Assembly (NCBI RefSeq): GCF_000188155.2
Contig: NZ_KE124774.1
Span: forward strand, 1,246,356-1,310,355
Source: Methylocystis sp. ATCC 49242
GTDB lineage: Bacteria > Pseudomonadota > Alphaproteobacteria > Rhizobiales > Beijerinckiaceae
DNA: 64,000 nucleotides
Direction of reading: 5' to 3'
The position numbers and the translations under genes were made by a program. Position 1 is the first letter of the stretch. Each line of letters starts with the position of its first letter. Positions 1 to 64,000 of the stretch are shown piece by piece. Under the pieces are notes generated by a model. It saw only the letters and a program-made list of their open reading frames with translations, searched no databases and was not told where the DNA came from.

Positions 1-224
1 TGCCCGCTCTCTCGGTCCAGCATCTTCATCGCCACGAGCGCGTCGAGGAAATCGCGCGCCGAACGCTCGTGGAGGCCGAGCTTTTTTGTCAGCGTCGAGA
101 GATCGGCGGGGCCGTCGGCAAGCGCGTCGAAGACGCCGAGCTCCACCGCCGAGAGCAGCGTCTTGGCGTTCCAGAAGGACATGCCGAGAGCGAGCAGCTT
201 CTCGGGAGAGGGCTTCAACGTCAT
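1..224 (-). CDS. O-methyltransferase N-terminal part (partial at window edge)
   Basis: The first 74 codons of a minus-strand gene that runs off the left end. It starts with ATG at 224, with AGGAG about 8 bases upstream. The protein begins MTLKPSPEKLLALGMSFWNA and continues as a helical dimerisation/winged-helix domain (LGVFDALADGPADLSTLTKK) of the kind that precedes the SAM-binding domain in CrtF and acetylserotonin O-methyltransferase-type enzymes. The catalytic domain lies outside the window, so the substrate cannot be inferred. The family call rests on the N-terminal domain pattern only. Confidence 0.6.
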   Translation of the reverse strand, partial: MTLKPSPEKLLALGMSFWNAKTLLSAVELGVFDALADGPADLSTLTKKLGLHERSARDFLDALVAMKMLDRESG

Positions 225-369
225 GGGGATACTCCTGCTGAAAACGTCGTCACTGCGCTTGACGGGGAATATTGAACGCCGCCTGTTACGGGATTGGCTG
301 TTCGCCGTTTACCTTTGAAGATGCAAGCGTCGCCGCTTAATTTGTCAATGAGCGAACGACCGGGAGACA

Positions 370-981
370 GTGCGCTTGGCTGACCGCTACGAGAGTTTTC
401 AGTCGCTTGCGGCGCGCGAAATAGAGGGCGTGCATTACCGCATCCATGTCGCCGCGCGATCGTCGCCGGTCGTGGTCGTCGCGCCGCATGGCGGATTGAT
501 CGAGCCGGGAACGTCGGAAGTAGCGGCGGCGATCGCCGCGGATCGTTTCTCGCTCTATTGCTTCGAAAGCCTGACGATGCGGGCCAGGGGCGACGGCCTC
601 CATATTACGTCCACGCGTTTCGACGAGCCGCGAGCCTTGAGACTGATCGAGGCGTCAGACGTCGCCATCGGCGTGCATGGCCGCAAGAATGGTGAGGACG
701 AGGCGTCGGTCTGGGTTGGCGGACTGCATGAAACATTGCGGGACGCGATCTGCGATGCGCTGCTGCAAAGCGGCTTCCGCGCCAAGACGGTCGGCGAGGG
801 CCACCGCCTCGCGGGCCGCGACCCGGCCAACATCTGCAACCGGGGCCGTCGCCGCGAAGGCGTGCAAATCGAAATGCCGAAGGCCCTTCGGATCAAATTC
901 GCGGCCGACGCAGCGCATCGTCACGCCTTCGCCGACGCCGTGCGCGCTGCGTTGAGCGACGAACTGGCAGGCGTCCGTTGA
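370..981 (+). CDS. poly-gamma-glutamate hydrolase family protein (YjqB/DUF867-like)
   Basis: A 203-aa cytoplasmic protein. The motif APHGGLIEPGTSEVAAAIAA near residue 40 is the metal-binding signature of the phage-type poly-gamma-glutamate hydrolase family (PF05908); VAIGVHGRK near residue 100 and a GRDPANICNRG stretch near residue 150 fit the same zinc-carboxypeptidase-like fold. Members hydrolyse gamma-glutamyl polymers; the bacterial chromosomal versions are mostly uncharacterised. The start is uncertain: GTG at 370 lies close to GGGAGA at 362-367, and TTG at 376 would give better spacing. It is a single gene divergent from the methyltransferase on its left and convergent with the PepSY gene on its right. 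Confidence 0.7.
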   Translation: MRLADRYESFQSLAAREIEGVHYRIHVAARSSPVVVVAPHGGLIEPGTSEVAAAIAADRFSLYCFESLTMRARGDGLHITSTRFDEPRALRLIEASDVAIGVHGRKNGEDEASVWVGGLHETLRDAICDALLQSGFRAKTVGEGHRLAGRDPANICNRGRRREGVQIEMPKALRIKFAADAAHRHAFADAVRAALSDELAGVR

Positions 982-1022
982 TAGTAGCCGGCGCGGCGCA
1001 ACGCGCGCCGCGCCCGCCACAA

Positions 1023-1337
1023 CTATCTGCGCTCGATTTTCTGTGAGAGAATTTGCCCGGTGCGGGCGTCGATCAGCAGCTCGGTCTTCCGTCCATTCGG
1101 GGACAGAACCTCGACCTCATAGACCCAGCGGCCCCGCTTCCGCTCCAGTTCGATCTCGGTCACAGTTCCCGGCGCCGCTTCATGCGCCCGGGCGAGAATC
1201 GTCTCCATCGGCAGGATCGCGCTGTCATTCGTCGACGGCAGAATGTCGAAGAGGTCGTCGGCGGATGCGGCGCCGGCCGTGAGGCCGATGCAAAGAGCGA
1301 GCGCTTTAAGACTATGCGAAAATGAGCGATTGATCAT
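1023..1337 (-). CDS. small secreted PepSY-domain protein
   Basis: 104 aa. An N-terminal signal peptide (SLKALALCIGLTAGAASA) is cut near residue 26, so the mature protein is periplasmic. The rest is one PepSY domain: the helix ILARAHEAAPGTVTEIELER is followed by a beta sheet with VYEVEVLSPNGRKTELLID and ends in ARTGQILSQK. PepSY domains bind or inhibit peptidases or act as small periplasmic ligand modules; no specific partner is visible here. It stands alone between der and the polyglutamate-hydrolase-like gene. Confidence 0.75.
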   Translation of the reverse strand: MINRSFSHSLKALALCIGLTAGAASADDLFDILPSTNDSAILPMETILARAHEAAPGTVTEIELERKRGRWVYEVEVLSPNGRKTELLIDARTGQILSQKIERR

Positions 1338-1396
1338 GACTCTTCTTTCCTCGACCGATTATTGGCGCCCGACGATGCGGCGTCGACGCAAAATCC

Positions 1397-2797
1397 CTAA
1401 CTCTTTTTCTTTCCCGCATATGGGTTGTCGCCCGCCTTTCTCGAAATGCGGATTGGCACGCCCGGCAAGTCAAAGGTCTTGCGCAGGCCGTTGATGAGGA
1501 ACCGCTCGTAACTCGTGGGCAGTTCCTCCAGTTGATTGCCGAAGATCACGAAATGAGGCGGACGCGACTTAGCTTGAGTCATGTAGCGTATCTTGATGCG
1601 GCGTCCAGAGACCGCCGGCGGAGGAGATTCCTCCACCGCGGAGAGGAGCCATCGGTTCAGTTTCGCCGTGGCGATGCGCCTGTTCCACACGGCATGCGTC
1701 GCGACGATCGCCTCCATGAGTCTGTCGAGCCCCTGCCCCGTGGCGCCCGACACGGGCACGACCGGACAGCCGCGAACCTGCGGCAACAGGCGCTCGGCCT
1801 CCTCTCGCAGCAGGGAAAGCTTCGCCCCCCGATCCTCGATCAGGTCCCATTTGCCAAGGGCGATGACGAAGGCGCGGCCCTCGCGCGCGGCGAGATCGGC
1901 GATGGTGAGATCCTGCTTCTCGAACGGGATCGTGGAATCGATCAGCAGGACCACGACTTCCGAGAAACGCACGGCGCGTAGCGCGTCGGCTGCGGACAGC
2001 TTCTCCAGCTTGTCGACGACCTTGGCGCGCTTGCGCAGGCCGGCCGTGTCGAAGAGCTTCATCTTGCGGTCGCGCCAGACGAAATCAACGCCAATGGAAT
2101 CGCGCGTGATGCCGGCCTCGGGGCCGGTGAGAAGCCGATCCTCTCCGAGAATTCGATTGATCAGCGTGGATTTGCCCGCGTTCGGCCGTCCGACCACCGC
2201 GATGCGCAGCGGCTTGGTGACGTCGAGGTCGCTGCCGTCCTCCTCGTCGTCGTAGAGGTTTTCTTCTTTGTCGGCTTCTTCTTCCTCTGGCTCGGCGGTC
2301 TCTTCGGGCAGAGCCTCGCGCAGCGCGTCGTAGAGATTGCTCATGCCCTCGCCGTGCTCGGCGGAAAGCGGGACCGGATCGCCGAGGCCGAGCGCGAAGC
2401 CTTCGAGCGCGCCAGCCTCGCCCGCCTTCCCTTCCGCCTTGTTGGCGATGAGGATCACCGGCTTGCCGGCGCGGCGCACGAGATCGGCGAAATATTTGTC
2501 CTCCGGCGTCACGCCGACGCGCGCGTCGATGACGAAGAGGATCGCGTCGGCGGAGAGGATCGCGTTCTCGGTCTGGGCGCGCATGCGGCCTTCGAGCGTA
2601 GCGCTCGCGCCCTCCTCCAGCCCGGCCGTGTCGATGATGGTGAAACGCAGATCGGCAAGCCGCGCCTCGCCCTCGCGGCGGTCGCGCGTTACGCCCGGCC
2701 GGTCGTCGACCAGCGCCAGTTTCTTTCCGGTCAGCCGGTTGAACAGCGTCGATTTGCCGACGTTCGGCCGGCCGATGATGGCGAGCGAGAAGGACAT
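1397..2797 (-). CDS. der: ribosome biogenesis GTPase Der (EngA)
   Basis: 466 aa, normal length. Two tandem GTPase domains are followed by the KH-like C-terminal domain. Domain 1 has [12 protein letters not shown] at residues 8-19, DTAGLE and NKAEG. Domain 2, near residue 200, has [20 protein letters not shown] and, as its G4 element, GKWD in place of the usual NKWD. The acidic linker near 165-190 ([12 protein letters not shown]) is typical. The C-terminal part carries [21 protein letters not shown], close to the family consensus. Der binds the 50S subunit and acts in late ribosome assembly. The GKWD variant is unusual and could be checked against relatives. The TPR protein gene lies upstream, separated by a palindrome. 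Confidence 0.95.
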
Positions 2798-2822
2798 TTG
2801 CGTTTTCTTCGTTTCAAAATAT

Positions 2823-2879
2823 GCGAGCCTGAAGGCCTGTGGTCCAGAGGCGTCTTGGACCGCAGGCCTTCAGGCTCGC
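2823..2879. repeat. near-perfect inverted repeat between der and the TPR gene
   Basis: Two arms of about 24 bases (2823-2846 and 2856-2879) pair with one mismatch around an eight-base loop. It lies in the 106-bp gap between the minus-strand TPR gene and der. No T tract follows on either strand, so it is more likely a dispersed intergenic palindrome or an mRNA hairpin than a classical terminator. Confidence 0.7.
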
Positions 2880-2903
2880 AAGAAATGAATGAGGCGTGGC
2901 CTG

Positions 2904-3668
2904 TTACTTGGCCTCGATTGGCGCCGAGCCGGCGGGGGCGTCGCCCTTTTCCGACTCGATTACCGGCGTCACGGGGATGACTCCACCATCGGCCCCGCCG
3001 GCGCCGGAGGCGGCCGCCTTCTTGGGGCCGCGCTTGGCGTGCAGCAGGCCCTTGTAAGCGGAGGCGCGCTGACGCATGGATTGAGGCGCGTCACGGTCAG
3101 CGAGCACCTGCTCGAACACGCGCTCCGCCTCGTCGAAATCGTCGTTGGCAAGGGCGTCGAGCCCGTTCCATTCCTGAGCGGAGAAGCGGAAAGCCCCGTT
3201 CGACGTCATCAGCGGACCCAGCGCGCGCTCCAGCTTCTCGCGGTCGCCGCCTTCCATAACCAGCAGCGCGGCGCGCAGCAGCGCGACTTCCTGCATGAGC
3301 TTGTCGACCGTGGGATCCTCGCCGATGGCGTTGAGCTCGGCCAGCGCCTGCGTCTTGTCCGGGCGAGCCTCGGCGGCGCGGATGCGGGCGAGCGCGGCGT
3401 AGCCTTTCGGGCCGTCCTTGGCGATCGCGTCGAAGGCGGCGGCGGCCTCGGCGTTCTTGCCCTCATTGGCCAAAGCCACGGCGGCCTCGAAGCGGGCGTT
3501 GGCGGCCTCGGCGGTCTTCTGGCGCTTGTCCTGGTAGTAACTCCATGCGCCGGTCGCGGCCACAATCAGGAAAGCGACAACGAAAATCGGCGTCTGATAA
3601 CGCCGCCAGAAATCGGCGGCCTTGTCCCGACGGACGTCCTCGTCGACCTCGTGGAAAATATCCGACAT
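2904..3668 (-). CDS. membrane-anchored tetratricopeptide-repeat protein (YfgM/TPR_21 type)
   Basis: 254 aa. A short cytoplasmic N-terminus (MSDIFHEVDEDVRRDKAADF) leads into one membrane helix (PIFVVAFLIVAATGAWSYY, residues 27-45), then alanine-rich TPR-like helices to about residue 215 and a low-complexity Ala/Gly/Pro tail. This matches the TPR_21/YfgM family, periplasmic proteins that work near the Sec translocon and outer-membrane assembly factors. In many alphaproteobacteria such a gene precedes bamB and der; here no bamB-like gene lies between them. The start carries the conserved N-terminal acidic motif. Confidence 0.8.
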   Translation of the reverse strand: MSDIFHEVDEDVRRDKAADFWRRYQTPIFVVAFLIVAATGAWSYYQDKRQKTAEAANARFEAAVALANEGKNAEAAAAFDAIAKDGPKGYAALARIRAAEARPDKTQALAELNAIGEDPTVDKLMQEVALLRAALLVMEGGDREKLERALGPLMTSNGAFRFSAQEWNGLDALANDDFDEAERVFEQVLADRDAPQSMRQRASAYKGLLHAKRGPKKAAASGAGGADGGVIPVTPVIESEKGDAPAGSAPIEAK

Positions 3669-3863
3669 CTGCTCGCGACCCTTTTGTAACGGCTATTGGA
3701 GCTTGGCGCCCGGGCAAGGCGTTAGCACAGGGCGGCGGGAAAGGCGAGTAGCACGCGCCGGGCGGCGGGAGCGCTCCTGTTCCGCCGCGCAGGAGCGGCC
3801 GAGGCTGGAGCGGACGCGCGCCTCCTGCCTCGCGAATGCCCGACCTTCTGTCGCTTCCGTCAT

Positions 3864-3892
3864 ATTATACAGTAATTTCAGTAGCTTGTCCG
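3864..3892 (-). promoter_or_regulatory. candidate promoter for the TPR gene, overlapped by a palindrome
   Basis: On the minus strand TATAAT (plus-strand 3864-3869) is preceded by a 17-base spacer and CGGACA (3887-3892), a 4/6 match to TTGACA. The -35 lies within the perfect 14-base palindrome CTTGTCCGGACAAG (3885-3898), which could be an operator. It sits about 195 bases upstream of the TPR gene start. No transcript evidence is available. Confidence 0.35.
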
Positions 3893-3899
3893 GACAAGG

Positions 3900-5059
3900 C
3901 TATTTTTGACCAAGGCGCCATGAGCCATCCCAGTCAGCGGCGGGAGGCGCCGTCGCCAAATCTTCGACGCGCCGCATCAGCGTCATCGACGGCCCGTCGC
4001 CGGGCGCCGCCTCCAGCGCCCGGGCGAGCGCCCGGCGGCCCTCGTCCCAACGCTGCGCACGATAGGCGGCGAGGCCCTCGGCGTATCGCAGCCGAAGCTC
4101 CATCAGGCGGGGACCTAGCCCGCCTTTCGGCCCCATGGCCTCGAACACCGTTTCCGGCTGCGTTTGACCCAGCATCGCCACGCGATCGATTTCGCGGATC
4201 TCGATAACGTCTTTGGCCCCGGCTGCGGCGCGTTCGGACAGAAGGATGCGGGAGCCATACATCTTGTTGGCGCTCTCGAGCCGCGACGCCAGATTCACCG
4301 CGTCGCCGAGCACGGTGTAGCTCATCATGTGATCCGACCCGACGCTGCCGACAACCACTTCGCCGGTCGCGACGCCAATGCGTATGTCGAAGGCGATCGG
4401 TACATTGCGCACGCCCAACAGCTCGGGAAACTCGGCGCGCAATTGCCCGACGCATTCCAGCATGTCGATGGCGGCGAGGCTCGCGAGCCGCGCATGATCT
4501 TCCGCGTCGTTGAAGGGCGGCCCCCAATAGGCCATGATGGCGTCGCCGATATATTTGTCGATAACGCCGCCATGGCGCCGGACCGGCTCCGACATCACGG
4601 AAAAATACCGGTTCATGATTTTCACCAGGCCCTGCGGCGTCATCCTCTCGCTGGCGCTGGTGAAGCCGGTGACGTCGCAGAACAAGACCGTCATGACGCG
4701 GCGCTGTCCGTCGGAGGCCAGCGCCCGCTGGTCGATCAGACCTTCGACGATGCGCGGATCGACATATTTTCCGAAAGTCGCGCGAATGTGCTCCTTCAGA
4801 CGCAACTGCTCGACCATACGATTGAAGGCTGCGGTCAGATGACCGATCTCGTCGCGCGTCGTTATATGGATTACCCTGTCGAGATCGCCCATCTCGACGG
4901 CGCGCGTCCCCTCGAGCAACTGGCGGACCGGACGCGTCAGACCGTCACTGACCAGCACGGAGAACAATACGCCGAGCAAGGCGGCAAAGAAGGTGAGAGC
5001 CGCGGCGACGATCATGGCCTCATGCTGGGTCTGAACCGTGATTTCCGCGTCGGCGGTTA
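3900..5059 (-). pseudogene. C-terminal half of a membrane receptor adenylate/guanylate cyclase, cut off by the IS-bounded insertion
   Basis: Open from the IS edge at 5059 to the stop at 3900. Order: a few sensor residues (TADAEITVQTQHEA), membrane helix (MIVAAALTFFAALLGVLFSV), HAMP domain (LTRPVRQLLEGTRAVEMGDL), then a class III nucleotide cyclase. The cyclase has VLFCDVTGFTSASE (metal-binding Asp), GGVIDKYIGDAIMAYWG (second metal Asp), GVATGEVVVGSVG and LGDAVNLASRLESANK (Asn/Arg transition-state residues), so the catalytic domain looks intact. A short TPR-like tail follows. The missing N-terminus is found at 12941-13511; removing the insertion restores one 575-aa frame. An internal ATG at 5015 might still give a truncated cyclase. 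Confidence 0.9.
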
Positions 5060-5996
5060 GTGTCCGTCCTGAAAGATGTTGAATCGAATGAATCTGTTGT
5101 GATGGATGGGAGGCGGTCTGATTCGTAGGAGGCCGTCGATGTGGACGAAGGCAAACCGGGCGAAATACAATCGCGACAGGTTACGTTATCCGAGTGATGT
5201 GACGGACGAGGAGTGGGGGCATGTGGCGCCGCTTATTCCTCCGGCCAAGCGTGGCGGGCGCAAGCGTGAAGTGGACATGCGGGCGGTGTTCAACGCCATC
5301 ATGTATGTGCTGAGCACGGGATGCCAATGGCGGTACATTCCCAAGGATTTTCCCCCGAAGAGCACAGTGTATCGTTATTTTTGCGATTGGGCCTGGTGCG
5401 GCGTTCTGGATCGCATGCACGACGCGCTCTACGTCATGTGTCGCGAACGAGCGGAACGAGAGGCGACGCCCCACCGCGGCGATCATCGATAGTCAGAGCG
5501 TGAAGAGCGACGGAAAAAGGGGGGCGCGCATTGATCCGCATGGCTATGACGCCGGCAAAAAGATCAAAGGCAAGAAACGCCACGTACTCGTCGATACGCA
5601 AGGTTTGTTGATGGGCGCCGTCGTTCACGGCGCCGACATTCAGGACCGAGACGGCGGCGTCTTGCTGCTTTCGACGTTGCATGGGCGGTTTCCCTTTCTT
5701 GAAAAGCTGTTGGCTGACAGCGCCTATCAGGGACCGATCTTCGCCGACGCAACGGGCAAAATCCTACCGTGTCTCAAAATCGAGATTATAAAACGATCCG
5801 ATCAGGCGAAGGGCTTCGTGAAATTGCCCATGCGCTGGATCGTCGAAAGATCAATCGCCTGGCTAAACCGCTGTAGAAGACTGGCCAAGGATTGGGAAAA
5901 CCTCAATATCACAGCGCTCGTGTTCCTGCGTTTCGCGTCGATTCGGCTCATGCTACGAAAGCTCTGCAATTGTTGACTAACTTCTGGGACGGACTC
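5060..5996 (+). mobile_element. IS1031-like element (IS5 family), copy 1
   Basis: 937 bp. The ends are GTGTCCGTCC at the left and GGACGGACTC at the right, imperfect inverted repeats. It is flanked on both sides by TTA (5057-5059 and 5997-5999), a TNA-type 3-bp target duplication. Compared with copies 3 and 4 it has two extra bases (near 5467 and 5510), which break the first transposase frame. Confidence 0.9.
5139..5976 (+). pseudogene. IS5-family transposase, copy 1 (two 1-base insertions)
   Basis: The start MWTKANRAKYNRDRLRYPSD lies 8 bases after GGAGG. The N-terminal part (DUF4096-like, DEEWGHVAPLIPPAKRGG) runs to 5492. An extra base near 5467 shifts it to an early stop. A second extra base near 5510 brings the catalytic C-terminal part into frame only from about 5500 (DPHGYDAGKKIKGKKRHVLV, LLADSAYQG, RWIVERSIAWLNRCRRLAKD). 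Other copies express the full protein through a -1 frameshift at AAAAAGGGGGG. This copy is probably inactive, or else the indels are sequencing errors. Confidence 0.8.
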
Positions 5997-6466
5997 TTAG
6001 GTTACTACGGGCTATGAAAATTGTGAAAGAGGACGCTGATGTTTCATTGACGGTTGTTGGAGTGCATCAAGATGAAATTGAACCAGCGTTGTGGACTGGT
6101 CTGAATGTCGATTGGCTTGGATTCGTGGATAAATCAGGCGATAGTTTCATACGCATCGTTTGCGCTCACGATGTGGGCTGTCTTCTCTCAAATGCAGAAG
6201 CAGGAGGAATCGTCCTTAGGGAATACAATAGACTGGGATTGGCGACGCTGGCTCCAGACGTTGGGGGCGCGCCCGAACATGCGCCTCAGGGGGGCGCTAT
6301 TCTGATAAAGCCGCAGGCCTCAGATGAGGAAATTGCAACTTGGATCCGGACCCTCGCGAACGACCGTGAATTACTCGTGTCCTTAAGGCTGGCGTCGTGG
6401 CAAACGAGCCATATGGCATCTTGGGAGCGGGTGGCGGAAAAGCTGAGAGAAGTAATAATTAACTGA
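5997..6466 (+). pseudogene. glycosyltransferase, C-terminal fragment (5' end lost at IS copy 1)
   Basis: Open from the IS edge to the stop at 6464-6466. It reads LLRAMKIVKEDADVSLTVVG from about 6002, the second Rossmann domain of a GT4-type glycosyltransferase, then CAHDVGCLLSNAEAGGIVLR and a GLATLAPDVGGAPEH nucleotide-sugar loop. The N-terminal acceptor-binding domain is missing. The sequence is AT-rich compared with the chromosome. The stop overlaps the ATG of the polymerase gene (TGATG, 6464-6468), so the two were translationally coupled. It is not the missing half of the glycosyltransferase at 21366: both contain the start of the second domain. Confidence 0.8.
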
Positions 6467-6875
6467 TGATCGAGTCAATAATATTTTTCGGATTCGTGTG
6501 CTTCATAACTGCGTCAATCGCCTTTAGATACAGTTATGACACTTTACATCCCGCGATTATTTTTTCCGCTTTATTCTCATTTGTTTATGTTCTCCAACCA
6601 CTTGTTTTGATAGCTAATGATAGCGATAAATTTGTTTTATTCAACGGCTCAGAAGATAACGTAATAACATATGAGTTCATTGTATTATTGATATTTGTGA
6701 GCTTAATTTCTGGTATCTATGTGGGCTCCCGACGGCGGGAGATGTCATCTTCGCTAGGTTATAATGCTTCGCATCTTACAGTGTTGGCCGGTTTAGTTGG
6801 CCTTACGGGTGCTGGTCTTTCATTTTTCTATTTATTTTCGTTTGGCGGCATATCTGAGGTTTACGGGCGTGCTTA

Positions 6876-7809
6876 GAGTCCGTCCCAGAAGTTAGTCAAC
6901 AATTGCAGAGCTTTCGTAGCATGAGCCGAATCGACGCGAAACGCAGGAACACGAGCGCTGTGATATTGAGGTTTTCCCAATCCTTGGCCAGTCTTCTACA
7001 GCGGTTTAGCCAGGCGATTGATCTTTCGACGATCCAGCGCATGGGCAATTTCACGAAGCCCTTCGCCTGATCGGATCGTTTTATAATCTCGATTTTGAGA
7101 CACGGTAGGATTTTGCCCGTTGCGTCGGCGAAGATCGGTCCCTGATAGGCGCTGTCAGCCAACAGCTTTTCAAGAAAGGGAAACCGCCCATGCAACGTCG
7201 AAAGCAGCAAGACGCCGCCGTCTCGGTCCTGAATGTCGGCGCCGTGAACGACGGCGCCCATCAACAAACCTTGCGTATCGACGAGTACGTGGCGTTTCTT
7301 GCCTTTGATCTTTTTGCCGGCGTCATAGCCATGCGGATCAATGCGCGCCCCCTTTTTCCGCGCTCTTCACGCTCTGACTATCGATGATCGCCGCGGTGGG
7401 GCTCGCCTCTCGTTCCGCTCGTTCGCGACACATGACGTAGAGCGCGTCGTGCATGCGATCCAGAACGCCGCACCAGGCCCAATCGCAAAAATAACGATAC
7501 ACTGTGCTCTTCGGGGGAAAATCCTTGGGAATGTACCGCCATTGGCATCCCGTGCTCAGCACATACATGATGGCGTTGAACACCGCCCGCATGTCCACTT
7601 CACGCTTGCGCCCGCCACGCTTGGCCGGAGGAATAAGCGGCGCCACATGCCCCCACTCCTCGTCCGTCACATCACTCGGATAACGTAACCTGTCGCGATT
7701 GTATTTCGCCCGGTTTGCCTTCGTCCACATCGACGGCCTCCTACGAATCAGACCGCCTCCCATCCATCACAACAGATTCATTCGATTCAACATCTTTCAG
7801 GACGGACAC
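6876..7809 (-). mobile_element. IS1031-like element (IS5 family), copy 2
   Basis: 934 bp, opposite in orientation to copies 1 and 3. It is inserted in the polymerase gene with TTA on both sides (6873-6875 and 7810-7812), an ordinary single-IS insertion. It has five G residues in the frameshift tract where copies 3, 4 and 5 have six. Confidence 0.92.
6896..7730 (-). CDS. IS5-family transposase, copy 2 (split frame)
   Basis: Same transposase as copies 1, 3, 4 and 5. With one G fewer in the slippery tract (AAAAAGGGGG), the first frame ends EKGGAH just after the tract. The catalytic half lies in a different frame (from about 7267 down to 6896). A working fusion would need a different frameshift from that in the other copies, so this copy may be inactive. 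Confidence 0.8.
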
Positions 7810-8701
7810 TTACGGAGCTGTGTATATTGCTGATGGATACATCAGTGAAGCGCGTAACATGTCAGTTGTTGCTGTACCGCTTTTGTTTATTGCGAGAAAA
7901 AAGGAGGGTATGTTCTGGCGGCATTGGGCCCTGCTCGGTGTCATTATCTCACCAATGTTGCTCCAAGCGATCCTTGGTGCTAGGCGGGGCCCTTTAATTT
8001 TAGTTTTCATGTTGCTCATCGGCGGATATGTCGGAATTCTGAGGAAGAAAATCCCGATTGTATTGGCTGCCGTTTCCGTAATATTGGTTGGATATGTCGC
8101 ATTGTTTCTCGTGTCCAATCGTGATGCAATTTACGTTGGATCAAAGGCAGAGTTTTCGAGGGGTGCATTTGAAGCAATCAAGGACCTTTATGGTTCTGAA
8201 TACGTTTATGGAAATAGTATAATGAGGTACTTACTCGGTGGAGGCGATCCTTTCATGGGCCGAAGATTGTTTGGGCATATTTTGGCTCGTGTGATCCCTT
8301 CGGCATGGTGGCCAACCAAGTATGAGGAAGTTGCGTCGTACCTAAACCTGATAGGTGTTGATTTTCACGTGAATAATGGGGTGCCGATCGGGTTGGTTGG
8401 TAGGATGACCGGGTGGATGCCTGCAGTGGGCGCAGCTCCCGGCTTTGTAGCTGAGGTTTGCTTGGAGTTTGGCCTTGCTGCGCCAGTTTTTGCATTCTCT
8501 ATTGGTTACTTCTTTGCGAGCGCCTGGATAGCTGCTCGGCGGGAGTCGATGTTCTCAAACGCTGTTTACCTATTAATGGCCTCGATGTCGGTATATCTCG
8601 TGCTCCAGTCCTTGGAGGCATTTACCTACCGAATAATTCTTTTTGGGATACCTACGTTGCTGATTTCACGTATGGTATCCTCATGACCTGCCCCTGAACT
8701 T

Positions 8702-9628
8702 TCATCCAGCGGCGGGTTGAGTCCTTCCGGTTGATACGCCCGAGGGCGCGAATGGAGCAACAGGCGATCGGCGGAGTTGGTCCGGGTTGCGCAGCCGATC
8801 GCCTGTTGCGGTGAGATTGGCCGCGAAGGCGGCGGGCGTCGCATAGCCGAGGGCCGAATGCGGGCGGCGGTGATTGTAGTCCTGGGCCCAGGCGCTGATC
8901 TTCTCCCGGGCATGGTCGAGCCCGAAGAACAGCGCCTCGTTCAGCAGTTCGTCGCGCATGCGCCCGTTGAAGCTCTCGCAGAAGCCGTTCTGCATCGGCT
9001 TGCCCGGCGCGATATAGCGCCACTCGATCCTGTTCTCGCTCGACCACGACAGCACGGCGTTCGAGGTGAACTCCGTGCCGTTGTCCGAAACGATCATGCC
9101 GGGCCTGCCGCGCCATGCGATCAGCGCCGACAGTTCCCGCGCCACGCGTTGGCCCGAGATGGATGTGTCGGGGATCGCCGCGAGGCATTCACGCGTCACG
9201 TCGTCGACGATGTTCAGGATGCGGAACCGGCGTCCGCAGGCGAACTGGTCATGCACGAAGTCCAAAGACCAACGCGCATTCGGCCGCGCCTCGACAGGAA
9301 TGGGCGCCCGCGCGCCGACAGCCCTTCGGCGGGCGCGCCGCTTTCTCACCGTCAGCCCTTCCTCGCGATAGAGCCGGTAGATGCGGTTCTTGCCCGACGT
9401 CTCGCCCTCCTGCCGCAGCAGCACGAACAGCCGCCGATAGCCGAAGCGCCGGCGCTCGTTGGCGAGTTCCCGCAGCCGCTCCCGTAACGGCTTGTCGGTC
9501 GGCCGCTTCGAGATGTAGCGGACGGTCGCGCGATCGACGGCGACAATCTGGCAGGCCCGACGCTCCGACAGAGCCATGGCGGCTCGCAGATGCACAACGG
9601 CTGCGCGCTTGGCGGCGGGCCCTACCAT
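8702..9628 (-). CDS. IS3-family transposase OrfB (catalytic, DDE)
   Basis: 308 aa. An HTH_21-like N-terminal region is followed by the integrase catalytic core with [10 protein letters not shown] (first Asp), [11 protein letters not shown] (second Asp) and [16 protein letters not shown] (Glu). It is made from orfA by a -1 slip on the A7 tract (TCAAAAAAATGG) and overlaps the orfA end. It differs from the second copy at one residue (LLNEALFF versus LLNETLFF). Confidence 0.93.
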
Positions 9629-9888
9629 TTTTTTGACAAAAGCTCCTTCAGCGCCGCGGCTTCCAGCATCTGATCGGCCAGAAGCTTCTTCAGCCGCGCA
9701 TTCTCTTCTTCGAGCGCTTTCAACCGCTTGGCCTCGGAGACGTCCATGCCGCCATATTTGGCCTTCCAGTTGTAAAGCGTCGTCTCCGACACAGCATATT
9801 TGCGAGCCAGATCCGCCGCCTTCGCGCCCGCCTCGTGCTCCCGCAAAATCCCGATGATCTGCTCTTCCGTGAACCGCTTCTTCTTCAT
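9622..9888 (-). CDS. IS3-family transposase OrfA (HTH)
   Basis: 88 aa from the preferred start [20 protein letters not shown]. It has a helix-turn-helix ([20 protein letters not shown]) and a C-terminal leucine-rich coiled coil ([20 protein letters not shown]). The gene ends on the A7 slippery tract that feeds OrfB. A longer frame from 9924 exists but lacks a better start signal. Confidence 0.9.
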
Positions 9889-10994
9889 CTCGTCCGTCCC
9901 GATATGGCCGGACTCTAATCGCATCTGGTCGAGTTTCTCAGGGGCAGGTCACTCACGGCGAAATCAGATAGCATGAGAACAGTCGTTATTTTCAAGAATT
10001 TTGGTCCGTATCACTTGGCCCGGTTGGCGGCACTTTCCGGAGAGATGGATTTATTCGCAATACAATTGGAAGCGTCTACAAGCGAGTATCCATGGGATCC
10101 AACAGTAGCTACGTCATTCAGATCCTTTACACTGTTACGAAGTGCGTTAGGCTCAAGAGCGCGAGAAGCAGAGTGGGAGCTTCGTCAGATCTTGGACCAC
10201 ATTTCCCCGCAAGTAGTGGCTATTCCGGGGTGGTATGAACCTTTGGCTCTTTGTGCTCTCGTGTGGTGTATAGAAAATAGTCGACAGACCGTGCTGATGA
10301 GCGATTCTCGAATGGAAGATGAGCGCAGGAGCATTCTGAAAGAGTTCGTTAAATCGCGTCTTGTCAAATATTTTAATTCAGCATTGGTAGCGGGTACTCA
10401 GCATTCAAGCTATCTTGTGGCGTTAGGTTTTTGCGAGAAGGCAATTTTCAAAGGATACGATGTTGTCGATAATGAACATTTTAGCAAGAAAAGTAACGAT
10501 TTGTCCTGCAACATAGACGTTGTCGATAAATATTTTCTTGTGTGCAGTAGACTTATCCAACGAAAGCGTGTTGATCTCGTCATTGAGGCCTATTCATGTT
10601 TTAAGAATTCAAATCTTGGCCAAGAAATCAAGCTGGTCATTGTTGGCAATGGTCCTGAAAGATGTAAATTGGAGCGATTGGCTTCTGAGAGCGCTTGGGG
10701 GTCTGATATTATATTTCTCGGGAATAGGGATTATAATTCGCTATCGCACATCTATCAGAATGCCGAGGCATTCATTCTCGCCAGTGATAGTGATCAGTGG
10801 GGTTTAGTTGTAAACGAAGCGATGGCAGCGAGTTTGCCAGTCGTTGTTTCGACAGGGGCGGGATGTGCCTTGGATTTAGTTCGTGAGGGCTTTAACGGTT
10901 ACACCTTTCAGCGTGGTTGTGTTTCTTCATTATGTGAAGGAATGAAGAAAGTTACTGAACGAGGGGAGCGTGTGAGGCTAGGAGAAGGCTCTAG

Positions 10995-11857
10995 AGGGTG
11001 TTATGCACCTTGGATCATGAAATCTGCTGCGCGCTTGAGCATGAGACATGCGAAGGCGACGACGTGGAGTCCTGCGAGGGTCTGAGCATAGCGCTCGTAG
11101 TCTTTGACGAGCCGCCTGCATCGCGTCGCCCAGGCGAATGAACGCTCGACCACCCAGCGCTTGGGCAGCAACACGAAGCCTTTTTTGGCCTCGGCGAGTT
11201 TGACGACGCAAAGCTCGGCGCCCTGCGCCTTTGCGGCCTCGGACGCCTTTTCGCCGGTGTAGCCCTGATCGACATAAACGAGTTCGACGCTTTCGCCTGT
11301 CACATCCTGCACGGCTGCGATGAGCTTGCCGACCTCGGCGCGGTCATCGACATTCGCCGGCGTGACATGCAACGCCAGCAAATGGCCCAATGTGTCGACT
11401 GCCATGTGCAGCTTCGAGCCGCGCTTTCGCTTCGCGCCGTCATAGCCCGCTCGTGGGCCGCTCTCAGGGGTCGAGCGCAAGGTGCGGCTGTCGATGATCG
11501 CCGCCGTCGGCTCCGCCGCCCGCCCGGAAGCGACGCGCAACTGGGCGCGCAGATCCTGCGCAAGCGCCTCGAACACGCCCGCCGACAGCCAGCGCTGCGA
11601 TTGCTGATACACGGCGAACCATGGCGGCAGATCGTTGGGCATGGCGCGCCAGGCGATGCCGTAGCGCAGCACGTAACGCAGGCCGTTGAACAGCTCGCGC
11701 AGCGAATGTTGACGCTGCGGCGCGCCTTCGTCCATGAGCGTCAGATAAGGCGCAACCAGCGACCATTCTTCGTCGCTGACGTCAGACGGATAAGGTTTGC
11801 GAATCGGAGACATCCGATTCTACTAAGACAATCAATCACCAAAGTACATAACACCCT
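10995..11857 (-). mobile_element. IS5-family element of a second type (CTAG target)
   Basis: 863 bp with inverted ends AGGGTGTTATG / CATAACACCCT. It is flanked by CTAG (10991-10994 and 11858-11861), matching the YTAR target of several IS5-family groups. It encodes one 270-aa transposase and is distinct from the IS1031-like element. Confidence 0.92.
11001..11813 (-). CDS. IS5-family transposase, single frame
   Basis: 270 aa in one uninterrupted frame: MSPIRKPYPSDVSDEEWSLV (DUF4096-like N-terminus), PTAAIIDSRTLRSTPESG (first catalytic Asp), VYVDQGYTGEKA (second Asp), KRWVVERSFAWATRCRRLVK (catalytic Glu). Nothing looks truncated, so the element may be active. Confidence 0.92.
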   Translation of the reverse strand: MSPIRKPYPSDVSDEEWSLVAPYLTLMDEGAPQRQHSLRELFNGLRYVLRYGIAWRAMPNDLPPWFAVYQQSQRWLSAGVFEALAQDLRAQLRVASGRAAEPTAAIIDSRTLRSTPESGPRAGYDGAKRKRGSKLHMAVDTLGHLLALHVTPANVDDRAEVGKLIAAVQDVTGESVELVYVDQGYTGEKASEAAKAQGAELCVVKLAEAKKGFVLLPKRWVVERSFAWATRCRRLVKDYERYAQTLAGLHVVAFACLMLKRAADFMIQGA

Positions 11858-12005
11858 CTAGGACGATAATATCTACTTGGGGGCTCGATGCTTTCGTGAA
11901 GGGGATGATAGATGCTGCCGAGTACGCAGCCGGGCAAAGCGTTTTGAAACCGAATCTAATCGAGGGCTTCATTCTGCGAAAAATAGCGCGCCGCAAAGTG
12001 CCTTA

Positions 12006-12940
12006 GTGTCCGTCCTGAAAGATGTTGAATCGAATGAATCTGTTGTGATGGATGGGAGGCGGTCTGATTCGTAGGAGGCCGTCGATGTGGACGAAGGCAA
12101 ACCGGGCGAAATACAATCGCGACAGGTTACGTTATCCGAGTGATGTGACGGACGAGGAGTGGGGGCATGTGGCGCCGCTTATTCCTCCGGCCAAGCGTGG
12201 CGGGCGCAAGCGTGAAGTGGACATGCGGGCGGTGTTCAACGCCATCATGTATGTGCTGAGCACGGGATGCCAATGGCGGTACATTCCCAAGGATTTTCCC
12301 CCGAAGAGCACAGTGTATCGTTATTTTTGCGATTGGGCCTGGTGCGGCGTTCTGGATCGCATGCACGACGCGCTCTACGTCATGTGTCGCGAACGAGCGG
12401 AACGAGAGGCGAGCCCCACCGCGGCGATCATCGATAGTCAGAGCGTGAAGAGCGCGGAAAAAGGGGGGCGCGCATTGATCCGCATGGCTATGACGCCGGC
12501 AAAAAGATCAAAGGCAAGAAACGCCACGTACTCGTCGATACGCAAGGTTTGTTGATGGGCGCCGTCGTTCACGGCGCCGACATTCAGGACCGAGACGGCG
12601 GCGTCTTGCTGCTTTCGACGTTGCATGGGCGGTTTCCCTTTCTTGAAAAGCTGTTGGCTGACAGCGCCTATCAGGGACCGATCTTCGCCGACGCAACGGG
12701 CAAAATCCTACCGTGTCTCAAAATCGAGATTATAAAACGATCCGATCAGGCGAAGGGCTTCGTGAAATTGCCCATGCGCTGGATCGTCGAAAGATCAATC
12801 GCCTGGCTAAACCGCTGTAGAAGACTGGCCAAGGATTGGGAAAACCTCAATATCACAGCGCTCGTGTTCCTGCGTTTCGCGTCGATTCGGCTCATGCTAC
12901 GAAAGCTCTGCAATTGTTGACTAACTTCTGGGACGGACTC
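12006..12940 (+). mobile_element. IS1031-like element (IS5 family), copy 3
   Basis: 935 bp, direct orientation relative to copy 1. The left flank is TTA (12003-12005) and the right flank TCA (12941-12943). The unequal flanks show this copy is not a simple insertion; it forms the right boundary of the composite in the cyclase gene. Confidence 0.9.
12085..12920 (+). CDS. IS5-family transposase, copy 3 (-1 programmed frameshift)
   Basis: OrfA starts MWTKANRAKYNRDRLRYPSD at 12085 and, unshifted, runs to 12555. A -1 slip on AAAAAGGGGGG (near 12457-12467) gives the full transposase of about 278 aa with AIIDSQSVKSAEKGG, LLADSAYQG and RWIVERSIAWLNRCRRLAKD. No indels relative to copy 4, so it is a plausible active source. 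Confidence 0.85.
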
Positions 12941-13511
12941 TCAGGAGCGCGAGCATATCCGACCGAACCGAGTCGAGCTTCCCGTTCAATTCGTCCCGCA
13001 GCGCGTCGACGCGCTCGAGATTGTCTGAAAGAGTTGCAGAGTCTTTTGCGTCGAGCTGCTTCAGAAACCGCTGGATTTCGTCATTGAGGTGGCGACGCGC
13101 ATCCACGGCATGTTCTATGCGGTCATCGATCCGGGTGAGCCTCGTCGCGTCGCCAAAAGTGCTTCCCTTCTCGATAAGCGCTCCAATCAGGGCGTGTGCG
13201 CTCGCGATATTCTGTTCGACGGCGGCGCCCTTCGCTTCGAATTTTTCGAGGTTCGCGGCGGTTCGGTCATCGCCCGGGCCCAGCTGGATCTTGCCGATGA
13301 TCATCCGTCGAAGCGCGAGGGCGCGTTCGAGCGATGAAATGTTGGCGCGCGCGAGGCTGCCATAGGCCGGAATGTAGCTGCGCGTCAGCTCTTCGAAATG
13401 GGCGCCGACGCGCATGATGTAAATCATCGACAAGAAAGACGTTAGCGCCATCAGCACGATAAGCGCCAAAGCAACGCCCATGATCTTTCGCCTGATGGAT
13501 AACTGAATCAT
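12941..13511 (-). pseudogene. N-terminal half of the receptor cyclase (4HB sensor), separated from its catalytic half
   Basis: 190 codons from ATG at 13511 (AAGGAAA lies about 8 bases upstream) to the IS edge. The frame MIQLSIRRKIMG is followed by a membrane helix (VALALIVLMALTSFLSMIYI) and a four-helix-bundle periplasmic sensor of the 4HB_MCP type (FEELTRSYIPAYGSLARANI, then KFEAKGAAVEQNIASAHALI), ending VRSDMLALL. By itself it resembles a chemoreceptor N-terminus, but the reading phase, the TNA junction and the domain order show that it continues as TADAEITVQ in the fragment at 3900-5059. Confidence 0.88.
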
Positions 13512-13641
13512 TACGAGATTTCCTTGAATCGTCATGCGCCGGAAAAGAGCCCGGCATTCGACGCCCCGGCGCCTCACGTCGTCTGACGCCGATCAAAAAA
13601 GCCGATCGCTGCAAAACGCGTCAAAACCGAAGACCGTTCGA

Positions 13642-14727
13642 TTACTTTCCCATTTTTTCGTATGCGTCGTTGATCGCCTTGTGCAATTCCTTCCACACGG
13701 AGTTGATCCGCACGTCCGGCCCCCAGTTATACAACCCTTTGGCGACCTCGGCGATTGTCTCGTTGATCGGCTCGCTGCCGCCTTCCTCCAGCTCCATGGA
13801 GAAAAGCGCCGGCAGGGCGTCGCCTTTCCACGCGTCCCAATGTTCGTTCGAGTAATTGGACACGCCTCGCTGAGCCGCCAGCAATTCCGGCGTAAACCGC
13901 GCAAAGATCTGGTGTAGCGGGCCATCCGCCGCCTCGGCGCGATAGGCGTCGCGCACGGCGAAATAACGCACATGCTGAAGCTCATGAGCGAGGCAGCACC
14001 CCATGCGGGCGTCGCTCATCGCGGGATCATAATAGATCTTTATGGAGCCGTCGGGCAGCGCCTCGCCTTCCGAGGTGAAACTCTGACCGAGATAATCGAA
14101 GGTCTTTTTCTCCGGACTCAGCGTCACCTTGCTCGGGTCGCAGCCGAATTCCCGGACGAGCCCTTCGAGAATCTCGCGCTTTCGGATGAAATCCGGCGAT
14201 GACGCAACTTCCTCGCCTGTCGCCGCCGGTGGCGACTGTCGGTGCGCCGGCCTATGGGTCGTATCCTCGTCATGGGTGATGCGCCAGTCGAACCCGGAAT
14301 GAGATGCGGCGACATGCTCCCACCATCTCCGGCCGTCCTTTTGTCGCGGCGAGAGATCATTGACTCTTATCTGTCGAAAAACGCCGGGGTTCTCCTCCAG
14401 GGCGGCAATCGCCGCGCCGACCATCTGACGCCCCAGCCCGGGCCTCAGCGAATTTATCTGTTCAAACACCAGCGAGGGGGGATCGAATTTACCCGCGAGG
14501 AGCAAGGCGACGCCGGACGCCTCCTTGCCGTCGGGGACGGTGATCATCTTCGCGGACGACGACGCCCTGATCTCCCAGAAGCTGCGCCCGTATTTTTTTG
14601 CTTCCGTATACAGCCCGAGCGCCCGCAGATTAGCGCATATGGCGTCGGCGATCGCCTCGATCGCGGGATCGCATTCGTCAATGGCGTCGTTTCCGCGTCC
14701 AAACCGGAAAATGTCCCAAAGGCGCAC
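13642..14727 (-). CDS. hypothetical protein with HELQH metallopeptidase-like motif
   Basis: 361 aa, no signal peptide. The C-terminal domain has CCLAHELQHVRYFAVRDAYR near residue 245, an HExxH zinc-binding motif, with acidic residues downstream (EGGSEPINETIAEVAKG near 330) that could give the third ligand. The N-terminal 130 residues (FWEIRASSSAKMITV, GRQMVGAAIAALEENPGVF) look like a separate small domain. I do not recognise a named family. The upstream gene position relative to the cyclase gene is divergent from the DUF3147 gene and same-strand with the cyclase, separated by 130 bp. Confidence 0.65.
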   Translation of the reverse strand: MRLWDIFRFGRGNDAIDECDPAIEAIADAICANLRALGLYTEAKKYGRSFWEIRASSSAKMITVPDGKEASGVALLLAGKFDPPSLVFEQINSLRPGLGRQMVGAAIAALEENPGVFRQIRVNDLSPRQKDGRRWWEHVAASHSGFDWRITHDEDTTHRPAHRQSPPAATGEEVASSPDFIRKREILEGLVREFGCDPSKVTLSPEKKTFDYLGQSFTSEGEALPDGSIKIYYDPAMSDARMGCCLAHELQHVRYFAVRDAYRAEAADGPLHQIFARFTPELLAAQRGVSNYSNEHWDAWKGDALPALFSMELEEGGSEPINETIAEVAKGLYNWGPDVRINSVWKELHKAINDAYEKMGK

Positions 14728-14885
14728 GCGGCAAGCTCCCGGTGAAAGGAAATTTCGGGGCGGCGACGAAATCCATTAACCCATGAGGCGCGCATCGTTA
14801 AGGGGGCGAGATTGCGACGCTCGCCCGAAATGGGCGCGCGCTCACATTGATTCAGGCGATGGAGGCAAGCTACATTCCTTCCACC

Positions 14886-15236
14886 ATGCTCTATTACGCC
14901 ACCAAGGCCATCGTCTCGGCGCTCGTCATCGTCGCCATTTCGGAGATCGCCAAGAGATCGACGGGCTTTGCCGCTCTCGTCGCGTCTCTACCGCTCACCT
15001 CGCTGTTGGCCTTTGTCTGGCTTCGTATCGAAGGCGCGCCGCCCGAGAAGATCGCGGAGCTGTCCGGCCAGATCTTCTGGCTCATCATCCCGTCGCTGAT
15101 CCTGTTTCCGCTGTTGCCCTTTCTGCTCAGGAACGGGGTCGGCTTCTGGCTCAGCCTCGGCGCGTCGATCGCCGCGACCGCGGGCGCCTATGTCCTGATG
15201 CTGCCGCTGCTGCGCAGGATGGGCGTCGGACTTTAG
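14886..15236 (+). CDS. small integral membrane protein (DUF3147-like)
   Basis: 117 aa from ATG at 14886 (MLYYATKAIVSALVIVAISE); an earlier ATG at 14859 is also possible. Four membrane helices: ALVIVAISEI, ALVASLPLTSLLAFVWL, IFWLIIPSLILFPLLPFLL and LGASIAATAGAYVLMLPLL. Pattern and size fit the DUF3147 family, of unknown function. It is followed by a gap and the convergent YbhB-like gene. Confidence 0.65.
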   Translation: MLYYATKAIVSALVIVAISEIAKRSTGFAALVASLPLTSLLAFVWLRIEGAPPEKIAELSGQIFWLIIPSLILFPLLPFLLRNGVGFWLSLGASIAATAGAYVLMLPLLRRMGVGL

Positions 15237-15294
15237 CTTCGGCCCGGCCGCTGAATATTCACGAACGTTTGTAGCCCGCAGGCATCCGACGCCG

Positions 15295-15753
15295 TCACCG
15301 GTGAAAGATCCCCACAAGCTCCGTTTCCGCCAACAGATGCTTGCGCGCTTCGACCTCGACCTCCTTGCAGGTCGGGTGCGTGCGAATGGGCAGTTCGGCG
15401 CAATCGAGCGCAAGCAGTCGAAAGTGATAATGGTGGACCCCATGGCCGTGCGGCGGGCACGGGCCGTTGTAGCCTAGCTCATCGAAGTCGTTGATCCCGT
15501 GCCGGAAATCCTCGAATCCCTCTGGGCGTCCGGCGCCTTCCACCAGCTCCGTGTGGTAGGCGGGGATGTCGTAACAGGCCCAGTGGCGGAAGACGCCGCG
15601 CGGCGCGTCCGGGTCTTCACAGAGCAGGACGAAGCTTTTCGTCTCCTTCGGCGCGCCGGACCATTTCAGCGGCGGCGAGCGATCGTCGCCCTCGCAGGTG
15701 AATTCCTGGGGGATTTTGTCGCCCCCAGGGAATGCGTCGGAAGTCAATCGCAT
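15295..15753 (-). CDS. YbhB/YbcL-type phosphatidylethanolamine-binding-like protein
   Basis: 152 aa from MRLTSDAFPGGDKIPQEFTC. Signature segments are CEGDDRSPPLKWSGAP, LLCEDPDAPRGVFRHWACYD and YNGPCPPHGHGVHHYHFRL, the ligand-pocket residues of the PEBP/Raf-kinase-inhibitor-like family. Bacterial members are cytoplasmic or periplasmic and their ligands are mostly unknown. A longer start at 15774 adds MLWGDGS and is less conserved. Confidence 0.88.
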   Translation of the reverse strand: MRLTSDAFPGGDKIPQEFTCEGDDRSPPLKWSGAPKETKSFVLLCEDPDAPRGVFRHWACYDIPAYHTELVEGAGRPEGFEDFRHGINDFDELGYNGPCPPHGHGVHHYHFRLLALDCAELPIRTHPTCKEVEVEARKHLLAETELVGIFHR

Positions 15754-15882
15754 CGATCCATCGCCCCATAGCAAAGGCCAGGCTATTTCAGCCGCCAGCC
15801 GTGTAATCCTACATCCTCGATGCAGGATGCATACTGCGCCAAATTAGCGCCGGACTGGAGTTCGGCGAGCGCGACGGCGCCT

Positions 15883-17040
15883 TCAATCCAGAATGACATG
15901 CGGGACAAAGCGTGAGCTATTCGACGTCAAGGGCGATACATCCTCACGAATGCCCATGCCCGCCGGCGCGCCGCCGACGAGCCATGATCCAAGCACCGGA
16001 TAGCGGCCGTCGAAATTCCCGAGCAAATGGAGCGCCTGCAGCACGTGACCCTCGGCGCCGTACGAGCCCGGCGTGCTGACGATGGCGCGGCCATCCCTGA
16101 CGAGCGAGACATTGGCGCCCTCGCGCGAGAAGAGTGGTTTCCGGGCGTAGCTCTCGCCGAGCGCCGCCGCGCGAGGCTCATCGGCGAAATTGCATTCGAG
16201 CAGATTGGGATGACCAGGCGCCATCTCCCACAACAGCGCCAGCATCCCCTTGTTGGAGAGCACGGTTTTCCACGGCGGTTCGACAAAGCGCGTGTTGCGC
16301 ATCGTCGGGGCATGGCTGAATTCGTCGGCGAACATCCATTCCCATGGATAGAGCTTGAACAAGGTTTCGATCCGGCGCCCCTCGCGATCGTAAAAATTGG
16401 CGCCCTTGAGGCCGATGTCCTGCATGTCGAGCAGAGCGGCGACGCTTCCCGCCTGCGTCGCGCAATCGGCCAGATAGGCGGTCGTGCCGAAATCCTCGAC
16501 GCTGTCGCTTATCGCTGCGAGATGAATCAGAGACTTTTGCGCTATCTCGCCCCAACGCGCGATGAGCTTGTCATGAAGCGAGTTGAACTGATCCGCGCCG
16601 CGCGGCAAATCACCGCTTTCGACCAGATGCTCCAGCCAATACCATTGCACGACGGCGGATTCATAAAGGCTCGTCGGCGTGTCGGCGTTGTATTCGAGAA
16701 GTTTCGCAGGACCCCTCCCGTCATATGCGAAATCGAAACGTCCGTAGAGCGACGGCTCCCGTTTTTTCCAGCTCTCCGCAACAAGGTCGCGCGCATGTGC
16801 GGGAATGCGGAGCCGCTCCATCATCTCCTGGCTTTCGACGATACGCCCGACGAGGTCGAGACACATCGCGTCGAGTTCGGCCGTCGGCGCTTCGATATCC
16901 TCCTCGATCTCGCGCAGCGAGAATGCATAGCGCGCGTTTTCGTCCCAATAGCGCACTCCGTCCATATTGGCGTAAGTGAAGCCGATTTCCGCGAAATGCC
17001 TTTCGAAATCGGGGCGCGGTGGCGAGGCTTCGCGTCTCAT
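15883..17040 (-). CDS. glutathionylspermidine synthase-family ATP-grasp ligase
   Basis: 385 aa from ATG at 17040, which overlaps the stop of the preceding gene (ATGA). The family pattern is clear: YWDENARYAFSLREIEEDIE at the N-terminus, KLLEYNADTPTSLYESAVVQ (ATP-grasp nucleotide site), EWMFADEFSHAPTMRNTRFV and SYARKPLFSREGANV. It has only the synthetase domain, with no amidase, as in YjfC/YgiC proteins. These ligate an amine to a glutathione-like peptide; the true substrate is unknown. It is the third gene of an operon with a DUF350 membrane protein. Confidence 0.85.
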   Translation of the reverse strand: MRREASPPRPDFERHFAEIGFTYANMDGVRYWDENARYAFSLREIEEDIEAPTAELDAMCLDLVGRIVESQEMMERLRIPAHARDLVAESWKKREPSLYGRFDFAYDGRGPAKLLEYNADTPTSLYESAVVQWYWLEHLVESGDLPRGADQFNSLHDKLIARWGEIAQKSLIHLAAISDSVEDFGTTAYLADCATQAGSVAALLDMQDIGLKGANFYDREGRRIETLFKLYPWEWMFADEFSHAPTMRNTRFVEPPWKTVLSNKGMLALLWEMAPGHPNLLECNFADEPRAAALGESYARKPLFSREGANVSLVRDGRAIVSTPGSYGAEGHVLQALHLLGNFDGRYPVLGSWLVGGAPAGMGIREDVSPLTSNSSRFVPHVILD

Positions 17041-17396
17041 GAGCCGCCGAAGTGAAAACCGCCGGAATGACCGAAGCCCCCGAAGGACGCGCCATGCGAG
17101 GATGAGCCGCCCGCAGCCCAATGCCAGCCGCTGCTCGAACGGTGGTATGTCGAGCCGCTACGATGCTTGCAGATCAGCTCGTCGGGGTTCGCTGGGTCAG
17201 GCTCGCAGTTGAGCTTCCTGTCGAGCCAGTCGATTGTTTCATAGACGCCGAGCGACAGCGCGCCCATGATCGCCAATGAAACGGCGAGCGACCGCTTTTG
17301 CGACGACGGCCCGCCGCCCGCGGACGCCTTCGCCCTGTGGGTCACGACCGGCGGCGCCGGGCCGCGTTTGCCGAATTCCTTGCCCTTCTCCGTCAT
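17037..17396 (-). CDS. small membrane-anchored Gly/Ser/His-rich protein (YjfM-like position)
   Basis: 119 aa. A basic N-terminus is followed by one membrane helix (SLAVSLAIMGALSLGVYETI, residues 37-56), a CEPDPANPDELICKH segment with two cysteines and a tail rich in Gly, Ser, His and Phe (FGGFGHSGGFHFGGS). It lies between the DUF350 gene and the glutathionylspermidine-synthase gene, overlapping the latter by four bases, so all three are co-translated. The position matches yjfM in the E. coli yjfLMC cluster; sequence similarity was not tested. Confidence 0.7.
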   Translation of the reverse strand: MTEKGKEFGKRGPAPPVVTHRAKASAGGGPSSQKRSLAVSLAIMGALSLGVYETIDWLDRKLNCEPDPANPDELICKHRSGSTYHRSSSGWHWAAGGSSSHGASFGGFGHSGGFHFGGS

Positions 17397-17400
17397 GCGC

Positions 17401-17811
17401 TCACGGGCTCATGCAGGCGGCGCTGAGCAGCCCCGCCGAAACCGAGACTGCCGCTACCCAGAGCGCCGCTCCGAGCGCATTCTCCTCGATCGCCAGCGAC
17501 AGGCCCGGGTGTGCGAGACGCGCGAGGAAATAGGCGATGATCTGGGTGACGAGCGCGACGAAGCCCCACATCACGAATTCGAGAACCGAGCCCGTGTGAT
17601 GGATCGCTCCCGCCAGCGCAATGGAGAATCCGACGAGACTTCCGCCAAAGGCGATCGCCGCCGAAGCGTTCTGCTGCTCGACGATGAGGGCGAACTCGTC
17701 GTGCCGCGTCACACGCGTATAGACGAGGCAGAAGACAGCGCAGAAGCCTACCGCGCCGGCGAAATAAACGGAGAAGGCCAGCAGGCCGGACAGAAATTCA
17801 GGCACGAACAT
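17401..17811 (-). CDS. DUF350 family membrane protein (YjfL-like)
   Basis: 136 aa with four membrane helices in the two-repeat DUF350 pattern: LLAFSVYFAGAVGFCAVFCL and ASAAIAFGGSLVGFSIALAG in the first half, EFVMWGFVALVTQIIAYFLA and GAALWVAAVSVSAGLL in the second. DUF350 proteins commonly neighbour glutathionylspermidine-synthase-like genes, as here. First gene of the three-gene operon; its stop is four bases before the next start. Confidence 0.85.
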   Translation of the reverse strand: MFVPEFLSGLLAFSVYFAGAVGFCAVFCLVYTRVTRHDEFALIVEQQNASAAIAFGGSLVGFSIALAGAIHHTGSVLEFVMWGFVALVTQIIAYFLARLAHPGLSLAIEENALGAALWVAAVSVSAGLLSAACMSP

Positions 17812-18211
17812 CGACCCCCGTCAGGCTGAGTCGGAGTCAATGGTAGCATTTACCGAGCTTGAGCGACACAGTCTCCCGCATACAGTTCGCGACAGCGGAA
17901 AGAAGCGGGACAGAACGGTCACGGCGTAATCCCGGAACGTCAGCCACCGTCACGGTATCGGATTGAACGCCCGAACAAAGCAGAACTTACGACATTGCAA
18001 TCGTCGCCAAGCGGATTTGGGCTGCAATTGTGGAATTCCACAATCGCGCGCCGCCTGCACTTTGCGCTCTCGACAAGTGAGCGCGTCTCTAGGTACCGGA
18101 TGCGAGCGCTCGGATTGCATATCATTGAAGCGCGAGGCGAACCCGGCGCCGCTGTCTGTCATGGAGAGCTCGGCGTCGTTATGTCGACGCCGGCTCTATT
18201 GTCGGCCTGGC
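17812..18211. other. intergenic region without a recognisable gene
   Basis: About 400 bases upstream of the DUF350 operon and downstream of the sorbosone-dehydrogenase gene. Only short frames without family features are present. It probably holds the promoter of the DUF350 operon, but no convincing -35/-10 pair was found. Confidence 0.5.
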
Positions 18212-19546
18212 TCAGTCCTTTGCAGCGCTCACCCGCCACACCGTATTCCCGACATCGTCGGCGACAAGCAGTCCGCCGCGACGATCCACCATCACGCCCA
18301 CCGGACGCCCGCGCGCCTCCCCTGTCGGACTCAGGAAACCGGTCAAAACATCTTCCGGCCCGCCTATGGGCGCGCCATTCCGGAACTTCACGAAGATCAC
18401 CCGATAACCGGCGCGCGGATCACGGTTCCATGACCCGTGCTGACCGATGAATGCTCCATTCTGGAAGGGGCCAAGATCGGCCTCGCCAACAAAAGTGAAA
18501 CCGAGCGACGCCGTATGCGAGCCGAGGGCGTAATCGGGTTTAACGGCCTTCTTCACGAGTTCGGGATTTTGAGGCTCGACGCGCGGGTCGAGATATTGGC
18601 CGAAATAACTGTAAGGCCAGCCATAAAAGGCGCCGTCACGCACCGAGGTCATGTAATCCGGCACGAGATTGTCGCCGAGTTCGTCGCGCTCATTGACCGA
18701 TGTCCATAACTCGCCGGTCACCGGATTCCAGTCCATGCCCACCGGATTGCGTAGCCCCGACGCGAAGACGCGCGTTGCGCCATTCGCCGGATCGATCTCC
18801 AGAATTGCGGCGCGGTCTTTCTCTTCATCCATGCCATTCTCGCCGACATTGGAGTTGGAGCCGACGCCGACGTAAAGCCGCGAACCATACGGATCGGCCA
18901 GGAGACTTTTCGTCCAGTGGTGATTGCGTCCCGCCGGCAGGTCGGCCACTTTCAGCGGTTCGGAATCAATGCGCGTCTGTCCGTCCGTATATTGATAACT
19001 GACCAGGGCGTCGGCGTTGGCGACATAGAGCCGATCGCCGATGAGCGCCATGCCGAAGGGCGAATTCAGACGTTCAAGAAAAACGGTCTTGATCTCCGCC
19101 ACGCCGTCACCGTCGGCGTCGCGCAGCAGGGTAATGCGGTTGGCGCTCGGCATGTGCGAGCCGGCCTTGCGCATATAGACCCCCATGAAAAACGACCGGA
19201 TCACGCCGCTGGTTCCCGGCGCGCGCGGCGGCGCGTCGGTCTCGGCGACAAGAACATCGCCGTTGGGCAGTTCGTACAGCCAGCGCGGATGTTTGAGTCC
19301 TTCGGCGAAAGCTTTCACCGAGAGCCCTGCCGCAGGCGTCGGCTCCTCGTCAGGCGCCCAGCCGACCGCTCGCGCCGTTTTGACATAGGGCGCCCAGGCC
19401 GGGGATGGAGTCGGTTCAGGCAAGGTCGGATTCGGACCGTAGCCCGCGCTCTCGGGCAGGCTTGTCCCGCGATTGCAAGCGGCAAGCCCCAGCGCCGCCG
19501 CCGCGGCGCAAGCGAGAAATCGTGCTGAGAAACTTTTTGTGAACAT
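18212..19546 (-). CDS. L-sorbosone dehydrogenase-like beta-propeller lipoprotein
   Basis: 444 aa. The signal peptide ends in LGLAAC, a lipobox with Cys at residue 24, so the protein is likely anchored on the periplasmic side. The remainder is a six-bladed propeller of the soluble glucose/sorbosone dehydrogenase family: GLKHPRWLYELPNGDVLVAE, LNSPFGMALIGDRLYVANAD, SGLRNPVGMDWNPVTGELWT, FVGEADLGPFQNGAFIGQHG (catalytic-type His) and GVMVDRRGGLLVADD. Such proteins use PQQ and oxidise aldoses or sorbosone in known cases; the substrate here is unknown. It is the last chromosomal gene before attL. Confidence 0.82.
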   Translation of the reverse strand: MFTKSFSARFLACAAAAALGLAACNRGTSLPESAGYGPNPTLPEPTPSPAWAPYVKTARAVGWAPDEEPTPAAGLSVKAFAEGLKHPRWLYELPNGDVLVAETDAPPRAPGTSGVIRSFFMGVYMRKAGSHMPSANRITLLRDADGDGVAEIKTVFLERLNSPFGMALIGDRLYVANADALVSYQYTDGQTRIDSEPLKVADLPAGRNHHWTKSLLADPYGSRLYVGVGSNSNVGENGMDEEKDRAAILEIDPANGATRVFASGLRNPVGMDWNPVTGELWTSVNERDELGDNLVPDYMTSVRDGAFYGWPYSYFGQYLDPRVEPQNPELVKKAVKPDYALGSHTASLGFTFVGEADLGPFQNGAFIGQHGSWNRDPRAGYRVIFVKFRNGAPIGGPEDVLTGFLSPTGEARGRPVGVMVDRRGGLLVADDVGNTVWRVSAAKD

Positions 19547-19646
19547 CTAGCCTCCCACAAGGTCGGCGCATGGCATTGAAACGCGCCGACGATTGAAAAA
19601 TGGCGCGAAGCCCGCGCTTCTCAAGCCTCGGCCAGGATATGCGCGT

Positions 19647-19685
19647 GAACTGATGAGGTGGATGCCCTCTCCACCCCATCAGTTC
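19647..19685. repeat. 16-bp inverted repeat near the island's left edge
   Basis: The arms 19647-19662 and 19670-19685 pair with one mismatch around a seven-base loop. It lies between the sorbosone-dehydrogenase promoter region and attL. It may be the terminator once shared with guaA before the island inserted, or a dispersed palindrome; there is no T tract. Confidence 0.55.
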
Positions 19686-19829
19686 AGAGAGAGGGCGCAG
19701 ATCCGAATTGCCAACTTGCAGATGGAGAACGCCAGTTCAGCGGATGTGAGATGCGAAATGGGAAGACGATCGCGCGGCCACGAAATTTGCCGCCAAAGGT
19801 ATGCTATTGCCGCCGTTTGTATCCCTCAC

Positions 19830-19840
19830 TCCCACTCGAT
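19830..19840 (+). other. candidate attL (11-bp match to guaA 3' end)
   Basis: TCCCACTCGAT, the same orientation as the copy within the last codons of guaA at 31068-31078. The sequence is short, so chance is possible, but the integrase, the guaA target and the change of gene content at this point support it. Confidence 0.65.
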
Positions 19841-19946
19841 TATTAACATCATCTGTAAGTTATTGATATGGCTAGCATACTCTTGTTGGTTGTGCCATAA
19901 GTACCGGCAAGCATGCCGTCAAAAAGAAACGCTCTTGATTTCATAA

Positions 19947-20881
19947 GAGTCCGTCCCAGAAGTTAGTCAACAATTGCAGAGCTTTCGTAGCATGAGCCGA
20001 ATCGACGCGAAACGCAGGAACACGAGCGCTGTGATATTGAGGTTTTCCCAATCCTTGGCCAGTCTTCTACAGCGGTTTAGCCAGGCGATTGATCTTTCGA
20101 CGATCCAGCGCATGGGCAATTTCACGAAGCCCTTCGCCTGATCGGATCGTTTTATAATCTCGATTTTGAGACACGGTAGGATTTTGCCCGTTGCGTCGGC
20201 GAAGATCGGTCCCTGATAGGCGCTGTCAGCCAACAGCTTTTCAAGAAAGGGAAACCGCCCATGCAACGTCGAAAGCAGCAAGACGCCGCCGTCTCGGTCC
20301 TGAATGTCGGCGCCGTGAACGACGGCGCCCATCAACAAACCTTGCGTATCGACGAGTACGTGGCGTTTCTTGCCTTTGATCTTTTTGCCGGCGTCATAGC
20401 CATGCGGATCAATGCGCGCCCCCCTTTTTCCGCGCTCTTCACGCTCTGACTATCGATGATCGCCGCGGTGGGGCTCGCCTCTCGTTCCGCTCGTTCGCGA
20501 CACATGACGTAGAGCGCGTCGTGCATGCGATCCAGAACGCCGCACCAGGCCCAATCGCAAAAATAACGATACACTGTGCTCTTCGGGGGAAAATCCTTGG
20601 GAATGTACCGCCATTGGCATCCCGTGCTCAGCACATACATGATGGCGTTGAACACCGCCCGCATGTCCACTTCACGCTTGCGCCCGCCACGCTTGGCCGG
20701 AGGAATAAGCGGCGCCACATGCCCCCACTCCTCGTCCGTCACATCACTCGGATAACGTAACCTGTCGCGATTGTATTTCGCCCGGTTTGCCTTCGTCCAC
20801 ATCGACGGCCTCCTACGAATCAGACCGCCTCCCATCCATCACAACAGATTCATTCGATTCAACATCTTTCAGGACGGACAC
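19947..20881 (-). mobile_element. IS1031-like element (IS5 family), copy 4
   Basis: 935 bp, ends GAGTCCGTCC / GGACGGACAC, flanked by TAA on both sides. Same length as copy 3. Left arm of the composite transposon in the guaA island. Confidence 0.9.
19967..20802 (-). CDS. IS5-family transposase, copy 4 (-1 programmed frameshift)
   Basis: Predicted proteins match copy 3: the N-terminal frame from ATG at 20802, catalytic half ending at 19967, joined by a -1 slip on the A5G6 tract. No disabling indel was seen. Confidence 0.85.
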
Positions 20882-21231
20882 TAAGCCAAATCTCCGATGG
20901 TAAGATGGACGGCGAGCTATATCCGGTCGTCGGACTGCCGATCGACGCTATACTGAACCACATTATGGAGATGTATGAATACAAAAATATTTATGTGAAG
21001 ATCGACGTGGAAGGATTTGAACTAAATGTGCTTAATGGGATGATCAACGCTTTGAAGAGAAATATAATTAATGAATTGTTTGTTGAGATGGGGGCGTCGC
21101 GTACGCTTGGTGAGACTGACAAGAATAGCGGACATGAACAGATATACATAATTATGGAGTCGTTTAACTATAGACCGCTCTACCTAAGAGATGCTTCTGG
21201 CGTTTATGATCAGCATTTCATTCTACATTAG
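20882..21231 (+). pseudogene. FkbM-family methyltransferase, C-terminal fragment
   Basis: Open from the IS edge (SQISDGKMDGELYPVVG) to TAG/stop at 21231. IYVKIDVEGFELNVLNGM is the hallmark of the FkbM SAM-dependent methyltransferase family, and the tail FVEMGASR with a closing YDQHFILH fits its C-terminus. The SAM-binding N-terminal part is missing. FkbM enzymes O-methylate sugars and polyketides and are frequent in EPS clusters. AT-rich like the cargo of the 5-13 kb insertion, so both may come from one polysaccharide locus. Confidence 0.82.
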
Positions 21232-21365
21232 ATCGCGAGTTTCAAGAGTGCTTTCAATCCTGTTTATATGTAGCCGAATTAACTCCTAGACGATTCTCCA
21301 GCGATTTGGAGATTGCTGTCGAGGTCGTGCTTGCAAGCAGATGATGCCTTCTCCCAGGAACTCAG

Positions 21366-22022
21366 ATGAATATTTTGTTGATAGCAAACCCAACGGTGCC
21401 GGTGCCTCCCATTGGTTACGGCGGCGCTGAGCGGGTCTGCTATTTTGTTGCAGAGGGCCTACATCATCGTGGTCACGATGTCACACTGCTGGCGGGCGAA
21501 GGTTCCAGCGGGCCTTGGCGTATTGTCACTTACTCATTTCCAAGGAAACAATCACTCTTCTATAGGGCGAAGTCAAAGTTGCATTTCCAATTTCAGAGCG
21601 CTTTGATTGCGCGGAAGCATGATGTTATCATTTCGTTTTCACGTCTGGATTATCTTTGGTTGTTAATGAGGATGAGGAAGCCAATTCTGCAAAGATGGGG
21701 TAATGATATCCCTGCTGAGGATGAATTTCTCGTTCCGAAGTGTGCCCATATACACCACATAAGTGTCAGTAACGCGCAGCGTCGGCACATTGATTGGGGT
21801 GTTTGGTCCACGGTTCCAAACGGTATACCATTGCATGCTTTTCCCTTCTCACGCGAAATCGGAACATATCTAGCTTTCCTTGGTCGCCTCCACCCAAGCA
21901 AAGGAGCTCATACAGCAATCAAGGTAGCAAAGCTTGCTGGGCTATCACTCAAAATAGCAGGAAATATACCCCCAGGAGATGAGTGCCAGAGTTATTTCGA
22001 CAGTCAAATAAAGCCTTATTTA
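21366..22022 (+). pseudogene. glycosyltransferase (GT4), N-terminal part, cut by IS copy 5
   Basis: Begins MNILLIANPTVPVPPIGYGG, the classic GT4 entry strand with the PPxGYGGAER loop. The acceptor domain runs to about residue 170, then YLAFLGRLHPSKGAHTAIKV opens the nucleotide-sugar domain, which is broken at KPYL by the IS (22023). The donor-binding Glu motif is lost, so the product should be inactive. Its remainder is not in the window: the fragment at 5997 starts further upstream in the fold and belongs to another gene. Confidence 0.88.
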
Positions 22023-22958
22023 GTGTCCGTCCTGAAAGATGTTGAATCGAATGAATCTGTTGTGATGGATGGGAGGCGGTCTGATTCGTAGGAGGCCGTC
22101 GATGTGGACGAAGGCAAACCGGGCGAAATACAATCGCGACAGGTTACGTTATCCGAGTGATGTGACGGACGAGGAGTGGGGGCGATGTGGCGCCGCTTAT
22201 TCCTCCGGCCAAGCGTGGCGGGCGCAAGCGTGAAGTGGACATGCGGGCGGTGTTCAACGCCATCATGTATGTGCTGAGCACGGGATGCCAATGGCGGTAC
22301 ATTCCCAAGGATTTTCCCCCGAAGAGCACAGTGTATCGTTATTTTTGCGATTGGGCCTGGTGCGGCGTTCTGGATCGCATGCACGACGCGCTCTACGTCA
22401 TGTGTCGCGAACGAGCGGAACGAGAGGCGAGCCCCACCGCGGCGATCATCGATAGTCAGAGCGTGAAGAGCGCGGAAAAAGGGGGGCGCGCATTGATCCG
22501 CATGGCTATGACGCCGGCAAAAAGATCAAAGGCAAGAAACGCCACGTACTCGTCGATACGCAAGGTTTGTTGATGGGCGCCGTCGTTCACGGCGCCGACA
22601 TTCAGGACCGAGACGGCGGCGTCTTGCTGCTTTCGACGTTGCATGGGCGGTTTCCCTTTCTTGAAAAGCTGTTGGCTGACAGCGCCTATCAGGGACCGAT
22701 CTTCGCCGACGCAACGGGCAAAATCCTACCGTGTCTCAAAATCGAGATTATAAAACGATCCGATCAGGCGAAGGGCTTCGTGAAATTGCCCATGCGCTGG
22801 ATCGTCGAAAGATCAATCGCCTGGCTAAACCGCTGTAGAAGACTGGCCAAGGATTGGGAAAACCTCAATATCACAGCGCTCGTGTTCCTGCGTTTCGCGT
22901 CGATTCGGCTCATGCTACGAAAGCTCTGCAATTGTTGACTAACTTCTGGGACGGACTC
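22023..22958 (+). mobile_element. IS1031-like element (IS5 family), copy 5
   Basis: 936 bp. Inner flank TTA (22020-22022), outer flank TAA (22959-22961). One extra G near 22184 compared with the other copies breaks the transposase N-terminal frame. Confidence 0.9.
22102..22938 (+). pseudogene. IS5-family transposase, copy 5 (1-base insertion)
   Basis: Starts MWTKANRAKYNRDRLRYPSD at 22102 but the extra base near 22184 shifts the frame after DEEWG. An open frame resumes at 22187 (MAPLIPPAKRGG) and then follows copies 3 and 4. Either an inactive copy or a sequencing indel. Confidence 0.82.
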
Positions 22959-22961
22959 TAA

Positions 22962-23433
22962 GGAAAACTGGCCGGAAAATTTTTCTTAGGTTTCAGCATC
23001 TATCGGCATCTTTCGAACGAATTTCGCGCCTTCAGCTCACCGTCGAGGATTCAGACTCGGTAGCTGAAAGTACCGTCAGCAACAGGTAAGCCTGACTCGC
23101 TAAATAAGCCGCTCCGGGCCGCAAGCTGCATTGAGATACCGATAGGACACGCGCCCGCCGCTGACCGATGGGCAGCACTTGCAAAGGCCCCAAGTTCGAT
23201 CTGGAATGTTGCGGCGGTTGCCGGCCTCCCGGGGACTGACTTCAGAGGGCCGCGGCTTCACGTCCGAACCGGTCCGGTTGAAGCGGACGCGCCAGCCAGT
23301 GCTCATGCCGCTATTCCTCTTTTACCTAGAGACCTGCTTATGCACCGCGGTACCGGCTAACGCCATGCCGCAGGTTTCATGGGCGGATGCCCTCGCTTAT
23401 AGGCCGCCAATATCACGGGCGCAGCTTGTGAAC
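22962..23433. other. island interior without a recognisable gene
   Basis: About 470 bases to the right of the composite transposon. No frame with family features. It contains AAAGTACCGTCA at 23067-23078, identical to 12 bases of the repeats next to the integrase; without the composite transposon this would lie about 210 bp from attL. Confidence 0.45.
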
Positions 23434-23721
23434 CTACAAACCTTCATTGATTGACGTTGCAAGCGACGCTTCGCTCCATCTATTCGAGAAAAGCACGCCT
23501 CTCCCCGACGACGCCGCGCGCGTCGTCGCGACCAGAATGTCGAGATGCGTGGCGTCGGGCGCCGGAGCTGCCGTTGGCTCAAGCACGCCAACCGGCGTGG
23601 CGCAGCCACTCAAAGCGAGGCCGATCAGGCCGACGGCGCCCGGTAGGAGCCGGGCGCCGCGTCTTAGCGCGCTGCCGCCGAGACGGCAAACGCGCCTTCG
23701 ACTATATTTCGGGGGCATCAA
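23434..23721 (-). pseudogene. DUF900-type alpha/beta-hydrolase lipoprotein, N-terminal fragment
   Basis: 95 aa. A signal peptide with lipobox (LIGLALSGC) is followed by THLDILVATTRAASSGRGVLFS, the conserved entry of DUF900 alpha/beta-hydrolase-like proteins. After about residue 77 the sequence (NRWSEASLATSINEGL) no longer fits the family and soon stops; the catalytic domain of some 250 residues is absent. It overlaps the end of the upstream membrane-protein gene by four bases. Confidence 0.6.
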
Positions 23722-24266
23722 GCCCCGTTCGACCGCTGCGGCCGAAACGCCACCGCGAAGCCGCCGATGACGAGGCCAATCAGGACCAGCATTAGCGCCG
23801 ATTGCTTGAGCCAGGCCATTGCTGGCACGGTGAGCGCCAGCGCAATGCCAAGCACAGCGATTTCAGACGAAACGTGGACGCCTGCGACAAATGTTCCGAG
23901 CGCGAGCAGCAACATGAGCGCGAGGCCCGTCGCCGGCCCATTCAGAAATGTATTCACCGAAGGCAGCAGCAGAATGCTCATGGCGATCAGGAACGCCAAC
24001 CAATGCAGGGATTGTGTAATCAGGAGCTGCTTGCGCGCGGCCTTGTCGGCCGTCTTGCGCCAACCGATGGCGACACAGGCAAGACCAATGGCGACGGCCA
24101 GGAACTCCCAATAACCATAGAGGGGCCTGCCAGACATGCTGGTGTATGCCACACCCAGCAGCGCCAAAATCAGGACGACGAGGTAAGGCAAGCGCGCGCC
24201 GAGCCAGGGCAAAATCCCTTGCGGCCGATTGGAGGATCTCAGGTCAGAGGAGTCGATCTCGGTCAT
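23718..24266 (-). CDS. hypothetical membrane protein with six helices
   Basis: 182 aa. A polar N-terminus (MTEIDSSDLRSSNRPQGILP) is followed by about six hydrophobic segments, such as LPYLVVLILALLGVAYTSM, FLAVAIGLACVAIGW, LHWLAFLIAMSILLLPSV, GLALMLLLALGTFVAGV, EIAVLGIALALTVPAMAW and ALMLVLIGLVIGGFAVAF. No domain recognised. The frame is intact, with GGGGAGT 4-10 bases before the ATG, and it overlaps the hydrolase fragment downstream, so the two were an operon. Confidence 0.6.
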   Translation of the reverse strand: MTEIDSSDLRSSNRPQGILPWLGARLPYLVVLILALLGVAYTSMSGRPLYGYWEFLAVAIGLACVAIGWRKTADKAARKQLLITQSLHWLAFLIAMSILLLPSVNTFLNGPATGLALMLLLALGTFVAGVHVSSEIAVLGIALALTVPAMAWLKQSALMLVLIGLVIGGFAVAFRPQRSNGA

Positions 24267-24356
24267 GCGTCACTCCCCTGCTGTTGGCCAGGCGGTCAGA
24301 GGTTTCATCACCCCTCTCGCGACTGAAACATTCATACGTTCAGCCTCCGCTGTCCA

Positions 24357-24640
24357 TCATGCAATCTTGCCCCGCAAGCTATCCGCGAGCGCCGAAAGCG
24401 TGTTGGTAAGTTGTCTCGTGGTTTCTGGCGGCGGGAGCGGGTTTTGAGGTTTTGCGCGCCGCCGGCCGGATCCCGCTCAATCCATGGATGCGCCGGAGCG
24501 CTGGGATCGTTCGCAGCCACCAGAGCGGCAATAAATTGCTCACCGACCTGCACCAAGGCTTGCCACGGATCGGAACCTGCATCGCGGTGATCCTCCAGCC
24601 CTATCAGCCTGCGCGATCGCCATCTCCCCAGCGCCGATGT
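24357..24640 (-). pseudogene. frameshifted small hypothetical gene
   Basis: One frame gives LIGLEDHRDAGSDPWQALVQ followed by VGEQFIAALVAANDPSAPAH and PWIERDPAGGAQNLK. The next codons then fit only in another frame: NPLPPPETTRQLTNTLSALA followed by DSLRGKIA and a stop at 24357. Together they make a coherent small protein, so a one-base change near 24450 has split it. No good start codon is left in the upstream frame, which opens only after a stop at 24641. Small proteins of this kind, ending in a PLPPPE...ADAL-like helix, occur on alphaproteobacterial plasmids and islands as far as I recall; no function is known. Confidence 0.45.
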
Positions 24641-25068
24641 TCACATCCGCATTTACATCGTCCCCGGATCCGACGTCATCGGCAGTGACAATATTCCTGA
24701 CTTCCTCAGCCGGCGTCACGGCCTCCCCCTTACCCATACTCCCAGTGACGGCTCACAAAATCGCGATGTCACCGGCCTCGGCAGCGCTTTGATAGAAGCG
24801 TCCAGCTGCCTTTTTCGTTTCAACCGACACTAGAAATGAACGCCGCTTAAGGAAGATCGTTGAAAATGCTATGCATACCGGTTCCATTCGGAGTAGTCCG
24901 GCGTTCCGCATAAACCGCACGGCCTCGATACGTCCTCGAACCGATCGCGGCAGACTGAACAGCGGCTCGCCGGGTGAGCAAAACGATCCGCGGCAATGCT
25001 CGCGTCTCTGGCCGGACGTTTATACTATCAAAAGAGTAATGTTTTCTCGCAGCGCGCAAATGATACGC
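24641..25068. other. island interior, no gene supported
   Basis: About 430 bases with short frames only. A minus-strand frame starting at 24737 (MGKGEAVTPAEEVRNIVTAD) could be a small peptide, but it runs into the frameshifted gene and has no supporting features. Confidence 0.4.
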
Positions 25069-26020
25069 TTAACCCTGCTCAGCCAGTTTTCGGAGCCCGG
25101 TATCGGCGGCGACCTCATTACGTTCAAAAGCTTTCCAGTGCCTCATGAGCCGAGAGGCGTCCGGCATTGTCGGGGAGAGGCCGTATCGGAGGAACCAATA
25201 TACAACCGCCCAAACCCTCGTGTCCGACAAGTCGAATTGTTTCAATCCGTTCCGAAACGTCCAATCAATCCAACCATTGCTCAGTCCGAGCGCGTATCCG
25301 CAGCCATGATGCATCAATATTTGCCATTCAACTGCCCGTGGTCTCATGACATTGGCCATGTAGTTCAATGTCGTGCCTTCGATCTTTATTCGAACCATCT
25401 GATTGGGATGCGCCATCGGTGCGCCTTCTTCCGAATAGGGCACACCCTTCGCGGACCAGCCTAGATTTTGCTTTGTCCGATTGGAACGCGACCATCGCCA
25501 ATGAATATGAAGACAATCATGGATGCAAAATGGTGCCATGACTATATCCTGAAATTTCGCGCGCATTTCGCATTTGTATTCTTCTGGAGTGATGTCGGGG
25601 GCCGGATCAAGAAACATGGGGGGCGCGATGTGGATATTGTCGTAGGCACCCTGGCCGGCGACTTTGTTCAAGTTGAAATCCCATTTTTTGAGGGCCGGAG
25701 CGGTCGGTTTTCGCGTTGCCTGCGAACTTCCCCAAGTCAAATTTATCGGGTCCCCGATGCGAGGGCGGATAACAACATACTCACCTTCAGGAGCGTCGGC
25801 TTGATAATAAGAGAAAATATTGTCCCATAGTGGAATAGGTAGGTCGGGCAATGCCCGCGCGAGGCGATTTATGAATGGATAGGTCAAAACAGCAAAAGGA
25901 TTTTTGGTAATTTCACTTATAGACGCCACGAACTGCGCAATTCTGGCGGCACTGCTTTGACCTGCCCCTGAGAAACTCGACCAGATGCGATTAGAGTCCG
26001 GCCATATCGGGACGGACGAG

Positions 26021-26287
26021 ATGAAGAAGAAGCGGTTCACGGAAGAGCAGATCATCGGGATTTTGCGGGAGCACGAGGCGGGCGCGAAGGCGGCGGATCT
26101 GGCTCGCAAATATGCTGTGTCGGAGACGACGCTTTACAACTGGAAGGCCAAATATGGCGGCATGGACGTCTCCGAGGCCAAGCGGTTGAAAGCGCTCGAA
26201 GAAGAGAATGCGCGGCTGAAGAAGCTTCTGGCCGATCAGATGCTGGAAGCCGCGGCGCTGAAGGAGCTTTTGTCAAAAAAATGGTAG
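26021..26287 (+). CDS. IS3-family transposase OrfA, second copy
   Basis: Identical in sequence to the product of 9622-9888: HTH plus leucine-zipper-like coiled coil, ending on the A7 slippery tract before OrfB. Confidence 0.9.
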
Positions 26288-27207
26288 GGCCCGCCGCCAA
26301 GCGCGCAGCCGTTGTGCATCTGCGAGCCGCCATGGCTCTGTCGGAGCGTCGGGCCTGCCAGATTGTCGCCGTCGATCGCGCGACCGTCCGCTACATCTCG
26401 AAGCGGCCGACCGACAAGCCGTTACGGGAGCGGCTGCGGGAACTCGCCAACGAGCGCCGGCGCTTCGGCTATCGGCGGCTGTTCGTGCTGCTGCGGCAGG
26501 AGGGCGAGACGTCGGGCAAGAACCGCATCTACCGGCTCTATCGCGAGGAAGGGCTGACGGTGAGAAAGCGGCGCGCCCGCCGAAGGGCTGTCGGCGCGCG
26601 GGCGCCCATTCCTGTCGAGGCGCGGCCGAATGCGCGTTGGTCTTTGGACTTCGTGCATGACCAGTTCGCCTGCGGACGCCGGTTCCGCATCCTGAACATC
26701 GTCGACGACGTGACGCGTGAATGCCTCGCGGCGATCCCCGACACATCCATCTCGGGCCAACGCGTGGCGCGGGAACTGTCGGCGCTGATCGCATGGCGCG
26801 GCAGGCCCGGCATGATCGTTTCGGACAACGGCACGGAGTTCACCTCGAACGCCGTGCTGTCGTGGTCGAGCGAGAACAGGATCGAGTGGCGCTATATCGC
26901 GCCGGGCAAGCCGATGCAGAACGGCTTCTGCGAGAGCTTCAACGGGCGCATGCGCGACGAACTGCTGAACGAGACGCTGTTCTTCGGGCTCGACCATGCC
27001 CGGGAGAAGATCAGCGCCTGGGCCCAGGACTACAATCACCGCCGCCCGCATTCGGCCCTCGGCTATGCGACGCCCGCCGCCTTCGCGGCCAATCTCACCG
27101 CAACAGGCGATCGGCTGCGCAACCCGGACCAACTCCGCCGATCGCCTGTTGCTCCATTCGCGCCCTCGGGCGTATCAACCGGAAGGACTCAACCCGCCGC
27201 TGGATGA
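26281..27207 (+). CDS. IS3-family transposase OrfB, second copy
   Basis: 308 aa with the same DDE motifs as the first copy ([37 protein letters not shown]). One residue differs (Thr for Ala after LLNE). Expressed by -1 frameshifting. Confidence 0.93.
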
Positions 27208-28106
27208 AAGTTCAGGGGCAGGTCAGCTTCTTGGCGTTGTCGGATTGTTATTATCAGCAAAAAGTCCCGACCGGAGATATGGACGCACGTGCTCCCCGTG
27301 TGGTGGTTGCTCGCTCGGGCGCACCAGACGGATGGTGGCCTTAGCTTCAGCAACCGGAAGGCTCGACAAGAACATGGCCGTCGGGTAAAGGCGGGCCGAG
27401 AGCATAAGGTTTCCGGGATCAAAGTCGGCCCGAGCCTTGTTGCAGGCTACCCCCACGACGATAACAACACGCATGCCCGTGACTGGCACGTCGATCGAAG
27501 CGCCGCCGATTCGTCCTTCGATCCGCTCAGCGACAGACCGAGTCATGAAGCGATCGCTCGTGATCACGGTCTCGGGTATCGCTTTGAGTTTCTGGCCGGG
27601 GTCGATATCGTAAGCGAAGATGTGCTCAAGGGCGATGTCGTTCTCGGCAGGCAACGGCCATATCCATGGTCGCCCCGTCGCTCGCCGCCGACGATCGTCC
27701 GCGTCCGAACCCGGTACTCCTCCGACAGGGGGAGTTCGACTCCTCCTTTAGCGACTTTCACCACAAATGCTGACCAACTGATCGATTCACAGACCGTCGA
27801 CAGGTGACGACCGTCATGGACGGCACAAGTGAGATTCGTGATGCGATCGAAGGCCCCGCTCGGGACATTCATGTGCCAAAGGGGATGCTTCGCGATATCC
27901 GTGACAGTCGCATTGGCCCGAGCGGCGGCCGTCGCGAACGTTGGGGGTCCGCCGGCACGCCCGAAGGTTTGTGTCCTGTCGGGGTTTTGGGTCGCCCCGA
28001 TCAGCGTTTCGGTCAGCAGGTCATCCAGACCGCGCTTCCACGGAGTGAACTGCTGCCGGTTTCGTGGACACCGAGAAACGGTGTTTCATGAGGCCGGAGG
28101 TTTGTT

Positions 28107-28397
28107 ATGGCGAGACGGATATTCAGTCGGGAGTTCAAGGTCGAGGCGGTTCGGTTGGTGAAGGAGCGCGGCGTCACCGTCGCGCAGGCCTGCCGCGATC
28201 TGGATGTGCATGAGAACGTGTTGCGGCGCTGGGTTCGGGATCTGACGACGGATCCCGTGCAGGCCTTCCCCGGACACGGCCAGCGGAAGCCGGAGCAACT
28301 GGAGATCGAAAGGCTGCGCCGTGAGGTCGCCAAACTGCGGGCGGAGCGCGACATTCTAAAAAAGGCCGCAGCCTTCTTTGCGAGGGAAGCGAAATGA
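28107..28397 (+). CDS. IS3-family transposase OrfA, type B
   Basis: 96 aa, MARRIFSREFKVEAVRLVKE with a helix-turn-helix (TVAQACRDLDVHENVLRRWV) and a C-terminal coiled coil (LEIERLRREVAKLRAERDIL). The stop overlaps the OrfB ATG (ATGA at 28394-28397). Confidence 0.92.
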   Translation: MARRIFSREFKVEAVRLVKERGVTVAQACRDLDVHENVLRRWVRDLTTDPVQAFPGHGQRKPEQLEIERLRREVAKLRAERDILKKAAAFFAREAK

Positions 28398-29257
28398 GGT
28401 TCGCTTTCGTCGCAAAGCACCGGAGCGTCTGGCCGGTGGCGTGGCTCTGCGAAGCGCTGGACGTGTCCCGATCGGGCTTTCACGCCTGGCTGCGTCGCGG
28501 GCCGAGCGCCCGATCGGTCGCGGACGAGGAGCTGACAAAGAAAATCCGCGCGAGCTTCGTGGGCAGCGCCCGAACCTACGGCGCCCGCCGCGTCTGGCGG
28601 GACGTTCTAGCCGAAGGCGTCTCCTGCGGCCTGCACAAGATCGAACGGTTGATGCGGGCAAACGCCTTGCGGGCGCGACCGCGTCGCCGGGGTCAGCCGA
28701 AGGACGACGGACAAAGGTCGGCGGTCGTCGCGCCGAATGTTCTCGACCGGCAGTTCGCCGCGCAAGCGCCGAACCAGAAGTGGATCGCCGACTTCACCTA
28801 TATTTGGACGGCGGAAGGCTGGCTCTACGTCGCCGCAGTCATCGACCTGTTCTCGCGAAGGGTCGTCGGCTGGTCGATGAAAGCCGAGATGACCGCTGGT
28901 CTTGTCGCGGATGCATTGATGATGGCGATCTGGCGTCGCGGCAAGCCGGACGCCTTGCTGCATCACTCCGACAGGGGCAGCCAATATACGAGCGAGCAGT
29001 TCCAGCGCCTCATGGCCGACAATGGCGTCGTTTGCTCGATGAGCCGATCCGGCAATGTCTGGGACAATGCGGCGATGGAGAGCTTCTTCTCTTCACTGAA
29101 GACGGAGCGGATCGGGAAGAAACTCTACCGCACGCCTGACGACGCCCGGGCAGACGTCTTCGATTACGTCGAGCGGTTCTACAACCCCGTCCGCAGGCAT
29201 TCGACGATCGGCTACGTCAGCCCGGTTGAGTTCGAAAAGAAGGTGGGAGTAACTTAA
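28394..29257 (+). CDS. IS3-family transposase OrfB, type B (DDE)
   Basis: 287 aa: HTH_21 region (ARTYGARRVWRDVLAEGVSC), then the rve core with WIADFTYIWT (Asp), HHSDRGSQYTSEQF (Asp) and DNAAMESFFSSLKTE (Glu). Full length and probably functional. Confidence 0.93.
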   Translation: MRFAFVAKHRSVWPVAWLCEALDVSRSGFHAWLRRGPSARSVADEELTKKIRASFVGSARTYGARRVWRDVLAEGVSCGLHKIERLMRANALRARPRRRGQPKDDGQRSAVVAPNVLDRQFAAQAPNQKWIADFTYIWTAEGWLYVAAVIDLFSRRVVGWSMKAEMTAGLVADALMMAIWRRGKPDALLHHSDRGSQYTSEQFQRLMADNGVVCSMSRSGNVWDNAAMESFFSSLKTERIGKKLYRTPDDARADVFDYVERFYNPVRRHSTIGYVSPVEFEKKVGVT

Positions 29258-29283
29258 CTCGGTGTCCACGAAACCGGCAGCAG

Positions 29284-29548
29284 CTCAATCAGGAAGACGA
29301 TCAGAAGGCACCAACTGCGAGAGATGGTCCCCCTCGCAGACAGCACGATTTACGAGATGGAACAGCGCGGTGAGTTTCCTCGGCGCTTTGCGCTGTCGCC
29401 GCGCTGTATCGTCTGGGATCTCTCCGAGGTTCACGCTTGGTTGTTGGCGCGGCGCGCAACTCCGATCCGTCGAGCGCAGCATCCCGACGTCTCCAAGCGC
29501 AAGTCCCGGCCTGTCAAAGCGCGGGATCGAGCGCAACAAGGGGCATAG
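29284..29548 (+). pseudogene. AlpA-family regulator, 5' end lost at the IS
   Basis: Open from the IS edge: SSIRKTIRRHQLREMVPLAD continues as STIYEMEQRGEFPRRFALSP and VWDLSEVHAWLLARR. This is the winged-helix/MerR-like AlpA domain that controls excision or integrase genes in P4-type islands. Only about the first five residues and the start codon are missing. Translation might begin at ATG 29324, which would lose the first helix. Its 3' end overlaps that of the integrase on the other strand by 35 bases. Confidence 0.75.
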
Positions 29549-30770
29549 AGGGAGGCAGTAACGTCGGAACATGTTTCCGACCCTCAACCCAGGCATCAAC
29601 GATGTCAGCCCATTCCTGCATCATGTGCCGACGCTGAACCTCATACTCGGCCTTGTTGTAGACGCCGCGTGATGAGCGCCCGTCCTCGTGCGCCAGGCAC
29701 TTTTCGATCCAGTCGCGGTTGAAGCCCAGCTCGTTGAGGAGCGTCGACCCCGTGCGCCGCAGATCGTGGATGGTGAACGGCTCCAGCGGCAGCCTCTCAT
29801 TCTTCGCCTGTTCGACGACGGCGTAGGTGACCCGGTTGAAGGTCGCGCGCGACATCGGTGCGTCTGCATCGTACCGAGAGGGCAGCAGGTAGCGCGAGTT
29901 CCCGGCGCAAGTCTTGAGCGCGATCATGATGTCGAGCGTCTGCCGACACAAATAGACGTTGTGCGGCTTCGATCGCTTCATACGCTCCTTCGGGATCGTC
30001 CAGACGGCATTGTCGAAATCGACTTCGTCCCAAACTGCGTCCTGCAGCTCGCTCTTCCGGACCATGGTCAGGAGGTAGAGCTTCATGCCGAGGCGGATTG
30101 TTGGCAGAGTGGCAACATGCTCGAGCTGCTTGAGCATGATGCGGATCTCGGTCGCCGAGAGCGCACGGTCTTTGGGTGTGAAGGTGGCGATCGAGGCCGG
30201 ACCGACGTCATCGGCCGGGTTTGCGACCTTCTCGCCGTGGAGAATGGCGAAGCCGTAGATCTGCTTCAGGAGATCCCGCACATGGATCGCCGTCGCCGGT
30301 GCGCCCCGTTCCACGATCTTCGCGCAATGGGCGCGAAGGTCATCGGGCGTGATCTCGGTCAGCAAACGGTTCCGCCAGACTGGCATAAGCTCCCGCTCAA
30401 AGATCGAGCGGCGCATCGCGCGCGTGCTGTCAGCCATTGGCGCGTTGACCAGCCACTTCTCCCCGAACTCGCCGAAACTCTTGGCTTCCTTGATCCGGCG
30501 CTTTTCCCGCTGCTTCTCGATGGCGGGGGACCGCCCCTCTGCGATCGCCCGGCGCGCGTCCAGGCATAGTTCGCGAGCCCGGGCGAGCGAGATCCCGTCT
30601 CGGGCGTACTTGCCGAGATAGACGGTCTCCCGCCTGCCGTTCAGCCGGTAGTCGAGCCTGAAGGAGATGGCGCCAGACGGTGCCACGCGCACATACATGC
30701 CGTCACGGTCGGTCACCTTGAACATTTTCTCTCTAGGTTTCAGAGCCTTGAGCGCTGCATCGGTCAACAT
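29514..30770 (-). CDS. P4-type tyrosine recombinase (island integrase)
   Basis: 418 aa from MLTDAALKALKPREKMFKVT (ATG at 30770; ten codons longer is possible). An N-terminal DUF4102 arm-binding domain (DGMYVRVAPSGAISFRLDYR, REKRRIKEAKSFGEFGEKWL) and SAM-like core-binding domain precede the catalytic domain with Arg in MVRKSELQDAVWDEVDFDNA, Lys near WTIPKERMKRSKPH, HDLRRTGSTLLNELG (His-x-x-Arg), LAHEDGR (second His) and a Tyr in SRGVYNKAEYEVQRR. All catalytic residues are present. The gene lies 300 bp from attR, as usual for integrases acting on a gene 3' end. Confidence 0.93.
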   Translation of the reverse strand: MLTDAALKALKPREKMFKVTDRDGMYVRVAPSGAISFRLDYRLNGRRETVYLGKYARDGISLARARELCLDARRAIAEGRSPAIEKQREKRRIKEAKSFGEFGEKWLVNAPMADSTRAMRRSIFERELMPVWRNRLLTEITPDDLRAHCAKIVERGAPATAIHVRDLLKQIYGFAILHGEKVANPADDVGPASIATFTPKDRALSATEIRIMLKQLEHVATLPTIRLGMKLYLLTMVRKSELQDAVWDEVDFDNAVWTIPKERMKRSKPHNVYLCRQTLDIMIALKTCAGNSRYLLPSRYDADAPMSRATFNRVTYAVVEQAKNERLPLEPFTIHDLRRTGSTLLNELGFNRDWIEKCLAHEDGRSSRGVYNKAEYEVQRRHMMQEWADIVDAWVEGRKHVPTLLPPSMPLVALDPAL

Positions 30771-30786
30771 GCTGAGCCACCTCGCG

Positions 30787-30900
30787 AAAAGTACCGTCAC
30801 GCGGTTTTCGGAGGCTCGTGACGGTGAAAACGCTTACTATTCAGTGTGTTAGATCAAAAAAAGTACCGTCACGAGCCTCATTTGCCGTGACGGTACTTTC
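30787..30900. promoter_or_regulatory. repeated CCGTCACG sites upstream of the integrase (candidate arm-type or regulator sites)
   Basis: Four copies of a common motif: AAAGTACCGTCACG at 30788-30801, CGTGACGGT at 30818-30826, AAAGTACCGTCACG near 30860-30873 and CGTGACGGTACTTT near 30886-30899. The last two form a perfect 14-bp inverted repeat. They lie between the integrase start and attR. A related 12-base match occurs near the other island end (23067-23078). This suggests integrase or excisionase binding sites in the attP arms. Confidence 0.55.
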
Positions 30901-31063
30901 GATTTTCCGGTTGATCAATGGGGGCGAAGTCCGTCAGCGAGGCCGCCAGACGCGATTCATGCCCACCGATAGCCCCCGATAGGTATAGGCAGGATTATTT
31001 ATTTTTTTCAGGTAGTTGTGTCGCGCGGTGGCGTAGTTCCGGATACCATCGGATGGGCAAAAA

Positions 31064-32668
31064 TTATTCCCACTCGATCGTCCCCGGCGGCTTCGACGTC
31101 ACGTCGTAGACCACTCGATTGACGCCCTTAACTTCATTGATGATGCGCGTCGCGGCGCGGCCAAGGAAGTTCATGTCGAAAGGATAGAAATCCGCCGTCA
31201 TGCCGTCGCTGCTCGTCACGGCGCGCAGGGCCAGCACGTAATCGTATGTGCGGCCGTCGCCCATCACGCCGACGCTGCGCACCGGCAGCAGCGCGGCGAA
31301 GGCTTGCCAGATTTCATCGTAAAGACCCGCCTTGCGGATCTCGTCGAGATACACGGCGTCGGCCTTGCGCAGAATGTCGAGCTTCTCGCGCGTGATTAGG
31401 CCGGGGCAGCGGATCGCGAGGCCCGGTCCCGGGAAGGGATGGCGCCCGACGAAGGCTTCCGGCAGTCCGAGTTCACGGCCCAGCGCGCGCACCTCGTCCT
31501 TGAAGAGTTCGCGCAGCGGCTCCACCAGCGCCATGTTCATGCGCTCCGGCAGGCCGCCAACATTGTGATGCGACTTGATGGTCACCGATGGTCCGCCGGT
31601 GAAGGAAACGCTCTCGATCACGTCCGGATAGAGCGTGCCCTGCGCGAGGAACTGCGGCGCGCCGCGCCCGTCCTGCGCAATCTTCTTCGCCTCGGCCTCG
31701 AACGTCTCGATGAAGAGACGCCCGATGGTCTTGCGCTTCACCTCGGGATCTTCGACGCCTTCAAGCGCGCCGAGGAAAAGGTCCGCCGCTTCGACGTGAT
31801 GCAGCGGAATATTGTAGTGGTCGCGGAAGAGACTGACGACTTCCTCCGCTTCGCCGAGGCGCAACAGGCCGTGATCGACGAAGACGCAGGTGAGTCGATC
31901 GCCGATCGCCTCGTGGATCAGCACCGCGGCGACGGCGCTGTCGACGCCGCCCGAAAGCCCGCAAAGCACGCGACCGTCGCCGACCTGATGACGGATCGCG
32001 GCGATCGCCTCCTGCCGGAAGGCCGCCATGGTCCAATCGGACTTGAGCCCCGCAACCTTGTGCACGAAGTTAGAGAGAAGCTTCGCGCCGTCGGGCGTGT
32101 GCACGACTTCGAGATGGAACTGCACGCCATAATAGCGGCGCTTCTCGTCTGCGATGGCGGCCATCGGCGCGTTCCCGGAAGCCGCGATGACGCGGAAGCC
32201 GTCCGGCAGCTTCGTGACGCGGTCGCCATGGCTCATCCAGACCGTGTGGCTCGTTCCCTTTTCCCAGACTCCGTCGAATAGCGCGCTACTCTCCAGCGCG
32301 GTGATGTCGGCGCGGCCAAATTCGCGATGATGGCCAGCTTCTACCTTGCCGCCGAGCTGCGTCGCCATCGTCTGCTCACCGTAGCAGATGCCAAGCACCG
32401 GAACGCCGGATTCGAAAATTGACTGCGGCGCGCGGGGAGAGCCTTCGTCGGTGACGGAACACGGGCCGCCGGAGAGAATCACCGCCTTGGGGCGAATATC
32501 CGCGAAGGCGCGTTCGGCGTTCTGGAACGGCGCGATTTCGCAATAGACTCCGGCCTCGCGCACGCGGCGCGCGATGAGCTGCGTAACCTGCGAACCAAAA
32601 TCGACGATCAGGACCTTGTCGTGGCGATCGGCGATGTCGTGGTGGAATGTTTCTGTGGCGGTGGTCAT
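31064..32668 (-). CDS. guaA: GMP synthase (glutamine-hydrolysing)
   Basis: 534 aa. Converts XMP to GMP with glutamine and ATP. N-terminal class I amidotransferase domain with [11 protein letters not shown] (nucleophile Cys) and the catalytic His-Glu in [17 protein letters not shown]-pyrophosphatase domain with the P-loop [15 protein letters not shown] near residue 240; C-terminal dimerisation domain ending [13 protein letters not shown]. Length and motifs are complete, so island insertion has kept the gene intact. It follows the rsmB-like gene by eight bases on the same strand. Confidence 0.97.
31068..31078 (+). other. candidate attR within the last codons of guaA
   Basis: TCCCACTCGAT overlaps the codons for the C-terminal Ile-Glu-Trp of GMP synthase, just before its stop. 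The island copy therefore rebuilds the gene end, as is usual at this target. Confidence 0.65.
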
Positions 32669-32676
32669 GCCCTGCC

Positions 32677-33978
32677 TTACGGGATTGGCCCGCTCCTTTG
32701 CAACAACGCAACATAAAACCCGTCCGTCCCGCTCGTCGCCGGCGACAAGCGCAGCCCGGGGCCGTGGGGCGAGGCGTAGCGGGCAAGCTCCGGAAGCCCG
32801 GCGTTCTCGGCCATTTCCGCGCCGGAAAGCGCCATGAAATCCGAATGGGAGCCGAGGAAGACGGCGATCTGCTCCTCATCCTCCTCGAGCAGGACAGAGC
32901 AGGTCACATAGGCGAGCCGGCCGCCCGGCTTGACGAAGCGCACCGCCTGCTCCAGCAGCGTGGCCTGCTCCTTCAGGCGAAGCTCCAGCGCGCCGGGCGC
33001 GAGGCGCCATTTGGCGTCGGGATGACGCCGCCAGGTGCCCGTGCCGGTGCAGGGCGCGTCGATCAGCACGAGGTCGCAGCGGCCTTCGAGGTCCGCGAGC
33101 ACGTCGGCCTTGCCGCGCGGGGCGCGGACCTGGATGTTGCGGGCCCCGGCGCGCTCCAGCCGCTCGTGAATCGGCATGAGGCGCCGGCCATCCGAATCAT
33201 AGGCGTAGAGTTGCCCGCGATTGTGCATCTGCCCGGCGAGCGCCAGCGCCTTGCCGCCGCCGCCGGCGCAAAGGTCGAGAACCTGCTCGCCCGGGCTGGC
33301 GGCGCAAAGGAGGGACGCCAGTTGCGAGGCTTCGTCCTGCGGCTCCACAAATCCCTTCACATAGGCCGTCTCGGCCGTGAGCGCGGGACCGCGCCCCTGC
33401 CCGACCTCGATGCGAAGACCGATTGGCGAGAGCGGCGTCGGCGCAGGCGAAAGATGCGCGAGCTTCTCCAGCGCCTGATCGCGGGAGCCCTTGAGGATAT
33501 TGACGCGCAGATCGACCGGCGCGCGGGCCGCGAGCGCGGCGCCCTCCTCCGCCGCGCGTGATCCGAAAGCGCTCGCAAATCGATCGGCGAGCCATTCAGG
33601 ATAGTCGCCGCGCACATGGTCGGGCGCGTCGGCTAGCGTGGCGCTTTCCAGCCGCGCGCGCTCGTCGTCCGATAGCGGCGGCGGCGCATGGCGCTCGCCG
33701 GTGCAGAGCGCCGATATGGCGGCGGCGTCCATCCCCCTCGCCTCGCGCAGCGCCCCGAGCATCTGCGCGCGCGGCGTGTCGGCGCCCATCACATGGCTGG
33801 CCGAGGCTGCCTTGCGCAGCGCGTCGAAGACGAGGCTCGCGATGGCGGCGCGATCCTTCGAGCCCGCAAAACGATGCGAGACGCCCCACTCCTTCAGCGC
33901 GTCAGCGACAGGCCGGCGGCGTCGGGCAAGAACGTCGAGAATTTCGATCGCGGCGGAGACATGGGCTGCGGGAGTCAT
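32677..33978 (-). CDS. RsmB/NOP-family RNA cytosine-C5 methyltransferase
   Basis: 433 aa from [20 protein letters not shown]. An N-terminal NusB/RsmB-like helical region is followed by the methyltransferase domain: [20 protein letters not shown] (SAM loop), [20 protein letters not shown] (motif IV PC) and [20 protein letters not shown] (motif VI TCS). Both catalytic cysteines are present. It resembles RsmB, which methylates C967 of 16S rRNA, but alphaproteobacteria have several paralogues, so no symbol is given. The start fits the family better than the upstream frame at 34038. Confidence 0.85.
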
Positions 33979-34326
33979 TGTAACTCGATAAGGCCGGAAA
34001 GGCCGCCCTGCAACCTTGTTGCCCGGAGGCGCCGACAAGGGAGACAGGATCGCGAGTCGTCTCGATGAACTTGCGAGTCCGGAGGTATCCTTGGCGGCGA
34101 ATGCCGATTCGAAGCGGGTTGTGTGTACGCGAGTTACTGGCTAAGTCTAAGTGGTGCGACGAAACTGTTCGATGGATGAACTCTTCGAAACAGGATCCGC
34201 CCTCGAGAAATGACGGCGCAGCGCCGTCGGCGGCTTTGATCGCCTTGCGTCGTTCACTTCGAGTTCACCAGACGTCGCGGAATGTATCCTGTGCGCGATA
34301 GTCGAGCGCAATGGAGCAATTTGGGC
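33979..34326. other. intergenic region between the divergent rsmB-like and Gly/Tyr-rich lipoprotein genes
   Basis: About 350 bases containing the divergent promoters. No gene or clear hairpin was recognised; the sequence after 34140 is less GC-rich than the neighbours. Confidence 0.45.
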
Positions 34327-34812
34327 ATGTCGAAACATTTGCGTTGGGCAATTTTGCTTGCGGCCGGCGCGCTCGCCGGTTGCGGGCCCACGGGCGGCTA
34401 CGACGGTTACGGCGGCGGTTACTATGGCGGCTATGGCGGTGGTTACGGCGGCTATGGCTATGGCGGTTACGGCCGGGGCTACGGCTATCGTGATTATGGT
34501 CCGGGCTACGGCTATCGCCGGGGCTACGGCTACGGACGCCACGGCTACGACGGCGGGCGCCCGAATTACGGCCCGCATGGCGGGCCGGTCGCGCCGCCGA
34601 TCGGCCACATTGCCGGTCCCGGCATGCCGCCGCTCGGCAGCCGCGGAAACGAGATAGCGCCCCCGTCAGGGCGCCCTGGCTACGGCGGGCCGCCGCCGTT
34701 GACGCATAATCCGGGCTATCACAGCGCCCCGCCGAGCTTCTCGCATGGCGGGAATCCCGGCAGCAATCTCGGGGCGCCGGGCATGCCGCCCAGCGGCCAG
34801 ACGCCGATGTGA
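34327..34812 (+). CDS. glycine/tyrosine-rich lipoprotein
   Basis: 161 aa from MSKHLRWAILLAAGALAGCG, a lipoprotein signal (LAGC). The mature part is low complexity: repeated GGY/GYG units to about residue 75 and then Gly/Pro/His-rich sequence (NPGYHSAPPSFSHGGNPG). No enzyme domain is seen. It is probably an outer-membrane-linked structural or envelope protein; the composition gives many false frames on the opposite strand. Confidence 0.7.
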   Translation: MSKHLRWAILLAAGALAGCGPTGGYDGYGGGYYGGYGGGYGGYGYGGYGRGYGYRDYGPGYGYRRGYGYGRHGYDGGRPNYGPHGGPVAPPIGHIAGPGMPPLGSRGNEIAPPSGRPGYGGPPPLTHNPGYHSAPPSFSHGGNPGSNLGAPGMPPSGQTPM

Positions 34813-34899
34813 TGAAAGAAGGGGCCGCGATCCATGCCTGGATGCGGCCCCGTTCTCCGTCAGCAGATCATTTCGGCAAACGCCGATAGCGCCCGCGCC

Positions 34900-35886
34900 T
34901 CAATCGCCGCCCGAAACGCGCCGACGCGCGCCGATACAGCGAACCGTGCCGGTCGCGGAACGGTAGACGAGCGTTTCGGTGCGAATGAAGCCCTTGCCGA
35001 AGAAGACGCCGTCGACGAGCGGACCGTCGGTGACGCCCGTCACGCAGACCACGACATCGCCGGACACCATCTCCCGGACGCCATATTTTTTCCGCGGGTC
35101 GGTGATGCCGTGACGCGCCGCGCGGGCCATCTGTTCGCCCGTCTCCAGCACGAGCCGCCCCTGCATCTGGCCGCCGGCGCAGCGAAGGACCGCCGCCGCC
35201 AGAACGCCCTCCGAGGCGCCGCCGCGGCCGAGATACATGTCCACGCCCGTCTCTGCGGGATCGGTGGTGAAGATGATGCCGGCCACGTCGCCGTCCGAGA
35301 TTAGCCGCACACAGGCGCCGGCCTTGCGGCATTTGGAGATGAGCTGCGCATGGCGCGGACGGTCGAGGATGCAGACTGTGATCTCGCCCGGCGCCACGCC
35401 CTTGGCCTCGGCGAGGGCAAGAATATTTTCCGCGGGCTCGCGATCGAGATCGACGACGCCGTCGGGATAGCCGGGGCCAACGGCGATCTTGTCCATGTAG
35501 GCGTCTGGCGCATGAAGCAGCGCGCCGGCGGTCGCCGCGGCGGCGATGGAGACGCAACCGGACATGTCCTTGGCGCAAAGCGTCGCGCCTTCGATCGGAG
35601 CGACGGCGAGATCGTAATTCGGTCCTGCAGCGGCGCCGATCTCCTCGCCGACATAGAGAAGCGGCTCCGCCTCCCTCTCCCCTTCGCCTATGGCGACGCG
35701 CCCCCGCACGGGAAGACGGGCGAGTTCCTCGTGCATCGCCTCGACCGCCGCGCGGTCCGCCGCCATCTCGTCGCCTCGCCCGCGAAGGCGCGCGGCCGCC
35801 ACGGCGGCGCGCTCGGTCGCGCGCGCAAGCTCGATGGTGAGAAAGCGGTCGATCGACTTCTGGTCGAAGGCGGGCTGTTGCGCCAT
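34900..35886 (-). CDS. glpX: class II fructose-1,6-bisphosphatase (GlpX type)
   Basis: 328 aa from MAQQPAFDQKSIDRFLTIEL. The motif VAIGEGEREAEPLLYVGEEI near residue 57 (metal-binding acidic residues), APIEGATLCAKDMSGCVSIA (DPxEGT-like, here PIEGAT) and TGVDMYLGRGGASEGVLAA all match GlpX. It hydrolyses fructose-1,6-bisphosphate (often also sedoheptulose-1,7-bisphosphate) in gluconeogenesis. It lies 19 bases after hom on the same strand, the order usual in Rhizobiales. Confidence 0.92.
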   Translation of the reverse strand: MAQQPAFDQKSIDRFLTIELARATERAAVAAARLRGRGDEMAADRAAVEAMHEELARLPVRGRVAIGEGEREAEPLLYVGEEIGAAAGPNYDLAVAPIEGATLCAKDMSGCVSIAAAATAGALLHAPDAYMDKIAVGPGYPDGVVDLDREPAENILALAEAKGVAPGEITVCILDRPRHAQLISKCRKAGACVRLISDGDVAGIIFTTDPAETGVDMYLGRGGASEGVLAAAVLRCAGGQMQGRLVLETGEQMARAARHGITDPRKKYGVREMVSGDVVVCVTGVTDGPLVDGVFFGKGFIRTETLVYRSATGTVRCIGARRRVSGGD

Positions 35887-35905
35887 GGCTCGGTCGCCTC
35901 CGGAA

Positions 35906-37204
35906 CTATTCGCGCTCGATGCGGATGACCTGCGCGCGCGACACGATCGTGCCGTCCTGGAAAATATGGTCCAGCGCCTCGCGCACCAGATGCTCGCTCG
36001 TCGCATGGGTGATGAGAATGACGTCGACGCAGGCCCCGGGCGCGCCGCGGCTGCCGCGCTGCATGATGCTGTCGAGCGAGATGCCGCGCTCCGCCATGCG
36101 CGTCGCGATCTTGGCGAAGGCGCCCGCCACATCGCGCACCGACATGCGGATGTAATAGCCGCCCTCGTGCCGACGCATCGGCGTGCGCTTCAATTCGGTG
36201 AGCTGCGCCGATGGCAGGCCGAAAGGCGCCGAGCGCACGCCCCTCGCGATGTCCGCGATATCCGCGACGACCGCGGAAGCGGTGGCGTCGCCGCCGGCGC
36301 CAGGGCCGACGAGCGTGAGTTCATGCACCGCGTCGGCGTCGATGGTGACGGCGTTGAGCACGCCCATCACCTGCGCGATTGCGGAATTCTTGCTCACCAT
36401 GGTTGGGTGCACGCGCTGCTCGACGCCGTCCGCCGTGCGCTGCGCGACGCCGAGCAGCTTGATACGGAAGCCCAGTTCGTCGGCGGCTTCGATGTCCGCG
36501 AGCGAAACGCTCTCGATCCCCTCGATGTCGATCGCCTGTGCGGCGATGCGGGCGCCGAAGGCGAGCGAGGTGAGGATCGACAGCTTGTGCGCGGTGTCGA
36601 AACCGCCGATGTCGAAGGTCGGATCAGCCTCCGCATAGCCGAGCTTTTGCGCCTCGGCGAGACATTCCTCGAAGGAAAGCTGTTCGCGCTCCATTCGCGA
36701 GAGGATATAATTGCAGGTGCCGTTGAGAATGCCGTAGACTCGCTCGATCGAATTGCCGGCGAGCCCCTCGCGCAGCGTCTTGACGATCGGAATGCCGCCG
36801 GCGACCGACGCCTCGAAGGCGAGCGCGACATGCTTCTCCTCCGCAAGCTGGCTGAGATGCAGCCCATGAGCGGCGAGCAGCGCCTTGTTGGCCGTGACGA
36901 CGGATTTGCCATGGGCGAGAGCGGTCTCGACGCTGGCGCGGGCGGCGCCCTCGGAGCCGCCGATCAGCTCGACGAAGAGATCGATATTCCCGGAGGCGGC
37001 GAGCTTCACCGGATCATGGAAGAATTCCGCGCCGGAAAGGTCCGCGTCGCGCTCCTTCTCCGGATTGCGGGCCGAAACGCCCGTAACCACGATGCGGCGG
37101 CCCGTGCGCGCAGTGAGCGCGTCCGCCTGCCGATGGAGAAGCCGCGCCACCGCCGCGCCGACGGTGCCGAGCCCCGCGATGCCGACGCGCAAAATCTCCG
37201 ACAT
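35906..37204 (-). CDS. hom: homoserine dehydrogenase
   Basis: 432 aa from MSEILRVGIAGLGTVGAAVA (NAD(P)-binding GxGxxG). The catalytic region follows with VVTANKALLAAHG, ASVAGGIPIVKTLREGLAGN and GILNGTCNYILSRMEREQLS, and further on YAEADPTFDIGGFDTAHKLS. A C-terminal ACT domain starts near residue 350 (GGYYIRMSVRDVAGAFAKIA). Reduces aspartate semialdehyde to homoserine for threonine and methionine synthesis; the ACT domain allows threonine feedback inhibition. First gene of the hom-glpX pair. Confidence 0.96.
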   Translation of the reverse strand: MSEILRVGIAGLGTVGAAVARLLHRQADALTARTGRRIVVTGVSARNPEKERDADLSGAEFFHDPVKLAASGNIDLFVELIGGSEGAARASVETALAHGKSVVTANKALLAAHGLHLSQLAEEKHVALAFEASVAGGIPIVKTLREGLAGNSIERVYGILNGTCNYILSRMEREQLSFEECLAEAQKLGYAEADPTFDIGGFDTAHKLSILTSLAFGARIAAQAIDIEGIESVSLADIEAADELGFRIKLLGVAQRTADGVEQRVHPTMVSKNSAIAQVMGVLNAVTIDADAVHELTLVGPGAGGDATASAVVADIADIARGVRSAPFGLPSAQLTELKRTPMRRHEGGYYIRMSVRDVAGAFAKIATRMAERGISLDSIMQRGSRGAPGACVDVILITHATSEHLVREALDHIFQDGTIVSRAQVIRIERE

Positions 37205-37401
37205 TTCGACTCTTTCCGGGAAAAAACCTGAATCGGCCGCAGCGGCCGGGGACGAGATGGCCTTGTGCCCGATTTCGCGAGGGGGATCAAGGAAGCTCGC
37301 CGCGAACGCATGGCGAGGCTTGTCCCGGCCAGGCTCGCGCCCCACTCTTAGGGCGTGGCCCGAAAACCGGGCATGGAGATCACTAGGAGGAGGATGTCGG
37401 C

Positions 37402-37758
37402 ATGAAGCACTGGAGCGCGGCGGCTGTCATCGGATTTTTCGTCGCTTTCTCGCCGATCTGCGCGCAGGCGGGCGTCGGCGTGCATGTGGAAGCCGCCATG
37501 GAGCACGCTCGGGAGGCGATCGAAGACGGCGCGAAGGGCGACGCCGAGGAAATCCTCGTCCATGTCTCGAGCGCGCTTGGCCACGCCCGCGAGGCTCTGC
37601 ACGAGAAGGCGGTCGAAATGGACCGCGCCGCGAACAAGCTGCTGCACAACGCGATCCGCCACCTGCGAAAGGCGGAGATGCGCGCGCGCTTCGGGGACGT
37701 CGCCAGCGCAACGAAACATTCGGTCGACGCGCTGACAGAATTGAAAAAGATCAGGTAA
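37402..37758 (+). CDS. SmbP-like small periplasmic metal-binding protein
   Basis: 118 aa. Signal peptide to about residue 23 (FFVAFSPICAQAG), then helical repeats rich in His and Glu with the pattern HAREAI/HVSSALGHAREALHE, HNAIRHLRKAE and ATKHSVDALTEL. This heptad-like histidine spacing is that of Nitrosomonas SmbP-type proteins, which bind copper and other metals as a helical bundle. RBS GGAGGA lies upstream. A role in copper handling would fit a methanotroph, but this is inference. Confidence 0.7.
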   Translation: MKHWSAAAVIGFFVAFSPICAQAGVGVHVEAAMEHAREAIEDGAKGDAEEILVHVSSALGHAREALHEKAVEMDRAANKLLHNAIRHLRKAEMRARFGDVASATKHSVDALTELKKIR

Positions 37759-37762
37759 GGCG

Positions 37763-38245
37763 TCAGTCGCCGCAATTCAGCTCGATATTGCCGATGCGCT
37801 CCTGAGCGCCGAGGCGCGCCTTGAGGGTGATCTTGCCTATACAGGCGGCGTCTCGGAGGTACAGCGCCTTCACCGCCTTGCCATCCTTGAAGAACAGGGA
37901 TTTGAACTTGCGGCTGGCGATGGTGCGCCCCTTCTCGTTGACAACGGATATGATCAGCGGCCCCTTCACATTGGCCTCGGCCGGCGTGCTGGTCAGGGAC
38001 ACGGTAACGAGGAGGTCATTCGCTGGCTGTTTGGCGTCGCCCTCGCCGATCATGGTGTTCCAGCCGCTGAAGGGCGCCGGCGACGCTATATTGTCGGAGA
38101 GTATTCCCGTTCCCTCGTAAAACAGGCGCGCCTCCACTCCTGAAATGACTGCGGAAGCGGTCGAGTTGTTTTTCTCCCCGCCCCAGGCGAGCGGCAAGCT
38201 GGCGAAAAAGGCGATGGAGCAAGCAAAAATATGGCTGATTTTCAT
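37763..38245 (-). CDS. exported hypothetical protein
   Basis: 160 aa from MKISHIFACSIAFFASLPLA, with AGGA six bases before ATG 38245. The signal peptide ends near residue 25 (AWGG). The mature protein is mainly beta-strand (LLVTVSLTSTPAEANVKGPL, IGKITLKARLGAQERIGNIE), with two cysteines (DAACIG, LNCGD) that may form a disulphide. No family recognised. Convergent with the SmbP-like gene. Confidence 0.6.
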   Translation of the reverse strand: MKISHIFACSIAFFASLPLAWGGEKNNSTASAVISGVEARLFYEGTGILSDNIASPAPFSGWNTMIGEGDAKQPANDLLVTVSLTSTPAEANVKGPLIISVVNEKGRTIASRKFKSLFFKDGKAVKALYLRDAACIGKITLKARLGAQERIGNIELNCGD

Positions 38246-38344
38246 CGGCGTTCCTATGAGAGACATCTGTCTTCTATCAAGGAGAAAACGCCGGATACAG
38301 GCTAAACGATCCGTCATCGCGCAGAATTTGGCGAGAGGACGCCA

Positions 38345-38968
38345 GTGACCGATTTCAACGAGCTCGCGAAAGCTTTTGTCACCCTGCTCGTCGTGGTGGA
38401 GCCGCTCGGCCTCGCACCGATCTTTCTCGCCGCGACGGCCGGACGCGGCGAGCGTTCGCGCGCGCGAATCGCCGCCCGCGCCTGTTTCTACGCCTTCGCG
38501 ATTCTCGCCGGCGCGGCGCTCGGGGGCGAGCGGCTGCTTCACGCGATGGGCATCACCCTGCCCGCCTTTCATATCGCCGGCGGGCTGCTTTTGTTTTCCA
38601 TCGCGTCTGAAATGGTGCTCGGCGTGCGCATCCGTCGGGAGGCGGACGCCGCTGCGCAGGCGGTCGAGGAAAACGGCCGTCACATTGCCGCCTTCCCGCT
38701 CGCGATCCCCCTGATGGCGGGACCGGGCGCCATCACGGCGACCTTGCTGATCGCGGGAAAGATGGCCGGAGACCCCACGCGGCTTGCCGGCCTGTTGGGC
38801 GCGATTGCGGTGGTGATCGCGATCTCGTTTCTGGTCTGCATTTTGGCCGGACGCGTCGAACGCGTCTTCGGGACCGCGGTCAATATCGTCATGGCCAAGC
38901 TGCTCGGCGTGATCCTCGCGTCGCTTGCCGTGCAGTTCGTCATGGATGGGGCGCGGAGCCTTCTTTAA
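38345..38968 (+). CDS. MarC-family integral membrane protein
   Basis: 207 aa starting at GTG 38345. Six membrane helices with the MarC hallmarks: the entry FVTLLVVVEPLGLAPIFLA, LHAMGITLPAFHIAGGLLLF and FPLAIPLMAGPGAITATLLI. Members were once linked to multiple antibiotic resistance but their transport role is unproven. Single gene, convergent with petC. Confidence 0.9.
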   Translation: MTDFNELAKAFVTLLVVVEPLGLAPIFLAATAGRGERSRARIAARACFYAFAILAGAALGGERLLHAMGITLPAFHIAGGLLLFSIASEMVLGVRIRREADAAAQAVEENGRHIAAFPLAIPLMAGPGAITATLLIAGKMAGDPTRLAGLLGAIAVVIAISFLVCILAGRVERVFGTAVNIVMAKLLGVILASLAVQFVMDGARSLL

Positions 38969-38985
38969 GCCCGCGCCCCCGATGC

Positions 38986-39840
38986 TCAATGCGCCACGTT
39001 CGACCAGATCTTGCGCTTGGTGAAATAGAGCAAGCCGGCGAACACGATCAGGAAGGACAGGACGCCGAGGCCAATGCGCTTGCGCGTCTCCAGATGCGGT
39101 TCCGCTACCCACATCAGGAAGGCAGCGACGTCCTTGGAGTATTGATCGATCGTCTGCGGCGCGCCGTCGTCATAGGTCACCGATCCATCGGCGAGCGGCG
39201 GCGGCATGCCGATGCGGCGGCCCGGCACGTAAGGATCGTAGAACTGGCCGGTGGGCAGCTTCACATCCGGCGGCGGGTCCGAATAACCTTCCATCAGCGA
39301 GACGATGTAATCGACCCCGTGCTCCTGATAGGCGAGGCCCGGCAACGCGTCGAAGAGAAAGGTCGGGAAGCCCCGCGAATAACCGCGCGCCTTTGCGAGC
39401 ACCGACATGTCCGGCGGATAGGCGCCCGACATCGCCGCGCGCGCCGCCTGTTCATTCGCGAAGGGCGGCGGGAAACGGTCGCTGGGACGGCCGGGACGGT
39501 CGAAATATTCGCCCGTGTCGTTCGGACCGTCCTTGATCTTGTAGCTCGCGGCAAGCTCCGCAACTTCCTTCTCGGAAAACTCCGGTCCGCCCGGCTGGCC
39601 GAGGTTGCGGAAGGCGAGCATCTTGATCGAGTGGCAGCTGGAGCAGACTTCCTTGTAGACCTTGAAGCCTCGGCGCAATTGCGCCTTGTCGTAGCGGCCG
39701 AAGACGCCGGCGAAGCTCCACTCTTGCCGATTAGGTTTTTCCTCATGCTTCGGGCTATCGCTCGCATGGGCGGGGGCGGCCAACGCGGCAAGCGCCAGAG
39801 CGACGCCCGAAATGAGAGAGAAAGTCAGTCGGCGCTTCAT
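38986..39840 (-). CDS. petC: cytochrome c1 of the bc1 complex
   Basis: 284 aa from MKRRLTFSLISGVALALAAL. Signal peptide (to ASA/AHA near residue 26), one haem site CSSCH near residue 65, axial-Met region SVTYDDGAPQTIDQYSKDVA / MPPPLADG, and a C-terminal anchor helix (IGLGVLSFLIVFAGLLYFTK). Passes electrons from the Rieske protein to soluble cytochrome c on the periplasmic side. Last gene of the petABC operon. Confidence 0.96.
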   Translation of the reverse strand: MKRRLTFSLISGVALALAALAAPAHASDSPKHEEKPNRQEWSFAGVFGRYDKAQLRRGFKVYKEVCSSCHSIKMLAFRNLGQPGGPEFSEKEVAELAASYKIKDGPNDTGEYFDRPGRPSDRFPPPFANEQAARAAMSGAYPPDMSVLAKARGYSRGFPTFLFDALPGLAYQEHGVDYIVSLMEGYSDPPPDVKLPTGQFYDPYVPGRRIGMPPPLADGSVTYDDGAPQTIDQYSKDVAAFLMWVAEPHLETRKRIGLGVLSFLIVFAGLLYFTKRKIWSNVAH

Positions 39841-39880
39841 CGACGGATCCTGTTCGGCGTTCTTTCGCGCATCAAGCATG

Positions 39881-41110
39881 TCAGGCTCCCCGGCTCGCGA
39901 CGGCGGCCTCGATCGACTCGGGCACCGGATCGGGCTTCTCCCGCTTGCCGAGCAACGGCAGAATCACCAGGAAGTGCAGGAAATAATAGGTCGCAAGGAT
40001 ACGCGCGGCCCAGAGATAGACGCCCTCAGCCGGCTGCGCGCCGAGATAGCCGAGCCCGATGCAGACGGCGACGAACACCCAGTACAGCTTGCGGAAGACG
40101 GGACGATAGGTCGCCGACTTGACCTTCGAAGTGTCGAGCCAGGGCAGCGCCGCCGTGATGAGAATCGACAGGAACAACGCAATGACGCCAAGCAGCTTGT
40201 TCGGTATCGCGCGCAGGATCGCGTAGAACGGCAGGAAATACCATTCCGGCACGATATGCGGCGGCGTCACCAGCGGATTGGCCTCGATGTAATTGTCGGG
40301 ATGGCCAAGGTAATTCGGCACGAAGAAGGTCATCCAGGCGTAGAGAACGAGGAAGGCCCCGATCGCGAAACCGTCCTTCATGGTGGCGTAGGGCGTAAAG
40401 GGAACGGTTTCCTTCTCGACGTCCTTCACCTCGACGCCCGCCGGATTGTTCTGCCCCGTCACATGCAGCGCCCAGACGTGCAGGGCCACGATCGCGACGA
40501 TGATGAAGGGCAAGAGGTAATGCAGGGCGAAGAAGCGGTTCAGCGTCGGATTGTCGACCGAATAGCCGCCGAGCAGCCAGGTTGTGATCGAGGTTCCGAC
40601 GACCGGGATGGCCGAGAAGAGATTGGTGATGACGGTCGCGGCCCAGAACGACATCTGGCCCCAGGGCAGCACATAGCCGAGGAAGCCCGTCGCCATCATG
40701 ACCATGAAGATGACGACGCCCAAAATCCAGAGCACCTCGCGCGGCTCCTTGTATGAGCCGTAATACATTCCTCGGAAGATGTGGATGTAGACCGCGAGGA
40801 AGAACATCGAGGCGCCGTTGGCGTGCGCGTAACGCAGCACCCCGCCCCAGTTCACGTCGCGCATGATCTTCTCGACGGAGTCGAAGGCAAGCGTCGTTTC
40901 GGGCGTGTAGTGCATCGCCAGCACGACGCCCGTCACGATCTGAGCGACCAGCATGAAGGACAGGATCGCTCCGAAGGTCCACATGTAGTTGAGATTCTTC
41001 GGCGTCGGATAGGCGACGAAGGAGTCATACATGAAGCTGATGATCGGCAGCCGGCGCTCCAGCCAACGGGCGAAGCCGCTCTTGGGCGTATATTGCGAAT
41101 GTCCGCTCAT
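39881..41110 (-). CDS. petB: cytochrome b of the bc1 complex
   Basis: 409 aa with eight membrane helices. Quinol-oxidation and haem-ligand segments are standard: [20 protein letters not shown] and [20 protein letters not shown] (His pairs), [33 protein letters not shown] (PEWY Qo motif). Middle gene of petABC, 41 bases before petC. Confidence 0.97.
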
Positions 41111-41169
41111 GGAAATTTCTCGAATGCGTCGCGGGCGACAGGAGGCGGCGGGAGGGTCTTACCCCTCAC

Positions 41170-41703
41170 CTAGCCGATCTTGATCTTGGTGTCCGACAGG
41201 AAGGTATATTTCGGCACCTCGAGATTGGTCGGCGCCGGACCGCTGCGAATGCGGCCCGAGACGTCGTAGGTCGAGCCGTGACAGGGGCAGAACCAGCCGT
41301 CGAATTCGCCCTCCTTGCCGGTCGGAATACAGCCGAGATGCGTGCATACGCCGATGACGACGAGCCATTCCGGTTTCTGGACGCGCTGCGAATCAGCTTC
41401 CGGGTCAGGGAGAACGGAGAGCTCCACATTCTCGGCGGCCTTGATCTCCTCGGCCGTGCGGTGGCGCACGAAGACCGGCTTGCCGCGCCATTTCACGGTG
41501 ACGATCTGACCTTCGGGAATGGCGGAAAGGTCGACCTCCGTCGAGGCCAGAGCCAGCGTGGACGCGTCCGGGTTCATTTGCGCGATCAGCGGCCAGACCG
41601 CCGCTCCGGCCGCGCCGACGGCCGCCGTCCCCGTGGCGATGTAGAGAATGTCGCGGCGGTTCGCCTCCGCCGACGGTTTTGCGCTTACGTCCCTGGTGCC
41701 CAC
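41170..41703 (-). CDS. petA: Rieske iron-sulfur protein of the bc1 complex
   Basis: 177 aa. N-terminal twin-Arg-free anchor: [20 protein letters not shown] is followed by a soluble Rieske domain with the cluster motifs CTHLGCIP (residues near 132) and CPCHGSTYD (near 152). All cluster ligands, the disulphide cysteines and the GS residues are present. First gene of petABC. Confidence 0.96.
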
Positions 41704-41964
41704 GCTCTACCCTCTCCCAACTGCTCCGACTAAAGGCGCGCTCGGCGCAATCGTTTCACGTTTTGACCGCAAGCGCCAGATTCGCTTTGCGGTCCGCCGC
41801 TGCGGGCGCTAACTGTGGTCTGCGCCCGCGGGCGGGATTTGTGGCGGAATTTGCGCACTATGTCCACAAGTCCGCCACGGGATTTTTCGCCTTTCTCCGC
41901 GGCTTTCCGGGCTTTCGCGGCGATTTGCCGCAAATTCTCAAGATTGCGGCGGGAACCCGACGCA

Positions 41965-42441
41965 ATGACTCCCCTGACCCTCGCCCTCTACCAGCCCGAC
42001 ATTCCCCAGAACGCCGGCGCGATGCTGCGGACATGCGCGTGCCTCGGCGCCGACGCCGCTATCATCGGGCCGGCCGGCTTTCCCGTCGCCGACCGCGATT
42101 TCCGCCGAGCGGGCATGGACTACCTCGATCAGGTGACCATTGCGCGTCACGTCTCCTTCGCGGCCTTCATGGACTGGCGAGCCCGACTCGCCGAGGCTGG
42201 CGACCGCCGCCGCCTCGTCCTGCTTTCGACCCGCGCAAGCAAAAGCTACGCCGATTGCGCATATCAGCCCGGCGATGTGCTGCTGGTCGGGCGCGAATCG
42301 GCCGGCGTCCCCGACGATGTCTTCGCCGCCGCCGACATCACCGTGCGAATCCCCATGCGGCCCGGCGCCCGGTCCCTCAATGTCGCCGTCTCGGCCGCCA
42401 TCGTGCTCAGCGAGGCGCTGCGGCAACTGGGCGCTGACTGA
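41965..42441 (+). CDS. trmL: tRNA (cytidine/uridine-34-2'-O)-methyltransferase TrmL
   Basis: 158 aa from MTPLTLALYQPDIPQNAGAM. SPOUT-fold pattern: NAGAMLRTCACLGA at the N-terminus, LVLLSTRASKSYADCAYQPG, then the knot motifs LLVGRESAGVPDDVFAAADI and IPMRPGARSLNVAVSAAIVL. Size and motifs fit TrmL (YibK), which methylates the wobble ribose in leucine tRNAs. The annotated frame can extend to 41815 but conservation begins at 41965. Divergent from petABC. Confidence 0.93.
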   Translation: MTPLTLALYQPDIPQNAGAMLRTCACLGADAAIIGPAGFPVADRDFRRAGMDYLDQVTIARHVSFAAFMDWRARLAEAGDRRRLVLLSTRASKSYADCAYQPGDVLLVGRESAGVPDDVFAAADITVRIPMRPGARSLNVAVSAAIVLSEALRQLGAD

Positions 42442-42534
42442 CTGTCGACAGGGATGTGTGCGCCCGCACAGCGGCGCGATGCATAAAAGTCTTAATATTT
42501 CGTTGCTTCAATTTATTCACGCCGGGAGGCGAAA

Positions 42535-43164
42535 ATGACTATGACCGAATTCAATGAAATGCTTGGCGTCGCCAAAAAGGTTGCGACCGTGCTCATCGGA
42601 TTGTCGCTTCCGGCGACCCTTTACGCGAAGGGCGACCAGATCTTCTACGCCGTCGGGAACCTTGGGGCGCAGCTGAAATCGGCGGAGATCGCCGGCGTGA
42701 AGCTGGAGTTCAGCGAAGCCGCCATCCGCAAATATGTGCGTCCCGACCTCTTCAGCCATCTCGACCCCGCCGAAAGACGGGCCATCGCAAACGACATGGC
42801 GGCCTTCGATGCGCGGGCGGTGGTCCGGCTGCTTAGCCTGAGCTTTCTGGACAAGCCTTGCGAGTATGAGCGCCCGACCCATGAAATGGCTCAGGAATAC
42901 GCCGCCGACATTTTCTTGCGCGAACGCGAACTCGCGGTGATCGAATTCGACGACGCCGAGCGCGACAGGATTGCCCAGAAGCTCAAAGCCAGCGGCGAAA
43001 AATCCGACATCGGTTATCCGCGGGCGTGCTACAAGGTCACGCTGACGAAGCGCGGGATGAACGTCCGGACTGCGATGATGCATGTCTTCGCCGCAAATCT
43101 GGCGACCAGTCTCGGCGAGAAGGATGCGCCTGCGGCAAAGCCGTATCAGGAAGCCAGCAATTGA
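42535..43164 (+). CDS. hypothetical protein, first of two tandem paralogues
   Basis: 209 aa, GGGAGG six bases before the ATG. A short hydrophobic segment (VATVLIGLSLPATLYA) may anchor it. The middle is charged and helical (FSHLDPAERRAIANDMAAFD, YAADIFLRERELAVIEFDDA). The end has SDIGYPRACYKVTLTKRGMN followed by VRTAMMHVF, a motif shared with the next gene (SDIGYPVSCYDIELTNRGYD, VRTAVVQAM). No known family recognised. The two genes are likely a duplication with a common role. Confidence 0.65.
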   Translation: MTMTEFNEMLGVAKKVATVLIGLSLPATLYAKGDQIFYAVGNLGAQLKSAEIAGVKLEFSEAAIRKYVRPDLFSHLDPAERRAIANDMAAFDARAVVRLLSLSFLDKPCEYERPTHEMAQEYAADIFLRERELAVIEFDDAERDRIAQKLKASGEKSDIGYPRACYKVTLTKRGMNVRTAMMHVFAANLATSLGEKDAPAAKPYQEASN

Positions 43165-43345
43165 GTTTACCCCGCCGTTCGATGGCTGGCGCGGTCCGTC
43201 GATAGACGCTCCGCGCTATTTTTTTGCTGATCGCGCGGGGGCCGGCGCGACTCCCGACGAATACGTTATTCGCCTTCCGCGCGTCCCGCGCTACCCTCTA
43301 CTACTCGCGCATGTGCGACGCGCAGGGATTTTGGAGCGAATTCAT

Positions 43346-43993
43346 ATGGACAATGGATTTTTCCAGCGCTTCTTCGCGACGCTCGAGCGTTCGCTTTCCT
43401 GGCTCGAAAGCCTGTTGAAGGCCGTCTTCCTCGGCGTTCTGACCGCTGTCGTCCTGCTCAATTTCGACGTGATCACGTCGGGGTTTCGCGGGCTGGCGCA
43501 AAAGCTTCCGCTCCTTGTCGAGGTCAACGCGCTGGGCGTCGGGGCGAAATTCAGCCCCGCGGAAATCAACAGGAAGGTCAAATATTCGGAAATCACCACA
43601 AGCAATCTGCGGGCGTTTTACGGTCCGGAGCAGGCCGCCAACGCCTCGGAGGGCCTGAAGTCTCTCGATAAGAAGGGCCTCGTTCGGATAATGAATGTCG
43701 GCCTGCTGAAAAACATCTGCCAATTCGAAAAGCCAAACGCCGACATTCTCTCCGACAATGCGACGGACAAGGCGCTCGAGGAAAAGCGGCTGGTCAGGAT
43801 CATCCAGAATCCCGCGCAGACCGAAACCGTTCGGTCGCAGATCAAGCGCAACGAGATCGCAACGCACAAGCCCTCGGATATCGGCTATCCAGTCAGTTGC
43901 TACGACATCGAACTGACCAACCGCGGCTACGATGTGCGCACCGCGGTCGTGCAGGCGATGGGGGCGCGCTTCGAGCCGGACGTCGCCGAATGA
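43346..43993 (+). CDS. hypothetical protein, second of two tandem paralogues
   Basis: 215 aa from ATG 43346 (MDNGFFQRFFATLERSLSWL). One membrane helix (LLKAVFLGVLTAVVLLNFDV) replaces the shorter hydrophobic stretch of its neighbour. It then has LGVGAKFSPAEINRKVKYSE, a charged helical middle and the shared C-terminal motif SDIGYPVSCYDIELTNRG. About 180 bases separate the two genes, with a run of T and no clear promoter. Function unknown. Confidence 0.65.
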   Translation: MDNGFFQRFFATLERSLSWLESLLKAVFLGVLTAVVLLNFDVITSGFRGLAQKLPLLVEVNALGVGAKFSPAEINRKVKYSEITTSNLRAFYGPEQAANASEGLKSLDKKGLVRIMNVGLLKNICQFEKPNADILSDNATDKALEEKRLVRIIQNPAQTETVRSQIKRNEIATHKPSDIGYPVSCYDIELTNRGYDVRTAVVQAMGARFEPDVAE

Positions 43994-44085
43994 GGCGGCC
44001 GCCCTCAAATTGACAAGCCGCGCGGGGAGTTGGAAAAAAGCCGCCCATATCGGCCCTGCAATCCAACGCCCGGGAAGACGCCATC

Positions 44086-44994
44086 TTGACGGAAAGCCTG
44101 CTGGAACAGCGCAAAATAGCCGCCCGCGAGTGGTTCGAGTCGCTGCAACTTCGCATCATCGCCGCTTTCGAGACGCTCGAGGACGAAGCGCCGGGGCCGT
44201 TTTCTCCGGAGGCGACGGCACCCGGCCGCTTCAGCCTCACGCCCTGGGAGCGCACGGACCACAGCGGCGCGCCCGGCGGCGGCGGCCGCATGGGCATGAT
44301 TCATGGCCGCGTCTTCGAGAAAGCAGGCGTTCATTGCTCGACGGTCTTCGGAACGTTTCAGCCCGAATTCGCCAGGCAGATTCCCGGAGCCGCCGAGGAC
44401 CCGCGCTTTTTCGCCACCGGCATTTCGCTCATCGCGCATCCATGGAATCCGAATGTGCCTGCCGTGCACATGAACACGCGCTTCGTGGTGACGACGAAGG
44501 CCTGGTTCGGCGGCGGCGCCGATCTGACGCCGGTGCTCGACGCACGCCGCACACAGGACGATCCCGATACGATCGCCTTCCATGCGGCGATGCGCGGCGC
44601 CTGCGAGCGTCACCCGGTCGCGGACTACAAACGCTTCAAGGAATGGTGCGACGAATATTTCTTCCTCAAGCACCGAAACGAGCCGCGGGGAATCGGCGGC
44701 ATTTTCTACGACTATTTCAACAGCGCCGGCGACCCTGCGAACAGCGCATGGGACAGTGATTTCGCCTTCACGCGCGACGTCGGCGAGAGCTTTCTGTCGA
44801 TCTATCCGGAGCTCGTGAGGCGCAACTTCGCCACGCCGTGGAGCGAAGCCCAGCGGGACGAACAGCTCGTGCGTCGCGGGCGTTATGTCGAGTATAATCT
44901 GCTCTATGACCGCGGGACGATTTTCGGCCTCAAAACCGGGGGCAATGTGGACTCGATCCTTTCCTCCATGCCGCCGATGGTGAAATGGCCCTGA
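44086..44994 (+). CDS. hemF: oxygen-dependent coproporphyrinogen III oxidase
   Basis: 302 aa, TTG start at 44086 with GGGAAGA upstream. Motifs: [74 protein letters not shown] and [20 protein letters not shown]. Performs the oxygen-dependent decarboxylation of coproporphyrinogen III in haem synthesis. Full length. Convergent with the gtrA gene. Confidence 0.95.
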
Positions 44995-45375
44995 TCACCC
45001 GACCCTGAACGTCCAGGCCCTGTTCAGAGCGAAGGTCATGAACATTGCGATGACGGTCGTCACGACCTGCGCGGGTAGATAAGGCGCGCCCCATCGCTCC
45101 ACGAAGAGGCTCATCAGCGCGTAGGTGAGACAAAAGCCGGCGAAGGCGACGAGCGCGAAGCGCCATGTCGCCTCCCCGTGCGGACGGTCGCTCGCGAAAG
45201 TGTGTCGCCGGTTGAGCATGTAGGCGACGACCCCTCCGGCCACATAGCCGCACAGCGTCGCCGGGACCGCGCGCCAACCCGCGCCTTCGACCAGACCAAC
45301 AAGAATCGCGTAATGGACGATCGTCGCGCCGACGCCGACCGAGGCGTAGGTCGCAAGCTGCCGCGTCGTGGACAT
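44995..45375 (-). CDS. GtrA-family membrane protein
   Basis: 126 aa, four membrane helices: LATYASVGVGATIVHYAILV, ATLCGYVAGGVVAYMLNRR, ALVAFAGFCLTYALMSLFV and VVTTVIAMFMTFALNRAWTF. The NRRHTF and LNRAWTF repeats are the family mark. GtrA-type proteins are thought to flip lipid-linked sugars. Its ATG overlaps the stop of the cytochrome c gene (TAATG). Confidence 0.9.
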   Translation of the reverse strand: MSTTRQLATYASVGVGATIVHYAILVGLVEGAGWRAVPATLCGYVAGGVVAYMLNRRHTFASDRPHGEATWRFALVAFAGFCLTYALMSLFVERWGAPYLPAQVVTTVIAMFMTFALNRAWTFRVG

Positions 45376-45689
45376 TATTGGCGCGGCATCCGGGCGTAAT
45401 GCGCCGCAATGTCCGCCATCTCCGCGTCGGACATCTGGCGACTCATGTAGCGCATCTCCTTATGCGGCCGCTTGCCGGATTTGAACGCCCGCAACTGGTT
45501 GAAGAGATAGACCTCGTGCTGGCCGGCGAGATGCGGGACGTCGGCGCTTTTCGCAATTCCGTCCACGCCATGGCAGGCCGCACATTGAACGAGGATCTCG
45601 GGAAGCTCCTCCGCGCGCGCGCCGGTCGCAGCAACCGCGACGAAAAGAAAAAAGGTGGTCCTCAGGAAAATCAACGCTACCTTGACCAT
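45375..45689 (-). CDS. small class I cytochrome c
   Basis: 104 aa from MVKVALIFLRTTFFLFVAVA; signal peptide to about residue 27 (GARAEE). One haem site CAACHG near residue 38, axial Met in RYMSRQMSDAEMADIAAHYA. Size and the HLAGQHEVYLFNQLRAFKSG segment match the cytochrome c4/c553-like half domain. Likely periplasmic electron carrier. Transcribed with gtrA. Confidence 0.88.
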   Translation of the reverse strand: MVKVALIFLRTTFFLFVAVAATGARAEELPEILVQCAACHGVDGIAKSADVPHLAGQHEVYLFNQLRAFKSGKRPHKEMRYMSRQMSDAEMADIAAHYARMPRQ

Positions 45690-45850
45690 AACAGCGTCCC
45701 AAACGAGCCTGATGAGCAATGCCATGCCGAACGTCTCGCAGCAAGTTCGCAAATCCGCCGTTGGCGGGACACGGATGATTTCGGCTGATTTATCAAAACA
45801 CGACAAACGTTTCCGCCTCGGGGGCGTCAAAGTTGTCAGGGGTAATTCAC

Positions 45851-45862
45851 GTAAAATTTTAC
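45851..45862. promoter_or_regulatory. 12-bp palindrome GTAAAATTTTAC upstream of the LuxR-type gene
   Basis: A perfect palindrome in an AT-rich stretch, 87 bases before the regulator's ATG and about 160 bases from the divergent cytochrome c gene. Candidate operator for one or both genes; no binding evidence. Confidence 0.4.
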
Positions 45863-45948
45863 ATCGTTTTTCTTCAACCGGCTTCAAGAATAATAAATAT
45901 TTCATGTTTACATAATTGCCGCGAACCTCAATCGACTGCGATACCGTG

Positions 45949-46734
45949 ATGGTCCGACGCCCGAAGAACCCCCCTGCAGGAACGGTCGCCAAGCCGATCG
46001 CTAACTGGCTGGCGTCGCGGGTCGACGCGACGCTGGAGATCATCCGTCGGCTGGACAGCGTCGCGACCGCCGACGAGCTTGGCGACAGCCTGCTGGAGAT
46101 AACATCTCCTCTGGGCGTCGAGGCAATTGTGGCCGGCGTCCTCCCCTCGAGCGCGAACCACCACATGGATCACGGCGACGAAAAGACGCCGGGGCATTGG
46201 CCCGCACTGCTGACGCGTGAAGCGTTGGCGCAGAACAAACTGCAATCGGAACTGCTGATCGACCTCGAAAAGCAGACCACGCATATCTTCACCCGCGACG
46301 CCGCGACCGGCGAAGCCTCCCACCTGCGTTTCGTCTACGCGCGGGATAACGACGCAGAGGCCTGGCCGGACGGCGAACGCATCGTCTTTCCGATCGTCAC
46401 CGTCGCCGACATGCAATGCGGTTTCGCCTTCCTTGGCGAAAATCTGTCGCGTGATGAGACCGCGATGGAAATTCTGTCCTTCATCGCCAACTACGCATTC
46501 GCGCGGATGGTGAAGGTGGACAGGATGTGCAAGAGCAAGCCGAAATTGACCGACCGCCAGAGCGAAGTGCTGAAATGGGCCGCGCTCGGCAAGACCGACT
46601 GGGAGATCGCGGCGATCCTGGACGTCTCCCAGCATACGGTCGACAAATACATGCGCCAGTCCAAGGAGGCGCTCAACGCCGTCAATCGGACCGCCGCGAT
46701 CGTTCTGGCGATGCGCTACGGCCTGATTTCCTGA
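45949..46734 (+). CDS. LuxR-family transcriptional regulator with divergent sensor domain
   Basis: 261 aa from ATG 45949 (a TTG at 45916 gives 11 more). The C-terminal LuxR-type HTH is canonical: LTDRQSEVLKWAALGKTDWE, IAAILDVSQHTVDKYMRQSK, RTAAIVLAMRYGLIS. The N-terminal domain (TADELGDSLLEITSPLGVEA ... FPIVTVADMQCGFAFLGENL) has the size and place of an autoinducer-binding domain but lacks a clear WxxxY...DP pattern, so an acyl-homoserine-lactone ligand is doubtful. No luxI-like gene is in the window. Confidence 0.85.
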   Translation: MVRRPKNPPAGTVAKPIANWLASRVDATLEIIRRLDSVATADELGDSLLEITSPLGVEAIVAGVLPSSANHHMDHGDEKTPGHWPALLTREALAQNKLQSELLIDLEKQTTHIFTRDAATGEASHLRFVYARDNDAEAWPDGERIVFPIVTVADMQCGFAFLGENLSRDETAMEILSFIANYAFARMVKVDRMCKSKPKLTDRQSEVLKWAALGKTDWEIAAILDVSQHTVDKYMRQSKEALNAVNRTAAIVLAMRYGLIS

Positions 46735-46909
46735 TAGTCCTCCCCGCGTCTCGCCACGCTTGCATCGCCCGCGCCCGAATAAAGACGAGATCTGGCCGGG
46801 CGCGGAGCGCTCCCGACCATGGAAACATCGATCGTGTAATAATGAAGGGAACCGATAAGCCGGCCCCGCATCAAGATGCTACCGACGCGAAGCCCGCATT
46901 CCATAAAGA

Positions 46910-47161
46910 CTATGGCACCTTCGGCCGAGTTGTGATTCCCGAATCACAGATTTCGATCTCGATATCGTCTCTGCTGTTAACATTCTGAAAGAAAGTCAGA
47001 ACCCTCCTCTTGTCTTCGTCATTCAGACGGCACAATTCACGAAGTGTTTCGAGCGCGTTCCGTTCCTGGATGAGGTAAAGAAACTCGAGAAACTCTGCGC
47101 CACGCCACTCCAGAACCTTTTGCCCGACAGCCTCGGCCAGGCGAACATCTGCCCCACGCAT
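46910..47161 (-). CDS. hypothetical small acidic protein
   Basis: 83 aa from MRGADVRLAEAVGQKVLEWR, ATG 47161 with AAGGG seven bases upstream. Mostly helical (FLEFLYLIQERNALETLREL, NDEDKRRVLTFFQNVNSRDD). No family recognised. The start signal and composition suggest a real gene; codon use is less GC-rich than in neighbours. Confidence 0.5.
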   Translation of the reverse strand: MRGADVRLAEAVGQKVLEWRGAEFLEFLYLIQERNALETLRELCRLNDEDKRRVLTFFQNVNSRDDIEIEICDSGITTRPKVP

Positions 47162-47622
47162 TTTAGAACCCTTCAATATCCTACAATGTCTAATAGTCCC
47201 GCCGCATCAAAGCTTTGCACTTGCCGCCATGCATGTCGAAAAGGCGCGCAGGGCTGTCTCATGCATTAAAATGTAATATATTTTGCACGGTTACATGAAG
47301 TACGTGATTTCGTACTGGCGTCGGCGCGCCTCAAGTCCATGCGCCCGTCGGACAGGAAAACGCGGCGACGCGTTCTCACCCCTTCTCAACGCCGCAATAA
47401 TCGTCTAACAGAACCACGACTTTCGAGCCGGGCGCGCCCGCTCGCCGCCCCATGACCTGTCGCATGGGACGGGCGTCTTATCAGACGCCCTTAAAGGGCA
47501 TTCCGGGACGCGTTCCGGTCCAAGAGGCCGGAAGCGGCCTTTTTTTTGCGCGCTCGCCACCCGGCGAAACACGAAGACGACTCAAGCCCGCCCGTTCAGG
47601 ACGGGCGTCCAGAAGGACGCTT
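47162..47622. promoter_or_regulatory. carB leader region with two hairpins
   Basis: 461 bases between the small gene and carB. It contains GGGCGTCT-TATC-AGACGCCC (47471-47490), a perfect 8-bp stem, and, 35 bases later, AGGCCG-GAAG-CGGCCT followed by eight T (47525-47547). It may carry a transcription attenuator or the end of an upstream transcript. An upstream in-frame ATG at 47452 is ignored because conservation begins at 47623. Confidence 0.5.
47525..47547 (+). terminator. intrinsic terminator or attenuator before carB
   Basis: Six-bp GC stem AGGCCG/CGGCCT with GAAG loop and a T8 tract, about 75 bases upstream of the carB ATG on the same strand. As no plus-strand gene ends just before it, attenuation of carB is the simpler reading. 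Confidence 0.6.
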
Positions 47623-50600
47623 ATGCCGAAAAGAACCGACATATCGACAATCCTGATCATCGGCGCGGGGCCCATCGTCATCGGACAGGCCTGCGAGTTC
47701 GACTACTCCGGCACGCAGGCCTGCAAGGCGCTGAAGGCCGAGGGGTACCGGATCGTGCTCGTCAACTCCAATCCGGCGACGATCATGACCGACCCGGATC
47801 TGGCGCATCGAACCTATGTCGAGCCGATCACGCCGGAATTCGTCGCCAAGGTCATCGAGAAGGAGCGCTATGCGGTCCCCGGCGGCTTCGCGCTGCTGCC
47901 GACCATGGGCGGCCAGACCGCGCTGAACTGCGCGCTCAGCCTCGAAAAAATGGGCGTGCTGAAGAAATTCGACGTCGAGATGATCGGCGCCACGGCGCAC
48001 GCCATCGACAAGGCGGAGGACCGCGAACTCTTCCGCGAGGCGATGACCAAGATCGGTCTGGAGACGCCGCGCTCGCACCATATCAAGACGCTGCCGCAGG
48101 CGCTGGAGGCGCTGGACGACATCGGCCTGCCCGCCATCATCCGGCCGTCGTTCACGCTGGGCGGCACCGGCGGCGGCATCGCCTACAACAAGGCCGAGTT
48201 CATCGAGATCGTCGAGCGCGGCATCGACGCTTCGCCGACCAATGAGGTTCTGGTCGAGGAAAGCGTCCTCGGCTGGAAGGAATACGAGATGGAGGTCGTC
48301 CGCGACAAGGCGGACAACTGCATCATCGTCTGCTCCATCGAGAACATCGACCCGATGGGCGTTCACACCGGCGACTCGATCACCGTCGCCCCGGCGCTGA
48401 CGCTGACGGACAAAGAATATCAGATCATGCGCGACGCCTCGCTCGCCGTGCTGCGCGAGATCGGCGTCGAGACCGGCGGCTCCAACGTGCAATTCGCGGT
48501 CGATCCGCGCACCGGCCGCATGATCGTCATCGAAATGAACCCGCGCGTGTCGCGCTCCTCGGCGCTGGCGTCCAAGGCCACGGGCTTCCCCATCGCCAAG
48601 GTCGCCGCACGCCTCGCGGTAGGCTACACGCTCGACGAGATCGCCAACGACATCACCGGCGGCGCCACGCCCGCCTCCTTCGAGCCGACGATCGATTATG
48701 TCGTCACGAAGATCCCTCGTTTCGCCTTCGAGAAATTTCCGGGCGCCGAGCCGGTCCTGACTACCGCGATGAAATCGGTCGGCGAGGCGATGGCCATCGG
48801 CCGCAATTTCGCCGAGTCGCTGCAGAAGGCGCTCCGCTCGCTGGAGACCGGCCTTTCCGGTCTCGACGAGATCGAGATCGAGGGGCTGGGCAAGGGCGAC
48901 GACATGAACGTGCTGCGCGGCGCGCTCGGCACGCCGACGCCGGATCGCCTGCTCGTCGTCGGTCAGGCGCTGCGCCTCGGCATGTCCCGGCAAGAGATTC
49001 ACGAGGCCTGCAAGATCGATCCGTGGTTCATCGACCGCCTCGCGGAAATCGTGGCGCTCGAAGACAAGGTGCGAAAATTCGGCCTGCCGAAAGACGCCGA
49101 GAATTTCCGCAAACTGAAATTCGCCGGCTTCTCCGACGTGCGCCTCGCGACGCTGACGGGACTTGAGGAGAAAGACGTGCGGGCCGCCCGCCACGCGCTG
49201 CAGGTCCGTCCGGTCTACAAGCGCATCGACACCTGCGCGGCGGAGTTCGCCTCGCCCACGGCCTACATGTATTCGACCTACGAGGCGCCTTTCATCGGCG
49301 CGCCCGAGAGCGAAGCCCGGCCGACGGACAAGAAGAAGATCGTCATTCTCGGCGGCGGGCCGAACCGCATCGGACAAGGCATCGAATTCGATTATTGCTG
49401 CTGCCACGCCTGTTTCGCCCTGGCCGACGCCGGCTATGAGACGATCATGATCAATTGCAATCCTGAGACGGTCTCCACCGACTACGACACTTCGGATCGC
49501 CTCTATTTCGAGCCGCTTACGAACGAGGACGTCGCGGAGATTCTCGATGTCGAGAAGTCGAACGGAACGCTCGTCGGCGTAATCGTCCAGTACGGCGGGC
49601 AAACGCCGCTGAAGCTCGCGCATGGTCTCGCGCAGGCGGGCGCGCCCATTCTCGGCACGCCGGTCGATTCGATCGACCTCGCCGAGGACCGCGACCGCTT
49701 CAAGCGCCTGCTCGACAAGCTCGGACTGAAACAGCCGAAGAACGGCATCGCCTATTCGGTCGAGCAGTCGCGCATCGTCGCAGGCGAACTCGGGCTGCCG
49801 CTCGTCGTGCGCCCGTCCTACGTGCTCGGCGGCCGCGCCATGGCCATCATCCGCGACCAGTCGGAGCTCGACGAATATCTGCTCGGCACGCTGCCGACGC
49901 TAGTGCCCTCCGAGATCAAGGCGCGCTATCCCAATGACAAGACCGGGCAGATCAATATGGTGCTCGGCAAGAATCCGCTGCTCTTCGACCGCTATCTCAC
50001 CGATGCAATCGAAGTGGACGTGGACTGCCTCGCCGACGGCGAGCAGGCGGCAATCGCCGGCGTGATGGAGCACATCGAGGAAGCGGGCATCCACTCGGGC
50101 GACTCCGCCTGCTCCCTGCCGCCGCGCTCCCTGCCGCCGGAAACCATCCTGGCGCTCGAGGAGCAGACGAAGAGCCTCGCCATGGCGCTTGGCGTCGTCG
50201 GCCTGATGAATGTGCAATTTGCGCTCAAGGACGGCGAGATCTACGTTCTCGAAGTCAATCCGCGCGCCTCGCGCACGGTGCCCTTCGTGGCCAAGGTCGT
50301 CGGCGTGCCGGTCGCCAAGATCGCCGCGCGGGTGATGGCGGGCGAAAAGCTCGCGAATTTCACCCTGCCCGACACGCGCCCGGCCCATGTCGGCGTGAAG
50401 GAGGCGGTCTTCCCCTTCGCGCGTTTCCCCGGCGTCGACACGGTCCTCGGCCCCGAGATGCGCTCGACCGGCGAAGTCATCGGTCTGGACCGTTGCTTCG
50501 ACGCGGCCTTCGTAAAGAGCCAGCTCGGCGGCGGAACGAAAGCGCCGCGCGAGGGCGTGGTCTTCGTATCGGTCCGCGACGAGGACAAGTCCCGGGTCGT

Positions 50601-50955
50601 TCCCGCCATCCGGCTTCTCAAAGAGATCGGCTTTTCCGTCGTCGCGACCGGCGGCACGGCGCGCTATCTGGTCGAACAGGGCATCTCGGCGCAGAAGATC
50701 AACAAGGTCTCGGAGGGCCGGCCGCATATCGTCGACGCAATCAAGAACGGCTCGATCCAGCTCGTGTTCAACACGACGGAGGGCGCTCAGGCGCTCGCCG
50801 ACTCCCGTTCCTTGCGCCGCGCGGCGCTTCTGCATAAGGTTCCATATTATACCACCCTGGCGGGGGCCATCGCCGCCGCTCAGGGCATTCAGGCATATGT
50901 TTCGGGAGATCTGGAAGCGCGGGCGTTGCAGGATTACTTCGAGCCCCGCAACTGA
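47623..50955 (+). CDS. carB: carbamoyl-phosphate synthase large subunit
   Basis: 1110 aa from [27 protein letters not shown] lies 5-8 bases upstream. Two homologous ATP-grasp halves: [15 protein letters not shown] and [15 protein letters not shown] in the first, [20 protein letters not shown] and [16 protein letters not shown] in the second. The C-terminal allosteric MGS domain starts near residue 970 ([20 protein letters not shown]). Makes carbamoyl phosphate for arginine and pyrimidine synthesis with CarA, whose gene is not in the window. Confidence 0.97.
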
Positions 50956-51159
50956 CGGAAACCAAAGGTTGATCGGCGACGCTCCGTCGCGCGGGCCCGG
51001 GGCCCGGTCGCCGTAAAGGCGAAAGCGCGGGGCGCCGCTGTGGCGGCAAATTCAACGCGACCATGATTCGGGGAGTCCCGCGCCGGTGTCCATGCCCGCG
51101 GGAGAAGCGGGTTTTCCCCGATAAAGAGGCGAATCGACGAAAGGCGAAGAGCGAGACCG

Positions 51160-51633
51160 ATGGACAAGGTGCCCATGACAGCCCCCGGCTACGCCGCGCT
51201 CGCAGAAGAACTGCGCCGCCGGCAGCAGGAAGACCGCCCGCGCATCATCCAGCAGATCTCGGAGGCGCGCGCCCATGGCGACCTCTCGGAGAACGCCGAA
51301 TATCACGCCGCCAAGGAAGCGCAGTCGCTCAACGAGGGCCGCATCGCCGAGCTGGAGGACAAGCTCTCGCGCGCCGAGGTGATCGACGTGTCCAAGCTCA
51401 CGGGCTCGACCATCAAGTTCGGCGCGACAGTCACTGTCGTCGACGAGGACACCGACGAGGAAAAGGCCTATCAGATCGTCGGCGAGACCGAGGCCGACGT
51501 TAAGAGCGGCCGCGTCTCCATCACGAGCCCCATCGCCCGCGCGCTGATCGGCAAGACGGTCGGCGACACGGTGGAGGTGAAAACCCCCGGCGGCGGCAAA
51601 AGCTACGAGATATTGAAGGTCGCGTTTGTGTGA
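51160..51633 (+). CDS. greA: transcription elongation factor GreA
   Basis: 157 aa. N-terminal coiled coil ([40 protein letters not shown] with the conserved DLSENAEY tip) and C-terminal FKBP-like domain ([20 protein letters not shown]). Rescues backtracked RNA polymerase. Full length; it ends inside the start region of the next gene. Confidence 0.96.
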
Positions 51634-52615
51634 CGGAGCCCGCTCGGGTCCTCTCCCCGCTAGCGGGGAGAGTAGTTTTGCGCCCCTCCTGCCGCCCGCG
51701 ACCACCCTTCGCATCCTCTCCGACGGCCGCGCCGGCCATGAGGCGCAGACGCTGGGGATCGCCGAGGCGCTTGGCCTGACGCCCGACATCAGGCGCATCG
51801 CGCCTCGAAAATTCTACGACTGGATCGCGCCCTTCGGACCGCCCGACCCGCAGGACGCGCCAGCCTTCGCGCCGCCTTACCCCGACATCGCCATCGCCGC
51901 AGGGCGCCGCACGATACCCGCGCTGCGGCGGCTGAAGCGGGATTCGGGCGGCGCAACTTTCACGGTCTACGTCAACAGGCCGACGACCGGGCCGGGAACA
52001 GCCGACCTGATCGTCGCGCCCCGCCATGACCGCCTCTACGCCCCTAACGTCATTTCGGCGCTCACCCCGGCGAATCGCGTCACGCCCGAGCGCCTCGCCC
52101 GAGCGCGCGCCGCGCCCGATCCGCGCATCGCCGCCCTGCCCCGGCCCCGAGCCGCCATGCTGATCGGCAGCGCCGAGGGCGTTGTTTACGATCTCGATTT
52201 CATTGCGAGTTACCTGCTCGCCGCCGGCGAAAGCGTGATGGCGACGCCCTCCCGCCGCACGCCGCCGGAAATCTCACGAATGTTGCGCGGGGCGCTCTCC
52301 GCTCCGGGCGGCTATTTCTGGGGTGGCGAAGGCGAGAACCCCTATTTATCCATGCTCGCCAACGCCGACCGCATCATTGTCACGGGCGACAGCGTGAATA
52401 TGGTGGGAGAGGCCGTCGCGACCGGCGCGCCGGTGCATGTCATCGAGCCCTTCGTGACGCGCAGAAAGCTCAGGGCCTATCTCGCCGCGCTGGAGAAAGC
52501 GGGCGCCATCCGCATCTGGAGCGGTCCTTTCGATGACTGGACCTACAAGCCGATCAACTCCACGCCGACGATCGCGCGCGGCGTCGCGGAAGCCTTCCGG
52601 CGCTTCGCGGCATGA
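51626..52615 (+). CDS. ELM1/GtrOC1-family protein (mitochondrial-fission-ELM1-like)
   Basis: The frame opens at GTG 51626, overlapping the greA stop, and reads through a perfect palindrome (51651-51672). The conserved part begins near 51702 ([20 protein letters not shown]). Then [48 protein letters not shown] and ITGDS-type [14 protein letters not shown]-like [20 protein letters not shown]. The fold is GT-B-like and the family is widespread in alphaproteobacteria with unknown function, perhaps in envelope glycolipid synthesis. The true start is unclear because no good codon follows the palindrome. Confidence 0.8.
51651..51672. repeat. perfect 22-bp palindrome between greA and the ELM1-like gene
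   Basis: CTCTCCCCGC is followed by its reverse complement after TA. It shares the CCCCGC...GCGGGG core with the repeats flanking the DUF559 gene at 54.0-54.5 kb. It may end greA transcripts but lacks a T tract. Confidence 0.7.
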
Positions 52616-52686
52616 GGCGGAGGGATTGCAGCGCGACGCATAATCGCTAGATTGCGGGCTCCTTCGAGGCCCCCAGCGAGTCCCAA

Positions 52687-53628
52687 ATGTCAGCCCCACA
52701 ACACGCGCGCGTCATCATCATCGGCTCCGGGCCGGCCGGCTATACGGCGGCGATCTACTCTGCGCGAGCCCTCCTCGAACCGATGCTGATCGCCGGCTTC
52801 GATCAGGGCGGGCAGCTCATGATCACCACCGACGTAGAGAATTACCCCGGCTTCGCCGAGCCCATTCAAGGCCCCTGGCTGATGGAGCAGATGCGACTGC
52901 AGGCTGAGCATGTCGGCGCGAAGCTCGTCTCGGATCACATCGTGGAAGCGCGGCTCGACAGGCGCCCCTTCACGCTCATCGGCGACAGCGGAAAGACCTA
53001 TACCTGCGACGCGCTGATCATTGCGACCGGCGCCAAGGCGAAATGGCTCGGCCTGCCGAGCGAAGAGAAATTCAAGGGCTTCGGCGTATCCGCCTGCGCC
53101 ACCTGCGACGGCTTCTTTTTCCGCGGCAAGAAGGTCGTCGTGGTCGGAGGCGGCAATACGGCGGTCGAGGAGGCGCTCTATCTCTCCAACCTCGCCTCGC
53201 ATGTCACCCTGGTGCATCGACGCGACACGCTGCGCTCCGAGCGCGTGCTGCAGGAGCGCCTGAGCAAGCGCGAAAACATCTCCGTCCTCTTCGACCACGT
53301 CATCGACGAGATCACGGGCGACGACGAGCCGCCGACCGTTTCGGGCGTGAGGGTGAAGAACGTCAAGACCGGCGAGACGCAGACGCTCGACGTGGAGGGA
53401 GTCTTCATCGCCATCGGACATGCGCCGGCGTCCGAACTCTTCAAGGGTCAGCTTACCCTGAAGCCGTCCGGCTACATCGCCGTTGAGCCGGGCACGACGC
53501 GCACCAATATTGCGGGTGTCTATGCGGCGGGCGACGTCGCGGACGAGGTTTACCGCCAGGCGGTGACGGCCGCGGGGCTCGGCTGCATGGCCGCGCTCGA
53601 GGTGGAGAAGTTCCTGCTGGACGCGTGA
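52687..53628 (+). CDS. trxB: thioredoxin-disulfide reductase
   Basis: 313 aa. FAD site GSGPAGYTAAIYSARALLEP at the N-terminus, redox-active CATCDG near residue 138, NADPH site VVVGGGNTAVEEALYL, and closing FAD motif NIAGVYAAGDVADEVYRQAV. Transfers electrons from NADPH to thioredoxin. Full length and typical. It precedes the CDGSH gene by 12 bases. Confidence 0.96.
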   Translation: MSAPQHARVIIIGSGPAGYTAAIYSARALLEPMLIAGFDQGGQLMITTDVENYPGFAEPIQGPWLMEQMRLQAEHVGAKLVSDHIVEARLDRRPFTLIGDSGKTYTCDALIIATGAKAKWLGLPSEEKFKGFGVSACATCDGFFFRGKKVVVVGGGNTAVEEALYLSNLASHVTLVHRRDTLRSERVLQERLSKRENISVLFDHVIDEITGDDEPPTVSGVRVKNVKTGETQTLDVEGVFIAIGHAPASELFKGQLTLKPSGYIAVEPGTTRTNIAGVYAAGDVADEVYRQAVTAAGLGCMAALEVEKFLLDA

Positions 53629-53640
53629 GGAGAAAAAAAC

Positions 53641-53880
53641 GTGACGGAACGCGTGATCTTCCAGAAGAAAGCCATGCCGATCGAGGTCGAGGCCGGCAAG
53701 ACCTACTACTGGTGCGCCTGCGGACGCAGCGCCAAACAGCCGTTCTGCGACGGCGCCCACAAGGGCACGGGGATCGAGCCGGTCGCCTACAAGGCGGAGG
53801 CGACCGGCAAGGCTTTCTTCTGCGGCTGCAAGCACAGCAAGAAGGAGCCGCTCTGCGACGGCACACACAAGGAGCTGTGA
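53641..53880 (+). CDS. CDGSH-type iron-sulfur protein (two motifs)
   Basis: 79 aa starting at GTG 53641. Two cluster motifs: CACGRSAKQPFCDGAHKG (CxC...CDGxH) and CGCKHSKKEPLCDGTHKE. Each holds a 2Fe-2S cluster by three Cys and one His. Bacterial members are small redox or cluster-transfer proteins. Co-transcribed with trxB. Confidence 0.93.
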   Translation: MTERVIFQKKAMPIEVEAGKTYYWCACGRSAKQPFCDGAHKGTGIEPVAYKAEATGKAFFCGCKHSKKEPLCDGTHKEL

Positions 53881-54000
53881 GGCCGCCAAAACTCGGGCAG
53901 CCGGACCGCACCTAATCCTTCCCGCATGCGCGAGGGGAGCAATCCTCACTGGATCAAGATCACATGAGGAGTTCGCGCGATCCCCGGAAAGGCTCACGGA

Positions 54001-54045
54001 TTCCCCTCCCCCCGCTTGCGGTGGGGAAGGGTTAGGGGTGGGGGG
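54001..54045 (+). repeat. left copy of the DUF559-flanking palindromic repeat
   Basis: Stem CCCTCCCCCCGC / GGTGGGGAAGGG around TTGC, then GGGGTGGGGGG. Ends eight bases before the DUF559 ATG. Confidence 0.8.
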
Positions 54046-54053
54046 CTCGCGCA

Positions 54054-54428
54054 ATGGGCAACAAATCCGACCGATCCGACCCGAGAACTTCCCGCGCCAG
54101 AGCGCTCAGACGCGACGCCACTCCGGCCGAGCGAAAACTCTGGTCACAACTGAAGCAGCTGGAAATCGCCGGCAGCCACTTTCGCCGCCAGGCGCCTATC
54201 GGGCCCTATTTTGCCGACTTCGCCTGTTATCGCACCCGCCTTGTTGTCGAAGTTGACGGCGAGCAGCACGGCATCGACGCGGCACGCCGCCACGACGAGG
54301 CCCGAACGCGTTTTCTCCAGTCGAATGGCTACCGCGTGCTACGCTTTTGGAACGCGGAAGTCCTGAGTAACCTCGAAAGCGTTGTGGACACGGTTTGCGC
54401 CGCGCTCTACCAAACACCCGAGCAGTAA
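54054..54428 (+). CDS. DUF559 (Vsr-like endonuclease fold) protein
   Basis: 124 aa. N-terminal helix pair [20 protein letters not shown], then [20 protein letters not shown] and [20 protein letters not shown], ending [20 protein letters not shown]. The ADF Asp and the EVDG acidic pair are the metal-binding residues of the PD-(D/E)XK/Vsr-like fold. DUF559 proteins are common in alphaproteobacteria, with no established role. The gene is bounded by inverted repeats and may be a selfish or repeat-linked nuclease. Not obviously in an operon with glyS. Confidence 0.85.
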
Positions 54429-54434
54429 CCGTGT

Positions 54435-54478
54435 CCCCCCACCCCTGCCCCTCCCCGCCGCAAGCGGGGGGAGGGAAA
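54435..54478 (-). repeat. right copy of the DUF559-flanking palindromic repeat
   Basis: Inverted copy of 54001-54045. It begins six bases after the DUF559 stop and ends 23 bases before the glyS ATG, so it replaces the region where a glyS leader or ribosome-binding site would be. Confidence 0.8.
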
Positions 54479-54501
54479 CGAGCCGCGCGACAACACCGCC
54501 C

Positions 54502-56679
54502 ATGCCCGACCTTCTCCTTGAACTCTTTTCCGAAGAAATTCCCGCGCGCATGCAGCGTCAGGCGGCCGACGACCTCAGGCGGCTCGTCACCAATGCGCTC
54601 GTTGAGCGCGGCCTGACCTATGAGGGCGCGAGCGCTTACGCCACGCCGCGTCGCCTTGCTTTGCAGGTCGTTGGCCTGCCCGGCCGCCAGCCGGACGTGC
54701 GCGAGGAGCGGAAAGGTCCGCGCGTCGGCGCGCCGGACGCGGCCATACAGGGGTTTCTGAAAAGCGCGGGGCTGGCGTCGCTCGATCAGGCGAGGATCGA
54801 GAAGGACAAGAAAGGCGCGGAATTCTATCTCGCCGTCATCGAGCGCCCGGGCGCCGAGACGATTCAGGTGCTTGCGGAAATCCTGCCCGGAATCGTCAAG
54901 GGCTTTCCCTGGCCGAAATCGATGCGCTGGGGCGCGGCCTCGGAGCGCACGGACTCGCTGCGCTGGGTGCGCCCGCTCCATTCCATTGTCGCGACCTTCG
55001 GGCCAGAGACCGAAACCCCGGACGTCGTGCCTTTCGAGGTGGACGGGATCATCGCGGGCAATACGACGCACGGCCACCGCTTCATGGCGCCGGCGGCGAT
55101 CCATGTGAAGCGCTTCGAGGATTATGCAATGTCGCTCGAGCGCGCCAGGGTCGTCATCGACCCCGAGCGCCGGCGCGACATCATCCTGCACGACGCGAAA
55201 GACCTCGCCTTCGCGCAGGGGCTGGAGCTGGTGGAGGACGCGGGCCTGCTGGAAGAAGTGGCGGGGCTCGTGGAATGGCCCGTGACGCTGATGGGCAGTT
55301 TCGACGAGAGCTTCCTCTCCATTCCGCCGGAAGTCATTCGCGCGACGATCCGCGTGAACCAGAAATGCTTCGTGCTGCGCAAGGACGGCAAGCTTACCAA
55401 CCGCTTCATCCTCGTCTCGAATATCGAGGCGAGCGACCATGGCGCGACGATCGTCGCGGGCAATCAGCGCGTCATCGCGGCGCGCCTGTCGGATGCGAAA
55501 TTCTTCTACGAGACCGATCTGAAGACAAAACTCGAAGACCGACTGCCGAAGCTCGATCAGATCGTTTTCCATGAGAAGCTCGGCACGCAGGGCGAGCGCG
55601 TGAAGCGCATTGCGGCGCTGGCGCGGGAGCTGGCGCCGATCGTCGGCGCCGACCCCGACAAGGCCGCGCGCGCCGCGACGCTCTGCAAGGCCGATCTCGT
55701 CTCGGAAATGGTTGGCGAATTCCCCGAGCTTCAGGGATTGATGGGCAGCTATTACGCGAGCGCGCAAGGCGAAGACCCGTCTGTCGCAAACGCCTGCTAC
55801 GAGCATTACAAGCCGCAGGGCCAGGGCGACTATGCGCCCAAGGACCCGGTGTCCATCGCCGTGGCGCTGGCCGACAAGCTGGATACGCTCGTCGGATTCT
55901 GGGCGATCGATGAGAAGCCGACGGGAAGCAAGGACCCTTACGCGCTGCGCAGGGCGGCGTTGGGGGTGATCAGGATCATATTGGAAAATGAGCTGCGCTT
56001 GCAGGCGCTGCCAATTTTCGATTGTCAATACAATGTGTTCTCATTCCACGGCAAAACCCTGAAGGAAACCAGTGAAGGGATGGTCGGCACGAGCGCCATC
56101 AGCCTCCTCGAATTCTTCATCGACCGCCTGAAGGTCTACTTGCGAGACAAGGGCGCCAGGTACGATCTTATCGATGCGGCGCTCGGCGCCGTTGCGTTCG
56201 ATGAGTCCGAGGAGGAGACTGCGAGCGCGGCGTTACAGGACGACCTGCTCATGATTACGAAAAAAGTTGAAGCGCTCGATAAATTTCTCGCAACCGACGA
56301 CGGCAAGAACCTGCTCGCGGGCTACAAGCGCGCCGTCAACATTCTGAAAGCCGAAGAGAAAAAGGACGGGCCGCGCGCCTACTACCACCGCCATGCGCCG
56401 AACCTGCGCGTCGAGCCGCAGGAGCACAAGCTCGCCGCGGCCATCGCGCGGGCGCGCGAGGAGACGACTGAAAAGCTGGAGAAGGAAGATTTCGCTGGCG
56501 CCATGCGCTCGCTTGCGAAACTGCGCGATCCGGTGGACGCCTTCTTCGAGCATGTGACGGTGAACGCCGACAACGCCGATCTGCGCCTCAACCGCCTGCG
56601 CCTGCTCGCGGAATTGCGCCGCGTGATGATGGGCGTCGCGGATTTCGGGAAAATCGCGGGAGAGGCCGGGACGGCGTAA
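54502..56679 (+). CDS. glyS: glycyl-tRNA synthetase beta subunit
   Basis: 725 aa from [20 protein letters not shown], the conserved beta-subunit N-terminus. Other marks: [78 protein letters not shown], and a C-terminal DALR-like anticodon-binding part ([20 protein letters not shown]). It works with the alpha subunit GlyQ, whose gene is not directly upstream here. The upstream frame from 54382 is a shadow through the repeat. Confidence 0.95.
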
Positions 56680-56686
56680 GGTGTCC

Positions 56687-56800
56687 GATTTCCTCGTCCT
56701 TCGGGATGCAAGCTTCGCTTGCTCCTCAGGAGGAGGAAATCCTTGTCCCCGTCCCTCATCCTGTGAGGTACGCCTGAAAGGCGCGTCTCGAAGGATAAAG
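56687..56800. repeat. two Rhizobiales-type intergenic palindromes after glyS
   Basis: The first hairpin spans 56687-56741 (outer arms GATTTCCTC / GAGGAAATC, inner stem GCAAGC-TTC-GCTTGC). The second, about 56754-56797, is of the CCTCATCCT...CGAAGGAT type that is scattered in many Rhizobiales genomes. They lie between the convergent glyS and the activator gene and may act as a bidirectional terminator. Confidence 0.65.
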
Positions 56801-56810
56801 GCGGCGTCCC

Positions 56811-58046
56811 TTACGCCCCATTCCCCGTGAAGGAGCGCGGCGCGGGCGAGATGATCTTCGCGGCGCCGCCGTTGATCTCCAGCACCGACAGGCCGCGCTC
56901 GTTCATGCCATCAGGGCGGAAGCGGAACACGCCGTCCGCGCCGTTGAAGCCCGACGGATTGGTGAGCACGCTTTCCGAATAGCGCTGCGACCCCTGCGTG
57001 CGCGAGAGGGCGATGGCCAAGGACACGGCGTCGTATGCGAGCGTCGCGATGCGCGCCGGGTCCGAGCCGAATTTCGCCTTGTAACGCTGCGCGAAGGCGT
57101 TGAAGCCGGCGTTCTCCGGCGCCGTGAACCATGCGCCCTGCAGGGCCGGCAGGGCGAGCGTGCGTGAGTCGTTCCACAGGCCGGTGCCGATGATCTGCAC
57201 TTTCTTCGAGTCGAGGCCGTTGGCCACGAGCTCCTTCGAGACCGCCGCCATGGCGTCGGCCTGCTCGGGAATGAAGAGCGCGTCGAACTGGTCGCGCGCG
57301 GCCGCGAGGCGCTTCACCGACTCGGCGGAGGCGCCGGGCTTGTAACGCTCGATCATCGGGACACGCAGCCCGTGATTGGCGGCGCTCTGCTGGAACTGCG
57401 CCATCGCCAGCGTGCCGTAGTCGTTCTCCGGCACCAGCGCCGCAATGGACTTCTTGCCCTTTTGTGCGGCGAATTCGACGCCGCGCTCGACATAGCCCTC
57501 GACGAGGAAAGACAGGAGATAATTGCCTCGTCCCGCCGCCGAAGCGTCGGTCGAGAAGGCGATGACCGGGCGACTCGAAGAACGGGCGACCCGGCCCGCC
57601 TCCTTCACATCCGTCGCGAACACCGGACCGAGGATGATTTCGGCGCCCTCGTTGATCGCCGCCTGCGTCGCCGCGGCGGCTCCGGCGGGCGTCGAGCGGT
57701 CGTCTTTCACGAGGATCGTGACGTCGTTCGTGCCGCTGTCGGCATAAGCAAGCTTGGCGGCGTTGCGCAGCGACGCGCCGACCGAGGATGGGCCGTTCGC
57801 GCCGGTCAACGGCACGACAAGGCCGATCTTCACGGCGCCGTTGCCGATGACTTCGCCGGCGTCCGCCTGCTGATCGGTCGGGGCGGCGGGGCCGGCGGGC
57901 GCGCCGAGGCGCAGATCGCGCATACCCGGAATGCCCGGTCCTGTCGTGGGATTACAGGCCGCAAGCGCGACGACCGCGACGCATGCCGCAGCACGGAAGG
58001 CGGCGGAGACAAGGCTCTGGCGCGCGGTTCGAGAAATAGTCTTCAT
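56811..58046 (-). CDS. penicillin-binding protein activator / Leu-Ile-Val-binding-like lipoprotein
   Basis: 411 aa from MKTISRTARQSLVSAAFRAA. Signal peptide with lipobox (VVALAAC), then a periplasmic-binding type I fold: IGLVVPLTGANGPSSVGASL, EGAEIILGPVFATDVKEAGR, SIAALVPENDYGTLAMAQFQ, VQIIGTGLWNDSRTLALPAL, FNGADGVFRFRPDGMNERGL. This is the alphaproteobacterial LpoA-like protein usually found next to rsmI. LpoA activates a penicillin-binding protein in E. coli; that function is inferred. Divergent from rsmI. Confidence 0.85.
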   Translation of the reverse strand: MKTISRTARQSLVSAAFRAAACVAVVALAACNPTTGPGIPGMRDLRLGAPAGPAAPTDQQADAGEVIGNGAVKIGLVVPLTGANGPSSVGASLRNAAKLAYADSGTNDVTILVKDDRSTPAGAAAATQAAINEGAEIILGPVFATDVKEAGRVARSSSRPVIAFSTDASAAGRGNYLLSFLVEGYVERGVEFAAQKGKKSIAALVPENDYGTLAMAQFQQSAANHGLRVPMIERYKPGASAESVKRLAAARDQFDALFIPEQADAMAAVSKELVANGLDSKKVQIIGTGLWNDSRTLALPALQGAWFTAPENAGFNAFAQRYKAKFGSDPARIATLAYDAVSLAIALSRTQGSQRYSESVLTNPSGFNGADGVFRFRPDGMNERGLSVLEINGGAAKIISPAPRSFTGNGA

Positions 58047-58243
58047 AAATAAACCAACCCCCTGCGCTCCGGCGGTCTTTGGCCGCGCCTGCGCCTTACC
58101 CCGCCGATAAGGTCCGTCTCCCCGGCGGAAAGTCAATAGATTACTCATTACGCAGCAATTGCGGCCTTGCGATGATTCGCGCTTTTGTTCTACAAAACGA
58201 ACAAAAGATCATTTTTATAGAACGGCGCGTGCGGAGGAAACCT

Positions 58244-59173
58244 ATGGCCAGCGACGTCGACTCCCCCTCCGCCGCGAGCTACACCGCCTTCGGCTTGCGC
58301 GCCGAGGCGGAAAAAATCGAACCGGGGCTTCATGTTGTCGCGACCCCTATCGGCAATCTGAAGGATATTTCCTTCCGCGCGCTGTCGACGCTCGCCGCCG
58401 CCGACGCGGTCATCGCCGAGGACACGCGCGTCACCAAGACGCTGCTGGCGCATTACGGCATATCGACGCCGCTCGTCGCCTATCACGAGCACAACGCCAG
58501 GGTGATTCGCCCGCATCTGCTGGCGCGGCTCGAGTCCGGGGCCAGACTGGCGCTGGTCTCGGACGCCGGCACGCCGCTCGTCTCCGACCCCGGCTTCAAG
58601 CTGGTGCAGGAGGCGCTGGAAAAGGGCCTGCATGTCACGGCCGTTCCCGGCCCTTCCGCGGTCCTCACGGCGCTGGTCGTCGCGGGCCTGCCGACCGACC
58701 GCTTCTTCTTCGAGGGTTTCCTGCCGCACAAGAGCGGATCGCGCCGGGCGCGGCTGGCGGAGCTGGCGCATGTGCCCGGCACGCTGGTGTTTTTCGAGAG
58801 CCCGCGACGGCTTGCGGAAACGCTCGAGGATTGCGCGGCGGCGCTCGGCCCCCGCAACGCCGCCATCGCGCGGGAATTAACCAAGATGTACGAGTCCGTG
58901 CGGCGGGGTCCGCTGGACGAACTCGCCGCCGCGCTGGCGCGGGAGGAGCCGCCTCGCGGCGAAATCGTGCTCCTCGTGGCGCCGCCCGAGGCCGGCGCGG
59001 CCGAATTGGCCGAGGCCGACCTCGACGCAAAAATCAACGAGGCGCTCGGCGCCTATTCGGTAAAAGACGCAGCCAGCGTCGTGTCCGCCGCCACCGGCCG
59101 GCCGCGCCGGCAGGTTTATGCGCGGGCGCTGCAACTTGCGGCGGAGCGGGAGAAGGCCCCTCCCCGACCCTGA
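58244..59173 (+). CDS. rsmI: 16S rRNA (cytidine-1402-2'-O)-methyltransferase
   Basis: 309 aa, ATG 58244 with GGAGGAAACC upstream. SAM-binding tetrapyrrole-methylase fold: HVVATPIGNLKDISFRALST, DAVIAEDTRVTKTLLAHYGI, LVSDAGTPLVSDPGFKLVQE, TAVPGPSAVLTALVVAGLPT and LVFFESPRRLAETLEDCAAA. Modifies C1402 in the 30S decoding centre. Followed by yraN. Confidence 0.95.
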   Translation: MASDVDSPSAASYTAFGLRAEAEKIEPGLHVVATPIGNLKDISFRALSTLAAADAVIAEDTRVTKTLLAHYGISTPLVAYHEHNARVIRPHLLARLESGARLALVSDAGTPLVSDPGFKLVQEALEKGLHVTAVPGPSAVLTALVVAGLPTDRFFFEGFLPHKSGSRRARLAELAHVPGTLVFFESPRRLAETLEDCAAALGPRNAAIARELTKMYESVRRGPLDELAAALAREEPPRGEIVLLVAPPEAGAAELAEADLDAKINEALGAYSVKDAASVVSAATGRPRRQVYARALQLAAEREKAPPRP

Positions 59174-59285
59174 GCATTTCCGCGAAAGAGCGGATTGAAC
59201 ACCCCTATTGCTGCGTTTACGCTGGCGCAGATTTTGAGCTTCGCTCCCGCGAGTCGGCGGGCGGCGCACAGGGAGAGGGACAGGC

Positions 59286-59666
59286 GTGATCGACGACAGG
59301 CGCGACGTCCGCCGCAACGCCTATGCCTATGGCCTGCGCGCCGAGACCGTCGCCACGCTCTGGATGCGCGCCCATCTCTATTCGATTCTCGATCGCAACT
59401 ACCGCGTCAACGGCGGCGAAATCGACGTGATCGCCCGGCGCGGGAGCACCATCGCCTTCGTCGAGGTGAAGGCGCGCGGCGACCTCGATGACGCCGCCGT
59501 CGCCATCACGCCGCAGAAGCAACGCCGAATCGCGCGCGCCGCCAACCGCTGGGTCGCGACCCACCCCTGGGCGATGAACTGCACGCTGCGCGCCGACGCG
59601 ATCTTCGTGGCGCCGGGGAAACTGCCGCGCCATGTGGAAAATGCGTTCGAGCTCGGGTTTGGGTAA
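59286..59666 (+). CDS. YraN/UPF0102 family endonuclease-like protein
   Basis: 126 aa starting at GTG 59286. MIDDRRDVRRNAYAYGLRAE, then the nuclease-like core NYRVNGGEIDVIARRGSTIA and FVEVKARGDLDDAAVAITPQ (GEIDxI...EVKxR), as in Holliday-junction-resolvase-like UPF0102 proteins. Biochemical role unproven. Typical neighbour of rsmI. Confidence 0.92.
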   Translation: MIDDRRDVRRNAYAYGLRAETVATLWMRAHLYSILDRNYRVNGGEIDVIARRGSTIAFVEVKARGDLDDAAVAITPQKQRRIARAANRWVATHPWAMNCTLRADAIFVAPGKLPRHVENAFELGFG

Positions 59667-59730
59667 ACAACTCTTTATCAACACCCAGAGCGTTACCATT
59701 CGCGCAAGTGATTCCACCGCGCGAGACCCA

Positions 59731-60561
59731 ATGCCCCTCACCCCAAAACTCGACACCGTCGCGCTCGCGAGGCGTATCCGCCTCGACGTCATCCGCATGA
59801 CGAACCGCGGAAAAAGCTCGCATGTCGGATCAGCGCTCTCCATCGCCGACATTCTCGCGACGCTTTACGGCGCGGCGTTGAATGTCGATCCCTTCGATCC
59901 GCAAAATCCCGACCGCGACCGCTTCATTCTCTCCAAGGGCCATGCCGGCGCGGCCGTTTATGCGGCGCTGGCGGAGACGGGTTTCTTCGACGCGACGCTG
60001 CTGGAGCAGCACTATCAGAACGGCTCGATCTTCTCGGGGCATGTCTCGCACCAGGGCGTGCCGGGGGTGGAGCTTTCCACCGGCGCGCTCGGCCATGGGC
60101 TGAATGTCGCGACCGGCATGGCGCTGGCGGCGAAACGCGGCCGCGAGAACTGGCGCGCCTTCGCGCTGCTCGGTGACGGCGAATGCGACGAGGGTTCGAC
60201 ATGGGAGGCGGCGATGTTCGCCGCGCATCACAGTCTCGACAATCTCGTCGCCATCATCGACTACAACAAGCTGCAAAGCCTCGCGAGCGTCGCAGACACT
60301 CTCGCGCTGGAGCCATTCGCGGACAAATGGCGCGCCTTCGGATGGGCGGTCGAGGAAATCGACGGCCATGACCATTCGCAACTCCTCGACGCCTTCGACC
60401 GCCTGCCCTTCGCGCCCGGAAAACCCGACGTCCTCATTGCGCATACGACGAAGGGCAAAGGCGTGTCCTTCATGGAGAATCAGGTGGCCTGGCACTATCG
60501 CACGCCGCTCGGCGCCGATTTCGATCAGGCGATTTCGGAGCTGGAGTCGGCCGATGCGTGA
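59731..60561 (+). CDS. transketolase, N-terminal subunit
   Basis: 276 aa from MPLTPKLDTVALARRIRLDV. The thiamine-diphosphate domain: SSHVGSALSIADILATLYGA, SKGHAGAAVYAALAETGFF, GHGLNVATGMALAAKRGREN and the TPP motif LGDGECDEGSTWEAAMFAAH ending in IDYNKLQ. Together with the next gene it makes a split transketolase of the type found in many bacteria and archaea. Its stop overlaps the next start by eight bases, so the subunits are co-translated. Carbon substrate in a methylotroph could include pentose-phosphate sugars; this is inference. Confidence 0.9.
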   Translation: MPLTPKLDTVALARRIRLDVIRMTNRGKSSHVGSALSIADILATLYGAALNVDPFDPQNPDRDRFILSKGHAGAAVYAALAETGFFDATLLEQHYQNGSIFSGHVSHQGVPGVELSTGALGHGLNVATGMALAAKRGRENWRAFALLGDGECDEGSTWEAAMFAAHHSLDNLVAIIDYNKLQSLASVADTLALEPFADKWRAFGWAVEEIDGHDHSQLLDAFDRLPFAPGKPDVLIAHTTKGKGVSFMENQVAWHYRTPLGADFDQAISELESADA

Positions 60562-61510
60562 CGCCTTCATCGAGACGCTCACTGAACTCGCAGCCGAAGA
60601 CCCGCGCGTCGTGCTCATCACCGGCGATCTGGGATATGGCGTGCTCACGAAATTCGCGGAGCGCTTTCCCAATCAATTCGTCAACGCCGGGGTCGCCGAG
60701 CAGAACATGACGTCCATCGCCGCTGGCATGGCGCTCGCGGGCTGGCGGGTCTACACTTATTCCATCGCAAATTTCCCGACGCTGCGCTGCCTCGAGCAGG
60801 TCCGCAACGACATCTGCTACCACGATTGCGACGTCACCATCGTCGCGGTGGGCGGCGGATTCTCGTATGGACAACTGGGCATGTCGCATTTCGCGACCGA
60901 AGACCTCGCCATCATGCGCGCGCTGCCGAACATGCGCGTCGTAGCGCCGACTGAGAAATGGGAGGCGCAGGATCTGACCCGCGACCTCGCGCGACAAAAA
61001 GGGCCGGCCTATCTGCGCATCGACAAGGACGCGGGCGGCATGGCGCGCCGCGAGGGCGAGCGCGCCACCGTCGGCAAGGCGCGTCGCGTGCGCGAAGGCG
61101 CGGACGCCACCATCATCGCGACGGGCGCAATAATGCGCGAAGCGCTCGCGGCGGCCGACAGTTTGTCGGCGCAGGGCGTCCAATGCCGCATCGAGGCGAT
61201 GCACACGATCAAGCCGCTGGACGAAGAGGCGATCCTTTCGGCTGCAAGGGAAACCGGCGGGATCGTGACGCTCGAAGAGCACAACCGCGTCGGCGGCCTG
61301 ATGGGCGCCGTTGCTGAAACGCTGGTGACGTCGGGCGCGCGGCCGGGGTTTTTCAGAAGCGTCGCGCTCGGCGACGTCTTCCCGACCATTGTCGGCGACC
61401 AGTCATATCTACGCGGACGCTATGGGCTGGATGCGATGACTGTTCAGGACGCCATTGCGAGCGCGCTTGCTACAGGCGCCCCTCTGAAGCGCATGGCGAG
61501 CTCGGGCTGA
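60554..61510 (+). CDS. transketolase, C-terminal subunit
   Basis: 318 aa from MRDAFIETLTELAAEDPRVV. Pyrimidine-binding domain (FPNQFVNAGVAEQNMTSIAA with the catalytic Glu, FPTLRCLEQVRNDICYHDCD, VGGGFSYGQLGMSHFATEDL) and the C-terminal transketolase domain (ATIIATGAIMREALAAADSL, GIVTLEEHNRVGGLMGAVAE). Complete partner of the N-terminal subunit. Confidence 0.9.
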   Translation: MRDAFIETLTELAAEDPRVVLITGDLGYGVLTKFAERFPNQFVNAGVAEQNMTSIAAGMALAGWRVYTYSIANFPTLRCLEQVRNDICYHDCDVTIVAVGGGFSYGQLGMSHFATEDLAIMRALPNMRVVAPTEKWEAQDLTRDLARQKGPAYLRIDKDAGGMARREGERATVGKARRVREGADATIIATGAIMREALAAADSLSAQGVQCRIEAMHTIKPLDEEAILSAARETGGIVTLEEHNRVGGLMGAVAETLVTSGARPGFFRSVALGDVFPTIVGDQSYLRGRYGLDAMTVQDAIASALATGAPLKRMASSG

Positions 61511-61691
61511 ACAGCGATTAAGCAACACGTAGCGAAAACCGTCTCAATCGCCTATTGTGCAAGCAGCCTGCGGGGATCGAAAGCGTAAGGGTGGCGCCAT
61601 GAAGGCCGCCAGCGGTGGTCCTTCCCTCTCGCCACGTGGGCGCCGACAATAGCGGCGTCAAGCCGGATTCGTATCCCGGGCGGGAGTCAAC

Positions 61692-63413
61692 ATGTTCAAA
61701 CTGAAAACGATTTTGAATGGCCGGCGAAAAGTCGCGGCCATTCTGGGAGCGTTCGCCTGCGCGATGACGCTCGCCTTCGCGGGGCCGGCCTCGGCTGAGA
61801 CGCCCGACGAGACCTACAAGGCGCTTGGCCTCGCCAAGTCCGCGTCGCCGAAGGAGCTCTACGAAGCGCTGACGAAGCGTTATCACGACGAAGCTCAGGG
61901 CGCCGGCAAGGGGTCGCTTGCGAAGTATTGGGAGCCGATCCCGATTTCGAAATATCTGAACCCCCAGAGCTTCTACAAGCCGCCACAGACCGTGGACGTC
62001 GACGCCTCGCGCGCGCAATGCGTCGAGTGCCATCAGCAGACCACGCCCGGCTGGACCCACAGCTGGCAAAAGAGCGTTCACGGCAATCTCGACGAGATCC
62101 GCAAGCTCCCCGACTCCGATTCACGCGCCTACAAGAAGGCGATGATCAAGGAGGTCGAGGACAATCTGCGTTCGATGGGAACGCTGAAGGCCGGCGAGAA
62201 TCTGAAGGAAGTCGGCTGTATCGACTGCCACATGGGCGTCGGCAAGGACCACGGTCAGCACAAGGCCGAGCTGAAAATGCCCGACGCCGCGGCCTGCGGT
62301 CAGTGTCACGTCCAGCAATTCGCCGAGCGTGAATCGGAGCGCGACACCTTCACCTGGCCGCAGGGCCAGTGGAATCCGGGTCATCCCTCGCACGCTCTTT
62401 CCTACAAGGCGAATGTCGAGAACGCGATCTGGGCCGCGATGGAGCAGCGCGAAGTGGCCGAGGGCTGCACCTTCTGTCACACGCCGCAGACGACCTGCAA
62501 CAGCTGCCATACGCGCCACGAATTCTCGTCGGTCGAAGCCCGCAAGCCGCAGGCCTGCGCGCAGTGCCACAACGGCGTCGACCACAATGAATTCGAAAAC
62601 TACATGCTCTCGAAGCATGGCACGGTCTACCAGACCCGCGGCGACAGCTGGGACTGGAACGCGCGTCTCGCGGACGCGATGGAAAAGGGCAATATGAACG
62701 CCCCGACCTGCCAGTTCTGCCATATGGAATATGAGGGCAAGTTCACCCACAACATGGTGCGCAAGTCGCGCTGGGCCTTCCTGCCCATGCCGAAGATCGC
62801 CGACAATCTGAACCATCCGTGGTTCGTCAAGCGCAAGGAATCGTGGGTTTCGACCTGCTCGAACTGTCACTCCGACAGCTTCGCCCGCGCCTATCTCGAC
62901 GACATGGACAAGGGCGTGATTTCCGGCATCAACATCACGGAGCAGGCGCGCAGCGTGCTCGTGAAGCTTTACAACGACAAGCTGCTGCCGGGTCAGACGA
63001 CCAACCGCCCTGCTCCGCCTCCGACGGAGAAGGACGAGCCGGGCGCGTTCTTCCAGCTGTTCTGGCAGAAGGGCAACAACCCGACGGCGGTGGAATACGA
63101 GTTCGCCGAGATGTGGGAGCACCATCAGATCAAGCACTACAAGGCGCTCGCCCACATGAACCCCGGCGGATACACCTACTCCGACGGCTGGTCGCAGCTC
63201 ATCAAGAGCGCGGCGAAGATCAACGACGAGGACACGCGCCTGCGTGAAGCCGCAGAGATCCGAGCCGAGCTGAAGCGCATCTCGGGCCAGAAGCGCGGCG
63301 ATCTCTACGATCTCGACTCGCCGGCGCGCCGCGCCTGGGCGGCCGGGCTCGGCGGTCTCGCGGTGCTCATCGGCGCCGGCCTGTTGTTCCTTCGCGACAG
63401 AAAGAAGGCGTAA
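61692..63413 (+). CDS. haoA: hydroxylamine oxidoreductase-type octaheme cytochrome c
   Basis: 573 aa. Signal peptide cut near residue 36 (FAGPASAE). Eight CxxCH haem sites between residues about 109 and 392: CVECH, CIDCH, CGQCH, CTFCH, CNSCH, CAQCH, CQFCH and CSNCH. The spacing and the Tyr-rich stretch after the last haem (HYKALAHMNPGGYTYSDGW) are those of HAO-family enzymes; the catalytic cross-linking Tyr should be placed by alignment. A C-terminal helix (AGLGGLAVLIGAGLLFLRD) anchors it in the membrane. HAO oxidises hydroxylamine, made when methane monooxygenase attacks ammonia. Followed by haoB. Confidence 0.92.
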   Translation: MFKLKTILNGRRKVAAILGAFACAMTLAFAGPASAETPDETYKALGLAKSASPKELYEALTKRYHDEAQGAGKGSLAKYWEPIPISKYLNPQSFYKPPQTVDVDASRAQCVECHQQTTPGWTHSWQKSVHGNLDEIRKLPDSDSRAYKKAMIKEVEDNLRSMGTLKAGENLKEVGCIDCHMGVGKDHGQHKAELKMPDAAACGQCHVQQFAERESERDTFTWPQGQWNPGHPSHALSYKANVENAIWAAMEQREVAEGCTFCHTPQTTCNSCHTRHEFSSVEARKPQACAQCHNGVDHNEFENYMLSKHGTVYQTRGDSWDWNARLADAMEKGNMNAPTCQFCHMEYEGKFTHNMVRKSRWAFLPMPKIADNLNHPWFVKRKESWVSTCSNCHSDSFARAYLDDMDKGVISGINITEQARSVLVKLYNDKLLPGQTTNRPAPPPTEKDEPGAFFQLFWQKGNNPTAVEYEFAEMWEHHQIKHYKALAHMNPGGYTYSDGWSQLIKSAAKINDEDTRLREAAEIRAELKRISGQKRGDLYDLDSPARRAWAAGLGGLAVLIGAGLLFLRDRKKA

Positions 63414-63447
63414 GGCGCCCCTCGCGTGAGAGGTGCGTAAACTTGAC

Positions 63448-63493
63448 AAGCAATCCGGAGCCGTAACCCGGTTCTGGATTGCTTTTTTCTTTT
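63448..63493 (+). terminator. intrinsic terminator or attenuator between haoA and haoB
   Basis: An AAGCAATCC...GGATTGCTT stem with an imperfect extension and small loop is followed by TTTTTTCTTTTT. It lies 35 bases after the haoA stop and about 55 before haoB, so it may reduce haoB expression relative to haoA. Confidence 0.75.
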
Positions 63494-63545
63494 TCCGACG
63501 CTCTCGCCTTCAGGACAGAGCGCGAGACAGAGGTTTGAACCTTTT

Positions 63546-64000
63546 ATGAGAAAGACCATCGGCGCGGTGCTTATCGCAGTGGGCGTGGCCCTGCTCGGCT
63601 GGGTCGCCTATTCCACGCTGCATCCGGTCGCGCATTATACTTTCACCCTGGCGTCCGCCCGGGCCGACGCCGTGAAGGAGGTCGAAAACCTTGGCCTCGC
63701 GCCGGAGGCGTTGCAGCGTGTCGAGATTACGAGCCCCGAGGAGCGCCGCCCCCTCGCAACCGGGCTCGTTGCGCGCGACGAAACCCGCCTCGCGCCGATC
63801 GTCTGGCGCAACGAAGTGACGGAGCCGATCTTTTTCGCCGACGCCTCCGCCGCCGACATGACCAAGGTGCTGGCAGCCATCCGCGAACATGTCCCGGAGG
63901 ACGCCGTCGTTCTCGCGTGGTGGGATTTCTCACGCGCCATTCGCGTCGCCGCAAAACGACAGGCGCCGCTCGACGACTCGCAGGCGCGCGGACTTCTCAT
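63546..64000 (+). CDS. haoB: hydroxylamine oxidation protein HaoB (partial at window edge)
   Basis: At least 151 codons, open to the right end. MRKTIGAVLIAVGVALLGWV is an N-terminal membrane anchor, and the following periplasmic region (LASARADAVKEVENLGLAPE, EPIFFADASAADMTKVLAAI, VVLAWWDFSRAIRVAAKRQA) resembles HaoB of methanotrophs and nitrifiers. It is always linked with haoA, and its biochemical role is unproven. A ribosome-binding site is weak. Confidence 0.85.
   Translation, partial: MRKTIGAVLIAVGVALLGWVAYSTLHPVAHYTFTLASARADAVKEVENLGLAPEALQRVEITSPEERRPLATGLVARDETRLAPIVWRNEVTEPIFFADASAADMTKVLAAIREHVPEDAVVLAWWDFSRAIRVAAKRQAPLDDSQARGLL

Follow-up and report, generated by a model that had tools for sequence, protein, structure and literature searches.

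C-rich palindromes bracket a DUF559 nuclease gene upstream of glyS and accompany DUF559 genes in several bacterial phyla

Among the closest described counterparts of the locus reported here are the REP-associated tyrosine transposases (RAYTs), tyrosine (HUH) transposases related to IS200/IS605 whose gene lies between two inverted palindromes. In the available parts of the two reports (PMC2817692, PMC3116915), these systems are further characterized by a GTAG-type tag, coevolution of enzyme and palindrome, and a correlation between presence of the gene and abundance of the cognate palindrome. DUF559 genes have been described in other settings, again as given in the accessible portions of the papers: one was assigned to the EDxHD homing family (PMC9403480); the Caulobacter DUF559 protein VsrA was needed for the damage response in cells without a cytosine methyltransferase (PMC12907096); a Deinococcus gene was listed in a table of expression changes upon loss of N4-cytosine methylation (PMC6712171); and in Legionella, DUF559 was located in three repeated segments that recombine (PMC12308824). 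A search of the open-access PMC literature, with subscription journals and preprints outside its scope, returned no report of a link between DUF559 and palindromes in the text available, and no paper in that literature was found for DUF559 together with "transposition."

Within the window (the whole 64,000-nucleotide stretch of Methylocystis sp. ATCC 49242 that was analyzed), a DUF559 nuclease gene encoding 124 amino acids (54054..54428, + strand) lies between two repeats of approximately 45 nt, each with a palindrome on its outer side and a G-rich tail facing the gene. The left repeat comprises a C-rich stem-loop (54001..54031, +) and its tail (54032..54045, +), and the right repeat is an inverted copy, with its tail at 54435..54449 (−) and its palindrome at 54450..54478 (−). 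The initial annotation had described inverted repeats of about 44 bases, with four or five differences, that fit tightly around a gene just before glyS, and all three elements of that description were confirmed: alignment of 54001-54045 with the reverse complement of 54435-54478 showed four mismatches and one 1-nt gap, the gene is separated from the left and right repeats by 8 bases (54046-54053) and 6 bases (54429-54434), respectively, and glyS starts at 54502, 23 bases beyond the right repeat. The gene is intergenic, with a CDGSH gene on one side and glyS on the other; the neighbors recognized by Pfam were a TrxB-like pyridine nucleotide oxidoreductase, the CDGSH protein, and glyS (PF02092). 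An inverted-pair search at the locus returned 49-nt arms that were 80% complementary, with a score of 62, and only 6 of 1,221 placements of the same length elsewhere in the window scored at least 34, the best of them reaching 55. That best control placement corresponded to the ends of two inverted transposase ORFs. Transposase-related features of the window included a DDE transposase C-terminal ORF present in two inverted copies (5500-5976, +, and 6896-7267, −, within 5500-7267), which enclose two short, truncated-looking ORFs, and an IS4/5-type DDE transposase gene (11001-11813, −) between 23-nt inverted arms; the latter element, at 10991-11861, overlaps the end of ORF 9973-11085, which by reading is glycosyltransferase-like.

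The repeats had been proposed to fold as hairpins. As single-stranded DNA, the 31-nt palindromes gave −8.7 and −9.8 kcal/mol, values matched by 10 and 5 of 200 shuffled sequences, respectively; palindrome plus tail folded without advantage, being equaled by 84 and 50 of 200 shuffles, so that the hairpin potential of the repeats is modest. No GTAG tag was found on reading 54001-54045 and 54435-54478, Rfam gave no match at E ≤ 1 at the locus, and PADLOC and PHROGs returned only nuclease matches, all weak. A search of all 4.73 Mb of the genome found the tail (at up to one mismatch) and the head (at zero mismatches) nowhere but in the pair at glyS, with one further head copy at one mismatch, and the only DUF559 match was the one at glyS. 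The repeat is therefore not a dispersed family in this genome, and the suggestion that the nuclease mobilizes a repeat family was unsupported there, because only the two flanking copies exist. A separate C-rich palindrome, previously noted as a related core, lies outside the unit at 51651..51672 (no strand assigned) and has no adjoining DUF559 gene; it is a perfect 22-nt palindrome, CTCTCCCCGCTAGCGGGGAGAG, which belongs to the same general C-rich class as the DUF559 repeat but, with three mismatches to its head pattern, to a different family.

The protein passed the Pfam gathering score for DUF559 (PF04480; score, 127.2 bits; cut-off, 20.6 bits; E = 3.1e-37), and DUF559 and MTES_1575 were its only Pfam matches. 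Pfam found no DDE domain in the gene, which sets it apart from an insertion sequence or MITE with a DDE transposase. A profile search of the PDB returned 3hrl (E = 2e-37), 3r3p (E = 3.4e-5), and, weakly, PvuRts1I. An AlphaFold2 model built from 52 alignment rows (mean pLDDT, 88) was matched by Foldseek to 3hrl, a DUF559 protein, to the catalytic domain of I-Bth0305I (3r3p; E = 1.9e-4), and to Vsr (1vsr; E = 7e-3). The earlier description of the protein as Vsr/PD-(D/E)XK-like was thus borne out for the fold group but not at the level of the Vsr family, for which the score was 23.1 bits against a cut-off of 97.85. EDxHD homing endonucleases have the catalytic residues E-D-x-H-D. In an alignment of 57 members, 12 residues were invariant, including E26, D55, E66, D68, H72, and D81; E26, D55, H72, and D81 are candidates for the residues of this motif. 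By both profile and fold comparison, the catalytic domain is homologous to that of an EDxHD homing endonuclease. Six DUF559 groups had median dN/dS ratios of 0.09 to 0.15; part of TrxB, compared in seven genomes, had a ratio of 0.04, and a same-site comparison with this one neighbor gave 0.15 for DUF559 versus 0.04 for part of TrxB, implying that the gene is maintained under purifying selection but evolves faster than TrxB.

The bracketing of DUF559 genes was surveyed by scoring the best inverted repeat between the two flanks, each of approximately 270 to 280 nt, of every DUF559 match, with placements of the same length elsewhere in the same loci as controls and a score of at least 34 defined as a strong pair. 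DUF559 was present in 29 of 39 genomes of the genus; 94 places were listed, and with a few weak ones left out, the loci read contained 93 genes and fragments (73 full-length genes and 20 fragments). Strong pairs flanked 70 of the 73 full-length genes and 12 of the 20 fragments, compared with 0 of 926 controls. Among the 80 nearest relatives, 59 of the 77 genes with usable flanks had strong pairs (controls, 3/2,628), or 52 of 70 after removal of seven loci shared with the genus set. These values were obtained with flanks measured from the end of the match; measurement from the next in-frame stop codon gave 16 of 76, because several DUF559 genes of the relatives have no stop codon before the right palindrome, which this window consequently missed. 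At L050, located at a contig end, a high score in the stop-based test came from a match without a C-rich palindrome.

DUF559 (PF04480) was also found in 160 of 397 genomes sampled from the phylum. The best match from 90 of these 160 genomes was examined, a nonrandom draw since loci were taken largely in rank order, and 52 of the 90 had strong pairs (controls, 4/366) and 38 did not. A further set of 15 loci from plasmid records, including those of cyanobacteria, Deinococcus, Azospirillum, and Sinorhizobium, yielded strong pairs at 9 loci (controls, 0/76). When any perfect C-rich hairpin up to 250 bp away, on whichever side, was accepted as a looser criterion, positives numbered 83 of 90 phylum genes, 64 of 75 genes of the relatives, and 57 of 73 genus genes, compared with 1 of 5, 8 of 108, and 1 of 10 other ORFs of the same loci, respectively. 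No strong pair was found at the Escherichia coli, Neisseria, and Geobacillus examples; by reading, C-rich relics lie near DUF559 in the E. coli and Neisseria examples. The unit of DUF559 gene and palindromes recurs in several bacterial phyla. At four cyanobacterial plasmid loci (L297, L303, L372, and L374), DUF559 adjoins DUF1156, DUF499, or BREX pglX genes, which are likely to mark defense islands. On a Pseudanabaena plasmid (L301:373-3306), a palindrome-bracketed DUF559 lies within one annotated 4.9-kb coding sequence, an arrangement that could represent an in-frame insertion or a wrong gene call.

Clustering of the 73 genus genes at 65% identity gave 11 groups, of which one contained a single gene, and palindromes and tails differed from cluster to cluster, each DUF559 lineage in the genus having its own palindrome family. 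Protein identity and repeat similarity were correlated across 70 genus genes (r = 0.70; 0 of 2,000 permutations as high) and also across genus pairs below 65% identity (r = 0.36; 0/2,000). Much of this co-variation reflects vertical descent, since members of one cluster mostly share both flanks. Beyond the genus, co-variation was weak: for 56 genes of the combined phylum and plasmid set, r was 0.196 (1 of 2,000 permutations), and for pairs under 70% identity it was 0.106, which was not significant (137/2,000).

Two palindrome families of the genus were dispersed, with higher copy numbers in genomes that had the cognate gene or remains of it. The family of the window was not amplified; its 23 matches at up to three mismatches came from 15 of 39 genomes, and 20 lay at glyS. 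Type-2 palindromes reached 35 per genome and, among the matches listed, often formed inverted pairs approximately 95 to 150 bp apart; they were more abundant in the 8 genomes with the gene or its remains than in the other 31 (P = 5e-5) and when the 6 genomes with intact genes were considered alone (P = 0.0017), both tests ignoring phylogeny. Counterexamples were G004, G009, and G020, with 24, 17, and 12 copies and no gene, and G029, with the gene and only 3 copies. The second family, family 9, was grouped after inspection from two gene clusters with similar palindromes. Its copies were more numerous in the 14 genomes with the gene or remains than in the 25 without (P = 6e-5) and likewise among genomes at least 90% complete (P = 4e-4), again ignoring phylogeny; many of its sites were counted on both strands, because the pattern is nearly its own reverse complement. 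The top counts (109, 102, and 88) belonged to exactly the three genomes carrying one gene sub-lineage, and the counterexamples were G029, G031, and G016, with 40, 38, and 34 copies and no gene, and G001, with the gene and 4 copies. Crossed tests of noncognate gene and repeat gave P values of 0.41 and 0.011. Close reading of 19 places in G006 showed inverted pairs in most, with spacers partly conserved in some family-9 pairs; comparison of a 13.5-kb stretch of G006 with G007 and G022 yielded no usable clean empty site for the gene-less pairs.

Y1 (RAYT-type) transposases were considered as the agent of these palindromes and are disfavored. Matches occurred in 9 of 39 genus genomes at 13 places, 5 with internal stops and others partial. 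Of 17 genomes in which a type-2 or family-9 gene or its remains occur, 12 gave no Y1 match; G022, with 88 family-9 matches, was one of these 12, and an inverted pair scoring at least 34 was present at 1 of the 13 Y1 places. The window genome has one Y1 match, with an internal stop. CGTC-type palindromic repeats were also encountered in G006, at L347:3863-4083 and L347:9873-10023; both G007 and G022 contain many matches to them. The repeat at L347:9873-10023 is missing from G022, which has 14 bp in place of about 160 bp, the only clean absence in the comparison with G006. Identification of the CGTC repeats with the DUF559 repeats was rejected, the two being different sequence classes.

The start of glyS was matched in 36 of 39 genus genomes, and 30 loci were read. 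Eight carry the element with DUF559, one has a C-terminal DUF559 remnant, one has palindrome pieces without the gene, two have a gene-less single palindrome with a right flank as in a filled site, two have a diverged single palindrome, five have a gene-less type-2 pair adjoining relics of type-1 ends (L101, L102, L111, L112, and L095), and 11 are without a type-1 element. The empty-site comparison proposed in the initial annotation thus revealed both empty and single-palindrome sites. The type-2 pairs beside type-1 relics imply that one palindrome family seems to have succeeded another at this site; by eye, the spacer of these gene-less pairs resembles the upstream DNA of repeat-free genomes. 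When the flanking genes were arranged in a tree, 7 of the 8 filled sites fell into one clade (support, 100) together with the single-palindrome, remnant, and relic states; support within the clade was often low (28 to 62), and the position of these states inside it suggests repeated loss. The window genome falls outside this clade and, with midpoint rooting, groups with element-free or diverged single-palindrome genomes. The unit in the window has the appearance of an old, sedentary one of which no dispersed copies persist.

Across the genus, the gene was usually single copy per family and repeatedly lost, with a few signs of relocation. Its inheritance is mostly vertical, and movement is rare, since most genus DUF559 genes are at orthologous sites. 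One genome, G028, has two type-2 genes at different sites that are 94% identical at the amino acid level, with DNA similarity extending over 627 bp and, by reading, ending at the palindrome edges; because the estimated contamination of this assembly is 9%, the duplicate, the only one within a genome, may stem from a mixture of two organisms. For one of the two sites, a good match to one flank was obtained in 16 genomes and none to the other flank; DUF559 is present there in G028 and G029, in opposite orientation, and the remaining 14 genomes have no C-rich palindrome within the 330 nt read. In three Deinococcus species, a palindrome-bracketed antisense DUF559 gene occupies three different gaps of the hpa operon (L298, L376, and L377), two of the proteins being identical at 98 of 112 residues, and in a fourth species a palindrome-bracketed DUF559 is located in the paa operon (L375). 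The differences among the hpa gaps may alternatively represent a change of gene order around a fixed DUF559.

Taken together, the gene and its two inverted palindromes probably constitute one unit, a DUF559 nuclease with its cognate palindromes that resembles the RAYT-REP arrangement and is built on an unrelated enzyme of the homing endonuclease type. We infer that DUF559 cuts the palindromes and mobilizes them. The nuclease would recognize its own palindrome, either as a hairpin, perhaps extruded, or as duplex, and would nick or cut there; break repair by the host could then copy palindromes or pairs to new places, and the bracketed gene would move as well, more rarely. From the recurrence of the pairing in most close relatives examined, a common class of bacterial repeat may be spread or maintained by this type of nuclease. 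The chances are about even that a bacteria-wide class of C-rich palindromic repeats has DUF559 as its cognate enzyme and constitutes a second, independently evolved REP system, in which a nuclease of the homing endonuclease type takes the place of an HUH transposase, generating hairpin pairs and maintaining their populations.

Chance proximity of common C-rich hairpins in palindrome-rich genomes is a very improbable explanation of the pairing. Such hairpins are indeed common in several of these genomes, but strong pairs were found at 0 of 926, 3 of 2,628, 4 of 366, and 0 of 76 control placements, C-rich hairpins lay near 8 of 108 other ORFs of the relatives versus 64 of 75 DUF559 genes, and only 1 of 13 Y1 transposase places had such a pair. 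It is also quite unlikely that the units lack mobility altogether and that the palindromes are regulatory or insulating, serving as terminators or autoregulatory operators of a Vsr-type repair nuclease that may be harmful. The tight spacing on both sides and the vertical inheritance would fit such a role, as would, in the parts of the papers available, the damage response driven by Caulobacter VsrA in cells without a cytosine methyltransferase (PMC12907096) and the Deinococcus DUF559 gene among the expression changes of the N4-cytosine methylation study (PMC6712171). The palindromes of the amplified families, however, are dispersed far from DUF559 in numbers that vary with the cognate gene, and one sequence family is replaced by another, a turnover for which a conserved operator would have no need.

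A selfish gene of the homing type is unlikely, too; here, another agent would spread the palindromes, and DUF559 would cut palindromic sites and be copied into them, hence its bracketed position. I-Bth0305I is the nearest mobile relative by both sequence and fold, a DUF559 gene is classed with the EDxHD homing endonucleases in the available part of PMC9403480, and sites with a single palindrome and the flanks of filled sites exist. Those sites, though, nest within the filled-site clade and look like losses; the repeat families of the genus match the DUF559 lineages; and no other palindrome agent was found, the one searched for, Y1, being absent in 12 of 17 gene-family genomes.

The matter extends beyond this locus: many of the genomes examined contain scattered C-rich hairpins with G-rich tails, and no agent was found for them. 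If DUF559 is that agent, a role would be assigned to a domain "of unknown function" that is found in 160 of the 397 phylum genomes sampled; REP-like biology would have arisen at least twice, with enzymes that are unrelated; and the origin of such repeats could be tested directly, using a protein of 124 residues and a substrate of 45 nt. The initial annotation had named three outcomes against its interpretation, and none occurred: DUF559 genes elsewhere do have flanking inverted copies, the association is far above that in controls, and the arrangement at glyS is not fixed in all relatives. That interpretation as a whole is partly supported. Its likeness to RAYTs stands for the architecture, the single-copy vertical inheritance, the co-variation in the genus, and the copy-number association of the two families tested, and fails for a dispersed family in the window genome.

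Compared with known systems, the unit shares with Vsr a fold group (1vsr), and VsrA of Caulobacter is itself called a DUF559 protein in the accessible part of PMC12907096; it differs in missing the family cut-off, and mismatch repair would have no need of palindromes. No methyltransferase was found among the adjacent genes tested. I-Bth0305I (EDxHD; PDB 3r3p) is homologous by profile and by fold, whereas the DUF559 gene here stands alone between palindromes, outside any intron or intein. The CGTC-tagged REPs, in the available part of PMC3733652, are likewise dispersed palindrome dimers without a dedicated transposase, but they form another sequence class, and the two classes coexist in L347 and look unrelated. 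As in RAYT/REP (REPIN) systems, inverted palindromes stand on both sides of the gene, a genome as a rule has a single gene copy for each family, most dispersed palindromes occur in pairs, their number is associated with the cognate gene, and the gene evolves faster than a neighbor. The flanking palindromes, a RAYT trait, are present in the window and at 70 of 73 genus genes and are not universal in the phylum set (52/90). In contrast to the HUH tyrosine transposase of RAYTs, the DUF559 enzyme is a PD-(D/E)XK/Vsr-like nuclease; its palindromes are C-rich with G-rich tails and without a GTAG tag, and the window's own palindrome family is not dispersed. The DUF559 unit is therefore not a RAYT, since it fails on the enzyme and on the GTAG tag, and in most other features tested it works like one.
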